Positions 1 through 64,000 of a stretch of DNA of 64,000 bases are shown here, piece after piece. The translations under genes were made by a program, and so were the position numbers. Within the stretch, counting starts at the first letter, position 1. Every line of letters starts with the position of its first letter. Location: positions 620,001-684,000 of the forward strand of contig NZ_JBDQQR010000001.1 in the NCBI RefSeq assembly GCF_039888675.1, in the 5' to 3' direction. The notes under the pieces were generated by a model. That model saw only the letters and a list, made by a program, of their open reading frames with translations. It did not search any database and had not been told where the DNA came from. The stretch comes from Mesorhizobium sp. CAU 1732. Lineage in GTDB: Bacteria; Pseudomonadota; Alphaproteobacteria; Rhizobiales; Rhizobiaceae.

Positions 1-263
1 CGCGCATGGCCGAGCGCAAGGCGATCGCCGAAGCGCGTGCGCAGCGCGAAGCCGAGAAGAAGCGCCTGAAGCAGGAAAAGGCCGAACGCGAGGAGCGCGA
101 GCGCGCCGAGCGCGAGGCAGCGGCCGAGATCGCCGCCAAGGCGGAAGCCGAGGCCAAGGAATTGGCCGAACGCGATATGGTCTCGAGGCTTCTCGCCGAC
201 GAGGCAGAACGCAAGGCCAAGCGCGATGCGCGCTACGCGGCTCGCAAGGCGCGGCAGCGGTAG
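1..263 (+). CDS. DUF6481-like protein, 3' end (partial)
   Basis: The reading frame is open at the left edge of the window, so this is the C-terminal part of a gene that starts outside. The visible residues are almost all Ala, Glu, Arg and Lys, a long charged helix or coiled coil. The tail (DEAERKAKRDARYAARKARQ) is what I recall from the small DUF6481 family of alphaproteobacteria, which is highly charged and ends in an RDARYAARKAR-type sequence. No catalytic motif is visible and the family has no assigned function that I know of. The family call rests on memory of the C-terminus only. Confidence 0.6.
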   Translation, partial: RMAERKAIAEARAQREAEKKRLKQEKAEREERERAEREAAAEIAAKAEAEAKELAERDMVSRLLADEAERKAKRDARYAARKARQR

Positions 264-272
264 GACGTAGAC

Positions 273-632
273 TCATTTACGCGTAACCAGATGCGGATTG
301 CGACGAGGGTGCCTCTTTGCCGTCACGCCCTGCTGATGGACGCGAACAATAGAGGTGTCGATCATCTGCACCTTGCCGTCGTGGGCTTCGTAATGGAGTC
401 CATGAGGCGGTTTCACACGCCTACTTTCCGCCATCGGACAAAGCCGTTGTAGCAAGTGGTGCGTTGGTCCGTATCGCTTCGGTAGATCGCGCCATGGCGC
501 ACCGGATCGCAGCGCCCAGAAGATGCCGTTGAGAATCCGCCGGTCATCGACGCGGAGCACGCCTCTCGGCCTGTTGGACAATAGCGGCTCGATCACGCGC
601 CATTCAAAGGCGGTCAGGTGATGTCGGCTCAT
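273..632 (-). pseudogene. IS5-family (IS427-like) transposase OrfA remnant
   Basis: The N-terminal 45 residues match the start of IS5-type OrfA (MSRHHLTAFEWRVIEPLL, then RILNGIFWALRSGAPWRDLP). After the RYGP motif the frame is lost: a net one-base insertion near 461-466 turns the expected TTCYNRFVRWRK into another frame. The original frame carries a TGA at 413-415 where Trp is expected, and a one-base loss near 386-390 restores the frame for AHDGKVQMIDTSIVRVHQQG. The DDE part and OrfB are missing. The element is therefore dead. The sequence just upstream of the start (about 634-655) may be the old terminal inverted repeat, but its partner end is not seen. Confidence 0.85.
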
Positions 633-723
633 ACGGAGCCTGAATCAGATTCCGCCGTAACATGAAGCTTTAGTCTGAGAACGATCTGTTGCAGGCTTCC
701 AGCATCGCTGCAATGATAGACAA

Positions 724-1182
724 ATGGTAATAGCGATGCCCAATCCGGGCCGTGTATATCTGCTCACCGATGTAAAGCAGAAGAAACGCGTCAGGGAAAT
801 CCTGACAGAGCGTGGCTTGGCTTCATACATGAACGACACGAAGTGGCGGGAACTATGTCAGGGTATGAATAAGCTACCTTTTCGGCCCGCATACCAAGTC
901 AAATACGTTCATACTGAGGCACCTGAGCCCCTGGAACTTCAATACGCGCCGACATACTTCGGCGACTGGGCAAGCAGCCCCGAAGCGAGCCTTGGCTTGC
1001 ACATCGAGTGGATTAGGATTGCACCCCGTTACAGTCGGCATAAGGGCCGGTTGGTGAGCCCAGTGATACAGGATTGCTCAAGCGAACTGATTGCGCTGCT
1101 CACACGGCTCCACCTTCCATTTATCGAACAGGGGGGCTTCGTCGTGCTGTATGCACATGGCCCGGCGTTGACCTCGATTTGA
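724..1182 (+). CDS. DUF6678-like hypothetical protein
   Basis: 152 codons. A core with MNDTKWRELCQGM, an aromatic/basic PAYQVKYV strand, GDW and HIEWIRIAP recalls the DUF6678 family (small proteins beginning MNNTKWRE), whose function I do not know. The ATG at 724 has no good ribosome binding site; in-frame ATGs at 736 and 829 are possible, and the one at 829 would start exactly at the family-like core. Base composition is visibly less GC-rich than neighbouring genes. With the IS remnant next to it and no operon partner, this suggests acquired DNA. A rho-independent terminator follows. The family call is from memory of short motifs. Confidence 0.5.
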   Translation: MVIAMPNPGRVYLLTDVKQKKRVREILTERGLASYMNDTKWRELCQGMNKLPFRPAYQVKYVHTEAPEPLELQYAPTYFGDWASSPEASLGLHIEWIRIAPRYSRHKGRLVSPVIQDCSSELIALLTRLHLPFIEQGGFVVLYAHGPALTSI

Positions 1183-1244
1183 TCTCGACCATCTCGCATC
1201 AATGAGTTCACGGCCTAGAATTCACGGATCATCGATCAGATGAC

Positions 1245-1282
1245 ACCGGCCCCAACCTGATTTCGGTTGCGGCCGGTTTTTT
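1245..1282 (+). terminator. Rho-independent terminator
   Basis: A stem of ACCGGCC (1245-1251) pairs with GGCCGGT (1271-1277). An inner CAACC/GGTTG stem lies above a single C-C mismatch, and the loop is TGATTTC. A run of six T follows at 1277-1282. It ends the plus-strand DUF6678-like gene and lies 8 bases from the stop of the convergent flavin monooxygenase gene. Confidence 0.8.
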
Positions 1283-1289
1283 CGTCGAG

Positions 1290-2300
<1,011 letters not shown>

Positions 2301-2380
2301 CGCTCCGATATAGGATGCCACCCGCCTCTCACCAAGGGTTTAAGATACTTCGAAATGAGCGCACTCGTCTTGTATCGAGC

Positions 2381-2515
2381 AACACCCCCTCCACCACGCT
2401 TCGCGTGGTCCCCCTCCCCCGCAAGCAGGGGAGGATCCAGCGTAGCGGCCGATCTCGAGGTGGGTCCTCCTCCGTTTACGGGGAAGGTGGCGCGAAGCGC
2501 CGGAGGGGGTATTTT
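2381..2515. repeat. Palindromic intergenic repeat, copy 1
   Basis: A left arm starting AACACCCCCTCCACCACG and containing the small hairpin CCCCCGCAAGCAGGGGAGGAT faces a right arm ending CGGAGGGGGTATT, giving a long imperfect palindrome. The same core sequence occurs in reverse orientation at 3718-3855 and as a fragment at 45826-45855. Rhizobial genomes hold many such non-coding GC-rich repeats. Nothing suggests it encodes protein. Confidence 0.8.
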
Positions 2516-2533
2516 ACGAAAGCCTGAAACGAT

Positions 2534-3604
2534 CTAGGCGTCTGCCGGGACGGGCTGCGTCTCCGTTTCTCGCGAAGTCGCCTTGCGGACCTCGGGAGCG
2601 ACCTTCGTGCCGAACAATTCGATCGCCTTCATCAGCTTGGAATGGTCCATCACGCCGATCGCCATCTGGATGACGAACCGGTCGAAGCCGAAGATCTCGT
2701 AATTGGCGAGGATCTTGTCGGTGACCTCCGCCGGGCTGCCGGCGAAGTTCGCGCCAAGCTTGCCGGCGGACGCCTCGAACTGCGCCTTGGACGACGGCCC
2801 CCAGCCGCGCTCGCGACCGATGCGGTTCATGACGTCGGAGTGCGGCGGATAGGCCGTGTCGATCGCCTCCTGGCTCGTCTCGGCGACGAAGCCGTGGACG
2901 TTGATCGACGTCTTGAGTGCTGCGGGATCGCGGCCGAACTTCACGGCCGCCTCGCGGTAAAGCTTGAACAGCGGCGCAAAGCGGTGCGGCTCGCCGCCGA
3001 TGATGGCGAGCGCCAGCGGCAGTCCGAGCATGGCCGCGCGCGCCACGGATTGCGGTGTGCCGCCGACCGCGATCCACAGCGGCAGCTTGTCCTGGAACGG
3101 CCGGGGATAGACGCCCCGCGCATCGACCTTCGGCGTGTGCTTGCCGCCGGGCCACGAGAAGAACTCGCCCTCGTTGAGCGCGATCAGCATTTCGAGCTTT
3201 TCGGCGAACAGCGTGTCGTAGTCGGACAATTCGTAGCCGAAGAGCGGGAAGGATTCGACGAACGAGCCGCGCCCGGCCATGATCTCGGCGCGTCCCTGGC
3301 TCAGATTGTCGAGCGTGGCGAATTGCTGGAAGACCCGGATCGGATCGTCGGACGACAAGACGGATACCGCGCTGGAGAGGCGGATGTTCTTGGTGCGCAA
3401 CGCTGCGGCCGCCAACGCCACCGCCGGCGCCGACGCGGCGTAATCCGGGCGGTGATGCTCGCCGAGGCCGAAGAAGTCGAGGCCGAGCTGGTCAGCGAGC
3501 TCGATCTCCTCGACGAGGTTCCTGAGGCGTTCGGCGGGACCGACACTGTGGCCGGTTACCGGGTCGGTGCCGACGTCGGCGAATGTGTAGAGACCGAGTT
3601 CCAT
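2534..3604 (-). CDS. LLM class flavin-dependent oxidoreductase
   Basis: 356 residues, starting MELGLYTFADVGTDP. It shows the luciferase-like barrel motifs DFFGLGEHHRPDYAASAP, a 'SSAVSVLSSDDPIRVFQQFA' type flavin region and GRAEIMAGRGSFVESFPLFG. This is a different subfamily from the LLM protein at 1290-2300, so the pair is not a recent duplication. It probably oxygenates an unknown organic substrate with reduced flavin in the cytoplasm. Its gene is bracketed by inverted copies of the same intergenic repeat (2381-2515 and 3718-3855). No flavin reductase gene is close. Confidence 0.88.
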   Translation of the reverse strand: MELGLYTFADVGTDPVTGHSVGPAERLRNLVEEIELADQLGLDFFGLGEHHRPDYAASAPAVALAAAALRTKNIRLSSAVSVLSSDDPIRVFQQFATLDNLSQGRAEIMAGRGSFVESFPLFGYELSDYDTLFAEKLEMLIALNEGEFFSWPGGKHTPKVDARGVYPRPFQDKLPLWIAVGGTPQSVARAAMLGLPLALAIIGGEPHRFAPLFKLYREAAVKFGRDPAALKTSINVHGFVAETSQEAIDTAYPPHSDVMNRIGRERGWGPSSKAQFEASAGKLGANFAGSPAEVTDKILANYEIFGFDRFVIQMAIGVMDHSKLMKAIELFGTKVAPEVRKATSRETETQPVPADA

Positions 3605-3717
3605 GACGATGATCCTGTTGCGTTGCCGCGAAAGTAGGCATCGCGGGCAGGACGCGCCAGTCTCCGGGGGGTGAACAGGGTGTTCTGTGGGTCTAAGTCG
3701 TTTCCAGTTTTCGCGGG

Positions 3718-3855
3718 AACACCCCCTCCGGCCCTTCGAGCGTCCTGCGGACCCCGCCGTAAACGGAGGAGGATCAAGGTCGAGACTGGCCGCAACGCTT
3801 GATCCTCCCCTGCGAAGCGGGGGAGGGGGACCACAAAGTGGTGGAGGGGGTGTTC
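3718..3855. repeat. Palindromic intergenic repeat, copy 2 (inverted)
   Basis: It begins AACACCCCCTCCGG and ends GTGGTGGAGGGGGTGTT, with the internal core GATCCTCCCCTGCGAAGCGG. The order of arms is the reverse complement of the copy at 2381-2515, so the two copies form an inverted pair around the LLM gene. The roughly 280-base gap between the LLM gene and uxuA otherwise holds nothing I can identify. Confidence 0.8.
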
Positions 3856-3884
3856 AAAGCGACCCCACCTCATTCGGAACCGCT

Positions 3885-5093
3885 CTACGGGGTGCGTGAC
3901 CGTGAAAGCGCCATCTCGACGCCGCGCAGCTCGGCGAGCCCCTTCAGGCGGCCGATCGCGGGGTAGCCTGGTTGAGCGCCGCGCTTCAGATCGTCGAGGA
4001 TGTCCTGTCCGTGATCCGGGCGCATCGGGATTTCGGCATCGGCCCGCCCCTCAGCGCGTCGCCGCGCCTCTTCGCGCAGCAGTGCGGCGATGACCGCAAC
4101 CATGTCGGTGCCGCCCCCCAGATGCTCCGCCTCGTGGAATGTGCAGGGCGTGCCGGGCGTCTCGCGCGTCACGTTGCGCAGATGCACGAAATGGATGCGC
4201 GGCCCGAGTCGCTCGACCATGCCGGGCAAATCGTTGCCGGGGTGTGCGCCAAGCGAGCCGGTGCAGAGCGTCGCGCCGCTGGCCGGGCTGTCGACCGCAT
4301 CGAGGACGGCGCGATAGTCGGCCTCGCTCGACATGATGCGCGGCAGGCCGAGAAGCGGGAAGGGCGGGTCGTCGGGATGGCAGCAAAGCCGCATGCCGAG
4401 CCTCTCAGCAGTCGGAACCACCTCCGACAGGAAGTCGATGAGGTTGTTGCGCAGCCGGTCCGCATCGATCCCGTCATAGGTGGCGATCTGGGCGCGCAGA
4501 TCGTCGAGCGAATAGCTCTCGGCGGCTCCGGGCAGGCCGGCATTGATCGAGCGGGACAGCATGGTGCGCGCCGCATCGTCCATGGCGGCGAAGCGACGGC
4601 CGGCCTCCTCGGCCACCGCGGGCTCGAAACTCTCGGCGGCGCCGGGGCGCTTGAAGATATGGATGTCGAAGGCGGCGAAGTCGTTCAGCTCGAAGCGCAT
4701 CGTCGTCCCGCCATTGGGAAGACGCCACGCGAGCGCGGTGCGGGTCCAGTCGAGCACCGGCATGAAATTGTAGCAGACCGTGAAAATGCCGGCTGCTGCG
4801 AGATTTTCGAGCGAGGTGCGGTAGGCGTCGATATGCGCGCGCCACGCGCCTGTTTGGGTCTTGATCGCCTCAGAGATCGGCAGACTTTCGACCACCTCCC
4901 ATTCAAGCGTGGAGGGCGAGCCGTCGGGCATGCGGCGAACCTCGTCCTGCCGCCTGGCGATCTCGTCGGGCGTCCAGACCGCGCCGTAGGGAATGTGATG
5001 CAGCGCGGTGACGATGCCTTGCGCGCCGGCCTGGCGCGCATCGGCGATCGTGACCTTGTCGACTGGGCCGAACCAGCGCCAGGTGTGTTTCAT
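3885..5093 (-). CDS. uxuA: Mannonate dehydratase
   Basis: 402 residues, close to the ~394 of the enterobacterial enzyme. UxuA removes water from D-mannonate to give 2-keto-3-deoxygluconate in hexuronate catabolism. Visible family features are the start MKHTWRWFGP, HHIPYGAVW, the metal-site region LCCHPDDPP, the RNVTRE segment followed by FHEAEHLGGGTDM, and the C-terminal MRPDHGQDI. No uxuB, uxaC, kdgK or transporter gene is adjacent, so the rest of the pathway must be elsewhere. A TGGTA-N3-TACCA palindrome about 100 bases upstream fits a GntR-type repressor. Confidence 0.93.
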   Translation of the reverse strand: MKHTWRWFGPVDKVTIADARQAGAQGIVTALHHIPYGAVWTPDEIARRQDEVRRMPDGSPSTLEWEVVESLPISEAIKTQTGAWRAHIDAYRTSLENLAAAGIFTVCYNFMPVLDWTRTALAWRLPNGGTTMRFELNDFAAFDIHIFKRPGAAESFEPAVAEEAGRRFAAMDDAARTMLSRSINAGLPGAAESYSLDDLRAQIATYDGIDADRLRNNLIDFLSEVVPTAERLGMRLCCHPDDPPFPLLGLPRIMSSEADYRAVLDAVDSPASGATLCTGSLGAHPGNDLPGMVERLGPRIHFVHLRNVTRETPGTPCTFHEAEHLGGGTDMVAVIAALLREEARRRAEGRADAEIPMRPDHGQDILDDLKRGAQPGYPAIGRLKGLAELRGVEMALSRSRTP

Positions 5094-5195
5094 CGCGCGG
5101 GCCGGCGGAGGATTGCCGCCACTTCCGAAGCCAACATCATGACATTATCCCTCAATTTGCGGGGAATGGTTCCCGGTATGCGGCAGACGCTAGAA

Positions 5196-5208
5196 TGGTA
5201 GTATACCA
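5196..5208. promoter_or_regulatory. Putative GntR-type operator upstream of uxuA
   Basis: TGGTA GTA TACCA is a perfect 5-base inverted repeat with a 3-base spacer. FCD-class GntR regulators of hexuronate genes (UxuR/ExuR/FadR type) bind TGGT-N-ACCA palindromes. It lies in the divergence-free gap between uxuA (start 5093) and the CAP-domain gene (stop 5257), in the right place for a uxuA promoter. The assignment is by motif only. Confidence 0.4.
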
Positions 5209-5256
5209 GTGTCAACGCGACATGATGCGGTGAGACGCGTCTGCTTGTCTTTTGCC

Positions 5257-5736
5257 CTATTTTCCCAGCACCAGCGCCCAGTACCGTCGGCCGTCCTCGG
5301 TTGCCGCATAGGCAAGGCCGTACCGGTTGAAGCGCGGTTCGAGCATGTTGCGGCGGTGGCCGGACGAATTCGTCCACATCTCGAAGACCCGTGAGAGCTC
5401 CATGTGTCCATGCGCGAGATTCTCGGCGGCCGGCGCGGCCACACCATCCGTCTTCATGCGCGAGGCGAAGTCGCGGCCCCAGCCGGTGTTGTGGTCCATC
5501 TTGCCGGCGCTCGCCATGTACCCCGCCTGCCGGAGCGCTGCCTTTTCGAGCTTTGCGTCAGGAGCCATGACCGGCAGCTCGGCGGACGAGCGAATCTGGG
5601 TGAGGTAGGCGTAGCCTGAGCCCGACGCACCGCCGCTCTTGCCCATGCCGCCGGTCTGGCAGCCCGTGAGCGCAAGTGCGGCCACCAGGGCGGCCGGCGC
5701 CAATCCTGCGAAAGCGATCGTTCGAAACGTTGCCAT
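5257..5736 (-). CDS. CAP (SCP/PR1-like) domain lipoprotein
   Basis: 159 residues from the ATG at 5736, which has GGGGA four bases upstream; an upstream in-frame start at 5769 lacks this. The signal peptide ends in a lipobox (ALTGC), so the mature protein should be lipid-anchored. The CAP fold follows: an alpha segment with MDHNTGWGRDFASRM, then AENLAHG, then FEMWTNSSGHRRNML, and a final YGLAYA strand. CAP proteins in bacteria are secreted or anchored, and their biochemical role is mostly unknown. A short Gly/Ser linker separates the lipid anchor from the domain. Confidence 0.85.
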   Translation of the reverse strand: MATFRTIAFAGLAPAALVAALALTGCQTGGMGKSGGASGSGYAYLTQIRSSAELPVMAPDAKLEKAALRQAGYMASAGKMDHNTGWGRDFASRMKTDGVAAPAAENLAHGHMELSRVFEMWTNSSGHRRNMLEPRFNRYGLAYAATEDGRRYWALVLGK

Positions 5737-5816
5737 GAAATCCCCGAATGCGAATCGAAGCGGCCTCAATCGCCGACGATCATGGCGGCATGCGGGCGAT
5801 TCGGAACAGCGGTGAT

Positions 5817-7073
5817 CTATTCCCCGTCGTCCACGACGTGGAGGCGAAGCTGCCCCGTTCGCGACGCGGCCACGCGCGGGGCAGGCTCGTCCTTCGCGGT
5901 CTCGGCGTCGTCGCTGCCCGGTGCGCCGAACTCGAGGGCCTCGATCTTGGCGCTGCGCTTCGTGACCTTGTCGGCCGAGGTGAGGATGAGGTCGATGTCC
6001 TTGTTGGCCTGCATGAAATGTGTCTGGAGCTTGCGCACGCGGTCGTCCAGCCGGTTGACGTCCTCCATCAGGCGGATCACCTCGCCCTGAATGAGATGCG
6101 CCTGCTCGCGCATCCGGGCATCCTTGAGCACGGCCTGGATGACCTGGATCGACAGCATCAGAAGCGAAGGCGAGACGATGACGATCCGCGCGCGATGCGC
6201 CTTGTGGACCAGCGCCTCGAAATTCTCGTGGATCTCGGCGAAGATCGATTCCGATGGCACGAACATGAAGGCGGTGTCCTGGGTCTCGCCCTGGATCAGG
6301 TACTTTTCCGAAATCGCCTTGAGATGCACCTCGACGTCGCGCCGGAATGTCTGTGACGCGTAACGCTGCGTGTCGGGGTTCTCGCTCTCGGCCGCGGTGC
6401 GGATCGCGTTCCAGGCTTCCAGCGGAAACTTCGCGTCGATAACGAGATCGGGCGCGCCGTTCGGCATGCGCACGATGCAGTCCGGGCGGTTGCCGTTCGA
6501 CAGCGTCGCCTGGAATTCGTACGCGCCATGCGGAAGCCCGTCGGCGATGATCGCTTCCATCCGGCTCTGCCCGAACGCGCCACGCGTCTGCTTGTTGGAA
6601 AGGATGTGCTGGAGCTGCACCACCTGTCCGGCAAGGGACTGGATGTTCGACTGCGCGGTGTCGATCACCGCCAGTCGCTCCTGAAGCTTGGCAAGATTTT
6701 CATGCGTCGACTTGGTCTGCTCGGTGATCGACGTGCCGAGCCGCGAGGTCATGCCGTCGAGGCGCTCGCCGATCGCCTTGGTGAGCTCGGCCTGGCGGCT
6801 GCCGAAGACCTCGGCGATCGTGCCCATCCGGCCCTGCATCTCGGATTGCGCCTTCATGATCTCCGCCATGCGCGCATCGGCCTCGCGCGCCCGCTCGGAT
6901 GCCTCGAGCGCAGCCTGGGCGCGGGCCTGTGCCGCGCGCCGGAGGGCGATGCCGAAGACGACGATCAGCGCGAGGACAAGCAAGGCGATGCCGGCGAGTG
7001 CATGGCCGAGCGTGATCGTGGTCGCGCCCCACTGTGCGACGAGCTGGGAGAGAAGCGGCTGGAGATCGTTCAT
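5817..7073 (-). CDS. rmuC: DNA recombination protein RmuC
   Basis: About 418 residues from the ATG at 7073; an upstream in-frame start (7106) would add an unlikely 11-residue leader. An N-terminal membrane segment (about residues 15-40) is followed by a long Ala/Glu/Arg coiled coil and the RmuC nuclease-like core, with LPHGAYEFQATLSNG, DCIVRMPNGAPDLVIDAKFP and FMFVPSESIFAE. RmuC limits inversions at short repeats and may act as a nuclease at the membrane. It is divergent from def, with the starts about 100 bases apart. Confidence 0.92.
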   Translation of the reverse strand: MNDLQPLLSQLVAQWGATTITLGHALAGIALLVLALIVVFGIALRRAAQARAQAALEASERAREADARMAEIMKAQSEMQGRMGTIAEVFGSRQAELTKAIGERLDGMTSRLGTSITEQTKSTHENLAKLQERLAVIDTAQSNIQSLAGQVVQLQHILSNKQTRGAFGQSRMEAIIADGLPHGAYEFQATLSNGNRPDCIVRMPNGAPDLVIDAKFPLEAWNAIRTAAESENPDTQRYASQTFRRDVEVHLKAISEKYLIQGETQDTAFMFVPSESIFAEIHENFEALVHKAHRARIVIVSPSLLMLSIQVIQAVLKDARMREQAHLIQGEVIRLMEDVNRLDDRVRKLQTHFMQANKDIDLILTSADKVTKRSAKIEALEFGAPGSDDAETAKDEPAPRVAASRTGQLRLHVVDDGE

Positions 7074-7174
7074 CGCGGGACGATAGATGATTCGCCCACA
7101 CGGCATAAGACCAAAAGGTGAACGCTGCCGCCAGACCCGTTGACGCGTTTGGGCTTAGCGATTACCTGACGGGC

Positions 7175-7702
7175 ATGATACGCCCTCTCGTCATTCTTCC
7201 CGATCCCGTCCTGCGCCAGCTCTCCAAACCCGTCGAGCGCGTCGATGACGATCTGCGCCGCTTTGCCGACGACATGCTGGAGACGATGTACGATGCGCCC
7301 GGCATCGGCCTCGCCGCCATTCAGGTGGGCACGCCCCTGCGCATGGTGGTGATCGACCTGTCCAAGGAAGATGAGCCGAAGGCGCCCCAGATCTTCATCA
7401 ACCCGCAGATCGTGGCACAAGGCGACGCGCCTTCGGTCTACGAGGAGGGGTGCCTGTCGATCCCGGATTACTATGCCGAGGTCGAGCGCCCTGACACGGT
7501 GACGGTGAAATATCTCGACCGCGACGGCAAGGAGCGCGTGCTCGACGCCGATGGGTTGATGGCGACCTGCCTGCAACACGAGATCGACCATCTGAACGGG
7601 GTGCTGTTCATCGATCACATCTCCAAGCTGAAACGCGACATGGTCGTGCGCAAGTTCAAGAAACTCGCCAAGGACAAGCAGCCGAGCGGTTTGGTGGTCT
7701 GA
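7175..7702 (+). CDS. def: Peptide deformylase
   Basis: 175 residues from the ATG at 7175 ([11 protein letters not shown]), the usual family length. An upstream in-frame GTG at 7118 would add a non-conserved leader. The three PDF motifs are present: [15 protein letters not shown] (metal-binding Cys) and HEIDH (the two His ligands with the catalytic Glu). It removes the formyl group from nascent protein N-termini. In related genomes def is directly followed by fmt and truA; here a toxin-antitoxin pair sits between def and fmt. Confidence 0.96.
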
Positions 7703-7731
7703 GGCGTTTCGTTGCCGGGTTCTGCTTGGTG

Positions 7732-7748
7732 TGATATCATTGATATCA
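7732..7748. promoter_or_regulatory. Toxin-antitoxin operator palindrome
   Basis: Two self-complementary TGATATCA octamers are separated by one T, giving a 17-base palindrome. It ends 16 bases before the antitoxin start and overlaps the place where the promoter must lie. Antitoxins of the FitA/VapB class repress their own operon by binding inverted repeats; the FitA half-site is also an 8-mer of the TGMTATCA kind (from memory). Binding here is inferred from position and symmetry. Confidence 0.6.
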
Positions 7749-7764
7749 ATCAATGGAGACGCGC

Positions 7765-8058
7765 ATGGGTGATATGCTGATCAGGAATATTCCGGATGCG
7801 TTGAAGGATGAGATCGCACAGGCGGCTGCGAAGGGCGGTGCAAGCCTTTCCTCCGAGGCGATAGGCATTCTGCGTGATGGACTCCAAGCGCGACAAAAGT
7901 CGGCAGTGCGCAAGGGTAAGTCAGCCTGGGATGTCCTCCGTCCGCTATTCTACGACGAAAACGATCCTGAAGCGGGCGAGGAATTTGCGAAGATCATGGA
8001 CGAGGTCGAGGCGGAGCGGAAGCGTGACTTCGGCCGACCTGTACCCGATTTCGAATGA
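7765..8058 (+). CDS. FitA-like ribbon-helix-helix antitoxin
   Basis: 97 residues from the ATG at 7765, which has GGAGA five bases upstream; an ATG at 7753 lies too close to the operator and has no such site. The N-terminus (MGDMLIRNIPDALKDEI, then LSSEAIGILRDGL) is the Arc/MetJ ribbon-helix-helix DNA-binding domain of FitA-type antitoxins. The C-terminal acidic part (FYDENDPEAGEEFAKIMDE) is typical of the toxin-wrapping arm. It ends in a 4-base ATGA overlap with the PIN toxin gene, which is standard for such pairs. Confidence 0.85.
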   Translation: MGDMLIRNIPDALKDEIAQAAAKGGASLSSEAIGILRDGLQARQKSAVRKGKSAWDVLRPLFYDENDPEAGEEFAKIMDEVEAERKRDFGRPVPDFE

Positions 8059-8477
8059 TCGTTCTGGATACCAACGTAATTTCGGAGCTTCAGAAGGCGG
8101 CTCCGGATGGGGCCGTCGCGAGTTGGTTCGCGAGCGTCGGCATTGAAAATGTGTTCCTGTGTGTGCCCGTCCTGATGGAGCAGTCATTCGGCGCCGAACG
8201 GTTCTTCCTGAGAACCAAATCTTCGCGGTATCTTGATATTCTGGAGGGCGCAACGAGGGAGTTTGCCGATAGAATGCTGGTGCTCGACGGGGGGTCGTCC
8301 CGACTGGCAGGCACGATTCGCGCTCGCCTGGAGCGGGCAGGACGGCAAATGAGCATCGGCGACGCCATGATCGCCGCGATCTGCATCGCTCACGGCGCGA
8401 CGCTTGCCACCCGAAACGTTCGGGACTTCGATGGGCTTGACCTGAAGCTCGTAAACCCGTTTGAACCGATGATCTGA
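8055..8477 (+). CDS. FitB/VapC-like PIN-domain toxin
   Basis: 140 residues with the PIN nuclease fold. The first acidic residue is in MIVLDTNVISEL, the second is the Glu of VPVLMEQSFGAERF, and the third and fourth are in SIGDAMIAAICIAHG and TRNVRDFDGL. PIN toxins cut RNA (often tRNA) using Mg and are held inactive by the co-encoded antitoxin. The residue set looks complete, so it should be active. It sits between def and fmt, cutting an operon usually contiguous in this order. Confidence 0.9.
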   Translation: MIVLDTNVISELQKAAPDGAVASWFASVGIENVFLCVPVLMEQSFGAERFFLRTKSSRYLDILEGATREFADRMLVLDGGSSRLAGTIRARLERAGRQMSIGDAMIAAICIAHGATLATRNVRDFDGLDLKLVNPFEPMI

Positions 8478-8537
8478 GTTCCTCGGGCTGGCCGGATCGG
8501 CGCTCGGGAGGACGAGTTCCGAAAAATCAGGGAAACA

Positions 8538-9473
8538 ATGCCGCTTCGCATCATCTTCATGGGAACGCCGGACTTCTCCGCTTCGACGCTGCATGCGCTG
8601 GCGGATGCGGGCCATGAGATCGTTGCCGTCTACAGCCAGCCGCCGCGGCCGGCGGGACGGCGCGGGCTGGAGTTGACGAAATCGGCGGTGCATCGGCTGG
8701 GCGAGGAGCTCGGGCTGGAGGTGCGGACGCCGCTGTCGCTCAAGGGCGAGACCGAGCAGGATGCGTTTCGCGCGCTCGGGGCCGATGTGGCGGTCGTTGT
8801 CGCCTACGGGCTGCTGCTTCCGAAGGCGGTCCTCGACGGCACGCGGCTCGGCGCTTTCAACGGCCATGCCTCGCTGCTTCCGCGCTGGCGCGGCGCCGCA
8901 CCCATCCAGCGCGCGATCATGGCCGGCGATACTGAGACGGGCATGATGATCATGAAGATGGACGAAGGGCTGGACACCGGCCCGGTCGCGCTGACGAGGC
9001 GTGTCGCGATCGAGCCCGACATAACGGCCGGCGAACTGCACGACGCGCTGATGGCCGCCGGCGCGGACCTGATGGTGCAGGCGATGCGCGCGCTGGAGGC
9101 AGGCACGCTGGACCTTGTGGCGCAGGCGTCCGAGGGCGCGACCTACGCGCGCAAGATCGCCAAGGAGGAAACCCGCATCGACTGGTCGCGCCCGGCCGGC
9201 CGGGTTCACAATCACATTCGCGGCCTGTCGCCCTTTCCCGGCGCGTGGTGCGAGATGGCCGCCGACGGCAAGGCCGAGCGACTCAAGGTTCTGCGCTCGA
9301 CACTGGGCAGCGGGTCGGGAGTAGCGGGGGCGATCCTCGACGAGAATCTGACGGTCGGCTGCGGCGAAGGATCCGTGCGCCTCGTCGAGGTCCAGCGTTC
9401 GGGGGGCAAGCCGATGCAGGCCGATGCATTCATACGTGGCACGAAACTAGCCGTTGGAGATAGGCTGTCATGA
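8538..9473 (+). CDS. fmt: Methionyl-tRNA formyltransferase
   Basis: 311 residues. It starts [14 protein letters not shown], and the formyl-transfer site appears as [18 protein letters not shown] (Asn, His and the SLLP loop). The tRNA-recognition insert [12 protein letters not shown] and the C-terminal domain beginning about residue 205 are present. It formylates initiator Met-tRNA with 10-formyl-THF. The start is 60 bases after the PIN toxin, so transcription may come partly from the toxin-antitoxin promoter. Its stop overlaps the next start (ATGA). Confidence 0.96.
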
Positions 9474-9973
9474 TCAGGAATCTTGTCATTCGTCCCGCTG
9501 AGGAGGCCGACCGCGCGGCGATCCATGCACTTGTCGATGCGGCGTTCGAAGGTCCGAGCGAGGCAAAGCTGGTCGATCGGCTGGTTGCGGACAACGATGT
9601 CGTGCTCGAACTCGTGGCACTGCACGAAGGCACGCTTGTCGGACACGTGCTGTTTTCGCGCCTGCTGGTCAAGACGGGCAACCGGCTCGTTCCGGCCGTC
9701 GCGCTCGCGCCGCTGGCGGTCGATCCCGGCAGCCAGCGTACCGGCGTCGGCACAGCGCTCGTTGAAAACGCGCACCATATGGTGCAGGAGGCCGGCGAGA
9801 CGCTGTCGGTGGTGCTTGGCGATCCCGCCTATTACGGGCGCTTCGGATATGTCCATGATCGCGCCGCGAAATTCGAGAGCGCGTATCAATGCGCGGCGTT
9901 GCAGGCTCTGTCGTGGGGCGATGCGCCAATGGCCGGCAAGCTCATCTATGCGCCTGCGTTTTCGGACCTCTGA
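9470..9973 (+). CDS. GNAT-family N-acetyltransferase (YhbS-like)
   Basis: 167 residues, overlapping fmt by four bases and ending two bases before truA, so clearly co-transcribed. The GNAT acetyl-CoA site is visible as [20 protein letters not shown] (motif A), followed by [11 protein letters not shown], a pattern of the YhbS-like group. The acceptor is unknown; because it sits among initiator-tRNA and tRNA modification genes a translation-linked substrate is conceivable, but this is speculation. Confidence 0.88.
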
Positions 9974-9975
9974 CA

Positions 9976-10719
9976 GTGCCGCGCTACCGTCTCGACATCG
10001 AATATGACGGGCGCGCCTATGCCGGCTGGCAGCGGCAGGCGGATTTAACGACGGTCCAGCACGCAATCGAGGTCGCGATCATGTCGGCAACGGGCGAGCG
10101 CGTCACGATACGGGCGGCGGGCAGGACCGATGCGGGCGTGCATGCGACCGGGCAGGTTGCGCATGCCGATCTGACACGCGACTGGGACGCGTTCAAGCTT
10201 CAGGGCGCTCTCAACGCGCATCTGAAGCTCGCATCGGAGGCTGTTGCCATCCTCGCGGTCGAGCAGGTGTCGGACGATTTCGATGCGCGCTTTTCAGCCA
10301 GCGCGCGGCACTATCTCTACGTGATCCTCAACCGGCGCGCGCAGCCGGCCCTGATGCGCGGCAATGTCTGGCATGTACCCAAGGTGCTCGACGCCGATGC
10401 GATGCACCAAGCGGCGCAAAGGCTGCTCGGAAAACACGACTTCACCACCTTCCGCTCCGTCCAGTGCCAGTCGGCAAGCCCGGTCAAGACGCTGGACAGG
10501 CTCGATGTCTCCCGCGACGGCGAGCTGATCGAGGTGCGCGCGTCGGCGCGGTCGTTCCTGCACAACCAGGTGCGCTCCATGGTGGGATCGCTGAAGAAGG
10601 TGGGCGAGGGCGGCTGGGACGCCGACGATCTGGAAGCCGCGCTGAAGGCAGCCGATCGCGCGCGCTGCGGACAGGTGTCGCCGCCCGACGGGCTTTATCT
10701 CGTCAAGGTCGATTATTGA
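9976..10719 (+). CDS. truA: tRNA pseudouridine(38-40) synthase
   Basis: 247 residues from the GTG at 9976, two bases after the GNAT stop; the longer frame back to 9889 lies wholly inside the GNAT gene. TruA features: [18 protein letters not shown], the catalytic [15 protein letters not shown] (active-site Asp), DFTTFRS and [11 protein letters not shown]. It makes pseudouridine in the anticodon arm. The end overlaps the convergent Lrp-type gene by 17 bases. Confidence 0.96.
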
Positions 10720-11263
10720 AGGCGGCCACTCCTGCCTCAGCATTCTTCACCAGTGCCGGCCATTCCTTCGTGATTTCGGGCTGTATGGGCCGCTCGAGAT
10801 AGGTCGACAGCACGACATAGCTGCGCGTCGCCTTGACGCCCGGCGTATCGTAGAGACGCGCGAGCAGCCCTTCCAGCGCATGCGTGCTCTCCGTCCGCAC
10901 CTTGAGCAACATGCAGGTGTCGCCGGCCACGGAATGGATTTCCTCGACTTCAGGATGTTCCTCGATTGCGAGCAGCACCGGCGTCTTGCCCCAGCCAGTG
11001 GTATCGACATGGATGAAGGCGAGCAGCGGCTTGCCGGATGCTTCAGGCTCAATGAGCGCCGCCACCTTGCGGATCGCGCCGGAGCGCCGTAGCCGCTTCA
11101 CCCGTTCATGGGCAGCCGGCGGCGAAAGCCCGACCCGGTCGCCAAGTTCGGCGTAGCTCACGGTCGCGTCTTCCACGAGAATGCTTAACAGCTTTCTGTC
11201 CGTCGCATCGATCTCGCGGTCCGCCGCGCGCTTCCGCCGAATGCCATCTGTATTTTGTACCAT
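10703..11263 (-). CDS. Lrp/AsnC-family transcriptional regulator
   Basis: 186 residues from the ATG at 11263. An N-terminal winged helix ([14 protein letters not shown], then [22 protein letters not shown]) is followed by a RAM ligand-binding domain ([22 protein letters not shown]). Regulators of this family bind amino acids and control transport or catabolism. It is divergent from an MFS transporter with less than 80 bases between, which suggests it regulates that gene and itself. The effector is unknown. Confidence 0.92.
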
Positions 11264-11292
11264 TCCGCAAATGCCTCTTGATGATGAATGAC

Positions 11293-11320
11293 ATTCGACC
11301 ATTCTGTATCAATGTCGAAT
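11293..11320. promoter_or_regulatory. Inverted repeat between lrp-type gene and MFS gene
   Basis: ATTCGAC (11293-11299) and GTCGAAT (11314-11320) form perfect 7-base arms around 14 bases. It lies in the short divergent region and is a natural candidate for the Lrp-type operator. It overlaps the ATG at 11312, which argues that the MFS protein may really start downstream. Confidence 0.35.
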
Positions 11321-12517
11321 ATCGATCAACACAGTCAGGCCGTGATCCGGGAGCGCGCGGGCATCCCGCGCTTCGCCTATCTCCTTACCGCCTGCATCGG
11401 CGTCATCGGCTCCAACTCGCTTGCGTTCGGCCCCATCGCGCCGGAAGTAGCGCGCTCTCTCGGCGTCGGCGTCCCCTCGGTCATGACCGCGTCGGCCGTC
11501 TTCGGTCTCGGCACGGCGGGCAGTGCGATGCTTCTCGGCCGGCTCATCGACCGCCACGGTGCTGCCCGTATGCTCAGGATAGCGTTGCTGCTGCTGGCGC
11601 TCGGTCTCGCAGCAAGCGGGCTCGCCCCAGTCCTTGTCCTGCTTGTCGCCGCCCAGTTCGTGGTCGGCGTCGCCGCCGGCATCGCTCTGCCCACGATCTA
11701 TACGCTGGCGGCCGCCGTGGCGCCGCCTGGGCGCGAAAGCCAGACAATCGGCGTGGTCCTGACCGGATGGACGCTCAGCATGGTGGCGGGTGTTTCGCTT
11801 TCGGCGGTCATCGCTGATCTTGTCGGATGGCGGTTCGTCTTCGCGGTCATGGCGGCAGGAGCGTTTGCCGTTTCGGGCGTGGTATGGCGCACTGCGCCAC
11901 ACAGCGAGGGCGCAGCCGAAACGATATCGCAATCTCCCGTGGCGGCGCTGCGCGTTCCCGGCGTCGTTCCGCTGCTTGGCGCGTGCGCCGTCTTCATGGC
12001 ATCGTTCTACGGCGTCTACGCCTATATTGGCGATCATGTTCACGCCACGCTCGGCCTGACCGTCAGCGCGAATAGCCTCATAGCCGTTGCCTACGGGCTC
12101 GGCTTCGGCGGCGCGGTGTTCTTCGATCCGCTCATAGATCGGTTCGGGGCCGCGCGCCTTCTCGCGCCGATCTTCCTGTGCGTAGGCGCAATCTTCGTCG
12201 CCATGGCGGCCCTCAGCGATTCATATGCCGGCATGCTTCTGGCCGTCTTTGCCTGGGGACTTGCCAATCATTTCGGGCTCAACGTCCTGATCATGCGGTT
12301 GACGGCGCTCGCGCCTGCGCGCCGCGGCGCGATCATGGGCCTCAACAGCGCCGTCACATATGTCGCGCTCTTCGTGGGCACGACGGGGTTCGGTGCGTTC
12401 TATGGTGTTGGGGGATTCGCCGCGCTGCCATGCGCAGCGGCGGCCCTGATGCTTGGCGCGGCGGCGCTGGCCGTACTGGCGCATCGTCCGTTTCGTCCAT
12501 GCGCTATTCCGGATTGA
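11312..12517 (+). CDS. MFS transporter
   Basis: About 401 residues with some 12 hydrophobic segments. The first helix starts near ATG-based residue 18 (FAYLLTACIGVIGSN), and the loop after helix 2 carries the MFS signature GRLIDRHGAARML. Three starts are possible: ATG 11288, ATG 11312, or GTG 11341; only the last leaves a normal promoter gap from the divergent regulator, and none has a strong ribosome binding site. Substrate unknown; drug or metabolite efflux is usual for such proteins. The end overlaps the convergent membrane gene by 14 bases. Confidence 0.85.
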   Translation: MSNIDQHSQAVIRERAGIPRFAYLLTACIGVIGSNSLAFGPIAPEVARSLGVGVPSVMTASAVFGLGTAGSAMLLGRLIDRHGAARMLRIALLLLALGLAASGLAPVLVLLVAAQFVVGVAAGIALPTIYTLAAAVAPPGRESQTIGVVLTGWTLSMVAGVSLSAVIADLVGWRFVFAVMAAGAFAVSGVVWRTAPHSEGAAETISQSPVAALRVPGVVPLLGACAVFMASFYGVYAYIGDHVHATLGLTVSANSLIAVAYGLGFGGAVFFDPLIDRFGAARLLAPIFLCVGAIFVAMAALSDSYAGMLLAVFAWGLANHFGLNVLIMRLTALAPARRGAIMGLNSAVTYVALFVGTTGFGAFYGVGGFAALPCAAAALMLGAAALAVLAHRPFRPCAIPD

Positions 12518-13097
12518 GGCGCAGAATGTCCTGGAGTGCGAAGAGGGTCAGGATCGATGCGAAGAGGATGCCGAAGAACACGGCCGTGGTGGTCGCGGCT
12601 CCCTTGCCGAGCGCTGCGTCGGTCAGCCGCCAGGACAGCACGAGCGAGGCGAGGAAGATGCCGAGCGCAAACGCGGTGGCGGCATCCGCGGCCTCGGGCA
12701 CGAACAGCCGCACCAGCGACGTCGGCAGCATGAACCACGCAAACAGCGCCGAGGCCCAGTTGCTCGCCACGATGTAGTGCACGAAGCGGTCGCGCAGCCC
12801 GACATAGTCGACTACCGCCGCGAGCGCGACGAGGGGCAATATCCATGCACCGATATCGACCAGCGCCAGCCGGATGACGATGCCGAGGCGCACGGCGAAG
12901 CTTGCTCCCGGCCCGGCCAGATCGCCCGCTACCGGCACCCACGCCATCAGCATGACCGGGAGGGCGACGACGATGGCGAAGAACGAGTTCCAGAATCCGT
13001 CGACGGATATGTCGAGCAGCCGGATGCCGTCGCGGCGTCCCGTCATCATCCGCCATGCGCCGTGCATCTGTCGCTGGATGTCTTCGACCGGTGGCAT
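12504..13097 (-). CDS. Conserved membrane protein, unknown function
   Basis: 197 residues with about five hydrophobic helices and an N-terminal cytoplasmic stretch (IQRQMHGAWRMMTGRRDGIR). I do not recognise a family with a function. The gene starts one base after the dapE stop (TAG-A-ATG), so the two are translationally linked. Proteins of this kind may be small transporters or envelope factors; nothing in the sequence decides. Confidence 0.75.
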   Translation of the reverse strand: MPPVEDIQRQMHGAWRMMTGRRDGIRLLDISVDGFWNSFFAIVVALPVMLMAWVPVAGDLAGPGASFAVRLGIVIRLALVDIGAWILPLVALAAVVDYVGLRDRFVHYIVASNWASALFAWFMLPTSLVRLFVPEAADAATAFALGIFLASLVLSWRLTDAALGKGAATTTAVFFGILFASILTLFALQDILRLNPE

Positions 13098-13098
13098 T

Positions 13099-14292
13099 CT
13101 ACTTGAACCAGTCCTCGAGGAATTTCCGGTAGATCTGCGTCAGCGTCTCGAGGTCGGCGAGCGCGACGCGCTCATCGACCATGTGCATGGTCTGGCCGAC
13201 GAGCCCGAACTCGACCACCGGGCAGTAATCCTTGATGTAGCGTGCATCCGACGTGCCGCCCGACGTGGACAAAGCGGGCCGCCTGCCGGTAACGGCCTCG
13301 ACGGAGCCGGTGAGCCCCTCGATGAGCTTGTCGTCGCGGGTCAGGAACACATGGCTGGGGCGGTCGCGCCAGATGAGGTCGAAAGCGATCTTCTCCGAAC
13401 GGCCGGGGCGCAGCTTCTTGCGGGTCGCTGCCCGGTCGAGGCGGTTGTGGATTTCAGCCTGAAGCGTTTCCGCTGTCCATGTGTCGTTGAAGCGGATGTT
13501 GAACGACGCGGTCGCCTTGGCCGGGATCACGTTGGTCGCGCGATTGCCGACATCCATCGTGGTCACTTCGAGGTTGGTGGCCTGGAAGTCCGTCGTGCCT
13601 TCGTCGAAGGCGGGAGCCAGAAGCGCATCGACGAGCGTGACGAGGCCGCGCACCGGATTGTCGGCGAGGTGGGGGTAGGCCGCGTGGCCCTGCTTGCCCT
13701 GGACGATGATGTCGCCCGAAATCGAGCCACGCCGGCCGATCTTGATCATGTCGCCGAGCGCGTTCGGATTGGTGGGTTCGCCGACGATGGCGGCGTCCCA
13801 GGTCTCGCCGCGCGCCGTGGCCCATTCGAGCAGCTTCGACGTCCCGTTGATCGACGGGCCTTCCTCGTCGCCCGTAATGAGCAGCGAGACCGATCCCTTA
13901 AGCGCGCCGTGGGCCTCCACATGCCGGGCGACGGCGGCGACGAAGCAAGCGATGCCGCCCTTCATGTCGACCGCGCCGCGCCCGAACATCTCGCCATTGG
14001 CGATCGCGGCGGAAAAGGGCGGGTGCGTCCATGCCTGCTCGTCGCCGACCGGAACGACGTCGGTGTGGCCGGCGAACATCAGATGCGGGCCGTTGCCCGA
14101 AAGCCGGGCATAGAGATTTTCGATGTCGGGCGTGCCGTCCTCAGTGAAGACCGGACGGTCGATGGAAAAACCCATCGGCCTGAGCATCGCGTCGAGCGCG
14201 GTCAACGCGCCGCCCTCCGCCGGGGTGACCGACGGACAGCGAATGAGCGTGGCGAGGTTCGCGGCGGGGTCTGTTGGAAATCTTGAAGTCAT
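13099..14292 (-). CDS. dapE: Succinyl-diaminopimelate desuccinylase
   Basis: 397 residues from the ATG at 14292 (MTSRFPTDPAANLATLIRC); an in-frame ATG at 14349 would add 19 unlikely residues. M20 peptidase features: LMFAGHTDVVPVGD (metal His and catalytic Asp), GRGAVDMKGGIACFV (bridging Asp), ITGDEEGPSINGT (catalytic Glu pair) and the C-terminal FGLVGQTMHMVDE. It releases succinate from N-succinyl-LL-diaminopimelate. It lies near dapD, with a DUF805 gene between. Confidence 0.96.
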   Translation of the reverse strand: MTSRFPTDPAANLATLIRCPSVTPAEGGALTALDAMLRPMGFSIDRPVFTEDGTPDIENLYARLSGNGPHLMFAGHTDVVPVGDEQAWTHPPFSAAIANGEMFGRGAVDMKGGIACFVAAVARHVEAHGALKGSVSLLITGDEEGPSINGTSKLLEWATARGETWDAAIVGEPTNPNALGDMIKIGRRGSISGDIIVQGKQGHAAYPHLADNPVRGLVTLVDALLAPAFDEGTTDFQATNLEVTTMDVGNRATNVIPAKATASFNIRFNDTWTAETLQAEIHNRLDRAATRKKLRPGRSEKIAFDLIWRDRPSHVFLTRDDKLIEGLTGSVEAVTGRRPALSTSGGTSDARYIKDYCPVVEFGLVGQTMHMVDERVALADLETLTQIYRKFLEDWFK

Positions 14293-14379
14293 GGAGGGAT
14301 GGATAGTCGATCCGCCCTCCGCTGTCACCGTGCAGGAGCGCGCGTCCATCGTGCCAGCCCCGGCCGGATGAGGCCCGGC

Positions 14380-14748
14380 TCAGGCCGGTGCGTTCGTGAC
14401 CTGTCCGTACTGATTCGGACCGGGTTCGCCCGGCATGAGGCAGAGCGCGACGAAGGCGATGAAGTTGAGCGCCGGTATGAAAAGCAGAGCGGCAAAAACG
14501 CCCGACTTGCCCAGATCGTGGATGCGCTTGGCCCCCAGCGCCGCCTGCGCCCAGAGCGAGGCAATCAGCACGGCGCTGAGCGCGACCTCCCACGCCGCGC
14601 CGCTGGTGCCCGCCTCTTCGGCAAGCATCAGGCGGTAGGTGATGAAGACGACGACGATCATCATCAGCAGCCCGGCCAGGAAATAGGCCGCGCGGCTGAT
14701 ACGGCCGGAAAAGCCGAAGAAGAGCCATCTCATCTGGTTGGCAGGCAC
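14380..14748 (-). CDS. DUF805 membrane protein
   Basis: 122 residues from a GTG at 14748, with GGAG eight bases upstream. It starts MRWLFFGFSGRISRAAYF, the DUF805 hallmark (F-G-R-x-x-R-x-x-F/Y-W/F), followed by three to four hydrophobic helices and the RIHDLGKSG loop. It ends in a soluble GEPGPNQYG tail. DUF805 proteins are inner-membrane proteins without an established role. It lies between dapD and dapE in the same direction, probably one transcription unit. Confidence 0.9.
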   Translation of the reverse strand: MPANQMRWLFFGFSGRISRAAYFLAGLLMMIVVVFITYRLMLAEEAGTSGAAWEVALSAVLIASLWAQAALGAKRIHDLGKSGVFAALLFIPALNFIAFVALCLMPGEPGPNQYGQVTNAPA

Positions 14749-14798
14749 GATATCACTCCGGACGACGAAACGGGTTGGTTGTATTCACTGCCCCGTAA

Positions 14799-15653
<855 letters not shown>

Positions 15654-15810
15654 CCAAATGCTCCGTTACACGCGCTGTTAATGGGTGGTCCATAGGGTGA
15701 CAGGTGAGAAACGGTCCCCGACCGGCGCGGAAACTAAGCGAAGCGCGTATGGGGGTCAATGACAGGACCTGGCCACCTGCGCCATGGATTTTACGGATAG
15801 GACGACAATG

Positions 15811-16650
15811 AAACCGGAGGAAAATTCCGGCTGGACGCCGCTGCCGCATTCGGATGAGGATCTGGAACGCGCGAAGTCCGTACCCGACACCCCGCAGACC
15901 CGCGCGCCGGCCTACCGGCTGGCCTGGGACGACGAGGAGTTCATGACGCGGCGCGAGCTGCGCGCCGTGCGCCTGCAGCTCGAATTGCTCAAGCCCGAGA
16001 TGATGCTGGCCGAGCGCGGTATCCGCTCGACGGTGATCCTGTTCGGCGGCGCACGCATCCCGGAGCCCGGCGGCGATGCCTGGGCGGCGAAGAACGAAAT
16101 CCAGAAGAAGAACCTCGAAGCCAACAGCAAATATTACGAGGAGGCGCGGAAGTTCGCGCGGCTCTGCTCCGAGCATTCCGCCAAGACCTATTATCGCGAA
16201 TTCGTCGTCGTCACCGGCGGCGGTCCGGGCGTCATGGAAGCCGGCAATCGCGGAGCGGCCGATTGCGGCGCGCCGTCGATCGGTTTGAACATCGTGCTGC
16301 CGCACGAGCAGGCGCCGAACCTCTACGTCACACCGGAGCTGTGCTTCAACTTCCACTATTTCGCGATCCGCAAGATGCATTTCATCATGCGGGCCAAGGC
16401 GGTTGCGGTGTTCCCCGGCGGTTTCGGTACGATGGACGAGTTCTTCGAGACGCTGACGCTGATCCAGACCGGCCGCATGGAGCGCGTGCCGATCATTCTC
16501 TTCGGCAAGGAGTTCTGGTCGAGGGCCGTCGATCTCGACTACCTCGCCGAACAGGGGACCATCTCGCCTGGCGATCAGAACATCATCGACTTCGTCGATA
16601 CCGCCGAAGAAGCCTGGCAGATCATCAGGACGTTTTACGAAATCGCCTGA
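15811..16650 (+). CDS. LOG-family (TIGR00730) nucleotide phosphoribohydrolase
   Basis: 279 residues from the ATG at 15811, which has AGGA five bases upstream; the ATG at 15784 has no such site. The LOG fold motifs are GGGPGVMEAGNRGA and PGGFGTMDEFFE, the latter the canonical PGGxGTxxE that binds the nucleotide phosphate. Family members cleave nucleoside 5'-monophosphates, including cytokinin ribotides, to the base. An N-terminal extension of ~70 residues marks the longer proteobacterial form. Whether it makes cytokinin or only salvages AMP cannot be told. Confidence 0.88.
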   Translation, partial: KPEENSGWTPLPHSDEDLERAKSVPDTPQTRAPAYRLAWDDEEFMTRRELRAVRLQLELLKPEMMLAERGIRSTVILFGGARIPEPGGDAWAAKNEIQKKNLEANSKYYEEARKFARLCSEHSAKTYYREFVVVTGGGPGVMEAGNRGAADCGAPSIGLNIVLPHEQAPNLYVTPELCFNFHYFAIRKMHFIMRAKAVAVFPGGFGTMDEFFETLTLIQTGRMERVPIILFGKEFWSRAVDLDYLAEQGTISPGDQNIIDFVDTAEEAWQIIRTFYEIA

Positions 16651-16706
16651 AGCGCACACGGAACGGTGCGGGCGAGCGGCGCGTTTCTTCAAAAAGGAGA
16701 CTTTGC

Positions 16707-16922
16707 ATGGTCGAACGCACCAACCCCTATAACGACGTCATTCGCAGGCAGCAGGAAAAGGATATCGGCCACCCGCTTGACCACGCCAAAAGCAAGCGTG
16801 GCGCACCGCCCGCCGAACTGCTGAACCGGGTCGCGCCTGTCAATCCGAACCGCCGCCCGATCGACCGGGAAACCGGCAAGGCCAATATCGGAAAGGACGC
16901 GTTCCGGCAGCAGGAAGAATAG
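16707..16922 (+). CDS. Small hydrophilic hypothetical protein (71 aa)
   Basis: ATG at 16707 with a strong AAGGAGA six bases before it. The protein is Asn/Arg/Pro/Lys-rich without hydrophobic segments (VERTNPYNDVIRRQQEKDIG at the start, ending IGKDAFRQQEE). I do not recognise it. The good ribosome site and gene-like codon use support it as real; it follows the LOG gene by 56 bases and may be co-transcribed. Confidence 0.65.
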   Translation: MVERTNPYNDVIRRQQEKDIGHPLDHAKSKRGAPPAELLNRVAPVNPNRRPIDRETGKANIGKDAFRQQEE

Positions 16923-16929
16923 GCTCCGG

Positions 16930-17802
16930 TCAGCGCCGGGATAGCGACTCGGCGTCTTCGAGGGATCGCGGCCGGTGCACGATCGTCACCAGCACGAATG
17001 AAATGATCATCAGCAGATACCACGCGCCGAGTTTCTGGCTGGACACCGGTGTCCAGCCGTCTTCCTGTCCGGGATAAAGCCAGGCGCGGCTCCACGTTCC
17101 GATGTTCTCCGCAAACCAGATGAACAGCGCTACCAGCAGGAAACCCACCAGCAGCGGCATGCGGAGCCGGAAGCGGAACACACGGTAGTGGACCTGCGTG
17201 CGCAGGAACATAAGCGCGGTCAGCGCGAACAGAGCGTAGCGAAAATCCAGCACGAAATGATGTGCGAAGAAGTTGACGTAGATGGCAGCGGCCAGCGCCA
17301 CCGTCGTCCAGAACGGCGGATAGCGCGTGTAGCGCATGTCGAAAATCCGCGAGATGCGGGCGAGATACGAGCCGACCGCCGCATACATGAAGCCGGAAAA
17401 CAGCGGCACCGCATCGATGCGGAACAGGCTGTCTTCTGGATAAATCCACGATCCGGCATGCGTCTTGAAAATCTCCATCGCCGTGCCAACGATATGGAAG
17501 AGCAGGATGACCTTGGCTTCCGACCACGTCTCGAGCTTGAAAGCGAGCATGGCGAGCTGGATGCCCAGCGCGGCCAGGAACAGGAAATCGTAGCGCCCGA
17601 GGATCGCGTCGTCGGGCCAGAAGAGCCGCGTGCCGATGATGAGCGCCAGCATGGCGCCGCCGAACAGGCAGGCCCAGGCCTGCTTCAGCCCGAAAACGAG
17701 AAACTCGACCAGCGCGCCCGAGATGCCCGACGCCGGCAGGCGGTCGAGGACGCCGTGCGCGGCCGCATCGATCCGCGCTTCGAGCGACGTGAATCGCTTC
17801 AA
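16930..17802 (-). CDS. DUF817 membrane protein
   Basis: 290 residues with about eight hydrophobic helices. It resembles DUF817 proteins: FLVFGLKQAWACLFGG at the start, FKLETWSEAKVI, the GSWIYPEDSLFRIDAVPLFS segment and IWFAENIGTWSRAWLYPGQ. The start is TTG, sharing a TTGA overlap with the stop of the upstream HAD gene; no ATG fits. Function unknown; the conserved acidic/aromatic patches in the middle suggest an enzyme-like or transport site in the membrane. Confidence 0.85.
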   Translation of the reverse strand: MKRFTSLEARIDAAAHGVLDRLPASGISGALVEFLVFGLKQAWACLFGGAMLALIIGTRLFWPDDAILGRYDFLFLAALGIQLAMLAFKLETWSEAKVILLFHIVGTAMEIFKTHAGSWIYPEDSLFRIDAVPLFSGFMYAAVGSYLARISRIFDMRYTRYPPFWTTVALAAAIYVNFFAHHFVLDFRYALFALTALMFLRTQVHYRVFRFRLRMPLLVGFLLVALFIWFAENIGTWSRAWLYPGQEDGWTPVSSQKLGAWYLLMIISFVLVTIVHRPRSLEDAESLSRR

Positions 17803-18509
17803 GCGGCCAGCGCTTTCAGGATGGACGAGAGGAATGCGGAGAGATCGTCGGTGACGTAATCGACGTCGTCCTCATTGTTCGCGTCGCGCTCCCAGATTTC
17901 CGAGAACGTCGGCTCGAAATTGTTCGGCACGATCAGCACCGTCGTCATCCCGAGCGCCTTCGGCACGGCCAGATTTCGGGCCAGATCTTCGAACATCGCC
18001 GCATTCTTGGCATCCACATGGTGCAGGCCGACGAACTTGTCGTAGGTCTCGCGGGCCGGCTTCGGGTTGAGGCCGGCGGCCACGATGTCGAAGATATCGT
18101 CGAAATGGTCGAGGATGCCGAGTTGCCGCGCGGTGCGCTCGGCATGGCCGCGATCGCCATTGGTGAAGATGAACTTGCGGCCGGGAAGCGCCTTGATCGC
18201 CTCGCCGAGCGCCGGATTCGGATCGACCCAGGAATAGTCGATGTCGTGGACCTTGTTGAGAAAGTCATCGGAATCGATGCCGTGGCGCGCCATCAGGCCG
18301 TTCAGCGTGGTGCCGTATTCGCGGTAGAGCTCCTTCTGGAGCTTGCGCGCCTCGTCCCTGGGAAGTTGCAGCAGCTCCGAAACATAGGCCGTCATCTTCA
18401 CGTCGATCTGCGAGAACAGGTTCGAATGATGCGGATAGAGCGTGTTGTCGAGGTCGAAAACCCAGTCGGTAACGTGGGCGAAGCGGGCCGGATCGGGAGT
18501 GTTTGTCAT
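17799..18509 (-). CDS. HAD-family pyrimidine 5'-nucleotidase
   Basis: 236 residues. HAD motif I is WVFDLDNTLYPHHSNLF (nucleophile and acid Asp), motif II is FIFTNGDRGHAERT, and the motif III/IV region is KPARETYDKF with MFEDLARNLAVPK. The sequence matches the SDT1-like pyrimidine 5'-nucleotidase subgroup, which dephosphorylates UMP/CMP-type nucleotides. It lies upstream of and overlaps the DUF817 gene by four bases, so the two are one unit. Confidence 0.9.
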   Translation of the reverse strand: MTNTPDPARFAHVTDWVFDLDNTLYPHHSNLFSQIDVKMTAYVSELLQLPRDEARKLQKELYREYGTTLNGLMARHGIDSDDFLNKVHDIDYSWVDPNPALGEAIKALPGRKFIFTNGDRGHAERTARQLGILDHFDDIFDIVAAGLNPKPARETYDKFVGLHHVDAKNAAMFEDLARNLAVPKALGMTTVLIVPNNFEPTFSEIWERDANNEDDVDYVTDDLSAFLSSILKALAA

Positions 18510-18636
18510 GGTTCTGCCTAGACGATTTCCGTGGCCGAATGAAGCTGGGTATTACGGAAACCTCTGGTGGTGGCTTAAACGACTCCTCTTGCCTTGTGTC
18601 GCGCGGTGGCGTTAACCCGCAGGCGATTGCGGGGAC

Positions 18637-19545
18637 ATGATGGAACTCTGGATACCGATCACGATTGCCGCCGCCTTCCTGCAGAATTTGCGGTCGGCGG
18701 CGCAAAAGCATTTGAAGGCCGTCATGGGCACGACCGGGGCGACCTTCGTGCGCTTCGGGTTCGGTCTGCCTTTCGCGCTGCTCTACGTCGCTGTGCTTCG
18801 CGTCGTGGGCGGCGATGCGATCCCCGACCCCAACGCGCGTTTCGCGTTCTGGGTGGTCGTCGGCGCGTTCGGCCAGATTGGCGCGACTTTCCTGCTTATC
18901 CATCTCTTCTCGCACCGCAATTTCGCGGTCGGCACCGCCTATTCGCGGACCGAGCCGGCGCAGGCGGCTCTGTTCGGGCTGATCTTCTTTGGCGAACGCG
19001 TGACGGCTGGAACGCTGGCCGCGATCGCGATCAGCGTGTTCGGGGTGATGCTGATCTCGGTCGCCCACATGCAGATGACATGGCGCAACCTCGTCGCGTC
19101 GATCTTCGCGCGCAACGCGCTGATCGGCCTGGCGTCGGGAACGCTGTTCGGGATTTCGGCGGTGGCCTACCGCGCGGCCTCGCTGTCGCTGGGCGGTCCT
19201 AATTTCGTCATGCAGGCGGCGGTCACGCTCGGCTGGACCATCACGCTGCAGACCGCGATCATGGGAGGCTGGATGGTCTGGAAGGACCGTGCCGAAATCG
19301 GCCGCATCGCCCGGGCGTGGAAGGTTTCGCTGTTCACCGGCTTCGTCGGGGCCACCGCATCCTTCGGCTGGTTCATGGCGATGACGCTTCAGCAGGCCGC
19401 AGTGGTCAAGGCGCTGGCGCAGGTCGAGATGCTGTTCACCTTCGCGGCGGCGGTGTTCTTCTTCAAGGAGAAGATCAATCGCATCGAGACCGCCGGGTGC
19501 GTGCTGATCGTCGCGGGTATTCTGGTGCTCGTTCTGGTGGGCTGA
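18637..19545 (+). CDS. EamA/DMT-family transporter
   Basis: 302 residues with ten hydrophobic helices in two EamA repeats (residues about 5-140 and 150-300). The second repeat ends in the usual LAQVEMLFTFAAAVFFFKEK, a helix that fits the E-x-x-F-x-F motif of EamA proteins. It probably exports a small metabolite. A start at 18640 is equally possible (ATGATG). It stands alone and is convergent with the lipoprotein gene downstream. Confidence 0.88.
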   Translation: MMELWIPITIAAAFLQNLRSAAQKHLKAVMGTTGATFVRFGFGLPFALLYVAVLRVVGGDAIPDPNARFAFWVVVGAFGQIGATFLLIHLFSHRNFAVGTAYSRTEPAQAALFGLIFFGERVTAGTLAAIAISVFGVMLISVAHMQMTWRNLVASIFARNALIGLASGTLFGISAVAYRAASLSLGGPNFVMQAAVTLGWTITLQTAIMGGWMVWKDRAEIGRIARAWKVSLFTGFVGATASFGWFMAMTLQQAAVVKALAQVEMLFTFAAAVFFFKEKINRIETAGCVLIVAGILVLVLVG

Positions 19546-19629
19546 TCAAAACCCGACTCGCAATTTCGACGGGCCGTTTTCGAGGCTGCGAGCCGGTTGC
19601 CCCATGAAGCGGGCAGAAGGGTCGGGTCC

Positions 19630-19968
19630 TTACTTGACCACGATAGCCACCGTACCCGACTGGTATCGTTTCACTTCGGAGCCGGCCTTGATGCCGGTCG
19701 CGTTGACGGCCCGCGTCGGGACCTGCCTTTTGCACTGGTCGCTCATACGGCTGGAGAGGCCGCCGTCGGAGTAACTCACGATACCGGATGAGGGCAGACG
19801 CCCCGAAATGCTTGCGAAACTCGGCGCTGCCGCGCCGCATCCGTCAGCCCTGTAGGCGGTGATATGTTTTGTCTGGCCGACGGACAGTTCGAGTGTCCTG
19901 TCCGCGCTGCCGGCGCTGACGCAACCGGCGAGTGGAACCAACACCAGGAGTGCGAGGCGATTGTACAT
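19630..19968 (-). CDS. Small lipoprotein with SDGG/two-Cys periplasmic domain
   Basis: 112 residues from the ATG at 19968, preceded by AAGGGA eight bases upstream. The longer frame to 20292 overlaps the divergent gene and is rejected. The signal peptide ends in PLAGC (lipid-modified Cys16). The rest is one domain: a VGQTKHITAY strand, Cys44, LP, then YSDGGLSSR (67-75), Cys79, PTRAVNATG and a final beta-strand (TVAIVVK). Cysteines 44 and 79 are 35 apart and SDGG starts 12 before the second. The same spacing occurs in the C-terminal domains of the two membrane proteins encoded divergently next door. I do not recognise the family; a disulfide is likely. Confidence 0.8.
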   Translation of the reverse strand: MYNRLALLVLVPLAGCVSAGSADRTLELSVGQTKHITAYRADGCGAAAPSFASISGRLPSSGIVSYSDGGLSSRMSDQCKRQVPTRAVNATGIKAGSEVKRYQSGTVAIVVK

Positions 19969-20077
19969 GTCTGGTATTCCCTTGATCGTTGCCTGCGACG
20001 AGGGCGCGATACGCCCTGATCGTGTGGCGCAGCTTGTTCGATTTTCGAGCCTCGTCTTCCGCAAAAAGAGGCTATTG

Positions 20078-20138
20078 CCGGAAACTACGGAAAAAGCCGC
20101 GATCTGATCGCTTGCCATTCCCGGAAACTGGCGGAAAA
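20078..20138. promoter_or_regulatory. Direct repeats in the divergent promoter region
   Basis: CCGGAAACT occurs at 20078-20086 and 20121-20129, 43 bases apart (about four helical turns). Each copy is followed two to three bases later by GGAAAA (20089-20094 and 20133-20138). The repeats lie between the divergent lipoprotein gene and the first of the two helix-turn-helix membrane genes and are plausible operator half-sites for them. No experiment supports this. Confidence 0.45.
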
Positions 20139-20170
20139 TACTCCCAGGTCTGTAAAGGGGAACTTGGGGC

Positions 20171-20941
20171 ATGGGCAGAGGGGGCGGGAGCGATGTCAAA
20201 GCCTGGCACGAACTGTTCGATGCGCTCTGCAACCAGCGCGGCTGGTATGACGACAAGCATCTGGCGAGCGCGTTGTGCACTCGCTTCGGCAAGACGAAGC
20301 GCCAGGATTTCGAAGCCGCGAAGAAGAAGGTGCGCGGCTGGCGGGCAGGGCGACGGCTGCCGCTGAGACGGAATCTTGCCGCGCTGGCGCAACTGCTCGA
20401 GGTGGCGCGCGATCCCGGACTGGAGCGTCAGTGGTTGGAGCTCTATCGCCGCGCGGCGGCGCCGAATGCTGCCGGGGTCGCGCCCGTCGTGTCACAAGGC
20501 GCCGATCGAAGCGGGCTTCGGATCGGCGGCGGCTGGGCACTGGCGGGCATGGCTCTCCTGCTGGGCACGGGCGTTGTCTACGCCGCCGTGGCGAACAGCA
20601 GGCAAGCCGCGCTCGCCGCCCTCCCTCAGGTGAATTTCGAGGGATATGTCCGGATACCCGTAGGCGCCAGCCATCTCATCCACGGCGCGCTGGAAAGCTG
20701 CGAGAGCGACGCGCCCGGCTGGGAGGAGGTCGTCGCCACGCTGCCCCAAACACCCTACGGCGCATTTTCCGACGGCGGCATCGCCCGGAAGGTGGTCAGG
20801 CGCTGCGGCGCGGAGAAACTGGTCAGGGGTGTGAGGTTCACCGGTGTCGCGCCGGGAACCGCGGAGCTGAGGCTGTTCGGCGACTACATCAAGGTCGACG
20901 TGGTGACGATACGGCCGGAAGCCGCAATCGAAGGGAAATGA
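20171..20941 (+). CDS. Membrane protein: HTH-like domain, TM helix, SDGG periplasmic domain
   Basis: 256 residues. Residues 10-95 form an all-helical domain (WHELFDALCNQRGW, then KKKVRGWRAGRRLPLRRNLA and LLEVARDPGLERQWLELYRRA) that looks like a Xre-type helix-turn-helix by its W-R-x-G-R-x-x-P pattern. A single membrane helix spans about 119-140. Residues 157-246 are the periplasmic domain shared with the lipoprotein at 19630-19968: Cys177, LP, SDGG at 200-203, Cys212. The order matches ToxR/CadC-like one-component membrane regulators, though the DNA-binding fold is inferred. It is in tandem with a paralogue one base downstream. Confidence 0.75.
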   Translation: MGRGGGSDVKAWHELFDALCNQRGWYDDKHLASALCTRFGKTKRQDFEAAKKKVRGWRAGRRLPLRRNLAALAQLLEVARDPGLERQWLELYRRAAAPNAAGVAPVVSQGADRSGLRIGGGWALAGMALLLGTGVVYAAVANSRQAALAALPQVNFEGYVRIPVGASHLIHGALESCESDAPGWEEVVATLPQTPYGAFSDGGIARKVVRRCGAEKLVRGVRFTGVAPGTAELRLFGDYIKVDVVTIRPEAAIEGK

Positions 20942-20942
20942 C

Positions 20943-21734
20943 GTGTCAGAACAACGCTACGACCACATCAATCGCTGGAACGTCCTTCTGGACGAACTGT
21001 GCAACCGTGCCGGCTTCGTCGATACGGCATCGCTCGCCGCCCGCTTCTGCGAACTGTCCAACAATGGCGGGCAGCGGGATTTCGACACGGCCCTGCGAAA
21101 TCTGAACAACTGGCGATCGGGCAGGCACGTGCCGCGCCTGCGCAGCCTGCGGGTGCTGGAGCAGTTGCTTGGCGTCGATGACGACCCCGAGCTGACGACG
21201 CGGTGGCATGTGCTCTACCGGCAGGCACGGGAGGCCGAGGAGGACGACGAGCCGGCAGTGACGGCAGCGGCGCAGGCGGCTGAGGGACGAGGCGGTCGCG
21301 CGTGGTTCGACATGAGAACCGCGGCAGGCGGTGCGCTGTTGTTCTGCCTCGGCGTAGGCGCCGGCGCGCTGTTCACCTCCGACTGGCGACCTTGGAGTCT
21401 GGTGCCGGCCGACGCGCCGCTCGTCGAATACTCGCCCGAGTTTCGGATCGCCGTCGGCGAAAGTCGCATCATCCATTCCGAGCGCGGCGATTGCGGCAAG
21501 CTGCCGCGCGATTGGCCGGACGTCGCCAACTCCCTGCCGGTGACGCAGACGGGCACCTTCTCCGATGGCGGCCTCGCCCGACGCAACAGCAAGTTCTGCA
21601 AGGGCGAGACGCCTGCACGCGCCATCGTCTTCACGGCGACGCAAGCGGGTGTCGAGGAGTTCCTGATCCAGGGCGACTTCTTCCGGATCACGGTAGCCGA
21701 AGCAGGCGCGCAGGCCGAGGCCGTGACGCAGTAG
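20943..21734 (+). CDS. Paralogous membrane protein: HTH-like domain, TM helix, SDGG domain
   Basis: 263 residues from a GTG one base after the previous stop, so the two genes are co-translated. Its N-terminal helical domain (WNVLLDELCNRAGF through NNWRSGRHVPRLRSLRVLE to RWHVLYRQA) lines up along its length with that of the gene before it. An acidic linker follows (EEDDEPAV), then a membrane helix at about 127-145 and the periplasmic domain: VGESRIIHSE, Cys184, SDGG at 207-210, Cys219, PARAIVFTAT. The two-Cys spacing (35) and SDGG-Cys spacing (12) equal those of both relatives. Membrane-bound regulator or sensor is the likely class; unrecognised family. Confidence 0.75.
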   Translation: MSEQRYDHINRWNVLLDELCNRAGFVDTASLAARFCELSNNGGQRDFDTALRNLNNWRSGRHVPRLRSLRVLEQLLGVDDDPELTTRWHVLYRQAREAEEDDEPAVTAAAQAAEGRGGRAWFDMRTAAGGALLFCLGVGAGALFTSDWRPWSLVPADAPLVEYSPEFRIAVGESRIIHSERGDCGKLPRDWPDVANSLPVTQTGTFSDGGLARRNSKFCKGETPARAIVFTATQAGVEEFLIQGDFFRITVAEAGAQAEAVTQ

Positions 21735-21743
21735 GCTTTGGTT

Positions 21744-22640
21744 CTATGGCACGATGAGCGTGCCCGCGCCGTGTTCGGTGAAGAGTTCGAGCAACACGGC
21801 ATGCGGCGTCTTGCCGTTGAGGATGACGACGCCTTCGACGCCGCGCTCGATCGCTTCGATGCAGGTTTCGACCTTGGGGATCATGCCGCCGGATATGGTG
21901 CCGTCCGCGATCAGCGCTTTTGCTTCCGTAACGGTCAGCTCGTCGATGAGCTTCTTGTCCTTGTCGAGCACGCCCGGCACGTCGGTGAGAAAGAGCAGGC
22001 GCGAGGCGTTGAGCGCGCCCGCGATCGCGCCGGCGAAGGTGTCGGCATTGATGTTGTAGGTGTGGCCGTCGCGGCCCGGTGCAACCGGCGCGATGACCGG
22101 GATCATCTCGGAGCGTGCGAGAAGGTCGAGCAGCGTGCGGTCGACCTCGACAGGCTCGCCGACGAAACCGAGGTCGAGCACGCGCTCGATGTTGGAATCG
22201 GGATCGCGGAAGGTCTTGTGGGCCTTCTGGGCGAAGACCATGTTGCCGTCCTTGCCGCACAGGCCGATCGCCCATTCGCCTTCGGCGTTGATGAGGGCGA
22301 CGATCTCCTTGTTGATGGAGCCCGCAAGGACCATCTCGACGATCTCGACGGTCTTGCGGTCGGTGACGCGCAGGCCGCCTTCGAATTTCGACTCGATGCC
22401 CATCTTGGTCAGCATCGCGCCGATCTGCGGCCCGCCACCGTGGACGACGATCGGATTGACGCCCGACTGCTTCAAGAGCGCGATATCGCGCGCGAACGCC
22501 TTGCCGAGTTCGAGGTCGCCCATGGCATGTCCGCCATACTTCACGACGACGGTCTTGTTCTCGTATCGCTGCATATAGGGCAGCGCTGCGGAGAGAAGGC
22601 GCGCCTGCTCGGCTGCGGTGGCAAGCTGGTCGTTCGTCAT
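21744..22640 (-). CDS. argB: Acetylglutamate kinase
   Basis: 298 residues from the ATG at 22640 ([12 protein letters not shown]); an in-frame ATG at 22661 is possible. Amino-acid kinase features: [39 protein letters not shown] and the C-terminal [18 protein letters not shown]. It phosphorylates N-acetylglutamate, the second step of arginine synthesis. The N-terminal helix with [18 protein letters not shown] is the mark of the arginine-inhibited hexameric form. The stop is nine bases from that of the convergent membrane gene. Confidence 0.96.
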
Positions 22641-22737
22641 GATGTCCTCGGGCAGGGTCAAAATGTCGGCGCGGTCTTAGCTTCAATGCCGGGTATGCGC
22701 AATGGAAAGCCAAGTTCAAACGGCCGTTTAAGCCGTT

Positions 22738-24231
22738 TCAGGGCGTGAGCAGAGGCGCCCGCCGATCTTTCCAGCCGGATATCGTCTCCATCTGCGCGGC
22801 AAGCGAGAACAGCGTTTCCTCGTCGCCGAGCCGGCCCGCGGCCTGAATGCCGAGCGGCAGGCCGGCAGCGGTGACGTGCACCGGCAGGGCGATCGCGGGC
22901 TGGCCGGTGACGTTCTGGATCGCCGGCCAAGGCGTGAACCAGAGGCTCTTGTCCATCAATTGGCCGAAAATGCCGTCGCGCTTAAGGAGCCGTGTGAGGT
23001 GAAGCTTGTCGAGGAGGTTCTCAATGTGCTCGTCGGCCCCTGCGGGATCGAGCCCGCCCACCGGGACAGGCGGGTGCGCGATGATCGGCATCAGCACGGC
23101 GTCGAACCGTGCCGTTTCGGTCAGGAGGCTGCGCGATGCGGCATGCAGCCGTTCGACGGCCGCATAAATCTCCCCCGCCGACAGCACCTCGCCGAGGCGG
23201 GCCAAAACGCGCGTGGCGCGCTCCACGTCACCGGCGACGTTTCGGCCGATCCGGCGGGCCTCCATGCGAAGGGTGCCTGCCATCGACGCCGCGACGACAC
23301 GGCAGAAATTGGCCATGAACGCCCGGTCGACCATTGGCAGATCGATCTCCTCGACGCTGTGCCCGCCCTCTTTCGCCAGCGCGATCGCGGTGTCGAGGGC
23401 GGCGAGCGTCTCCCATGAAATGTCGAGGCCGAGTGGTGACCCGCGATAGACGCCAAGCTTCAGCCTGCCGGGACCGCGCGATGCTGCCTCGATGAATGTG
23501 CCGCGTGAAGGCCGTGCGACGTAGGGCGCCAAGGCGTCCGGGCCGTGCGTCAAATCGAGCAGCAGCGCGCTGTCGCGAACGGAGCGTGTCACGGCATGAT
23601 CGACGACGAAACCGTACCAGGACTCGCTTGCCAGCGGCGTCAGCGGAATGCGGCCGCGCGAGACCTTCATGCCGACGAGGCCGGTGTTGGCGGATGGCAC
23701 GCGTATCGATCCGCCGCCATCCGAGGCATGCGCGGCGGGCACGATGCCGGCTGCAACCAGCGCCGAGGCTCCGCCCGATGAACCGCCCGTCGTGTGAGCG
23801 GTGTTCCACGGGCTGCGCGTCGCGCCGAAGGCGGCGGATTCGGTGACGAGGCGAAGCCCGAATTCCGGCGAGGTGCTGGTGGCGATCGGTATCAGTCCGG
23901 CGGCGAGATAGCGCTCCGTCAGAACGGAATCGAAATCGGGTGTGAAAGCGGGAATCCGGCTGCCCTGATGCGTCGGAACGCCGGCCTGCGCGATGCCCAG
24001 ATCCTTGATCGCGAAAGGCACGCCGGCCAGCGGCGCCGTGCGGTCGACGGTCCCGGCACGCGTTCTGGCGCGGTCGTAGAGCTTTTCCGCGATCGCATTG
24101 ATCTGCGGATTGACGCGCTCCGCGCGCGCTATGGATGCGTCGACGGCTTCGACCGGCGACAGGTCGCCGGCCTTGATGCGCTCGGCAAGGCCGGTCGCGT
24201 CTTCCTCCCAGATGAGCTTTTCGATCGACAT
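22738..24231 (-). CDS. Amidase (amidase-signature family)
   Basis: 497 residues starting MSIEKLIWEEDATGLAE after AAGG. The Ser-cisSer-Lys triad is in place: Lys in GVPFAIKDLG, the Gly/Ser loop HTTGGSSGGASALVAAG (cis-Ser) and ASDGGGSIRVPSANTGLVG (nucleophile region). The FTPWPAIQNVTGQPAIALPV segment near the C-terminus is common in 6-aminohexanoate-cyclic-dimer-hydrolase-like amidases. GatA is unlikely, since no gatC/gatB lies here. Substrate unknown. It is about 100 bases upstream of argB in the same direction. Confidence 0.88.
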   Translation of the reverse strand: MSIEKLIWEEDATGLAERIKAGDLSPVEAVDASIARAERVNPQINAIAEKLYDRARTRAGTVDRTAPLAGVPFAIKDLGIAQAGVPTHQGSRIPAFTPDFDSVLTERYLAAGLIPIATSTSPEFGLRLVTESAAFGATRSPWNTAHTTGGSSGGASALVAAGIVPAAHASDGGGSIRVPSANTGLVGMKVSRGRIPLTPLASESWYGFVVDHAVTRSVRDSALLLDLTHGPDALAPYVARPSRGTFIEAASRGPGRLKLGVYRGSPLGLDISWETLAALDTAIALAKEGGHSVEEIDLPMVDRAFMANFCRVVAASMAGTLRMEARRIGRNVAGDVERATRVLARLGEVLSAGEIYAAVERLHAASRSLLTETARFDAVLMPIIAHPPVPVGGLDPAGADEHIENLLDKLHLTRLLKRDGIFGQLMDKSLWFTPWPAIQNVTGQPAIALPVHVTAAGLPLGIQAAGRLGDEETLFSLAAQMETISGWKDRRAPLLTP

Positions 24232-24364
24232 GTCGCCTTGGCTTCCCCCGCATAAGCTAGCACGCTAGCGCCCGCGCGCCGGAGGTGCAACGAGACGCCT
24301 AAATGCGCGGGCATCGACAGGCGGCCATTGCCAAGCAGGGGCGCGGCGCTACTTTCTCCCAGGA

Positions 24365-24919
24365 ATGACCACGATACAGACAACACCGCACGATATCACG
24401 AAGCTGATCGTCCGCGTATCGCTGCGCGACCGCGCCGCATTCGACAAACTGTATCGCAACACCAGCGGGAAACTTTTCGGCGTTTGCCTCCGTGTCTTGA
24501 GCGACAGGGCCGAGGCCGAAGAGGCATTGCAAGAGGTTTACGTGAAGATCTGGACCAAGGCGGACCGTTTCGCCGTGTCGGATCTCAGCCCGATATCGTG
24601 GCTGGTGGCGATTGCCAGAAACCATTGTATCGACCGATTGCGGACGCGCCGCCAGAAGACCACGGACATCGCCGCCGCCATCGATGTGGCGGATCCGAAT
24701 CCGGGACCGGAAGCGCTCGCCGTCGCGGGCGGAGAACGAGAGCGGATTCATTCGTGCCTCGAAGAACTGGACGATGATCGTGCGGCGGCGGTGCGTGGCG
24801 CCTATCTGTCGGGTGACAGCTATGTCGATCTGGCCGAGCGCTTCTCGGTCCCGCTCAATACGATGAGAACCTGGCTGCGCCGCAGCCTGATGAAACTGAG
24901 GGAATGTCTCGAGCGATGA
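24365..24919 (+). CDS. ECF RNA polymerase sigma factor (SigK-like)
   Basis: 184 residues. Region 2 is visible at residues 17-70 (RDRAAFDKLYRNTSGKLFGV, then AEEALQEVYVKIWTKADRF) and region 4 at 125-180 (YVDLAERFSVPLNTMRTWLR). It lacks region 1 and 3, as all ECF factors do. It overlaps an RskA-type anti-sigma gene, and a secreted fasciclin gene follows, the same trio as the mycobacterial sigK-rskA-mpt70/83 locus. The likely role is an envelope or redox stress response. Confidence 0.92.
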   Translation: MTTIQTTPHDITKLIVRVSLRDRAAFDKLYRNTSGKLFGVCLRVLSDRAEAEEALQEVYVKIWTKADRFAVSDLSPISWLVAIARNHCIDRLRTRRQKTTDIAAAIDVADPNPGPEALAVAGGERERIHSCLEELDDDRAAAVRGAYLSGDSYVDLAERFSVPLNTMRTWLRRSLMKLRECLER

Positions 24920-25638
24920 ACGCGGGCAACGAAGACGAACTGGGACACGGAGGCGACGACATGCTCGCCGCCGAGTACGTCCTTGGCGTCCTGCCTGCGG
25001 ACGAAAGGCGCGAGGCGGCTGCGCGTGTCGAGCAGGATGCGGACTTCGCGCGCCTCGTCGACGGCTGGGAAGACCGGCTTTCGCCCCTCAATGAATTCTA
25101 CCCGCCGGTCGAGGCGCCTGCCGCGGTCAAGCAGCGGCTCGATGAACGGCTGTTTGCCAATCCGGCCCCTGCGACCGCGGCGACCCCGTTGGGTCGCGGT
25201 CTGGCGTTCTGGCGCGGGCTTGCGATCGTCGCGGTCGCCGGCCTGATCGCGCTCGGCGTGTGGACGGCAGCGCTGTTCCTCGAGCCGTCCGGCGTCGCGC
25301 CCGCGAACCGGCTGGTCGCTTCGCTGGCGAGCGACGAGAGCGACGTTCGTTATCTCGTGGTCTATGACGGCGATACCGGCGAAATCTCGATGTCCCACGT
25401 CGACGGCGCCCGCGCGCCCGAACGCGATTTCGAGCTTTGGGTCATCGGCGGTGACGAGGTTCTGTCGCTGGGCGTCGTCCCGGAAGGCGGGACCGTGCAT
25501 CTGCCGGTGACGCCTGAACTGCGCCGGAAGATCGCGGCCGGCGCCCAGTTCGCCATCACGCTCGAGCCTCTGGGCGGTTCGCCGACCGGGCAGGCAACCG
25601 GCCCGATCGTTGCCGCCGGCGATTTGCGCACGATCTGA
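24916..25638 (+). CDS. RskA-type anti-sigma factor
   Basis: 240 residues from the ATG at 24916, an ATGA overlap with the sigma gene; an ATG at 24904 is also possible. The N-terminal cytoplasmic sigma-binding region has LAAEYVLGVLPADERREA, a membrane helix lies at about residues 95-115 (GLAIVAVAGLIALGVWTA), and the periplasmic RskA domain has DFELWVIGGDEVLSLGVV and a C-terminal GPIVAAGDL. Such proteins hold the ECF factor at the membrane until cleaved or reduced. No zinc HxxxCxxC motif is seen. Confidence 0.9.
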   Translation: MNAGNEDELGHGGDDMLAAEYVLGVLPADERREAAARVEQDADFARLVDGWEDRLSPLNEFYPPVEAPAAVKQRLDERLFANPAPATAATPLGRGLAFWRGLAIVAVAGLIALGVWTAALFLEPSGVAPANRLVASLASDESDVRYLVVYDGDTGEISMSHVDGARAPERDFELWVIGGDEVLSLGVVPEGGTVHLPVTPELRRKIAAGAQFAITLEPLGGSPTGQATGPIVAAGDLRTI

Positions 25639-25731
25639 CGACGACCCCAACAGGATCGACCGCCAAAGCGGGCTGCACCGCAGCCCGCTGCGATGCTTTT
25701 CGTCAGCGTCCGGCGACGCAATCCACGAACA

Positions 25732-25798
25732 TTCGCCATCACTCAGTCATCAACCAAACGTGACTGCGAAACTAAATTCGCCATCAACGCGTGACTGC
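25732..25798. promoter_or_regulatory. Repeated motifs upstream of the fasciclin gene
   Basis: TTCGCCATCA occurs at 25732-25741 and 25777-25786, and CGTGACTGC at 25759-25767 and 25790-25798. In the first set CCATCA (25736-25741) is 17 bases before CGTGAC (25759-25764), a spacing that would suit an ECF -35/-10 pair; mycobacterial SigK promoters have a CCATCC-type -35. This could be the promoter that the adjacent sigma factor uses. Function is inferred from spacing and repetition. Confidence 0.35.
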
Positions 25799-25842
25799 AC
25801 CTGTCCCCACCCGAAAGGGATCAATTGAGAGGAGTTACAGGT

Positions 25843-26403
25843 ATGCGTAAGTTCACATCCACTATTCTTGCAGGCGCGGTTGCACTCAGTGTCTTCGGCG
25901 GAATTGCCTACGCCCAGGACAACCCGATGGTCGGTGGCGCGGAAATGTTCGCTGACAAGAACATCGTCGAGAACGCAGCGAACTCGGCAGACCACACGAC
26001 GCTCGTTGCCGCCGTGCAGGCCGCTGGCCTCGCGGAAACGCTCTCCGGCGCAGGCCCCTTCACCGTCTTCGCTCCGACCAACGAAGCGTTTGAAGCTCTT
26101 CCGGCCGGCACCGTCGACACGTTGCTGAAGCCTGAAAACAAGGATCAGCTCACCAAGGTCCTGACCTGTCACGTCGTTGCCGCGGACGCGATGTCCGCCG
26201 CGATCGGCAAGATGATCACCGACGATGGCGGCACGCATGCCGTCAAGACCGTCGGCGGCTGCACGTTGCAGGCAAAGATGGACGGCGACAAGATCACCCT
26301 GACCGATGAGACCGGCGGCGTCGCGAATGTGACCATCGCGGACGTGAAGCAGTCGAACGGCGTCATCCACGTCATCGACAAGGTTCTTCTGCCTGCCGGC
26401 TGA
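25843..26403 (+). CDS. Secreted fasciclin-domain protein
   Basis: 186 residues from the ATG at 25843, with GAGAGGAG eight bases upstream; a TTG at 25825 is less likely. A signal peptide ends in AYAQ. One fasciclin (FAS1) domain fills the rest: IVENAANSADHTTLVAAVQ (first box), GPFTVFAPTNEAFEALP, LTCHVVAADAM and GVIHVIDKVLLPAG (last box). Two cysteines (in LTCHVV and GGCTLQ) could form a disulfide. FAS1 proteins are adhesive or envelope-associated. Placed after an ECF sigma/RskA pair, it is a probable target of that sigma factor. Confidence 0.93.
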   Translation: MRKFTSTILAGAVALSVFGGIAYAQDNPMVGGAEMFADKNIVENAANSADHTTLVAAVQAAGLAETLSGAGPFTVFAPTNEAFEALPAGTVDTLLKPENKDQLTKVLTCHVVAADAMSAAIGKMITDDGGTHAVKTVGGCTLQAKMDGDKITLTDETGGVANVTIADVKQSNGVIHVIDKVLLPAG

Positions 26404-26422
26404 TCGACCTCAGTGACCCCCA

Positions 26423-26465
26423 CGATCGCGCGGATCGAGCGCCCTTCCAAGTGCCCGCGCGATCG
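26423..26465 (+). terminator. Hairpin after the fasciclin gene
   Basis: CGATCGCGCGG (26423-26433) pairs perfectly with CCGCGCGATCG (26455-26465) around a 21-base loop, starting 20 bases after the fasciclin stop. There is no T run, so it may stabilise the mRNA end or act with Rho rather than be a classical terminator. Confidence 0.45.
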
Positions 26466-26614
26466 GACGTCCCGCCCAGCCACATAGCACCAGTGACATA
26501 TGGGCGGGGCGTCACTTCTTCCTCGCCGATGCATAGGGCGGCTGCTCAACATCAGTTGATTGCCTCGCGATCAGGAAATTCGCTATCCTGATCGAAATCC
26601 AGGAGGAATTCCCC

Positions 26615-27124
26615 ATGAGACGTCGTGACCTGCTGCTAAGCGGCGTAGGCCTCGTTGCCGTGATGACGGGCGGAGCATCGCTCTGGCTGATGCGCACCGG
26701 CGGACCCGCGATCGCGGCTGCCGACGGCAATTTCGAAGTGACCAGGACCGAGGCGGAGTGGCGCGCCGTTCTGGATGACGCGCAGTACAGGGTGCTGCGC
26801 GAGGAGGGAACCGAACCTGCCTTCACAAGCGCGCTCAACGACGAGAAGCGTGCGGGCATGTTCCACTGCGCCGGCTGCGACTTAGCTGCATACTCGTCCG
26901 AAAAGAAATACGATTCCGGCACCGGCTGGCCGAGTTTCTGGGATTCGGAAGCGGATGCGATCGGGACCAAGCAAGACAACACGCTGTTCATGACCCGCAC
27001 CGAATGCCACTGCCGTCGCTGCGGCGGACATTTCGGCCACATCTTCAACGACGGTCCGCAGCCCACCGGCCTGCGCCATTGCCTGAACGGCTTGGCATTG
27101 ACCTTCAAGCCTGCTGCTGTCTGA
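26615..27124 (+). CDS. msrB: Tat-exported methionine-R-sulfoxide reductase
   Basis: 169 residues with an excellent AGGAGG eight bases before the ATG. The N-terminus (MRRRDLLLSG plus a hydrophobic run, ending AIAAAD) is a twin-arginine signal peptide, so the enzyme should act in the periplasm rather than in the cytoplasm as MsrB usually does. The SelR domain has the zinc pairs CAGC (85, 88) and CRRC (133, 136), SGTGWPSF, FGHIFNDGP and the catalytic Cys156 in GLRHCLNG. It lies downstream of the sigma/anti-sigma/fasciclin group, which suggests envelope redox repair. Confidence 0.93.
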   Translation: MRRRDLLLSGVGLVAVMTGGASLWLMRTGGPAIAAADGNFEVTRTEAEWRAVLDDAQYRVLREEGTEPAFTSALNDEKRAGMFHCAGCDLAAYSSEKKYDSGTGWPSFWDSEADAIGTKQDNTLFMTRTECHCRRCGGHFGHIFNDGPQPTGLRHCLNGLALTFKPAAV

Positions 27125-27281
27125 TTGGGCGCGAGGGCACGGCTGCCGTAACGCGCTCGGCGTTGCGGCAGCCGTTCTCGTTCATGAGTATGCGCGAAAT
27201 GCACGCGACGGCTGCCGTCTGCGCCAAGAACGGCGTGCAAGTGGTTCTTTTTCTGCCCGACATCGGCTTTATTGAACGGCA

Positions 27282-28739
27282 ATGGCAGACACGATCACGA
27301 TAGCCGCGAGCAGCTCGAATCCCTGGCGCACCGAAATCCGCGCCATGCTCGCGCTTGCGTGGCCGATGGTCCTAACGAATCTCGGCCAAACCGCGATGAC
27401 GGCGACCGACGTGATGATGATGGGCCGGCTCGGGCCCTCATCCCTTGCCGCCGGTACGCTGGGCGCCAATCTCTATTTCTCACCGATGATCTTCGGACTT
27501 GGATTGATCCTTGCCGTCGCGCCGATGATCGCGTTCGAACTCGGCCGCAAGTGGCACTCCGTGCGTGACGTGCGCCGCACGGTGCGGCAAGGCCTGTGGA
27601 TCGCGGTCGTCGTCACCGTGCCGATCTGGGCTCTCCTCTGGCACACCGAGGGTATTCTCGTCGCGATGGGGCAGGACCCGGCTCTGTCCGCCGATGCCGG
27701 CCGCTACATCCGCGTCATGCAGTGGTCGACATTGCCGTTTTACTGGTTCGTGGTGTTGCGATCGTTCATCCAGGCGCTCGAGCGCCCGGTCTGGGCGCTG
27801 GCGGTCGTGTTCGTCGCGGTCGCCTTCAACGTTCTCGCCAACTGGTGCCTCGTCTTCGGACACCTCGGATTTCCGGCGCTCGGCATCGTCGGATCGGGCC
27901 TTGCCCACACGCTGGCGAGCATACTGATGTTCGCCGGCATGGTCGTCGTGGTGCTGCGCGACAGGCGTTTCCGGCGCTACCGCCTGTTCGGGCGGTTCTG
28001 GCGGGCCGACTGGCCGCGTTTCGTCGACATGCTCAAACTGGGGTTGCCGATCGCCGGCATCCTGACCTTCGAGGTCACGATCTTCAACGCCGCCGCGCTT
28101 CTGATGGGCCTGATCGACGCCGTGTCGCTGGCGGCGCACGCGATAGCGATCCAGTTGGCGTCGATCGCCTTCATGGTTCCGATGGGGCTGGGTCAGGCGG
28201 CGACCGTCCGCGTCGGCCGGGCGTTCGGAGCCGGAAACCATGCCGGCGTGACCCGCGCGGGATGGACCGCCTTCGTGATGGGCATCGGCTTCATGGCCTG
28301 CATGGCCCTCGTCATGCTCTTCGCACCGCGCTTGCTGATCGCGGCCTTCATCGATCTGAGCGACCCGGCCAATTTGCCGGTCATCAATCTGGCGATCACG
28401 TTCCTCGCGCTAGCCGCACTTTTCCAGATTGTCGATGGTGCGCAGGCGGTCGGCGGCGGCATGCTGCGTGGTTTGCAGGATACGACGGTGCCGATGATCT
28501 ACGCGGCGATCGGCTATTGGGGCGTCGGCATGCCGATGGGCGCATGGCTGGCGTTCGGGATGGATTTCGGCGGCGTGGGCATCTGGCTCGGCCTGTCGAC
28601 GGGCCTTGCCGTCGTCGCCGTGCTGCTGATGAGCCGCTGGCTCAAGCGCGACCGTCTGATTGCCGGCAGCATCGACGAACAACCATCGACGCTGCCGCCC
28701 CTCGCGGAAACGATCGGCGCACCGCGCGCCGAGGCGTGA
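27282..28739 (+). CDS. MATE-family efflux transporter
   Basis: 485 residues with twelve hydrophobic helices in two halves. MATE features: [20 protein letters not shown] in helix 1, the region VGIGLGQA-like '[19 protein letters not shown]' after helix 7, and [20 protein letters not shown] near helix 10. NorM-type members export cationic drugs against H+ or Na+. The gene stops eight bases from the stop of the convergent livM-type gene. Confidence 0.93.
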
Positions 28740-28746
28740 ACCACCT

Positions 28747-29730
28747 CTACAGCGGCTTTTTGATCAACCGCGCGATGACGCCGACGATGCCTTCCCGGAA
28801 GAGCATGACGGAGATGACGAAGATCACGCCCTGGATGATGGTGACCCATGCGCCGAAGGTGGCGAGGTAGTTCTGCATGGTGACGATGATGGCCGCGCCG
28901 ACGATCGGGCCGAACACCGTTCCCATGCCGCCGAGCAGCGTCATCAGCACCACTTCGCCCGACATCGTCCAGTAGACGTCCGTCAGGGAGGCGAGCTGGA
29001 AGACGATCGCCTTCGTCGCGCCGGCAAGGCCGGCAAGGCCGGCCGACAGGACGAAGACCATCAGCTTGTAGCGATTGACGCGGTAGCCGAGCGAGACGGC
29101 GCGGGGTTCGTTCTCGCGGATCGCCTTCAGCACCTGCCCGAACGGCGAGTGGATGATGCGGTAGATCGCGAGGAGCCCTGCGAAGGTGATGACCAGCACC
29201 GCGAAATAGAGCGTGAAGTCCGACCGCAGGCTGAACACGCCGAAGAGGTCGCCGCGCGGCACGTTCTGGATGCCGTCCTCGCCGCCCGTGAAGGGCGCCT
29301 GCACGGAGAAGAAGAACACCATCTGCGCGAAGGCCAGCGTCACCATCGCGAAATAGATGCCCTGGCGGCGGATCGCCAGCGATCCGATGGCAAGGCCGAG
29401 AACGGCAGCACCGAGCGTGCCTGTCAGGATGGCGAGTTCCGGGGTCAATCCCCACACCTTCGCGGCGTGCGCCGACACATAGGCCGCCCCGCCGAAATAG
29501 GCCGCGTGGCCGAATGACAGGAGACCGCCGAAGCCCAGAAGAAGGTTGAACGCGCAGGCAAACAGCGCGAAGCACAGCACCTTCATCAAAAAGACGGGAT
29601 AGAGGAAGAACGGCGCGGCCAGCGCGATCAGAAGCAGGCCGGCAAAGATCGCGATGTGATGCGCCGGCATCGAGCCCCGGACCTGATGGGCGACGATCGG
29701 GGTTTCGGACGTGTCGGTGACGGCGCTCAT
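28747..29730 (-). CDS. livM: Branched-chain amino acid-type ABC permease (LivM-like)
   Basis: 327 residues with about nine to ten hydrophobic helices. Typical LivM segments: LLLGFGGLLSFGHAAYFGGA, AIRRQGIYFAMVTLAFAQM, and GLAGATKAIVFQLASL followed by LLGGMGTVFGPIVGAA. It is the fifth and last gene of a minus-strand operon LivG-LivF-binding protein-LivH-LivM, overlapping LivH by one base (TAATG). The set is complete. Substrate could be branched-chain amino acids or another amide/amino acid, as this family includes urea and short-chain amide transporters. Confidence 0.92.
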   Translation of the reverse strand: MSAVTDTSETPIVAHQVRGSMPAHHIAIFAGLLLIALAAPFFLYPVFLMKVLCFALFACAFNLLLGFGGLLSFGHAAYFGGAAYVSAHAAKVWGLTPELAILTGTLGAAVLGLAIGSLAIRRQGIYFAMVTLAFAQMVFFFSVQAPFTGGEDGIQNVPRGDLFGVFSLRSDFTLYFAVLVITFAGLLAIYRIIHSPFGQVLKAIRENEPRAVSLGYRVNRYKLMVFVLSAGLAGLAGATKAIVFQLASLTDVYWTMSGEVVLMTLLGGMGTVFGPIVGAAIIVTMQNYLATFGAWVTIIQGVIFVISVMLFREGIVGVIARLIKKPL

Positions 29731-30617
29731 TATGCGGCCCTCCCGAACAGTCCGGCGGGTTTGACCAGGAGCACGATGGCCATGATGACGAAGATGACCA
29801 CTGCGGATCCTTCAGGATAGAAGACGCGCGTCAGACCCTCGATCAATCCCAGCCCGAAGCCGGTGACGATCGATCCGAGGATCGAGCCCATGCCGCCGAT
29901 GACGACCACGGCGAAGACGATGATGATGAGATCCGCGCCCATGTTCGGGTTGACCGCGTAGATCGGCGCGGCGAGAACGCCGGCGAAGCCGGCAAGCGCG
30001 ACGCCGAAGCCGTAGGTCAGGGTGATCATCAGCGGGACGTTGATGCCGAAGGCGCCGACAAGCGTGGGGTTTTCGGTCGCTGCGCGCAGATAGGCGCCGA
30101 GCCTTGTCTTCTCGATGACGAACCACGTGCCGATGCAGACGACGAGCGAGGCGACGACGACCCAGCCGCGGTAATTGGGCAGGAACATGAAGCCGAGATT
30201 CTGCGCGCCGGCGAGTTGCGGCGGGATCGAATAGGGCATTCCGGATATGCCGTAATAGTTGCGGAACAGGCCCTGGATGATCAGCGCGAGGCCGAATGTC
30301 AGAAGCAGGCCGTAGAGATGGTCGAGGTGGTAGAGCCGGGATATCAAGAGCCGTTCGAGGATGATGCCGGTGATGCCGACGACGATCGGCACCAGCAGCA
30401 GCGCCCACCAGTAGCTTATTCCGAGATAGTTGAGCGCCATCCACGCCACGAAGGCGCCCATCATGTACTGCGCGCCATGCGTGAAGTTGATGATGTTGAG
30501 CAGGCCGAAGATGATCGCGAGGCCAAGCGACAGCATGGCGTAGAACGCGCCGTTGATCAGCCCAAGCAGAAGCTGGCTGAACAATGCCTGCGCCGGAATT
30601 CCCAAAAGTTCGAACAT
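29730..30617 (-). CDS. livH: Branched-chain amino acid-type ABC permease (LivH-like)
   Basis: 295 residues with about eight hydrophobic helices; LivH marks are LINGAFYAMLSLGLAIIFGL, NFTHGAQYMMGAF and GGMGSILGSIVTGFGLG. It pairs with LivM to form the inner-membrane channel. It follows the binding-protein gene by 70 bases, a gap that often lets the binding protein be made in excess. Confidence 0.93.
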   Translation of the reverse strand: MFELLGIPAQALFSQLLLGLINGAFYAMLSLGLAIIFGLLNIINFTHGAQYMMGAFVAWMALNYLGISYWWALLLVPIVVGITGIILERLLISRLYHLDHLYGLLLTFGLALIIQGLFRNYYGISGMPYSIPPQLAGAQNLGFMFLPNYRGWVVVASLVVCIGTWFVIEKTRLGAYLRAATENPTLVGAFGINVPLMITLTYGFGVALAGFAGVLAAPIYAVNPNMGADLIIIVFAVVVIGGMGSILGSIVTGFGLGLIEGLTRVFYPEGSAVVIFVIMAIVLLVKPAGLFGRAA

Positions 30618-30687
30618 GCGCCCGTCCTGCCGGTTTCGAAAGGATGCGGCGCGCCGTCAGATCGGCGCGCCGCTTTGTCGGAAGCGC

Positions 30688-31890
30688 TTACTGCACCAGC
30701 GGGCAGTTGCCGTCTTCAAGCGGACGGAATGCCTTGTCGGCCGGGATCGTGGCGACGGTTTCGTAGTAGTCCCACGGTCCTTCAGACTGGTCCGGCTTCT
30801 TCACCCGGAACAGATAGGCGTCATGCATCTTGCGGCCGTCCTCGCGAATGACGCCCTTGCCGAACAGCGGATCGTCGGTCGGCAGTTCCTTCATCTTGGC
30901 GACGACTGCCTTTGCGTCGTCCTTGCTGCCGAGAGCCTCGACGGCCTTGAGATAATGGAGCGCGCCGGCATAGACGCCCGCCTGCACCATCGAAGGCTTC
31001 TTGCCCATCTTCTCTTCATAGCGCGCGGACCATTCGCGCGTCTGGTCGTTCAGGTTCCAGTAGAAGCTTTCCGTCAGCACGAGGCCCTGCGCGGTTTCGA
31101 GACCGAGCGAATGGATGTCGTTGATGAAGACGAGCAGGCCGGCGAGTGCCTGACCGCCCTGCGTGATGCCGAATTCGGACGCCTGCTTGATGGAGTTGAT
31201 CGTGTCGCCGCCGGCATTGGCGAGGCCGATGACCTGTGCGCCCGACGCTTGCGCCTGCAACAGGAACGACGAGAAGTCGGTGCCGGGGAAGGGAGTCCGG
31301 ACGCTGCCGAGCACCTCGCCGCCGGCCTCGGTGACGACCGCGGACGTGTCGCGCTCGAGTGCGTGGCCGAACGCGTAGTCAGCCGTGACGAAGAACCAGG
31401 TCTTGCCGCCATTGGCGACCATCGCGCCGCCGGTGCCGTGCGCGAGTTCCCACGTGTCGTATGTCCAGTGGACCGTGTTCGGCGAGCAGGCCGGGCCGGT
31501 GAGGTCGGACGTCGCCGCGCCGGAATTGATGAAGATCTTGTCCTTCTCGCGGGTGATGTCGTTGACCGCGAGCGCGACCGACGAGGTGGGAACGTCGAGA
31601 ATGACGTCGACGCCATCCTGATCATACCACTGGCGCGCGATGTTCGATCCGACATCGGGCTTGTTCTGGTGATCGGCGGAGACGATCTCGACCTTGATGC
31701 CCTTTCCTTCGGCGCCGAAATCCTCGGCAGCCATCTGCGCGGCGATGACGGAACCCTCACCGGCGATGTCCGCATAGATGCCCGAACGGTCGTTGAGCAC
31801 GCCGAGCTTCACCGAAATGTCCTGGGCGTACGCCGCCGAGGCCATCATCATCGCCCCAAGCGAGGCCAGTACAAAACCTGTCTTCCTCAT
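30688..31890 (-). CDS. ABC substrate-binding protein (Leu/Ile/Val-binding type)
   Basis: 400 residues from the ATG at 31890, which has GGAGGAG six bases upstream; an ATG at 31905 lies inside that ribosome site. A signal peptide ends in AYAQ. The type I periplasmic fold is recognisable: ISVKLGVLNDRSGIYADIAG, FINSGAATSDLTGPACSPN (hinge and ligand pocket) and FVTADYAFGHALERD. The sequence looks like the amino-acid/amide group, not the classical LivK; the true ligand is unknown. Confidence 0.92.
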   Translation of the reverse strand: MRKTGFVLASLGAMMMASAAYAQDISVKLGVLNDRSGIYADIAGEGSVIAAQMAAEDFGAEGKGIKVEIVSADHQNKPDVGSNIARQWYDQDGVDVILDVPTSSVALAVNDITREKDKIFINSGAATSDLTGPACSPNTVHWTYDTWELAHGTGGAMVANGGKTWFFVTADYAFGHALERDTSAVVTEAGGEVLGSVRTPFPGTDFSSFLLQAQASGAQVIGLANAGGDTINSIKQASEFGITQGGQALAGLLVFINDIHSLGLETAQGLVLTESFYWNLNDQTREWSARYEEKMGKKPSMVQAGVYAGALHYLKAVEALGSKDDAKAVVAKMKELPTDDPLFGKGVIREDGRKMHDAYLFRVKKPDQSEGPWDYYETVATIPADKAFRPLEDGNCPLVQ

Positions 31891-31934
31891 TGCATTCTCC
31901 TCCATTGCGGCGCCTGGGCGCCTTCTCCCGTGGA

Positions 31935-32684
31935 CTACACGCCGAGATAGGTGTGCAGCTTCTTCATGTTCGCCTCGAGGTCCTCGTTGGGGATCATGTC
32001 GATGACACGCCCCTGCTCGACGATGAAGTGCCGGTCCGCGACGGATGCCGCGAAGCGAAAATTCTGCTCGACCAGCACGATCGTGAAGCCCTCCTGCTTC
32101 AGTCGCGTGATGGTCCGCCCGATCTGCTGGACGATGACGGGCGCCAGACCTTCGGTCGGCTCGTCCAGCAACAGCATCTTCGCGCCGGTGCGCAGGATGC
32201 GGCCGATGGCCAGCATCTGCTGTTCGCCGCCCGAAAGTTTGGTGCCCTGGCTGGCCAGCCGCTCCTTGAGATTGGGGAAGAGCTCGAACACCTGCTCGAC
32301 GCTGAGGCCGCCCGGCTTGACCCTGGGCGGGAGCATCAGGTTCTCCTCGACCGAGAGCGACGAGAAGACGCCGCGCTCCTCGGGGCAGTATGCGATGCCG
32401 GCCCGTGCCACCCAGCGTGCCGGACGGTGCATCAGCTCGTCGCCCTCGAACATCACCGACCCCTTCCGCTTTGGAAGGATGCCCATGATCGACTTCATGG
32501 TCGTGGTCTTGCCCGCGCCGTTGCGTCCGAGAAGCGTTACGACCTCGCCGGGGCGAACGTCGAAATTGATGCCGTGGAGCACGTGGCTCTCGCCGTACCA
32601 GGCTTCGAGGTCCTTCACGACCAGCAGCGGCGCTGCGTCGTTCGCGGATGAGAGGCGTGCCGGGGCGAGTGCTGCGTCAGCCAT
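31935..32684 (-). CDS. livF: ABC transporter ATP-binding protein (LivF-like)
   Basis: 249 residues. Walker A GRNGAGKTT, LSGGEQQMLAIGRIL signature and Walker B KMLLLDEPTEGLAP are all intact. The shape YGESHVLHGINFDV and the short C-terminus are those of LivF. It overlaps the end of the LivG-like gene by eight bases. Together they power the LivHM channel. Confidence 0.94.
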   Translation of the reverse strand: MADAALAPARLSSANDAAPLLVVKDLEAWYGESHVLHGINFDVRPGEVVTLLGRNGAGKTTTMKSIMGILPKRKGSVMFEGDELMHRPARWVARAGIAYCPEERGVFSSLSVEENLMLPPRVKPGGLSVEQVFELFPNLKERLASQGTKLSGGEQQMLAIGRILRTGAKMLLLDEPTEGLAPVIVQQIGRTITRLKQEGFTIVLVEQNFRFAASVADRHFIVEQGRVIDMIPNEDLEANMKKLHTYLGV

Positions 32685-33432
32685 GTCCGGCTCCGATATA
32701 GGCTTCGATCACGCGGGGGTCCTTCGACACGGTGGCATAGTCGCCCTCGGCCAGAACCTTGCCGCGCGCGAGGACCGTGATCGTGTCCGACAGCGTCGCG
32801 ACGACCGAAAGATTGTGCTCGACCATCAGGATGGTGCGGTTGGCGGAGATGCGCCGGATCAACGCCGAGATGCGCTCCACGTCTTCCTGCGCCATGCCGG
32901 CCATCGGCTCGTCGAGAAGCAGCATGTCGGGATCGAGCGCCAATGTCGTGGCGATCTCCAGGGCGCGTTTGCGGCCGTAGGACAGGTCGCTTGCGAACGT
33001 GTCAGAAAATTCGCTCAGGCCGACATCCGCCAGAAGCGCCCGCGCCTGATCGTCATATTCGGCCAAGACCTTCTGGGAGCGCCAGAAGTCGAAGCTGTCG
33101 CCGCGCTTGCGCTGCAAGGCGATGCGCACGTTCTCCATGGCGGTGAGATGCGGGAAGACCGCCGAAATCTGGAACGACCGGACGAGCCCCAGCCGCGCGA
33201 TGTCGGCGGACGACATCGCGGTGATGTCCGTTCCGTTGTAGGTGATCGTCCCTTTTGTCAGGGGGAGAAACTTGGTCAGCAGGTTGAAGCACGTCGTCTT
33301 GCCGGCGCCATTGGGGCCGATGAGCGCATGGATCTGGCCCCTGCGCACATTGAGGTTCACCCCTTCGACAGCAAAGAACCCCTTGAACTCTTTCGTCAGA
33401 TTCTCTGCGGCCAGAATGACGCCGTCACTCAT
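32677..33432 (-). CDS. livG: ABC transporter ATP-binding protein (LivG-like)
   Basis: 251 residues from the ATG at 33432 (MSDGVILAAENLTKEF); the longer frame to 33630 adds 66 residues with no homology. Walker A GPNGAGKTT, the LivG insert YNGTDITAMSSADIARLGLV, signature LSYGRKRALEIATTL (the usual Ser-Tyr-Gly variant) and Walker B MLLLDEPMAGM are visible. First gene of the five-gene operon. Confidence 0.94.
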   Translation of the reverse strand: MSDGVILAAENLTKEFKGFFAVEGVNLNVRRGQIHALIGPNGAGKTTCFNLLTKFLPLTKGTITYNGTDITAMSSADIARLGLVRSFQISAVFPHLTAMENVRIALQRKRGDSFDFWRSQKVLAEYDDQARALLADVGLSEFSDTFASDLSYGRKRALEIATTLALDPDMLLLDEPMAGMAQEDVERISALIRRISANRTILMVEHNLSVVATLSDTITVLARGKVLAEGDYATVSKDPRVIEAYIGAGHG

Positions 33433-33845
33433 CCATACCTCACTCACGCGCACGGGACCTGTCATGATCCCAGCTTCATTTTGTGAGCCCTCCTCCCGAG
33501 AGGTGCTCCCACCTTTGAAACGCGGTCTCTTGCCGCGCATTGAGGGGAGCATGCACAACGGCCTTCGGCAACGCAAGCTCGTAGAAATACGCTCGATCGC
33601 GCTGACCTTGCGGCTTCGCCGGTCTTTCACGGTTCAGGCAGGTTAGGCACGACTAAAGTAGAAGTGTGATAGTGTGAAACACGGTCGCTCTGACGATCGG
33701 CGCGCCTTCGCACATCATCATGTCGCGCTGCAATAAGATGTGTTCGACTGATTTCAATGCCGGATGCAACTCGTTTGCGTTCAATCGATTATAGAGCATT
33801 CCGCATAATTACGGCCTCGGCCGATACCACGCGAGCCCAATCAAT
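33433..33845. other. Intergenic region between livG and ndvB
   Basis: 413 bases without a gene. It must hold the divergent promoters of the liv-type operon (minus) and ndvB (plus). The right half (about 33650-33845) is visibly AT-richer than the surroundings. I could not place -35/-10 boxes, a terminator or an RNA gene with confidence. Confidence 0.5.
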
Positions 33846-36800
33846 ATGAATGTTCACGCTGGCCAGGCGCATCGGCCTGACTCCGTTTCCATGCTTCCCG
33901 AAACCGAGACTCCGATTCGCTCCGCCTTCGCCCACCATGGTGACCTGCGAAAACTCGGCACGGCACTCGCCAACGGTTCCACCGATCACATTGAAGGCCT
34001 CGAGAGCTTCGAGCCGCGTGCGCGCACCAAGCAGAACGCCGAGCGCATCCGTCAGGTCGTCCAGGCATTGAACGAAGCCCAGCAACTGGGCGAGAGCGTC
34101 ACGCCGGCGGCCAACTGGCTGCTCGACAATTCCTACGTCGTGGAGGAAGCGATCGCCGAGGTCCGGCGCGACTTGCCGCCGCGTTTCTATCGCCAGCTAC
34201 CGTTGATGCCGGGTCGTGACGTTCCTCGCGTGCTGGCGCTTGCCTGGCTCTATGTCGCGCATTCCGACAGCGCCGTTTCCGCGGAAGGGTTTCGCGAGGT
34301 CGTCAGCGGGTTCCAGGAAGTTCAGCCGCTGCGGATCGGTGAACTCTGGGCGCTGCCTTCGATCCTGCGTTTCGTGCTTGTCGAGAATCTCCGGCGCCTC
34401 GCGCTGCGCGTCAATCGCGCGCGCGACATGCGCCTGCTGGCCAATCTGGTCGCGGACCGTATCGCCGCAACACCGGAATCCGAGGATCTCGCGATCCTCA
34501 GCAATTACGGCGAGCATGCGCGCGACCGGACTTTTGCGACGCAGCTTCTGCACCGCCTCCGCGACGGGTCGCACACGTCGAGCAAGGCTCTTGCCTGGCT
34601 CGAAAGCGCGCTGGAAAGCGGTGGTTCCGACGCCGAAGAGATCACCATCGGCGAGCATGCCAATCTCTCGGCCGGAAACGTGACAACCGGCAACATCATC
34701 AAGGGACTGCGGCTTCTCGACGATATCGAATGGACGGTCTGGGTCGAGGAAGTCAGCAGGATCGACCATCTGCTGCGCGAACGCACCACCTTCGAAACGC
34801 TCGACTTCCCATCGCGCGATGCCTATCGCCGGGCGATCGAGCAACTCTCGAAGCGCTCGGGCAAGGAAGAGTTCGATGTCGCGCTGGAGGCGGTGGCCCT
34901 GGCGGAAGCCGACAGGACCGACGTCGAGAGCGGCATCGATGTCGGGTGCTTCCTCGTCGGCCCGCGACGCGAGGAGTTCGAGCGCGCGATCGGATATGAG
35001 CCGACGCTGGCGGACCGTAGCTATCGCGTTTACCACGCCGCGGGCTGGCCGGGCATACTGCTTCCCGCTGTTGCGATGACTGCACTTCTCCTGGGCGCCT
35101 CGGCTGTCGCGCTTGCCGATTACGGCCTTGGCGCCGCGGCCACGACGCTGCTCGTCATCCTGTTCGCGCTTCCCGCGAGCGAGGCGGCGCTTGGTCTGTT
35201 CAACACGGTCGCGTCGCTGATCGTGAAGCCGACGCGGCTGATCGGCTACGGCTTCAAGGCCGGTGTGCCAGCCGAGGCGCGCACGCTCGTCGTCGTCCCG
35301 GTCCTGATCGGAAGCCGCGACGATGTCGAGGAAGCGATCCACAATCTGGAAGTCCACTATCTCGCCAACATGTCGGGCGAAGTGCACTTCGCGGTCCTGT
35401 CGGACTGGCCGGACAGCGAGGTCGAGCAGACGGAGGCCGATCTCGCGCTGCTCGACTATGCCCGCAAGCAGGTGGCCGATCTCAACACCCGCTACCCGAA
35501 GGAAGGCAACGCACGCTTCTTCCTCCTGCACCGCCGCCGCCTCTTCAATTCGGCGGAGAGCTGCTGGATGGGCTGGGAGCGCAAGCGCGGCAAGCTACAT
35601 GAGCTGAACACGCTTCTGCGCGGCGACAAGGACACCACCTTCTTCGCGCCGACGGATCCGCTGCCTCTCGACGTGACCTATGTGATGACGGTGGACGCCG
35701 ACACGCGCATGACGCGCGATGCGGTGGCAAGGCTGGCGGGCAAGCTGGCGCATCCGCTCAACCGGCCGCAGATCGACGTCGAGGGGAGGAGGCTCACCGC
35801 CGGCTACGGGATCTTGCAGCCGCGCGTCACGCCGTCGCTGACGACGGGCGACGAAGCCTCGTTTTTCCAGCGCATCTTCTCGGCCAACCGCGGCATCGAT
35901 CCGTATGTGTTCGCCGTCTCCGACGTCTATCAGGACCTCTACGGGTCGGGCAGTTTTACGGGCAAGGGCCTTTATCACATCGATGCGATGGAAGCCGCCC
36001 TCAAGGGGCGCATTCCTGAAAACACCATCCTGAGCCACGACCTGCTGGAAGGCGCCTATGCGAATGCGGCGCTTGTCACGGATGTCGAACTGATCGAGGA
36101 CTATCCGACGCGCTATGCCGTCGATGCCTCGCGCCAGCATCGCTGGGCGCGCGGCGACTGGCAGTTGCTTGGCTGGATATTCGGGCCGTCGGGCGTGCCG
36201 GGGCTGTCGCGCTGGAAGATGATCGACAATCTGCGCCGGTCTCTGATGCCCATCTTCTGGATTGCCGCGTCGATTGCGGGCTGGACGCTACTGCCCTTTA
36301 CGCAGGCCGCGCAGTGGCAGGCGCTTCTGGTGCTGAGCCTGTTCCTGTCGCTGACCTTCGGTATCGTCGATTCCGTTGTCCCGAAGGAAGCGGACGCGAC
36401 GTTGAAGAACCACTTCGCCGCGCTTGCGCGCGACGTCGCCTTCGCCAGCGCGCAGGTGGCGTTGAAGGTCGTGCTGATGGCGCATCTCGCCTGGTCGATG
36501 GGCGATGCGATCGTGCGCACGCTCTATCGCCTCTTCGTCAGCCGCCGCCATCTGCTCGAATGGCGCACGGCGTCGCAGGTTGCGCAGTCGGGCGCGAGCA
36601 CGCTCGGAGGCCATTATCGATCGATGGCGGGTGCGCTGGTGATCGCTGCGATCGGCCTGGCGATACCGCTTGCATGGGACTCGACGGGCAGTGTCATCGC
36701 AGCCTGCTTCGCCCTGTTCTGGGCGGGCTCGCCGGCATTCGCCTGGTTGGTCAGCCAGTCCGCCGAGACGGAGGATCGCCTGGAGGTCGCGCCGTCGGAC

Positions 36801-39800
36801 GCCGCCGCGCTGCGTCGCATCGCACGCCGGACCTGGCTCTATTTCGAGACGTTCGTCACCGGCGAGCACAACATGCTGCCGCCCGACAATTTCCAGGAGA
36901 CGCCGACGCCGGTGGTTGCCGGGCGCACCTCGCCGACGAATATCGGCGTGTACCTGCTCTCGGTCGTCTCCGCGCGGGACTTCGGCTGGATTTCCCTGTC
37001 CGAGACGATCGATCGCCTCGAACGCACGCTGGCGACGATGGAGAAGATGGATCGCTATCGCGGCCATCTCTACAACTGGTACGAGACACAGACGCTCAAG
37101 CCGCTGCAGCCGCCTTACATATCCGCCGTCGATAGCGGCAATCTCGCCGGCCATCTGATCGCGGTCTCCTCCGCATGTGCCGAATGGGGCGGAGCGCCTG
37201 CGGCCCATCTGCAGGGCGATTTCGAAGGCATCGTGGATGTCGTCGGCATTCTGGAAGAAACGCTCGAAGCGCTGCCGGACGACCGGCGTCCGCTGCGCCC
37301 GTTGCGCCAGCGGCTCGCCGAGCGGCTGGACGGCATGCGCCGCGCGGTCGCCACGATCCTCAGCGAGCCGGAAACCGCCAGCATACGAACGATCAATCTG
37401 ACCGTTCTCGCAGGCGACATCGGCAAGCTCGCACGCGCTTTGCACGATGAGATCAAGACGACGGCGAGCGAAGAGCTCGCGCTGTGGTCCGGCAAGCTGG
37501 AAAAGGCCTGCGAGGCGCATCTGGCCGATTCGCACATGGAAGAGAATCTGGTCGGCAAGCTCAGGGCGAAGCTGACGGATCTGCGCGACCGGGCACGCAA
37601 ATTCGCCTTCGAGATGGAGTTCTCGTTCCTGCTGCGCCAGGAGCGCAATCTCCTGTCGATCGGCTACCGGGTCGACCAGCATCAGCTTGACGAGGCCTGC
37701 TACGATCTTCTTGCCTCCGAAGCCCGCCTGACGAGCCTCTTCGGCATCGCCAAGGGCGATCTGCCGACCGAGCACTGGTTCCGTCTCGGCCGCCCCGTTA
37801 CCGAAATCGGCTTCGCCGGCGCGCTGGTGTCGTGGTCCGGCTCGATGTTCGAATATCTGATGCCGCCGCTGGTGATGAAGGAGCCGCTGGGCGGCATCCT
37901 CAACCAGACCAGCAACCTGATCATCCGCAGGCAGATTTCCTATGCGCGCTCGAAGAACATCCCCTGGGGGATTTCCGAGGCGGCCTACAATGCGCGCGAC
38001 CGCGAGATGACCTATCAGTACACCAATTTCGGCGTGCCCGGCCTCGGCCTCAAGCGTGGATTGGGGCAGGATACGGTCATCGCGCCCTATGCCAGCCTGC
38101 TCGCCGCGCAGTTCCGCCCGGCCGATGCGGTCGCAAATCTCAAGCGGCTCAAGGCGTTGGGCGCGTGTGGTCGCTACGCGTTCCATGATGCGGTCGATTT
38201 CACGCCCGGCCGCGTGCCCGAAGGAAAGCCGTGCGCGGTCGTGCGGAACTACTATGCGCACCATCACGGCATGTCGATCGTGGCTGTCGCGAACGCCGTC
38301 TTCGAAGGCCGCATGCGCGACCGCTTCCATGCCGACCCGGTCATCGAAGCCGCCGAACTGCTGCTTCAGGAGAAGGCCCCGCGCGATATCCCGGCGATGC
38401 CGATCCGTGCCGAGACAGGCGAGCGCATCAAGCCGGCGGTGGTCGACGAGCGCCCTGATTCGCGCCTCATCCTCGATCCGCTGCGCAGCCCGCGCGCCAC
38501 CAATGTGATGTCCAACGGCCATTACAACGTCATGGTCACCTCGACGGGCACCGGCTACAGCCGCGCCGACGAGGTGTCGGTGACGCGCTGGAACGCGGAC
38601 CCCACGGAAGACCGCACCGGCACGTTCCTGTTCCTGAGCGATCGCGCGACCGGCGACTGGTGGTCGACGACCGCCGAACCGAAGCGCATGCCGGGCGAAT
38701 CGACGCGAACCTTCTTCTGCGACGACAAGGCGACCTTCACGAAGACCGTCGGCAGCCTGCGTTCCGAGGTGGAATGCGTGGTCGTCTCGGAGGGGAACGG
38801 CGAAGCCCGCCATGTCACGATCTGGAACGACGCCGATCACGACCGTCACATCGAGGTGACGTCCTTCGCCGAGCTCGCGCTGGCGTTCGAGGCGAACGAC
38901 GTCGCTCACCCGGCCTTCTCGAAGATGTTCGTGAAGACCGAAATCGCCAATGACGGCACCACGATCTACGCATCGCGCCGGCAGCGCTCGTCAGACGATC
39001 CGACGATCGCCCTGGCGCATTTCATCACGTCCGGCGTGGGCGTCGCGCGCGATGTCGAGGCCGAAACCGACCGCCGCGCCTTCATCGGCCGCGGCCGTTC
39101 GATCGCGGACGCGGCCGCTTTCGATCGTGGCGCACATCTCTCGGGCAGTGAAGGGTTCGTGCTCGATCCTGTGATGGCGCTTCGCTGCAAGGTGCGCGTG
39201 CCGGCCCGCAAGAAGGTATCGCTGACCTTCTGGACCATCGTCGCGGCCAATCGCGAGGACGTCGAGAAGGAGAGCCAGCGCTTCCTCCATCCCGACAGCA
39301 TCCAGCGGCAGTCGATGCTGGCATGGACGCGTTCGCAGGTTCAGACGCGCCATGTCGGCCTGAGCCTTGCCGAGGCCGCGGGCGTGCAGAAGCTCGCACG
39401 CTACCTTTTGTTCCCCGACGCGGCGCTGCGTGCGCCGTCGGAGACGATCGAGAGCGGTCTCGGGCGTCAGTCCGGACTCTGGCCGATGGCGATTTCGGGC
39501 GATTTCCCGATCTTCGCGCTGCGGATCGGCGACGTCGCCGATCTGGAGATCGTGGCGTCGGCGCTGCGCATGCAGGAATATATGCGCGCGCGCGGCGTTC
39601 TGGCCGATCTCGTCATCGTCAACGAGCAGGCCTCGTCCTATGTGCAGGATTTGCAGCAGGCGATCGAACTCCTGTGCGAGAATGCACGGCTGCGCGGTCG
39701 CGAACTCGGTCCCCGGCAGCACATCTTTGCGGTGCGCCGCGATCTCATGGACGATGAGTCCTACCGGACGTTGGTCGCCTCCGCCCGTGTCATCCTCCAT

Positions 39801-42353
39801 ACCCGCAACGGCACGATCCTCGACCAGATCGAGCGCGCCGAGACGGTCACGCTGGTCGAGGAAGAAGCGCGCGACGCGACGCCCGCCAAGCTGCCGGCCC
39901 TGACGCATACGTTTTCGGCAGGTCGTGAACGAGAGGCAGCCGCTCCGGCGACCGTGGATGGCGAAGGCCTGACGTTCTGGAACGGGTTCGGCGGCTTCGC
40001 GCAGGACGGACGCGAATATGTCGTCCGGCTTGGCGCGCGCAGCGTCACGCCGCAGCCCTGGATCAACGTCATTGCGAACCCAGAGTTCGGTTTCCACACC
40101 TCGGCGGAGGGCGCGTCCTACACCTGGAGCCGCAACAGCCGCGATTTCCAGCTCACGCCGTGGACGAACGATCCCGTCTCCAACCGGCCGGGCGAGGCGT
40201 TCTACATCCGCAATCAGGACACGGGCGAGGTGTTCTCGCCGCTGGCCTGCGTGGTTCGCGACGCTGCCGTCGCCTATGAGGCCCGGCATGCGCGCGGCGT
40301 CTCGACATTCACTGCGAGCAAGGACGGTGTTACGGCCGAACTCGTCCAGCTCGTGGACCCAAGCGATCCGGTCAAGATTCAGCGCATGACGCTGCGCAAT
40401 GACGGCAAGACCACGGCGCGCCTGAAAATCTATGCCTATGTGGAGTGGCTGCTCGGCAGCAATCGCGCCCGCACGGCAAGCACGGTCGTTCCAGGCCGCG
40501 ATGCGGCGACCGGGGCGCTGACCGCGCGCAACCCATACAGCCTCGACTTCGGCGACCGTGTCGCCTTCCTCGTCTGCGACGGCAATCGCCAGACCTTCAC
40601 CTGCGACCGAGGTGAGTTCCTGGGGCAGGGCGGATCGACGATCCAGCCGGTCGCCGTCCGCAAGGGGCTTGCTCTGTCGGGGACGACAGAGGCCGGACGC
40701 GACCCGTGCGCGGCGGTTGCCTGCGATGTCGAGATCGCACCGGGCGAGGCCATCGCCCTTCATTATGTGCTGGGTGACGGCGCGTCCGCGGACGATGCAT
40801 CGACGCTTGCGGCCCGCCATATCGCGTCCGATTTCGACGAGCGGCTCGCCGCGAACGAGGCGGACTGGCTGTCCTTCTCGGACGCGCTCCAGGTCGAGAC
40901 CCCCGATCCCGCATTCAACGCGATGGTGAATGTCTGGCTTCCCTATCAGAGCCTGGCTTGCCGGATTCGCGCACGGTCCGCCTTCTATCAGGCGAGCGGC
41001 GCCTACGGTTTCCGCGACCAGTTGCAGGATACGCTGTCGCTTCTGCTGCACGATCCGGCACTTGCGCGCGAGCAGATCATCAACGCCGCCGGACGTCAGT
41101 TTCCGGAAGGCGACGTCCAGCATTGGTGGTTGCCGAAAAACGGTGCCGGCGTGCGCACGACGATCTCCGACGACGTGGTGTGGCTGGCCTACGGAACGCA
41201 TCATTATGTCAAGACGACCGGCGACGCGGCGCTGCTCGACGAGCAAATCCACTTCATCGAAGGCCCCGCGTTGAACGAGGGCGAGCACGACAATTTCTTC
41301 GTGCCGGAAGTCTCGCGCGATACCGCGACGCTCTACGAGCATTGCGCCCGCGCGCTCGACCTCGCCATCAAACGCACCAGCGAGAGCGGCCTGCCGCTCA
41401 TCCTCGGCGGCGACTGGAACGACGGAATGAACCAGGTCGGCGAGGCCGGCAAGGGCGAGAGCGTCTGGCTCGGCTGGTTCCTGCTCAAGGCACTGAACGA
41501 TTTCGGCCCGATCGCGCAGTCGCGCGGGGACAAGTCCCGCGTCACGGCGTGGCGCAAGCATGCCGATCGTCTCAAGAAGGCGATCGAGGCCGGGGCATGG
41601 GACGGCGAATGGTATCGCCGCGGATCGTTCGATGACGGCTCGCCGCTCGGATCGAAGCTCTCGGACGAGTGCCGTATCGATTCCATCGCGCAGTCCTGGG
41701 CGGTGATATCGGGCGCTGGCGATCCCGCCCGGGCGGAGCAGGCGGTCGGCAAGGCCGTCGAACTGCTGGTCGACGACGAACTGCGCATTGCGCGCCTGTT
41801 CACGCCACCCTTCGAGCACACCGACAAGGAGCCGGGCTACATCAAGCGCTATCCGCCCGGCGTGCGCGAGAATGGCGGCCAGTACACGCATGCGGCGACA
41901 TGGCTGGTCGTGGCGCTGGCACAATTGGGCAAGTCGGACGAGGCGTATCGTGTCTTTTCGATGCTCAACCCCGTCACCCATGCGCTCGACGAAGACGCGG
42001 CGGACCAGTATCGCGTGGAACCCTATGTCGTGGCTGCCGACGTCTACTCCGGAGGCGACAAGGGCGGCCGCGGCGGCTGGACCTGGTACACCGGATCGGC
42101 CGGATGGCTCTATCGCGCGGCAGTGGAGGGCATCCTCGGCATCCGCCGCGAGGGCGACAGGCTCGTGATCGATCCGCGACTTCCCGCCGCATGGGACGGC
42201 TTCAATGCGACGCTCCGCCTCGGCGAAGCAAATTACAGAATTGTCGTGGAGCGCGGTGAGTCGTCGCGTGTGACCATCGATGGCATTGAAGCCGAAAATC
42301 ATCTTCTTTTACATGAAGATGGCGACCACGAGGTCCGTCTAGTCTTGGCGTGA
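33846..42353 (+). CDS. ndvB: Cyclic beta-1,2-glucan synthase
   Basis: 2835 residues, the size of Rhizobium NdvB/Agrobacterium ChvB. Membrane helices lie at about 398-470 and again at about 800-980. Between them is a glycosyltransferase (GT84) domain with VMTVDADTRM at about 610-620 and QHRWARGDWQLLG near 763. A glycoamylase-like domain follows (GISEAAYNARDREMTYQYTN, then GVPGLGLKRGLGQD). The C-terminal 900 residues are a GH94 phosphorylase-type domain with GGDWNDGMNQVG near 2518. It primes on itself, extends and cyclises beta-1,2-glucan from UDP-glucose; the product is exported by NdvA, whose gene follows. No clear ribosome site precedes the ATG. Confidence 0.97.
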   Translation: MNVHAGQAHRPDSVSMLPETETPIRSAFAHHGDLRKLGTALANGSTDHIEGLESFEPRARTKQNAERIRQVVQALNEAQQLGESVTPAANWLLDNSYVVEEAIAEVRRDLPPRFYRQLPLMPGRDVPRVLALAWLYVAHSDSAVSAEGFREVVSGFQEVQPLRIGELWALPSILRFVLVENLRRLALRVNRARDMRLLANLVADRIAATPESEDLAILSNYGEHARDRTFATQLLHRLRDGSHTSSKALAWLESALESGGSDAEEITIGEHANLSAGNVTTGNIIKGLRLLDDIEWTVWVEEVSRIDHLLRERTTFETLDFPSRDAYRRAIEQLSKRSGKEEFDVALEAVALAEADRTDVESGIDVGCFLVGPRREEFERAIGYEPTLADRSYRVYHAAGWPGILLPAVAMTALLLGASAVALADYGLGAAATTLLVILFALPASEAALGLFNTVASLIVKPTRLIGYGFKAGVPAEARTLVVVPVLIGSRDDVEEAIHNLEVHYLANMSGEVHFAVLSDWPDSEVEQTEADLALLDYARKQVADLNTRYPKEGNARFFLLHRRRLFNSAESCWMGWERKRGKLHELNTLLRGDKDTTFFAPTDPLPLDVTYVMTVDADTRMTRDAVARLAGKLAHPLNRPQIDVEGRRLTAGYGILQPRVTPSLTTGDEASFFQRIFSANRGIDPYVFAVSDVYQDLYGSGSFTGKGLYHIDAMEAALKGRIPENTILSHDLLEGAYANAALVTDVELIEDYPTRYAVDASRQHRWARGDWQLLGWIFGPSGVPGLSRWKMIDNLRRSLMPIFWIAASIAGWTLLPFTQAAQWQALLVLSLFLSLTFGIVDSVVPKEADATLKNHFAALARDVAFASAQVALKVVLMAHLAWSMGDAIVRTLYRLFVSRRHLLEWRTASQVAQSGASTLGGHYRSMAGALVIAAIGLAIPLAWDSTGSVIAACFALFWAGSPAFAWLVSQSAETEDRLEVAPSDAAALRRIARRTWLYFETFVTGEHNMLPPDNFQETPTPVVAGRTSPTNIGVYLLSVVSARDFGWISLSETIDRLERTLATMEKMDRYRGHLYNWYETQTLKPLQPPYISAVDSGNLAGHLIAVSSACAEWGGAPAAHLQGDFEGIVDVVGILEETLEALPDDRRPLRPLRQRLAERLDGMRRAVATILSEPETASIRTINLTVLAGDIGKLARALHDEIKTTASEELALWSGKLEKACEAHLADSHMEENLVGKLRAKLTDLRDRARKFAFEMEFSFLLRQERNLLSIGYRVDQHQLDEACYDLLASEARLTSLFGIAKGDLPTEHWFRLGRPVTEIGFAGALVSWSGSMFEYLMPPLVMKEPLGGILNQTSNLIIRRQISYARSKNIPWGISEAAYNARDREMTYQYTNFGVPGLGLKRGLGQDTVIAPYASLLAAQFRPADAVANLKRLKALGACGRYAFHDAVDFTPGRVPEGKPCAVVRNYYAHHHGMSIVAVANAVFEGRMRDRFHADPVIEAAELLLQEKAPRDIPAMPIRAETGERIKPAVVDERPDSRLILDPLRSPRATNVMSNGHYNVMVTSTGTGYSRADEVSVTRWNADPTEDRTGTFLFLSDRATGDWWSTTAEPKRMPGESTRTFFCDDKATFTKTVGSLRSEVECVVVSEGNGEARHVTIWNDADHDRHIEVTSFAELALAFEANDVAHPAFSKMFVKTEIANDGTTIYASRRQRSSDDPTIALAHFITSGVGVARDVEAETDRRAFIGRGRSIADAAAFDRGAHLSGSEGFVLDPVMALRCKVRVPARKKVSLTFWTIVAANREDVEKESQRFLHPDSIQRQSMLAWTRSQVQTRHVGLSLAEAAGVQKLARYLLFPDAALRAPSETIESGLGRQSGLWPMAISGDFPIFALRIGDVADLEIVASALRMQEYMRARGVLADLVIVNEQASSYVQDLQQAIELLCENARLRGRELGPRQHIFAVRRDLMDDESYRTLVASARVILHTRNGTILDQIERAETVTLVEEEARDATPAKLPALTHTFSAGREREAAAPATVDGEGLTFWNGFGGFAQDGREYVVRLGARSVTPQPWINVIANPEFGFHTSAEGASYTWSRNSRDFQLTPWTNDPVSNRPGEAFYIRNQDTGEVFSPLACVVRDAAVAYEARHARGVSTFTASKDGVTAELVQLVDPSDPVKIQRMTLRNDGKTTARLKIYAYVEWLLGSNRARTASTVVPGRDAATGALTARNPYSLDFGDRVAFLVCDGNRQTFTCDRGEFLGQGGSTIQPVAVRKGLALSGTTEAGRDPCAAVACDVEIAPGEAIALHYVLGDGASADDASTLAARHIASDFDERLAANEADWLSFSDALQVETPDPAFNAMVNVWLPYQSLACRIRARSAFYQASGAYGFRDQLQDTLSLLLHDPALAREQIINAAGRQFPEGDVQHWWLPKNGAGVRTTISDDVVWLAYGTHHYVKTTGDAALLDEQIHFIEGPALNEGEHDNFFVPEVSRDTATLYEHCARALDLAIKRTSESGLPLILGGDWNDGMNQVGEAGKGESVWLGWFLLKALNDFGPIAQSRGDKSRVTAWRKHADRLKKAIEAGAWDGEWYRRGSFDDGSPLGSKLSDECRIDSIAQSWAVISGAGDPARAEQAVGKAVELLVDDELRIARLFTPPFEHTDKEPGYIKRYPPGVRENGGQYTHAATWLVVALAQLGKSDEAYRVFSMLNPVTHALDEDAADQYRVEPYVVAADVYSGGDKGGRGGWTWYTGSAGWLYRAAVEGILGIRREGDRLVIDPRLPAAWDGFNATLRLGEANYRIVVERGESSRVTIDGIEAENHLLLHEDGDHEVRLVLA

Positions 42354-42450
42354 CTTCGACGACAAAGTGAAATTTATGTATCGAGGCGCGTGTCCGTCCG
42401 CCTCGATTTCGCCGCCATGTGGCCATTTTATCAAATATTTCAGTTTGTTA

Positions 42451-42460
42451 CGTGATCACG
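42451..42460. promoter_or_regulatory. Palindrome between ndvB and ndvA
   Basis: CGTGATCACG is a perfect 10-base palindrome set in an AT-rich part of the 235-base gap between ndvB and ndvA, within GTTA...GTAAC flanks. It could be a regulator site at an ndvA promoter. No further support. Confidence 0.25.
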
Positions 42461-42588
42461 AATGGTAACGGCCTGTCGTTGAGAGTTGTCTCTTGGATGC
42501 AACCGAAACGTCGAATTTACATTGAAGTGTACCGCCGCCAAGAATAACTTCGCTCATTGTGCGTTGCAGCATTCACAGGAATACGCGT

Positions 42589-44376
42589 TTGTCACTTCTG
42601 GAAATCTATTGGAGAGCGATGTCATACCTGGGGGCCGAACGGCGCCGGGTAATCATCATATGTCTCGCCAACGTCGCGCTTGCCGTCGTGATGATCGTGG
42701 AGCCGATTTTGTTCGGCAACATCATCGAGGCCATCGCAGACGAGTCCAATGTCATGTCGAAGGTTGCCATCTGGGCGGCGCTCGGTGCGTTCAACATCGT
42801 CGCCTTCGTGATGGTTGCGCGCGGCGCCGACCGGCTTGCGCACAAGCGCCGCGTGGATGTGCTCGGAGAGTCCTTCGAGAAGGTCATCACGATGCCGCTC
42901 TCCTGGCATCACAAGAACGGCACCTCCAACTCGCTGCACACGCTGTTGCGTGCGATGGAGACGCTGTTCTCGCTGTGGCTCGAATTCATGCGTCAGCATC
43001 TGTCGACCGCGGTGGCGCTGATCCTCCTGATCCCGACCGCGTTCTCGCTCGACTGGCGCATGGCATGCGTTCTGCTGGCGCTTGGCGTCGCCTATGTCGC
43101 GATCAGCCGGGCAGTCATGTCCCGCACCAAGGACGGCCAGGCGCAGGTCGAGGCGCACTACCATCAGGTGTTCGCGCATGTCAGTGATTCCATCAGCAAT
43201 ATCTCCGTGCTGCAGAGCTACGGCCGCGTGACGCGCGAGGCGGAGGCGCTGCGCCGCTACACGGACTCGCTGATCGGCGCGCAGTTTCCGGTTCTCAACT
43301 GGTGGGCGCTCGCAAGCGCGCTTCAGCGCCTGTCCGCGACCATCTCGATGATGGTCGTGCTGGTGGTGGGCGCATTCCTGGTGCAGAGCGGCCAGATGCG
43401 TATCGGCGACATCGTTGCGTTCACGGGTTTCGCGACGCTCCTGATCGGTCGTCTCGACCAGGTAACGGGTTTCGTGAACCAGGTGTTCGAGGCCCGTGCC
43501 AAGCTCGAGCCGTTCTATGTGCTCGAAGACGCTGTCGGTGAACGCAGCGAGCCACTGGGCACGCGTCCGGTCGGGCGCCTGCGCGGCGAGATCGAGTTCG
43601 ACAACGTCTCGTTCCAGTTCCCCGATTCCGGCCAAGGGCTCGAGGAGGTGTCGTTCAAGGTCGCCGCTGGCCAGACGGTCGCGATCGTCGGCCCGACGGG
43701 CGCCGGCAAGACGACCCTGATCAACCTCTTGCAGCGTGTGTATGACCCGAAGGTCGGCACCGTCCGCGTCGACGGGCTGGATACGCGCACCATCACGCGC
43801 AAGTCGCTCCGCGATCAGATCGCGACGGTCTTCCAGGATGCCGGCCTGCTCAACAGGTCGATCGAGGAGAACATTCGTCTGGGTCGTGACGACGCGATGT
43901 ACAACGAGGTCCACGAGGCCGCCGTCGCCGCCGCCGCGCAGGACTTCATCCTGTCGAAGAGCGACGGCTACGATACGATCGTCGGCGAACGTGGCTCGCG
44001 GCTTTCGGGCGGCGAACGCCAGCGCATCGCGATTGCCCGTGCCGTGCTGAAGGACGCGCCGATCCTCGTCCTCGACGAGGCGACCAGCGCGCTCGATGTC
44101 GAGACCGAGGCCAAGGTGAAGGAAGCGATCGACCGCTTGCGCCAAAACCGGACGACGTTCGTCATCGCCCACAGGCTTTCGACGGTCTGCGACGCCGATC
44201 TGGTCATCTTCATGGATGCCGGCCGCATCATCGAGATGGGTGCGTTCCACGAACTGGCCCAGCGCGACAATGGCCGTTTCGCGTCGCTGCTTCGCGCCGG
44301 CGGGCTGCTCGACCAGAAGGACCGTCTGCGTGCAGTGTCCATGACCGTTCCGGAGCTTTCGCCTGAGGCGGCGTGA
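42589..44376 (+). CDS. ndvA: Cyclic beta-1,2-glucan export ABC transporter
   Basis: 595 residues from a TTG at 42589 with AGGAA six bases upstream; this gives SLLEIYWRAMSYLG, which aligns with the usual NdvA start. The frame to 42559 adds ten unlikely residues. An N-terminal six-helix ABC membrane domain (about 15-300) is fused to an ATPase with Walker A GPTGAGKTT, signature LSGGERQRIAIARA, and Walker B ILVLDEATSALD. It acts as a homodimer to move the glucan into the periplasm. A strong hairpin follows the gene. Confidence 0.96.
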   Translation: MSLLEIYWRAMSYLGAERRRVIIICLANVALAVVMIVEPILFGNIIEAIADESNVMSKVAIWAALGAFNIVAFVMVARGADRLAHKRRVDVLGESFEKVITMPLSWHHKNGTSNSLHTLLRAMETLFSLWLEFMRQHLSTAVALILLIPTAFSLDWRMACVLLALGVAYVAISRAVMSRTKDGQAQVEAHYHQVFAHVSDSISNISVLQSYGRVTREAEALRRYTDSLIGAQFPVLNWWALASALQRLSATISMMVVLVVGAFLVQSGQMRIGDIVAFTGFATLLIGRLDQVTGFVNQVFEARAKLEPFYVLEDAVGERSEPLGTRPVGRLRGEIEFDNVSFQFPDSGQGLEEVSFKVAAGQTVAIVGPTGAGKTTLINLLQRVYDPKVGTVRVDGLDTRTITRKSLRDQIATVFQDAGLLNRSIEENIRLGRDDAMYNEVHEAAVAAAAQDFILSKSDGYDTIVGERGSRLSGGERQRIAIARAVLKDAPILVLDEATSALDVETEAKVKEAIDRLRQNRTTFVIAHRLSTVCDADLVIFMDAGRIIEMGAFHELAQRDNGRFASLLRAGGLLDQKDRLRAVSMTVPELSPEAA

Positions 44377-44407
44377 TACCCGGCATCTGGCTCGACAGAA
44401 TAAGCTG

Positions 44408-44443
44408 AAACGGCGCTTTGGCTTCATGGCCAAGGCGCCGTTT
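44408..44443 (+). terminator. Hairpin terminator after ndvA
   Basis: A 15-base-pair stem (AAACGGCGCTTTGGC at 44408-44422 with GCCAAGGCGCCGTTT at 44429-44443, one G-T pair) closes a six-base loop 31 bases after the ndvA stop. The T run after it is short (TTT then GCG), so termination may be partial. Confidence 0.65.
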
Positions 44444-44559
44444 GCGTTTCACACCCCTGTCACGCCGTGTTGACCCGACGTGGGCGCGAGGTGCGTTGAC
44501 CCTGTTCGACAGCACATGCACAACGGCGTGTCCGAATATGGTTGAGGGGCTTCGACGTC

Positions 44560-45780
44560 ATGAAGAGAGTTTTGATCGCAGCCGCGTCGGTGCTGGCCAT
44601 GGCCGCGCAGGTGTTCGCGCAGAACCCCGATGCGTCCGACTGGGACGCCGTGCTGGAGGATGCGCGCGGCGAGACGGTCTACTTCAACGCCTGGGGCGGA
44701 GCGGAAAACATCAACGCCTATCTCGAATGGACCGGCGGCCAGCTCAAGGAGCGGTATGGCATGACGCTGGTCCATGTGAAGCTCGACGACACCGCCAATG
44801 CGGTTGCCAAGGTCGTCGCGGAAAAGGCGGCGGGGCGCAACGAGCGCGGTACCGTCGATCTCGTCTGGATCAATGGCGAGAACTTCGCCTCGATGAAGCG
44901 GCAGGAGCTCTTGATGTCTCCCGGCTGGGCCGAGGACCTGCCCAACTGGCAGTATGTCGACATCGAGAACAAGCCGACGATCCGCACCGATTTCACCATT
45001 CCGGTCGAGGGGCTCGAGAGCCCGTGGGGCATGGCGAAGCTGGTTTTCTTCTACGACAGCGCCAACACGCCGGCAGACGATGTGCCCGGTTCGGCGCGCG
45101 CGCTTCTGAAATGGGCGAAAGCCAATCCCGGCCGCTTCTCCTACCCGCAGCCGCCGGACTTCATCGGCTCGTCATTCCTGAAGCAGGTGCTGTCGGAGCT
45201 GGTCGAGGATCGGTCGGTGCTTCTGAAGCCGGTCGATGAAGCGGCGTTCGACAGCGTGACCCAGCCGCTCTTCGACTATCTCGACGCGCTGAACCCGCTG
45301 CTGTGGCGCGGCGGCAAGGCCTTTCCGCAAAACTATCCGGCGATGAAGCAGCTTCTGGCCGACAACGAGGTCGACATCATCTTCGCCTTCAACCCGTCCG
45401 AAGCGTCGAGCGCGATCGCCGCTGGCGAGTTGCCGGACACGGTCCGCTCGTTCACCTTCGACGACGGCACGCTCGGCAACACGCATTTCGTCGCCATTCC
45501 CTATAACGCGGCGGCAAAGGCCGGCGCGCTGGTTGTCGCCAACTTCCTGATCTCGCCGGAAGCCCAGGCGCGCAAGCAGGACCCGGCCTTCTGGGGCGAT
45601 CCGACGGTTCTGGCTCTCGACAAACTGGACGATGCGGATCGCGTGGCATTCGACGCCATCGACCTCGGCGTCGCGACCCTCAAGCCCGACGAACTGGGAC
45701 CCGCCATAGACGAGCCGCATCCGAGCTGGATGGACAGGCTGGAGATTGAATGGAAGCGCCGCTACGGCGTGGCGAACTGA
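44560..45780 (+). CDS. ynjB: YnjB-like ABC transporter substrate-binding protein
   Basis: 406 residues from the ATG at 44560; a leader frame from 44542 adds six residues. A signal peptide ends in FAQ. The sequence ETVYFNAWGGAENINAYLEW and the large two-lobe fold match YnjB, the binding component of the YnjBCD transporter, whose substrate is unsettled. The matching permease and ATPase genes are at 48689-51016, separated from this gene by bfr, bfd and opgC. The split is unusual and makes the assignment of partners an inference. Confidence 0.88.
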   Translation: MKRVLIAAASVLAMAAQVFAQNPDASDWDAVLEDARGETVYFNAWGGAENINAYLEWTGGQLKERYGMTLVHVKLDDTANAVAKVVAEKAAGRNERGTVDLVWINGENFASMKRQELLMSPGWAEDLPNWQYVDIENKPTIRTDFTIPVEGLESPWGMAKLVFFYDSANTPADDVPGSARALLKWAKANPGRFSYPQPPDFIGSSFLKQVLSELVEDRSVLLKPVDEAAFDSVTQPLFDYLDALNPLLWRGGKAFPQNYPAMKQLLADNEVDIIFAFNPSEASSAIAAGELPDTVRSFTFDDGTLGNTHFVAIPYNAAAKAGALVVANFLISPEAQARKQDPAFWGDPTVLALDKLDDADRVAFDAIDLGVATLKPDELGPAIDEPHPSWMDRLEIEWKRRYGVAN

Positions 45781-45825
45781 GACGGCCAGGAGGGTAGGGC
45801 CGCTCGCAAGCCGGTCGGAACGCCG

Positions 45826-45855
45826 AATCCTCCCCTGCGGAGCGGGGGAGGGGGC
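45826..45855. repeat. Fragment of the palindromic intergenic repeat
   Basis: The stretch GAATCCTCCCCTGCGGAGCG plus the following GGGGAGGGGG matches the core of the copy at 3718-3855 with one or two changes. Only one arm is present, so this is a truncated relic in the gap between ynjB and bfr. Confidence 0.7.
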
Positions 45856-45873
45856 GTAACGACCCGAAACGAT

Positions 45874-46359
45874 CTATTCGGCGTCGTCGGCGGAAGCCGC
45901 GTTGAGCTGGCCGTACTTCTCGGCGCCGATCTTCTCGAACAGTTCGAGCTGCGTCTCGAGGAAGTCGATATGGCCCTCCTCGTCGCTCAGCAGTTCCTCG
46001 AACAGCTTCATGGTCACGTAGTCGCCGAGTTCCTGGCAGATCTCGCGTGACTTCTTGTAGGAGGTGCGGGCGTCATACTCGCCGGCGAGGTCCGCCTCGA
46101 GCACTTCCTTGACGTTCTGGCCGATCCTGAGAGCACCGACCTTCTGCAGGTTCGGATGACCCTCCAGAAAGATGATACGCTCGATGATCTTGTCGGCGTG
46201 GTGCATCTCCTCGATGGACTCGGCCCGCTCCTTCTTCGCGAGCTTCGTGTAGCCCCAGTCGTCGAGAAGGCGATAGTGCAGCCAATACTGGTTGACCGCG
46301 CCCAGTTCCAGAAAGAGGGCTTCGTTAAGCCGCTCGATGATCCGTTCTTCGCCCTTCAT
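45874..46359 (-). CDS. bfr: Bacterioferritin
   Basis: 161 residues, the usual length. Ferroxidase ligands Glu18, Glu51, His54, Glu94-region and the [11 protein letters not shown] helix (Glu127, His130 in E. coli numbering) are present, as is the haem ligand Met52 in [10 protein letters not shown]. It stores iron as a 24-mer. GGAG nine bases upstream of the ATG lies inside the bfd gene, which overlaps by 35 bases, so the two are co-expressed. An Irr-type box is found further upstream at 47116. Confidence 0.96.
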
Positions 46360-46636
46360 GGCCTATGCTCCCGTACTGGCCCCGCAATCCACGGACGCGG
46401 TCCAGGAATGGTACGATCTCGGTTTCACCACCGCCAGCGCGGCGGTGGAACTCCTCGGTTACCCGAATGATCGTATCCACCACATTTGGGAAGCAGCCGC
46501 AACAGCGACCACGCTTCTTGAGCGTATGATAGACCTTGGCAGGCACGATTAGCTGCCATGGGTCAGCCTCGAGAAGTGAGACGACCACTTCTTCGATGTC
46601 CTTTTGGGTAATCAGGTTGCAATGGCAAACCAGCAT
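46325..46636 (-). CDS. bfd: Bacterioferritin-associated [2Fe-2S] ferredoxin
   Basis: 103 residues. The cluster cysteines form C-x-C (4, 6) and C-x-x-C (45, 48) in the Bfd pattern; an extra Cys46 lies between. Bfd passes electrons to bacterioferritin to release stored iron. The final ~35 residues (after [10 protein letters not shown]) go beyond the usual ~65-residue Bfd fold and lie in the zone that carries the bfr ribosome site. Confidence 0.88.
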
Positions 46637-46685
46637 GTGCCTACTCGGTATTCCGGCCCACGAACCATGGCCGGTCTATGGGATT

Positions 46686-46868
46686 TCAATCTCGTACCGA
46701 CGCGATCCTCTCGACGGCATCATGATCGATGTGGGTTGACGAAAGGGCGATGGTGTCGATCGCGCCGGGATCGACGCGCTGCGCGCTCGTTGCCGGCAAG
46801 GCGAATATCGCCGCCGTCAGGAGCGCGGTCGCGAAAATCGGTGTGTAAGCCAGGAGCCTGTGCTTCAT
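46686..46868 (-). CDS. Possible small secreted protein
   Basis: A 60-residue frame beginning MKHRLLAYTPIFATALLTAA, with a hydrophobic run and an ATSAQ cleavage-like site, followed by a polar tail with HIDHDAVERIASV. It looks like a signal peptide with a short mature part, but there is no ribosome binding site and no family I know. It lies upstream of bfd in the same direction, between it and the iron box. Reality uncertain. Confidence 0.4.
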   Translation of the reverse strand: MKHRLLAYTPIFATALLTAAIFALPATSAQRVDPGAIDTIALSSTHIDHDAVERIASVRD

Positions 46869-47074
46869 GGGCGAGTCCCATGCGACCGCGCTTTTCGCGC
46901 GGATACCGGCATCTGTGGCCAGAGACTGGTTCGTGCGATCAGGCGCCGAAAATCCGGCGCCCCGCATCAATACGGATTCCATGTCTGCCTCCAATCGAAC
47001 GGGTTCAAGGCCCAAACATCAAAGGATGTGCATCCCTCATGGGACGCGTCTCTTAGATATATGAGAAAGGACGG

Positions 47075-47095
47075 TTGTCAATTCAAACATGACAA
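47075..47095. promoter_or_regulatory. Inverted repeat TTGTCA-N9-TGACAA
   Basis: Perfect 6-base arms around 9 bases, 21 bases upstream of the Irr-type box. It may be a repressor operator in the intergenic region that separates the iron-storage genes from opgC. The binding protein is unknown. Confidence 0.35.
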
Positions 47096-47115
47096 TTCCC
47101 CTCATGGATCAATAG

Positions 47116-47132
47116 GTTAGAACGATTCCAAA
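47116..47132. promoter_or_regulatory. Irr-type iron control element (ICE box)
   Basis: GTTAGAA CGA TTCCAAA differs at two of 14 arm positions from the rhizobial Irr consensus TTTAGAA-N3-TTCTAAA. It is 480 bases upstream of bfd and about 220 upstream of opgC. Irr represses iron storage genes when haem/iron is scarce, so bfd-bfr would be the sensible target. Distance leaves doubt. Confidence 0.45.
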
Positions 47133-47334
47133 CTGACGCGGCAGGCGTCGGTGCCACGGCCGATGGTTACGCGCGCCAATAAAAAGTGACCCGGCATCCA
47201 CGGCAAAAGCGCATTCGCCGCAATGCCTTGCCTTATCAGGGCCGGCTTCGCGTTGCTCATGCGCAACCCATAGGGACTGCGCGCCTGCGGCATTCCGTAC
47301 ACGGAACCCGGGCGTGGATTGAGACTTGATACGC

Positions 47335-48525
47335 ATGAACAGCCAAATGCCGCCCGCACGGGATACACGCATCGATGTGATCAGGGCGATCGCCCTCATC
47401 ATGATCTTTATCAACCACGTGCCGGGCAACCCGCTCGAACCCTTCACGTCGAAGAATTTCGGGTTCTCGGATGCGGCGGAGGCATTCGTGCTGATCTCCG
47501 GCATCTCGGCGGCACTCGCCTACGGGCTGAAATTCCAGGCCGGCGCGCGGCTTTTGACCACGCTCAAGATGTGGCGTCGCGCAGGCGTGCTCTACATCGC
47601 GCAACTCGGCACGACGATGGCGACGCTGGGCGTGTTCGCCTTCTTCGCCGTCTATTTCGGCTATCCCGATCTTCTCGCGAAGATCAACATCGAGCCGCTG
47701 ATGGACAACACGGCCGAGGCGCTGCTCGGCATCGTGACCTTCGGCCACCAGCTCGGCTACAACAACATCCTGTCGATGTACGCCGTCGTTCTGCTTCTCG
47801 TGCCGGCATTCCTGCTGATCGGCCGCCACAGCCTGCCCATGATGGTTGCCGCATCGGGCGCGCTTTGGCTGTTCGCAGGCCTGTTCCGCATCGGTCCGCC
47901 CAACTTCCCGAATGACGGCGTGTGGTTCCTCAACCCGCTGTCGTGGCAGTTCCTGTTCGTGATCGGCATTGCAGCCATGCTCCACGTCAAGCGCGGCGGC
48001 CGTCTTCCGGCACCGCCGATGCTGGTCGGTGCGGCGCTCGCCTATCTGGTCGTCTCGCTCGCCTGGGTGCAGATTCCGCTCTGGGGTGTGGACGCCTCGA
48101 TGGGGTTGCCGGCGGTCCTGACCGGGTTCGACAAGACCTTCCTGTCCGCGCCGCGCCTGCTGCATGTCCTGTCGGCCGCCTATCTGATTGCCGTCCTGCC
48201 GCAGATATCGAACCTGGCGCGCCTGCATCTGGATCATCCGCTGACGGTGATGGGTCGCCACGCGCTGCCGGTCTTCGTGACGGGGACGATCCTGTCGATG
48301 GTCGCGCAGGCCTGGCTTGCGGTGCATGTCGAGACGGTGTTCACGCAGATCGCCATCGTCGCGATTGGTATCGCGCTCCAGTTTGCCGTCGCCTACTACA
48401 TCGACTGGTATCGCAAGCTGCTGCGCGGCGCGAAGACCGCAGCCACGGTCAAGACCGCCCCCATCGGTCCGGCCCCACGGCCTGCCGCTGCGGTTCCCGC
48501 GCGCGCGAAGGCTGAACTCGCCTGA
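47335..48525 (+). CDS. opgC: OpgC-family glucan acyltransferase
   Basis: 396 residues from the ATG at 47335; a TTG at 47326 is less likely. About ten hydrophobic helices, with the start RIDVIRAIALIMIFINHVPG and the EAFVLISGISAALAYG segment characteristic of OpgC proteins. These membrane proteins succinylate periplasmic glucans. Its nearness to ndvB and ndvA (5 and 3 kb) supports a role in charging cyclic beta-1,2-glucan. The C-terminal tail is Ala/Pro-rich. Confidence 0.9.
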   Translation: MNSQMPPARDTRIDVIRAIALIMIFINHVPGNPLEPFTSKNFGFSDAAEAFVLISGISAALAYGLKFQAGARLLTTLKMWRRAGVLYIAQLGTTMATLGVFAFFAVYFGYPDLLAKINIEPLMDNTAEALLGIVTFGHQLGYNNILSMYAVVLLLVPAFLLIGRHSLPMMVAASGALWLFAGLFRIGPPNFPNDGVWFLNPLSWQFLFVIGIAAMLHVKRGGRLPAPPMLVGAALAYLVVSLAWVQIPLWGVDASMGLPAVLTGFDKTFLSAPRLLHVLSAAYLIAVLPQISNLARLHLDHPLTVMGRHALPVFVTGTILSMVAQAWLAVHVETVFTQIAIVAIGIALQFAVAYYIDWYRKLLRGAKTAATVKTAPIGPAPRPAAAVPARAKAELA

Positions 48526-48688
48526 AGAACCCAACGCCCGCACTGAAAAGTGTGCGGACGGTGACGCCTCCCGCGCTTGCGCGCGGCACCCGCCTTGGTC
48601 CACTTCTGCACTCCGCAAGGAGTTTACGGATGGCGGCAGGAACGCGTGGGACGTTAGCAACGAACCGTATGCAGGGACGCTCCGCGCC

Positions 48689-50368
48689 GTGATCCCGCGC
48701 CTTGGCCCACCGCTGACCGTCCTTCTGCTGGCTGGCCCGGTCCTGTTCGGGCTTGTCGGCACTGTCCTGCCGGCGCTGGGCTTTTTGCCGGTGCTGGGCG
48801 GCATGGACATATCGCTTCGCCATTTCGCCGATTTCCTGTCGAGGCCCGGCATGGGCATATCGATGGGCCTGAGCCTCGGCGCGGGCGTTGCCTCGGCTGC
48901 GCTGTCGCTTGGCGTCGTCATGCTGTTCGTCGCGTCATGGGCGGGAACGCGGGCCTTCGCCCGCATCCAGAATCTCATCTCGCCGCTGCTGTCGGTGCCG
49001 CATGCGGCGGCCGCGTTCGGCCTCGCATTCCTCATCGCGCCGTCCGGCATGCTGGCGCGTCTGGTGTCGCCGGAACTGACGGGATGGACCCGGCCGCCGG
49101 ACCTGCTGATCGTCAACGATCCGATGGGCCTGTCGATGATCGCCGGGCTGGTCGTGAAGGAAATCCCGTTCCTGCTTCTGGTCACGCTCGCGGCTTTGCC
49201 ACAGGTGAAGCTCGGCGAAACGCGCGCGCTCGCCGCATCGCTCGGATACGGCCGCATCGCGGGCTTCATCTGCCTCGCATGGCCTCCGGTCTATCGCCAG
49301 ATCAGGCTCGCGGTCTTCGCCGTGGTCGCGTTTGCGAGTTCCGTGGTGGATGTCGCGGTGATCCTCGGCCCCACGACCCCGCCAGCGCTTGCGGTGCGCC
49401 TGGTGGAGATGATGAGCGATCCCGAACTCTCGATGCGCTACACGGCGTCGGCGGGCGCGATCGTGCAGTTCGGTGTGACGCTTGCGGCGATCGCAATCTG
49501 GATCGCGTTCGAGCGCGTTGGCCGCAGGGTGCGCGAATGGCTGAGCGCGCATGGCCGCCGGCTTCGTCGCGATCGCGTGTCCCGTCACATGGCGCTCGGT
49601 GCGATGATCCTGTCGGCGGCGACGATCTTCGCAGGGCTTGCCACGCTGGCGCTGTGGTCGGTCGCCGGGCTCTGGCAGTTTCCGGACGCGCTTCCCCGCG
49701 AGATCACGCTAAGGACCTGGATGTCGGCCGCGCCGCGCGTCGCCTCACCCCTGACCACGACGCTGATCGTGGCAGCGAGCGCGACGGCGATCGCAGTCGT
49801 GCTTGCGATGATGTGCCTTGTGCATGAGGACCGCACCGGCAAGCGCGCCGGACGGGGCGCACTCTTCCTCATCTACCTGCCGCTGATCATGCCGCAGGTG
49901 ACGTTCCTGTTCGGCCTGCAATTGCTCTTTCTCGTCACGGACACGGTCGCCAGCCTGCCGGCTCTCGTCCTGGCGCATCTGGTCTTTGTGCTGCCCTATG
50001 TGTTCCTGTCATTGTCCGACCCATGGCGCGCCTTCGACCGGCGCTATGAGGCAGTCGCGGCCGGATTGGGCAAGTCGGCCAACCGGACTCTGTGGGCGAT
50101 CCGCCTGCCGATGCTGATGCGAACCGCGCTCGTCGCGGCGGCGGTGGGGTTCGCGGTCTCGATCGGGCAATATCTGCCGACCGTTCTGGTCGGGGCAGGG
50201 CGGTTGCCGACGATCACCACCGAGGCGGTCACGCTCGCATCGGGCGGCAACCGGCGCGTCGTCGGCGTCTACGCATTCCTGCAGATGTTCCTGCCGATCC
50301 TCGGCTTCGCGATTGCAACGCTGTTGCCTGCAATGATATTCCGCCATCGCCGCGCGATGCGGGTCTGA
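48689..50368 (+). CDS. ynjC: YnjC-like ABC transporter permease (fused two-half)
   Basis: 559 residues from the GTG at 48689 (VIPRLGPPLTVLLL); upstream in the same frame no start exists until inside opgC. Two permease halves of about six helices are joined, each with an EAA-type loop: EIPFLLLVTLAALPQVKLGE with ALAASLGYGR in the first, and AVAAGLGKSANRTLW in the second. It corresponds to E. coli YnjC (511 aa). It begins 163 bases after opgC and is followed by the ATPase gene seven bases later. Confidence 0.88.
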   Translation: MIPRLGPPLTVLLLAGPVLFGLVGTVLPALGFLPVLGGMDISLRHFADFLSRPGMGISMGLSLGAGVASAALSLGVVMLFVASWAGTRAFARIQNLISPLLSVPHAAAAFGLAFLIAPSGMLARLVSPELTGWTRPPDLLIVNDPMGLSMIAGLVVKEIPFLLLVTLAALPQVKLGETRALAASLGYGRIAGFICLAWPPVYRQIRLAVFAVVAFASSVVDVAVILGPTTPPALAVRLVEMMSDPELSMRYTASAGAIVQFGVTLAAIAIWIAFERVGRRVREWLSAHGRRLRRDRVSRHMALGAMILSAATIFAGLATLALWSVAGLWQFPDALPREITLRTWMSAAPRVASPLTTTLIVAASATAIAVVLAMMCLVHEDRTGKRAGRGALFLIYLPLIMPQVTFLFGLQLLFLVTDTVASLPALVLAHLVFVLPYVFLSLSDPWRAFDRRYEAVAAGLGKSANRTLWAIRLPMLMRTALVAAAVGFAVSIGQYLPTVLVGAGRLPTITTEAVTLASGGNRRVVGVYAFLQMFLPILGFAIATLLPAMIFRHRRAMRV

Positions 50369-50374
50369 GGCAGA

Positions 50375-51016
50375 ATGGCGCAAGCAGGACTTCATTTCGA
50401 TCATGTGTCGATCGCGCTCGGTTCGACCGTCTTGGTTGCGCTGGATTGCCGTCTCGCGCCCGGAGAGGTTCTGACGGTGATGGGGCCGTCCGGCTCGGGC
50501 AAGTCCACGCTGCTCGCCTTCGTCGGCGGTTTTCTAGACCGGGCCTTCACGGCGAGGGGCCGTGTGTTCGTCGGCGACGATGAGATTACCAATCTGCCGG
50601 CGGAGGAACGCCATGCCGGCATCCTGTTCCAGGACCCGCTGCTGTTCCCGCATATGTCGGTCGCCGGCAATCTCGTCTTTGCCATACCCGAGCGCATAAG
50701 CGGCCGCGCGGAGCGGCGCGATCGCGCCGAGCAGGCGCTGGAGGGCGTGGGGCTGGCCGGCATGGGCGACCGTGATCCCGACACGCTGTCCGGTGGCCAG
50801 AAGGCGCGCGTGGCGTTGGCCCGCGTGCTCCTGTCGGAGCCGCGAACGCTGCTGCTCGACGAACCGTTCTCGAAACTCGACGCCGACCTCAGACGCCAGA
50901 TGCGCGAGCTGGTTTTCGCCAAGGCACGCGACAGCGGCCTGCCGACGCTCCTCGTCACGCATGACGAGGCGGATGCTGAAGCGGCAGGCGGCACCGTCGT
51001 GCGCATCGGGTCGTGA
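50375..51016 (+). CDS. ynjD: YnjD-like ABC transporter ATP-binding protein
   Basis: 213 residues, starting after GAGGCAGA. Walker A GPSGSGKST, signature LSGGQKARVALARVL, Walker B LLLDEPFSKLD and the switch His in LVTHDEADAEAAGG are all intact. The short size without a C-terminal regulatory domain is like YnjD. It energises the YnjC permease. Its stop overlaps the hrpB start by four bases (GTGA). Confidence 0.9.
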   Translation: MAQAGLHFDHVSIALGSTVLVALDCRLAPGEVLTVMGPSGSGKSTLLAFVGGFLDRAFTARGRVFVGDDEITNLPAEERHAGILFQDPLLFPHMSVAGNLVFAIPERISGRAERRDRAEQALEGVGLAGMGDRDPDTLSGGQKARVALARVLLSEPRTLLLDEPFSKLDADLRRQMRELVFAKARDSGLPTLLVTHDEADAEAAGGTVVRIGS

Positions 51017-53460
51017 CCGGGATGGCGCTGCCGCAGCTACCCGTCACCGAAGCGCTACCGCGTCTCCTGCGGCATCTGGAAGACGGCAGCAGCGCCGTGC
51101 TGGTGGCGCCTCCCGGTGCCGGCAAGACGACGCTCGTTCCGTTGGCGCTTCTCGATGCGCCATGGCGCGGCGACGGCCGTATCCTTCTGCTGGAGCCGCG
51201 CCGGCTTGCGGCGCGTGCGGCAGCCCGGCGCATGGCCTCGCTTCTGGGCGAGGAACCGGGCGGAACGGTCGGCTATGCCATGCGCATGGAAAGCAAGGTC
51301 TCGGCCAAGACGCGCATCCTCGTCGTAACGGAAGGCGTGCTGTCACGCATGATTTTGGACGATGCGGAACTGCCGGGCATCGCCGCCGTGATCTTCGACG
51401 AGTTCCACGAGCGGTCGCTTGACGGCGATTTCGGGCTGGCGCTCGCGCTGGATGTTCAGGGCGCGTTGCGGCCGGATTTGCGCCTGCTGGTCATGTCGGC
51501 CACGATCGATGGCGCCCGCGTATCCCGCTTGCTCGACAATGCACCTGTCATCGAGAGCGAGGGGCGCGCCTACCCGGTCGAAATCCGCTACCGTGAACGC
51601 GCCGCCGATACGCGGATCGAGGATGCTGTCGCGTCCGCGTGTCGGCAGATCATCGCCGACGAGACCGGCAGCGTGCTGGCCTTTCTTCCCGGCCAGCGCG
51701 AGATCGAGCGCACCGCCGAGCAACTGACAGGTAGGCTGCCGGCGGATGTCGATGTGACGCCGCTCTATGGGGGTCTTGACGGTCGCGCGCAGGACGCCGC
51801 GATAAAGCCGCCGCCTGCGGGTCGGCGCAAGATCGTGCTGGCGACCGCAATCGCCGAGACGTCGATCACGATCGATGGCGTGCGCGTGGTGATCGACAGC
51901 GGACTGTCGCGCCTTCCCAAATACGAGCCGGATACGGGCTTGACGCGGCTGGAGACGGTGCGGGTCAGCCGCGCATCCGCCGCCCAGCGGGCGGGTCGTG
52001 CCGGACGAACCGAACCCGGCGTCGCCCTGCGCCTGTGGCGGGCTGAACAGACGGCGGCACTCCCGGCGTTCGCACCGCCGGAAATCCTAGAAGCGGACCT
52101 GACGGGTCTCGTGCTCGACAGCGCGGCCTTCGGTGTCACCGATCCGACGACGCTCTCCTTCCTCGACGCGCCGCCCGCGCCGGCGCTTGCCGAGGCTCGT
52201 TCGCTCCTGATCGAACTGGGCGCGATCGATGCGGATGGCCGATTGACCGATGCGGGCAGTGCCATGCGCAAGCTGGCGCTGCCGGTGCGCCTGTCGCACA
52301 TGGTGGCCGAGGCGGCGCGGGGCGGACATGGGCGCGCTGCGGCCGAACTCGCCGTCCTGCTGACCGAACGCGGGCTTGGCGGGCTGGGCGTCGATCTCGA
52401 CCGGCGACTCGCGCGATTCCGCCACGAGCGCGGCCCTCGTGCCGATGCGGCGAGGAAGATGGCTGAGCGGCTGGCGCGAGGGGGTGCCTCAGGCCTCTCC
52501 ACCGGCGCGCTTCTTCTTCTCGCCTATCCCGATCGGGTCGCGAAGGCGCGCGGCGAGTATGGCCGTTACGTGCTTGCCAATGGGCGCGGTGCGATGCTCG
52601 ATGCCACCGATCCGCTGGCGCGCGAGCCGTTTCTGGTGGTGGCCGATCTTCAGGGCAAGGCGCAGAATGCGCGGATCGCTTCCGCGGCCGCGATATCGGA
52701 AGACGAGGTGCTCACGATGCTCGCTTCGCGTCTGACGACCACGACGAAGACGATCTTCGACCGGGAGCGCCGGGCGGTGCGTATTCGTGCGGAAACCCGC
52801 CTGGGCGCGATTCCGCTTGGCGATCGGCAATTGCCGGCACCGACGGGGGCGGATGCCGATAGGGCCGTCCTCGATGCGATCCGGGTCCATGGTCTCGGCA
52901 TTCTCGACTGGGACAAGGGTCCGCAGGCGTTGCGTCGCCGGCTGACGTGGCTTCATGCGGGTCTGGGGCAGCCCTGGCCGGAGATGACCGACGCCGCGCT
53001 GGTCGAGACGCTGGATGACTGGCTGACCCCGTTTCTGACTGGTGCTGCGCAACTGTCGCGCATCGACGCTCAGGTGCTGTCGAACGGGCTGATGTCGCGC
53101 GTGCCGCACGATCTCCAGCGCCGCATCAACGCGCTCGCGCCGACGCATTTCGAGGCGCCGTCGGGAAGCGTGGTGCCGATCCGCTACGAGGAGGAGCAGC
53201 CGGTGCTGGCAATCCGCGTGCAGGAACTGTTCGGGCTCGACAGCCACCCGTCGATCGCCGGTGGAACGGTGCCGCTGACGCTCGAGCTTCTGTCGCCGGC
53301 GCACCGGCCGATTCAGACGACGCGCGACCTGCCCGGTTTCTGGCGCGGCTCGTGGGCGGATGTCCGCGCCGACATGCGCGGCCGCTACCCGAAACACGTC
53401 TGGCCCGAAAATCCCATCGAGGCCGCCGCGACAAACCGTGCCAAGCCGCGCGGCAAATAG
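51013..53460 (+). CDS. hrpB: ATP-dependent helicase HrpB
   Basis: 815 residues from a GTG overlapping ynjD; an ATG at 51022 is possible. SF2 DEAH-type motifs: I APPGAGKTT, II IFDEFHERSL (DEFH box), III MSATIDG, V ATAIAETSIT and VI QRAGRAGR. The C-terminal half with PREDICTED-HrpB hallmarks (FGLDSHPSIAGGTVPLTLEL, FWRGSWADVRADMRGRYPKH) fixes the family. An RNA helicase of poorly known role. Placed behind a transporter by overlap, it depends on the same transcript. Confidence 0.95.
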   Translation: MTGMALPQLPVTEALPRLLRHLEDGSSAVLVAPPGAGKTTLVPLALLDAPWRGDGRILLLEPRRLAARAAARRMASLLGEEPGGTVGYAMRMESKVSAKTRILVVTEGVLSRMILDDAELPGIAAVIFDEFHERSLDGDFGLALALDVQGALRPDLRLLVMSATIDGARVSRLLDNAPVIESEGRAYPVEIRYRERAADTRIEDAVASACRQIIADETGSVLAFLPGQREIERTAEQLTGRLPADVDVTPLYGGLDGRAQDAAIKPPPAGRRKIVLATAIAETSITIDGVRVVIDSGLSRLPKYEPDTGLTRLETVRVSRASAAQRAGRAGRTEPGVALRLWRAEQTAALPAFAPPEILEADLTGLVLDSAAFGVTDPTTLSFLDAPPAPALAEARSLLIELGAIDADGRLTDAGSAMRKLALPVRLSHMVAEAARGGHGRAAAELAVLLTERGLGGLGVDLDRRLARFRHERGPRADAARKMAERLARGGASGLSTGALLLLAYPDRVAKARGEYGRYVLANGRGAMLDATDPLAREPFLVVADLQGKAQNARIASAAAISEDEVLTMLASRLTTTTKTIFDRERRAVRIRAETRLGAIPLGDRQLPAPTGADADRAVLDAIRVHGLGILDWDKGPQALRRRLTWLHAGLGQPWPEMTDAALVETLDDWLTPFLTGAAQLSRIDAQVLSNGLMSRVPHDLQRRINALAPTHFEAPSGSVVPIRYEEEQPVLAIRVQELFGLDSHPSIAGGTVPLTLELLSPAHRPIQTTRDLPGFWRGSWADVRADMRGRYPKHVWPENPIEAAATNRAKPRGK

Positions 53461-53500
53461 CGCTTGGCGCAGGCTGTCCCGCAGCGCATAACGAGCCATC

Positions 53501-54817
53501 ATGCTAGACAGACTGGGCAGGCCCGACCCGCAGCAGATCCACCATCTGCGACTGAACACACTGATACGGCTTCGCTGGCTCGCGATCTTCGGGCAAAGCG
53601 CGGCGGTTCTCATCGTCGCCTATTGGCTGGAGTTCCCGCTTCCCGTCAGCCTGTGCTTCTCGCTGATCGCGCTGTCGGCGTGGCTGAACCTGTTCCTCGC
53701 CTTTCGCTACCCGGCCACGCACCGCCTGCCGCCGCATTTCGCGCTCGGCATCCTCCTGTTCGACGCGCTCCAACTCGCGGGCCTGCTCTACATGACGGGC
53801 GGCCTCACCAACCCGTTCTCGCTACTGATGACCGTGCCGGTGGTCATTTCGGCCACCTCGCTGCCGGCGCGGTCCACGCTGCTGCTCGGCCTGGTGGTGA
53901 TCGGGATGGCGAGTCTGCTGGGCTTCTTTCACCTGCAACTGCCATGGTTCGCCGGCACCGAACTCCTGATGCCCTTCATCTATGTCGCGGGTATGTGGAT
54001 GGCGGTCGTGTCCTCGATCGCCTTCACGGCGATCTACGCCTACCGCGTTGCGGAAGAGGCGCGCCTTCTAGCCAACGCTCTGTCCGCGACCGAACTCATC
54101 CTCCAGCGCGAGCAGCATTTGTCCGCGCTGGACGGACTTGCAGCCGCCGCCGCCCATGAACTCGGCACGCCGCTGGCCACCATCGCGCTCGTCGCCAAGG
54201 AGATGGAACGCGCGCTCGGCGCCGATTCCCGCTTCCGCGAGGACGTCGTGCTCTTGCGTTCGCAAAGCGAGCGCTGCCGCGAAATCCTGAAGCGCCTGAC
54301 CAGCCTGTCGTCCGAGGGCGAAGTGCATATGGCGCGGCTGCCGTTCACATCGCTGATCGAAGAAGTCACCGCGCCGCATCGCGATTTCGGCATCCGCATC
54401 GTGCTTGAGCCCGGCCAGCGCGAGGGGCCGGAGCCCGTCGGACGCCGCAATCCGGGCGTCATCTACGGTCTCGGCAATCTGGTGGAGAACGCGGTCGATT
54501 TCGCCAAGGAGGCCGTCGTTCTCCAATGGCATTGGAACGCGGCCCGCGTGGAGCTCACCGTAATCGATGACGGACCCGGCTTTCCCGCCGAGATCATCGA
54601 CCGCATCGGCGAGCCCTACATGTCGAAACGGCCGGCCGGTGACAGCGGCGGCGGGCTGGGATTGGGCCTGTTCATCGCCAAGACGCTGCTGGAGCGGTCG
54701 GGCGCGTCGGTCACGTTCGGCAATGCGGCCGAGCCCGGAAAGGGCGCGATCGTGAGGGTGACGTGGCCGCATGACGCGTTCCTGTCATCGCAACGGGCGG
54801 CCGAACTCACGTATTGA
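53501..54817 (+). CDS. actS: Redox sensor histidine kinase ActS/RegB
   Basis: 438 residues. Six hydrophobic helices lie in 25-180. The ubiquinone-binding heptapeptide GGLTNPF (100-106) and the redox-active Cys259 in SERCREIL, both marks of RegB/PrrB/ActS, are present. The H-box is AAAHELGTPLATI with His219, and the ATPase region has GNLVENAVDFA and GGGLGLGLFIAKTLLE. It senses quinone redox state and phosphorylates ActR, whose gene follows. Regulates respiration, carbon and nitrogen fixation and acid tolerance in relatives. Confidence 0.94.
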   Translation: MLDRLGRPDPQQIHHLRLNTLIRLRWLAIFGQSAAVLIVAYWLEFPLPVSLCFSLIALSAWLNLFLAFRYPATHRLPPHFALGILLFDALQLAGLLYMTGGLTNPFSLLMTVPVVISATSLPARSTLLLGLVVIGMASLLGFFHLQLPWFAGTELLMPFIYVAGMWMAVVSSIAFTAIYAYRVAEEARLLANALSATELILQREQHLSALDGLAAAAAHELGTPLATIALVAKEMERALGADSRFREDVVLLRSQSERCREILKRLTSLSSEGEVHMARLPFTSLIEEVTAPHRDFGIRIVLEPGQREGPEPVGRRNPGVIYGLGNLVENAVDFAKEAVVLQWHWNAARVELTVIDDGPGFPAEIIDRIGEPYMSKRPAGDSGGGLGLGLFIAKTLLERSGASVTFGNAAEPGKGAIVRVTWPHDAFLSSQRAAELTY

Positions 54818-54887
54818 ATGGGCGAAGGGCTGTAATTCGCCGCTCATTTTTACTATTTACGGGTCAAAGCAACAGGATATCAGACAC

Positions 54888-55454
54888 ATGAACGAGGAAA
54901 TCGCCGAAGACAATGCCGAGATCCTGGGCGAAGACCGCACGCTTCTCCTCGTCGAGGACGACAAGCCGTTCCTGACGCGCCTGGCGCGCGCGATGGAAGG
55001 CCGTGGTTTCATCGTGGATACGGCCGAGACGGTCGAAGAGGCGGTTTTGAAGGTCAAATCCAGCGCGCCGGCCTACGCCGTGGTGGATATGCGCCTGGGT
55101 GACGGCAACGGTCTCGACGTGGTCGCGGCAATCCGCGAGAAGCGCGACGACGCGCGCACGGTCATCCTGACCGGCTACGGCAACATCGCAACGGCTGTGA
55201 CGGCCGTGAAGCTCGGTGCGATCGATTATCTGTCGAAGCCCGCCGATGCGGACGACGTCTTCGCCGCCTTGACCCGGACCTCGGGCGAGAAGGCGGCTCC
55301 GCCGGAAAACCCGATGTCTGCCGATCGCGTGCGCTGGGAGCATATCCAGCGCGTCTACGAGATGTGCGATCGCAACGTGTCGGAAACGGCGCGCCGGCTC
55401 AACATGCATCGCCGCACATTGCAGCGGATTCTGGCCAAGCGCGCGCCGCGATAG
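54888..55454 (+). CDS. actR: Response regulator ActR/RegA
   Basis: 188 residues from the ATG at 54888; the frame back to 54771 overlaps actS. The receiver domain (residues ~15-130) has the acidic pair in VEDDKPF, the phospho-Asp in VVDMRLGDGNG and Lys in DYLSKPADADD. The C-terminus is a Fis-type helix-turn-helix: NVSETARRLNMHRRTLQRIL. This is the partner of ActS. Confidence 0.95.
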   Translation: MNEEIAEDNAEILGEDRTLLLVEDDKPFLTRLARAMEGRGFIVDTAETVEEAVLKVKSSAPAYAVVDMRLGDGNGLDVVAAIREKRDDARTVILTGYGNIATAVTAVKLGAIDYLSKPADADDVFAALTRTSGEKAAPPENPMSADRVRWEHIQRVYEMCDRNVSETARRLNMHRRTLQRILAKRAPR

Positions 55455-55455
55455 G

Positions 55456-55956
55456 CTACTCGCTCTCGCCGTCCAGCGCGGCGATCGACACGCCCGCCAT
55501 CTCGGCGGCGGTCAGCCGCGCGGCGCCTGCGCGCGCGATCCGCAGCATCAGTGCCTTTCGGGCAGGCGGCGCAAGCCTGTGTTCCGGCGCGTCGCGCATC
55601 ATCTCGGCGCCGTAGCCGTCGGAAAGGATGAAGCCGCATTCCTCCGGGAAAATCTCCGCGGGCACGTCCGGATGGGTGGCGAAGAAGAAGCGGTCGGAGT
55701 GGAGCCGGTACTCCGGCCACTTGCGATCGACGCGGAAATCCTCGATCGACGATTTGATCTCGATGATCCAGATGTCGCCCTTGCGCGTCAGTGCGACGAG
55801 GTCGGCGCGCCGGCCGGTGGACAGGCAGAGCTCAGGGATCGCCACCGCGCCCATCTCGATGAGAAGACGCTGGACGCCCCGGCGCACGACCATCGCGCGT
55901 TCGGACTGGCGGCCGTCGACAAGCGGATTGACGGGAATCGGAGATATGATCGGCAT
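55456..55956 (-). CDS. mmcB: MmcB-family DNA repair protein
   Basis: 166 residues from the ATG at 55956 (MPIISPIPVNPLVDGRQSE); the frame to 56070 would add 38 residues of unlikely leader. A nuclease-like fold of the PD-(D/E)xK kind is suggested by GRRADLVALTRKGDIWIIEIKSS, with IEDFRVDRKWPEYR after it. MmcB belongs to the SOS-linked translesion repair set in Caulobacter. Convergent with actR, the stops being one base apart. Confidence 0.85.
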   Translation of the reverse strand: MPIISPIPVNPLVDGRQSERAMVVRRGVQRLLIEMGAVAIPELCLSTGRRADLVALTRKGDIWIIEIKSSIEDFRVDRKWPEYRLHSDRFFFATHPDVPAEIFPEECGFILSDGYGAEMMRDAPEHRLAPPARKALMLRIARAGAARLTAAEMAGVSIAALDGESE

Positions 55957-56266
55957 GGCCCGATCATGCCAGACTGCGTTCACGTTTTGAACCCTCCGGT
56001 GCAACGCTCCTGCCACTGGCGCAAGCCCCTGCTTCAAGGGCCGGTGCAGCAGCCAGCATGAACGGCGCATGCAAAGGCCGGATCCTGTTCTTCACGAACC
56101 CGTGATAATGTTGCCGAATTACCATAGGGCATCAGTAAGCCGCTATCCGCATAGGTTGCGACGCATGCGGAGACTTGGCAAATGTCATGACCTGATCCAG
56201 AACAGACCATGGCGGAAATACGGCTCCAATCGGGCCGAACGCGGAACGGTGAGGGTTCTGGTAGTA
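55957..56266. other. Intergenic region between mmcB and the L,D-transpeptidase gene
   Basis: 310 bases without a gene. It must hold the divergent promoters of mmcB and the transpeptidase. No clear boxes, LexA-like site, terminator or RNA was seen. Confidence 0.4.
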
Positions 56267-56893
56267 ATGCGTATGAAGACTTTGATGATGGTTGCGATGT
56301 TCGGTATCGCGACAACGCTTGCAGGCTGCAGCACCAGCGGCATGGGTGGCCTGAGCGTGTTTACGTCGGAATACGGCGCGAAGACGGATGCGGGCTACCA
56401 GCTTCCTTCGATTCCGATCAACCAGGTGCCGAAGAAGTTCCATCGACAGGTCGTCAAGTACGACACCGCCGAGAAGCCCGGCACGATCATCGTCGATACG
56501 ACGGAGAAGTTCCTGTATCTCGTCATGCCCGAGGGCCGCGCCATGCGCTACGGCATCGGCGTCGGCCGCGAGGGCTTCGAGTGGTCGGGCGCATCACGCA
56601 TCGCGATGAAGCGCGAATGGCCGACATGGACCCCGCCCTCGGAAATGATCAAACGCCAGCCTGAACTCGAAAAGTGGCGCGGCGGCCAGCCCGGCGGCCT
56701 GCAGAACCCGCTCGGTGCGCGTGCGCTCTATCTCTTCAACAAGGGTGGAGACACAGGCTATCGCCTGCATGGCACGCCGGAATGGAATTCCATCGGCAAG
56801 GCCATGTCGTCCGGTTGCATCCGGTTGATCAACCAGGACATCATCGATCTCTACGAGCGCACGGAAAACGGCGCCAAGGTGATCGTTCTCTAA
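56267..56893 (+). CDS. L,D-transpeptidase (YkuD domain), lipoprotein
   Basis: 208 residues from the ATG at 56267 or 56273, after GAGGG. A lipobox (TLAGC) near residue 22 suggests an outer-membrane or periplasmic anchor. The YkuD catalytic motif is YRLHGTPEWNSIGKAMSSGC with the nucleophile Cys in SSGCIRLINQD (H-x-S-x-G-C-I-R). It cross-links peptidoglycan or attaches proteins to it. A terminator lies 40 bases downstream. Confidence 0.93.
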   Translation: MRMKTLMMVAMFGIATTLAGCSTSGMGGLSVFTSEYGAKTDAGYQLPSIPINQVPKKFHRQVVKYDTAEKPGTIIVDTTEKFLYLVMPEGRAMRYGIGVGREGFEWSGASRIAMKREWPTWTPPSEMIKRQPELEKWRGGQPGGLQNPLGARALYLFNKGGDTGYRLHGTPEWNSIGKAMSSGCIRLINQDIIDLYERTENGAKVIVL

Positions 56894-56932
56894 TACGGAC
56901 CGTCTAGGCAACAACACGACGTCCAGAATGCG

Positions 56933-56960
56933 AAAAACCGGGCCTCAAGCCCGGTTTTTT
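56933..56960. terminator. Bidirectional Rho-independent terminator
   Basis: ACCGGGC (56937-56943) pairs with GCCCGGT (56949-56955) around CTCAA. A runs before and T runs after (56955-56960) make it work in both directions, for the L,D-transpeptidase gene (plus) and the NfuA gene (minus) that converge here. Confidence 0.9.
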
Positions 56961-56992
56961 GTTTCTGCGCAAGTCCGTTTGCGGCAATCGCG

Positions 56993-57571
56993 TCAGGAAA
57001 TCTGCTCGACCTGCTGGACCTCGGGCACGAAATGCCGAAGCAGGTTCTGGATGCCGTGCTTCAGCGTCGCCGTCGAAGACGGGCAGCCGGCGCAAGCACC
57101 CTTCATGTGCAGGAACACGGTGCCGTTCTCGAAGCCGCGGAAGGTGATGTCGCCGCCATCCTGCGCAACAGCTGGGCGAACCCGCGTATCGAGCAGTTCC
57201 TTGATCGTCAGGACGATCTCTTCGTCCTGCTTGTCGTAAAACTCTTCGCCGGTGGCGGCGAGATTGCGCTCGTCCATCGCGGCACCTGCCATGGCAGGCT
57301 GGCCGGACATGAAGTGCTCCATGATCGCGCCGAGAATGGCCGGCTTGAGATGCTGCCAGTCCGGTTCGTCGATCTTGGTGACGGTTACGAAATCGTAGCC
57401 GAAGAAAACGCCGGTGACGCCGGGAACGTCGAACAGGCGGCCGGCCAGCGGCGATGCCAGCCGCGCGGCCTCCGCATCGCGGAAATCGGCGGTCCCGTCC
57501 TCGAGCACGACCTTGCCCGGCAGGAACTTGAGCGTTGCGGGATTGGGTGTAGCTTCGGTCTGGATGAACAT
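56993..57571 (-). CDS. nfuA: NfuA/NifU-like Fe-S cluster carrier
   Basis: 192 residues. An N-terminal Nfu_N domain (FIQTEATPNPATLKFLPG) is followed by the C-terminal NifU domain with the cluster-binding C-x-x-C at GACAGCPSSTATLKHG (near residues 160-163). It hands [4Fe-4S] clusters to target enzymes. An Irr-type box (57593-57609) lies right upstream, fitting iron regulation. GGAGA precedes the ATG. Confidence 0.94.
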   Translation of the reverse strand: MFIQTEATPNPATLKFLPGKVVLEDGTADFRDAEAARLASPLAGRLFDVPGVTGVFFGYDFVTVTKIDEPDWQHLKPAILGAIMEHFMSGQPAMAGAAMDERNLAATGEEFYDKQDEEIVLTIKELLDTRVRPAVAQDGGDITFRGFENGTVFLHMKGACAGCPSSTATLKHGIQNLLRHFVPEVQQVEQIS

Positions 57572-57592
57572 CGGCGTTCTCCGCGGTTCTAG

Positions 57593-57609
57593 TTTGGAAT
57601 AATTCTAAA
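57593..57609. promoter_or_regulatory. Irr-type iron control element upstream of nfuA
   Basis: TTTGGAA TAA TTCTAAA matches the Irr consensus TTTAGAA-N3-TTCTAAA at 13 of 14 arm positions and lies 22 bases from the nfuA start. Irr in rhizobia represses Fe-S and haem genes at low iron. The match is good but binding is inferred. Confidence 0.7.
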
Positions 57610-57678
57610 TAGGCTCATGTGGCGCCGACTGCAAGCGCCAATTGACCGGTATATGGTGTGTCAGGCCGCCGCCCGCAA

Positions 57679-58170
57679 TCAGGCCAGGCTCTCGATTTCC
57701 TCGTCGGAGAGGCTCATCGGCACGACGGTGACGGGGATCGGGAAGGCCGCACCCTTTCCGGCGACCGCCGACACGAGCGGTCCAGGCCCTTCCTTGGCGC
57801 CGCCGGCCGCGAGCACGAGGATCGCGATGTCCTGATCTTCTTCGATCAGCTTGTGGATTTCTTCCGTGGGGCTGCCCTCGCGCACGACCAGTTCCGGTTC
57901 AATGCCGACGCGTTCGCGCACCGTCGCGGCATGCACGTTCAATGCTGCGTTCGCCGTCGCGTTCGCCTCTTCACGCATGATCTGCTCGACCCCCAGCCAA
58001 TGCTGGAAATCTCCCGATTCGATGACGAAGAGCAGCACGACGACGCCCCCCGTCGACTGCGCGCGCCGCGCGGCGTAGGCGATTGCGCGCTCGGATTCGG
58101 GCGTCTCGTCCACCACTGCGAGGAATTTCCGGCGATGGCCGGCTTCCCGGCTCAGACGCTTTGAAACCAT
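57679..58170 (-). CDS. Universal stress protein
   Basis: 163 residues, starting after GGAGAGCAT. A Rossmann-like USP fold: RKFLAVVDETPESERAIAYA, the long helix, ELVVREGSPTEEI and the C-terminal VVPMSLSDEEIESLA. The ATP-binding G-x-x-G-x(9)-G-S motif is not canonical (AAGGAKEGPGPLVSAVAG), so ATP binding is unsure. Conserved neighbour of trpS and nfuA in relatives. Confidence 0.9.
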   Translation of the reverse strand: MVSKRLSREAGHRRKFLAVVDETPESERAIAYAARRAQSTGGVVVLLFVIESGDFQHWLGVEQIMREEANATANAALNVHAATVRERVGIEPELVVREGSPTEEIHKLIEEDQDIAILVLAAGGAKEGPGPLVSAVAGKGAAFPIPVTVVPMSLSDEEIESLA

Positions 58171-58281
58171 ATGCTCTCCTGCGCCTCAGGCGCCCATCCA
58201 ACGCGGCAATGTGACATTCGGCACGCGCGCCGACAAGCCACCCCCAACGCGGTGGGTTGCTGCGCGGCTGTGACATGCGGC

Positions 58282-58382
58282 TAAAGCGCGTCGCAATCTT
58301 TCAGATTCGCTTGCCGCGCTTTATGTCCTTGTTTTGATGCATGTCGTTGTCCCAAAACCGGTTTCCGCTTTTGGGCGGCATC
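58282..58382. repeat. Rhizobial intergenic palindromic repeat
   Basis: Two stem-loops lie side by side: AAAGCGCG (58283-58290) with CGCGCTTT (58315-58322), and CCCAAAA (58351-58357) with TTTTGGG (58368-58374). The second is enclosed by ATGTCG and a GGCAT-type end. Elements of this form recur in many rhizobial genomes (from memory). It fills the gap between usp and trpS and could double as terminator or mRNA hairpin. Confidence 0.7.
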
Positions 58383-58383
58383 A

Positions 58384-59451
58384 TTAGTCGTTGAGCAGGC
58401 CGACGATCTCGTGAACGGTCTTCATCGTCTCGCGTGCGATCGCGCCTGCCCGCTCTCCACCGTCGCGCAGGATGCTGTCGACATAGGCTGTATCCGCGGA
58501 AATCCGGCGCATCTCGCCCGCGATCGGCGCAAGCTTGTCGACGGCCAGGTCGGCCAATGCGGGCTTGAAGATCGAGAACTGCTGCCCGCCGAATTCGGCG
58601 ATTACGTCTTCGCGTGTACGATCGGAGAGAGCCGCATAGATGCCGATCAGGTTCTCGGCCTCGGGGCGCTCCTTCAATCCCTCCATCTCGGACGGCAAGG
58701 GCTCGGGATCGGTCTTCGCCTTCTTGATCTTCTTGGAGATGGTGTCGGCGTCGTCCGTCAGGTTGATGCGCGAGAGATCGGACGGGTCCGACTTCGACAT
58801 CTTCTTCGAGCCGTCGCGCAGGCTCATCACGCGCGTCGCCGGACCTTCGATGATCGGCTCGGTCAGCGGGAAGAAGCCGTTGAGCTTCTCCTCACCCATC
58901 ATCATCTCGACGCCGACGCCAAGCTCGCCGATCCTGGCGGAAAAGTCGTTGTTGAACTTGGCGGCGATGTCGCGCGTCAGCTCAAGATGCTGCTTCTGGT
59001 CGTCGCCGACGGGAACATGCGTGGCGCGGTACAGCAGGATGTCGGCCGCCATCAGGCTCGGATAGGCGAGCAGACCCAGCGAGGCGTTCTCGCGGTCCTT
59101 GCCGGCCTTGTCCTTGAACTGCGTCATGCGGTTCATCCAGCCGATGCGGGCGACGCAGTTGAAGACCCAGGCGAGCTCGGCGTGTTGGGGAACGCGGCTC
59201 TGGTTGAAGACGATGTGCTTCTTCGGGTCGATGCCGGCGGCGAGGAACGCGGCCGTGATCGAGCGCGTCTGCTTCGGCAAATCCTCGTGGACGAGCTGCG
59301 CCGTGATCGAGTGCATATCGACCACGCAATAGATGCAGTCGTTGCTCTCCTGCAGCGCCACGAACTTGCGGATCGCGCCGAGATAATTACCGAGATGGAG
59401 ATTGCCGGTCGGCTGGACGCCGGAAAAGACGAGAGGCTTGAAAGCAGACAC
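58384..59451 (-). CDS. trpS: Tryptophan-tRNA ligase
   Basis: 355 residues from a GTG at 59451 with GAGGA seven bases upstream; the ATG at 59538 would add 29 unlike residues. Class I synthetase signatures: [12 protein letters not shown] (HIGH box) and KKMSKSDPS (KMSKS box). It charges tRNA-Trp. It follows murJ in the same direction by about 100 bases, the usual order in Hyphomicrobiales. Confidence 0.97.
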
Positions 59452-59551
59452 TGGATAGTCCTCGTGGCTTGTGGAGGGCCGTTTCGCGCGCGGCGAAAAT
59501 CGATGCGCGCTTATGGCGGAAGCCGCAGGCCGGATCAAGTGGGGCGGATAC

Positions 59552-61117
59552 TCATGCCTTCCGCCGCCGGCGCAGCAATCGCATCAGTTGTGTCCGGTCG
59601 ATCGCTCCGGTGGCGATGACGATGCCGAAATAGAGCGAGGCCGAGACGCCGATCACGCAGAAGACGGACGCGACGCGGACGAGAACGGAAGAGCTCGCCA
59701 AAAGGTCGTTCATCGCCAGGCCAAGTGCGAGGATCACGAGACCCATGATCGCGCTTGCGATAACGATCATGACGAGGCGTCTGAGCGTTGTCGCGGAGGG
59801 CCGGAAGTCGCCGCGCCGCCATTGGACACCGGCGAGCAGCGCGAGGTTCAGCCAGGCGGAAATCGAGGTTGCCGCCGCGATCCCGACATGACCGAAGAGC
59901 GGAAACAGGATGAGGCTGCCGACGACGTTCGTCACCACGGCGGCCATCGAGAACCACATCGGGCTCTTCATGTCGAGCCGCGCGAAATAGGCGGGCGAGA
60001 ACACCTTGATGAGCACGTAGGCAGGCAGGCCGGCCGCGAAGGCGGCGAGCGCGGAAGCAGTCAGGGCGGTGGTTTCGGCGGTGAAAGCGCCCCGCTCGTA
60101 GAGGATGTTCACCAGCGGCGCGGCAAACAGCATGAAGCCGACGGCAGCCGGGAGCGTCAGCCCCAGCGCGAATTCCAGCGAGCGGTTCTGGAGATGCTGC
60201 GCCTCGTCGTGATTGCCGGCCTTGAGCGATCGGGCCAGTTCCGGCAAGAGGACGACGCCGATCGCGATGCCGATGATGCCGAGCGGAAGCTGGTTGATGC
60301 GATCGGCGTAGTTGAGGAGCGCGATCGCGCCATCCTGCGCGGACGCGATGATCTGCCCGACCAGCAGGTTGATCTGCGTGACGCCGCCGGTCAGAAGCGC
60401 CGGTCCCATGAGGATGAGCAGCCGCCGGACGTCGGGCGTGAGCCTCGGCATGCGCAGCCGCATCGAAAAGCCCTGCCGGCGTACGCCCCAGATCAGGAAT
60501 AAGAGCTGCGCCACGCCGGACGCGAACACGCCCCATGCGAGCCATATGCCGGTGTCCCGCGCATCGACGCCGGATTGCAGCGCTGCGGCAAGTACGGCGA
60601 TCAGGATCAGGTTGAGGAGGATCGGCACGAACGCGGCGAGGAAGTAGCGCCGCATCGAGTTGAGGATGCCCGACAGCATTGCGACGAGCGACATGCAGAA
60701 GAGATACGGGAACATGATCCGCGTCATCGCGACCGTCAGGTCGAACTTTTCCGGATCCTCGGCAAAGGCCGGTGCGATGATGGTTCCGACCAGCACAGGC
60801 ATCGCCAGAATCGCGATGCCGGAGAGAAGCAGCAGCCACGCGAAGAGCACCGACAGAACGTGTTCGGCGAACTGGCGCGCCGCTTCCGGCCCGCCGCCTT
60901 CGAGTTCCTTGGCGAAGAGGGGAATGAAGGCGGTGTTGAACGCGCCTTCGGCAAAAAGCCTGCGGAACAGGTTGGGAAAGCGGAACGCCGCGTAGAATGC
61001 GTCGGCTACGGGCCCTGCGCCGAGTGCCGCGCCGATCAGCGCCTCGCGGACGAAGCCGAAGACGCGGCTTGCAGCGGTGGCCCCGCCGACCGTGGCGAAT
61101 TTGCCGACGAGGCTCAT
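59552..61117 (-). CDS. murJ: Lipid II flippase MurJ
   Basis: 521 residues, about 14 hydrophobic helices, starting [20 protein letters not shown]. The helix-1/2 loop [20 protein letters not shown] and the Arg-rich motif [20 protein letters not shown] are family marks and the substrate-pathway arginines are in place. It turns lipid II outwards for peptidoglycan synthesis. Gene order glnD-murJ-trpS is conserved. Confidence 0.96.
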
Positions 61118-61177
61118 CGCCAGGCGGCCTTTCGGGGGCGGTCGGCCGTCGCAGGGAAGCTATGCGCTTCGTCACGC

Positions 61178-61318
61178 CCCCCTCTGTCCTGCCGGACATC
61201 TCCCTCAAGAGGGGGGAGATCACGCACGTCTTTGCAGAAACCTCTCCGGAAATGCTCCGAAAACCATGCAGGTTGATCTCCCCCCTCGTGGGGGAGATGT
61301 CCGGCAGGACAGAGGGGG
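61178..61318. repeat. Long inverted repeat between murJ and glnD
   Basis: The left arm from CCCCCTCTGTCCTGCCGGAC (61178) to about 61223 and the right arm (about 61273-61318) are near-perfect reverse complements of about 45 bases each, with a few mismatches. About 50 unpaired bases lie between. Size and palindromic shape fit a non-autonomous (MITE-like) rhizobial repeat. It must be transcribed if glnD and murJ share an mRNA. Confidence 0.85.
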
Positions 61319-61347
61319 ACAACGTAGAGCACCGGCGATATCACCGT

Positions 61348-64000
61348 CTACTCCGCCGCTGTCTTGGCGGCGGACTGGCTGCGTGCGGCTCCACCGCGCT
61401 CGGTCGTGCCGTTTTCCATCACCGCGATGAGCGTTTTCACGATGTTGTCCTGCCGCGTAGGGTTCTCGACCTTCTGTCCGGTCAGGTCGGTGACGTAGAA
61501 CGTGTCGATCACCTTCTCGCCGAAGGTGGTGATATGCGCCGACGCGATGTCGAGGGAGAGGTCGGATATCGCGCCGGTGATTTCCGAAAGCAGGCCCGGG
61601 CGGTCGAGGCAGGCGACTTCGATGACCGAAAACCGGTTCGACAGCGTGTTGCGGATGTCCGCCCTCGGCTTGATGCGGAACACGCGGGAGCCGCGCTTCG
61701 GCTTGGTTCGCTTCTCGATCATCTCGGGAAGCCAGCTCTTGCCCGACAGGACGTCTTCGATGAGCTTGCCGACACGCTGCGCGCGCCGCCGCTCGTCCTC
61801 GTCCATGTCGAATTCGCGGTTGATCAGGATCGTGTCCAGCGCTCGCCCGTCGGTCGTCGTGAAGATTTGTGCGTCGACGATGTTCGCACCGGCCGCCGCG
61901 CAGGCGCCGGCGATCACCGAAAGCAGGCGAGGGTGGTCCGGCGACAGGATCGTGATCTCGGTCACGGCCTCGAACTGATGGGTCCGTACCATCGTCGCGA
62001 GCCGCTTGCCCGCCGCGTCGGCCTCGTGGATGAACTCGGCATGACGCAACTGGTCCTCCTGGCCGATCGCCAGCAGGTAGTTGTCGTAGTGCAGTCCGAG
62101 GTAGCGCTTGCGGGCTTCGGGCGACCAGCCCGACAAGACCTCTGCGAGCGCCGCGCGCGCCTGCTCGGCGCGCCTGGCGCGCGAGACCTCCGAGAAGCCG
62201 CCGGTCAACTGCAACTCGGTCTCGTAGTAGAGCGTGCGCAGAAGCTGACCCTTCCAGCCGTTCCAGACACCCGGTCCGACGCCGCGGATGTCGCAGACGG
62301 TCAGGATCAGCAGCAATTTGAGACGATCCACCGACTGCACGAGATCGGCAAAGTCCTGGATGGTCTTGCGGTCGTTCAGGTCGCGCGTCTGCGCGGTGAG
62401 CGACATTACGAGATGGTTCTCGATCAGCCATGCGATGGTCTCGGTATCGGCCTTCGAGAAGCCCATATGCGGGCACAGACGCCGGGCGATCTTCGCACCG
62501 GCTTCTGAGTGATCCTCCGGCCGCCCCTTCGCGATGTCGTGGAACAGCACGGTCACGTAGAGGATGTCGCGATGGCGCCGCAGACCGGGCATCAGCGTGT
62601 GAGCCAGCGGATGGATCGCCTCCGCGTCTCCGTGCTCGAGCTCCGACAGGACGCCGACGCAGCGGATCAGATGCTCGTCCACCGTGTAGTGATGATACAT
62701 GTTGAACTGCATCATCGCGACGATCTTGCCGAAGTCGGGAATGAGATTGCCCAGAAGCCCGGCCTCGTTCATCCGCCGCAGATTGAGCTCCGGATTCCGG
62801 TCGGATGTCAGGACCTCCATGAACAGCCGGTTGGCTTCCTCGTTGCGGCGCAAGGCCCGGTCGACCAGCTTCAGCGAGCGCGTGAGAAGCTTGAGCGCGT
62901 CGGGATGGAACTCGAGCCCATGCTTGTCGGCAAGCCAGAACAGCCGGAGCAAATTCACCGGGTCCCGCTCGAAGACCTGCTCGTCCGCGATGTTGATGCG
63001 GTGGTTGTCGACGATGAAGTCGCTGGTGCCGGCGAGCTTACGCTTGCGCCGCGAGAAATTGAGGAAGATGCGGTTGAAGCCCGGAACGTGCTTGGCCTGC
63101 TCCTCTTCCAGCGCGGCGCAGAAGATGCGGGTCAGGTCGCCCACGGTCTTGGCGGTCAGGAAGTAGTGCTTCATGAACCGCTCGACGGCGGAGAGGCCCG
63201 GATGGCTCGTATAGCCGAGGCGTTCGGCGATATCGCGCTGGATATCGAAATGCAGCCGTTCTTCCGCCCGGCCGGTCAGGAAGTGCATGTGGCAGCGAAC
63301 CGCCCACAGGAAATCCTCCGCCTTGCGGAATTGCAGATATTCCCTGCGGGTGAACACGCCCTTCTCGACGAGTTCCTCGGCCGAGCGCACGCGGTAGTAA
63401 TATTTGCCTATCCAGAAGAGCGTTTGCAGGTCGCGCAGGCCGCCCTTGCCCTCCTTGACGTTCGGCTCGACCAGATAGCGGCTTTCGCCGCCGCGTGCGT
63501 GGCGGTCGTCACGCTCCGTCAGCTTGGCCTGCACGTATTCGGGGCCGGTGTCCTTCACAACGTCATGGTCGAAACGCTCGATCAGCGTGCCGAAGAGACG
63601 TTCGTCTCCCCACACGAAGCGCGCTTCCAGGATCGAGGTGCGGATGGTGACGTCGGTGCGCGACAGCCGCACGCATTCGTCGATGTTGCGCGTCGCGTGG
63701 CCGACCTTCAGTCCGAGATCCCACAGCACGTAGAGGATGTATTCGACGATTTGCTCGCCCCATGGCGTCTGCTTGTAGGGCAGCACGAAGAGCAGATCGA
63801 GGTCGGAGCCGGGCGCGAGCGTGCCGCGCCCGTAACCGCCGACGGCAACCACCGCCATGCGCTCGGCGGCGGACGGGTTCTTGGCGGGATAGATGTGGGT
63901 GGCGGCGAAGTCGTAGAGCGCGCTGATGACTTCGTCCATGAGGTGCGAAATCCGCGCGGCGCATGCGGTGCCGCCGCCATCGGACTTCAGCATCGTCTCG
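61348..64000 (-). CDS. glnD: PII uridylyltransferase/uridylyl-removing enzyme (5' end missing)
   Basis: The frame runs off the right edge, so the first ~50-70 residues are outside. Visible in order: the nucleotidyltransferase site [18 protein letters not shown], the central PII-UTase region, an HD domain (LFHDIAKGR, about 480 residues in), and two ACT domains near the C-terminus (about 675-745 and 790-860). It adds UMP to PII proteins when glutamine is low and removes it when glutamine is high. All motifs are intact. Confidence 0.97.

Follow-up and report, generated by a model that had tools for sequence, protein, structure and literature searches.

A candidate family of membrane-bound XRE-like transcription regulators with exchangeable exported partners in Hyphomicrobiales

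Background

Within the window (the whole 64,000-nucleotide stretch of Mesorhizobium sp. CAU 1732 DNA that was analysed), a lipoprotein gene lies divergent from two tandem membrane-protein genes, all three reading frames being open, and the locus raises the question of what kind of system is formed by three proteins that have one domain in common and resemble no named family. An earlier note, made from the sequence alone, had proposed a ToxR/CadC-style signal relay in which the lipoprotein may compete with, bind or sense for the sensor domains of the two membrane proteins. Computational analysis revealed a shared domain, a predicted fold, a conserved operator-like motif, co-occurrence of the genes and signs of partner exchange, and the membrane proteins quite probably represent a so far unrecognised family of membrane-bound one-component transcription regulators that bind a direct-repeat operator and are combined with exchangeable exported partners.

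Membrane-bound helix-turn-helix (HTH) proteins as such are not new. According to the available passages of a survey in which transmembrane transcription regulators were found with Pfam models, HTH domains are the most common in this group (PMC10269533), and a regulator family that passes none of these models was probably missed there. No description of the family was found in the titles, abstracts and passages that made up the literature searched, most subscription papers lying outside it. The topology is known; new are the regulators as a family, the operator-like motif that accompanies them and the swapping of their exported partners.

A two-cysteine domain shared by three proteins

The lipoprotein (112 aa, lipobox LAGC with Cys16, model pLDDT 87) is encoded on the minus strand at 19630..19968, and the two membrane regulators on the plus strand at 20171..20941 (256 aa; ORF and homology search) and 20943..21734 (263 aa, GTG start; ORF and structure model), the immediate operon neighbour of the first regulator being the second regulator and not the lipoprotein. 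A domain profile placed the common SDGG domain at about 19633-19896 (minus strand) in the lipoprotein, and in the periplasmic parts of the first and second regulators at 20645..20905 and 21438..21698 (plus strand; the latter also from the structure model), respectively. The features by which this domain had been spotted were all found again: the two cysteines are exactly 35 residues apart in each protein (Cys 44/79, 177/212 and 184/219), SDGG starts exactly 12 residues before the second cysteine, and an LP motif is followed by R-x-V/I-x-x-T (RAVNAT, RGVRFT and RAIVFT). Homology searches that made no use of the motif recovered all three proteins as well. The first regulator, searched against the window's genome (5.44 Mb, 6 contigs; E up to 10), returned three places only, namely itself (5.1e-171), the second regulator (1.0e-35) and the lipoprotein (2.1e-4), and the lipoprotein returned the second (1.4e-7) and first (1.2e-4) regulators; the likeness is therefore more than chance, and the proposal of one common domain was borne out. 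Among 54 domain rows from relatives, chosen by a loose motif that itself demands two cysteines, the cysteine spacing was 35 in 48 and 33-36 in the remaining 6, and SDGG was exact in 42.

The periplasmic domain is predicted to be Ig-like in the second-regulator model, and the lipoprotein and second-regulator models show the same order of structural elements, in agreement with the common C-terminal fold that had been expected. Chagasin/ICP cysteine protease inhibitors appeared as one among many weak Ig-like rows, and no relationship to them is claimed; a fold missing from the structural matches was not counted as evidence. The absence of a named family likewise held up, as searches of Pfam, NCBIfam, PHROGs, PDB and PADLOC gave no usable match: with E values up to 10 allowed, none of the three proteins had a match in Pfam or NCBIfam, nor did the first regulator (as sole query) among PDB sequences; PHROGs gave a single match (lipoprotein, E 0.39), and the seven proteins searched against PADLOC gave none (E up to 1).

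Predicted membrane topology and DNA-binding fold

Both regulators are predicted to consist of an N-terminal cytoplasmic DNA-binding-like domain, one membrane helix and a C-terminal periplasmic domain. The XRE-like HTH domains lie on the plus strand at 20198..20461 (first regulator; N-domain profile, with the fold taken from the second-regulator model) and 20967..21236 (second regulator; structure model, fold comparison and N-domain profile). The single membrane helices, predicted as before, are at 20537..20593 (plus strand; most hydrophobic 19-mer) and 21303..21377 (plus strand; residues 121-145; structure model and hydrophobicity), respectively. Residues 9-99 of the second-regulator model form a compact five-helix HTH fold, for which the best structural rows were mostly XRE/Cro-CI proteins, so that the HTH-like domain of the earlier note reappeared in the model.

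The ToxR/CadC analogy survived in part. The topology stood, as ToxR/CadC-type and other transmembrane regulators also combine a cytoplasmic DNA-binding domain, one membrane helix and a periplasmic C-terminal sensor, whereas the DNA-binding fold did not: theirs is an OmpR-type winged helix, while the predicted fold here is XRE-like and residues 1-110 of the model contain no strand, and thus no wing and no OmpR-type winged helix. Membership in the ToxR/CadC family was rejected on this predicted fold, and no Pfam match, to Trans_reg_C or otherwise, was obtained. XRE/Cro-CI regulators such as DdrO, ImmR and P22 c2 are alike in the predicted fold of residues 9-99 and in having an operator-like motif between divergent genes, but the regulators described here are membrane-anchored, carry a periplasmic domain and have no profile-level sequence match to them. 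A Pfam search of 29 relatives gave one weak match (1/29), to HTH_3 (E 0.094).

Two cytoplasmic cysteines in the HTH domain (Cys20 and Cys36 of P0003) are invariant in 29 aligned sequences, and the second of them is replaced by serine at loci L073, L075 and L076. Stappia-type loci (L077/L149 and L150) contain the N-terminal HTH domain only, truncated before the membrane helix.

Distribution among relatives

Relatives of the module are scattered in Hyphomicrobiales. The first regulator matched 8 of 60 genomes (the window's own included), seven of which contain a full regulator and one (G045) an exported single-domain protein only. Across the order, the shared domain was detected in 12 and the N-domain in 7 of 397 genomes (own genome included; up to 13 candidates were scored in each). 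Scanning named genomes produced 24 loci in 22 assemblies, belonging to Aquamicrobium, Mesorhizobium, Nitratireductor, Mycoplana, Xaviernesmea, Shinella, Brucella (B. oryzae and B. gallinifaecis), Aquibium and Stappia, and a protein search with the family alignment gave 132 matches. Exported proteins consisting of the SDGG domain only occur in five genomes with no detected N-domain (L053, L151, L152, L153 and L154), and an exported single-domain relative lacking SDGG (L174:3908-4288) lies on one Rhodobacterales plasmid. Two of 72,556 plasmid records matched at E 1e-5; the match spanned 94% of the query in one case and the periplasmic domain alone in the other. Phage origin was considered and rejected, 50,697 phage records giving no match at E 1e-5.

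Exported partners next to the regulators

According to a neighbourhood survey, which had been suggested for the module, 21 of the 24 named loci have an exported-protein gene divergent to the regulator, be it single or tandem. The partner was the SDGG lipoprotein in eight of these, a secreted protein that matches Big_9 weakly (19.9 bits, cut-off 23.6) in seven (the copy at L069 being broken), a lipoprotein of another family in two, a small secreted protein in two, a PEBP-family protein in one (PF01161, 41.5 bits, cut-off 24; the matching NCBIfam model was below its cut-off) and a 268-aa exported protein in one (L074). Only the SDGG lipoprotein, out of the six partner types, carries the domain of the sensor, and BLAST among representatives of five types (the L074 protein being outside the comparison) gave nothing better than E 0.37. 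A divergent exported partner was lacking at L060 and L070, where the pair adjoins a transferase-like gene (name assigned by reading the sequence), and at L077 (truncated N-domain). Export was judged by a crude rule made for this analysis, not by a signal-peptide program, which passed 20 of 21 named partners (missing that of L059, whose lipobox was recognised by eye) and 30 of 313 flank ORFs, nine of which are themselves partners.

Further exported neighbours stand beside regulators at L145, L146 and L148 of the order survey, the first of which resembles one of the lipoproteins only across 23 signal-region residues. A second partner type was present in 3 of 60 genomes, always next to a singleton regulator, and the Big_9-like partner at full strength in G015 only (beside its pair), with weak matches in two others; other partner types were not detected in the window's genome at E 0.001 (two types searched). 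The small secreted proteins (L073:4491-4787 and L076:4333-4635) form a family of 98-100 aa precursors with ...GPLL.GQTVVASF... and no informative family match, which was observed here only next to a regulator.

A conserved operator-like motif

Between regulator and partner, an operator-like motif was found for five partner types. Its core is CGGAAA-N3-CGGAAAA, the consensus over the partner-regulator intergenic regions is nAAAATnGGGCnATTnnCGGAAAAnnCGGAAAAA, and in the window it corresponds to a 34-mer at 20062..20095 (plus strand; motif discovery and pattern search) with the core CGGAAACTACGGAAAAA at 20079-20095. The motif scored 549.7 nats over 23 regions against 226-239 in six dinucleotide shuffles, and 270.2 over a diverse selection of 11 regions (covering five partner types, plus one region lacking a partner) against 147.4 in 20 shuffles (sd 3.7, maximum 153.0); since the real runs were given more random starts than the shuffled controls (40 versus 15 and 120 versus 25, respectively), these comparisons favour the real sets somewhat. 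When the same 11 regions were run with a width of 26 bases, pairwise identity was 46-69% inside the motif and 23-35% outside, with one region (L066) placed elsewhere. The distance from the end of the 34-mer to the regulator start, as assumed by homology, was 72-80 bases in 16 of 22 regions and 60-92 bases in all 22.

The regions used for discovery had been picked for the adjoining regulator family, a bias of which the test on six held-out loci is free. Best values in these were 11.3, 11.2, 10.5, 3.6, 0.4 and -13.1 bits, five of the six exceeding the 95th percentile (-1.3 bits) of random 300-base stretches of the fetched loci, and the five passing loci have the start of the 34-mer 108-129 bases upstream of the reading frame. 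At the sixth (L147), which fell below background, the exported neighbour is convergent and downstream.

A promoter-like TTGCCA-16-GAAAAT for the membrane-protein pair is located at 20112..20139 (plus strand; consensus scan only, which found one against a mean of 0.1 in 50 shuffles). It contains a second operator-like repeat, CGGAAACTGGCGGAAA, at 20122..20137 (plus strand; pattern search), which is also readable in L054-L056. The position of this repeat suggests self-repression, and because it sits inside the promoter-like site the pair probably controls itself.

The strict pattern CGGAAAN{3,4}CGGAAA occurs seven times in the window's genome versus two for the backward control, and two of the seven matches are in the intergenic region of the module. 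The other five scored -8.9 to 4.5 bits, four being inside called ORFs and one outside, near a contig end. A wide regulon in the window's genome, as judged by the strict pattern, was discarded on these numbers, the sites beyond the two at the module being mostly inside ORFs; as true-looking held-out sites score down to 0.4 bits, the strict scan leaves room for more targets.

These data also bear on a reading in which the HTH-fold N-domain is a structural or protein-binding module and the intergenic motif belongs to another regulator. Structural membrane XRE proteins exist, RodZ combining an XRE-type domain, one membrane helix and a periplasmic domain just as the regulators here do, and the HTH scores of the latter are weak. 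Yet the motif follows the regulator family across different partners and into five of six held-out loci, and of the seven strict matches two are here and four of the other five inside called ORFs; we regard this reading as improbable. The regulators differ from RodZ itself in their patchy distribution, in having an operator-like motif and an exported partner and in leaving its HTH and periplasmic profiles unmatched (nothing in Pfam or NCBIfam with E up to 10).

Co-occurrence and probable exchange of partners

Of the 7 genomes containing full regulators, 5 also have the SDGG lipoprotein, whereas all 53 others lack it (one-sided exact 3.8e-6, relatedness being ignored); together with the operator-like motif, this makes the previously suggested regulatory link to the lipoprotein likely. 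The whole module occupies the interval between an EamA-like and an argB-like gene (names assigned by reading the sequence) at 19546-21743 of the window (interval set L163-L169). Markers near the ends of these two genes are only 88-144 bases apart in G006, G007 and G015, whose interval therefore lacks the module, and about 1 kb apart in G001 and G003. The same flanking genes enclose the lipoprotein gene without regulators in G002 and G005, where the regulator pair is on another contig. The lone gene keeps the motif at 34.8 bits in both genomes; the 23 training regions included the G002 copy but not that of G005, which is nearly identical to it in sequence, and the 11-region set contained neither. 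Such lone lipoprotein genes with the motif (L044:6453-6791 and L047:6549-6887), with the pair on another contig, provide a natural test of action in trans.

This unlinked arrangement is relevant to whether the module might be a toxin-antitoxin-like unit, in which the exported protein would harm the envelope and the regulator pair would silence it. A patchy distribution, an exchangeable exported partner and a repressor-like HTH would fit such a unit; set against them are the separation of lipoprotein gene and pair in two genomes, the empty PADLOC search and a partner from the PEBP family, to our knowledge not a type of toxin, and the idea is very improbable.

A tree was calculated from 54 domain rows and 91 columns, the small number of columns leaving many forks weak; rows missed by the motif, such as the first regulators at L058 and L059, are outside it, as are loci L069, L070, L072 and L074. 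The lipoproteins group in a single clade (100/100) whose stem is long (1.62 changes per column), and the tandem pairs split into two clades (100/99 and 93/84), one for each regulator. The regulators of G035 cluster with those of Rhizobiaceae loci bearing a Big_9-like partner (100/97 and 100/99), while its lipoprotein clusters with the lipoproteins of the window and LC103 (100/88). L057 has a Big_9-like partner, yet its regulators are placed, on weaker forks, among lipoprotein-bearing ones. These discordant groupings imply that partners were probably exchanged between regulators, or regulators between partners.

The tree and the survey also constrain the role of the lipoprotein. As a free copy of the sensor domain it could bind the sensors or their periplasmic ligand and tune the signal, a homotypic feedback that we consider possible but doubtful. 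Lipoprotein and sensor share the domain and its order of structural elements, the lipoprotein was never seen without a regulator in the 60 genomes surveyed, and the lipoproteins form a single well-supported clade. The long stem of that clade, on the other hand, indicates that the lipoprotein is not a recent copy of its sensors, and the regulator family also adjoins partners without the SDGG domain, so that competition between lipoprotein and sensor cannot be the general mechanism. The competing or sensing lipoprotein proposed at the outset is consequently weakened as the core mechanism, the G035 regulators also grouping with loci of another partner; feedback may operate in the lipoprotein version, but the regulator family does not need it. 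BlaR1, a protease-coupled receptor, and RsgI, an anti-sigma factor, have sensor domains related to exported proteins that are induced by the system; unlike in these systems, the DNA-binding domain is here on the sensor's own chain, and only one partner type shares the domain.

Proposed mechanism and significance

The reading that we favour, a membrane-bound one-component regulator family with exchangeable partners, would work as follows. The periplasmic Ig-like domain with its cysteine pair would serve as input, receiving a signal, a ligand or a redox state, which would be passed via the single membrane helix to the cytoplasmic XRE (Cro/CI)-like domain. Occupancy of the motif between the divergent genes would then change, and the exported protein would be made when needed. 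The pair would bind the direct-repeat operator in the shared intergenic region through the N-domains, perhaps as a heterodimer, as the tandem regulators suggest, and would control the divergent exported protein and probably itself. Dimer formation, sign of regulation, ligand and disulfide state are putative parts of this model. The exported protein would be an exchangeable output, which in the window's genome is a lipoprotein built of the sensor's own domain.

A far-reaching version is speculative and rather unlikely: the module might be an exchangeable envelope-response cassette of Hyphomicrobiales, in which the membrane XRE-like regulator reads a periplasmic attack or ligand and, through a single conserved operator, sets free the small exported protein, a binder or an inhibitor, that happens to adjoin. 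In the lipoprotein version, sensor and effector would be copies of one binding domain, so that the fold with which the cell senses a molecule would also neutralise it.

Co-component systems such as VtrA/VtrC and ToxR/ToxS are related in concept. There, as the available passages describe, the partner gene is next in the same operon and the two products pair up, and these fast-evolving cassettes likewise comprise a membrane regulator and an adjacent gene for a periplasmic partner (PMC9214523). In the module, by contrast, the partner gene is divergent, its product is exported or lipid-anchored and belongs to one of several families, and the downstream gene is a second regulator.

Under the favoured reading, the membrane-bound one-component regulators gain a family that the searched profile libraries do not recognise, and as a predicted operator comes with it, its targets are directly testable. 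Exchange of partners beside one kind of operator would amount to a natural experiment in the recruitment of new outputs, and several partners of no assigned function would gain a common context, being exported, regulated and envelope-related. Another envelope-sensing set may lie near the module, at 24365-26403 of the window, where the ORFs, named by reading the sequence, resemble an ECF sigma factor, an anti-sigma factor and an exported fasciclin-like protein.
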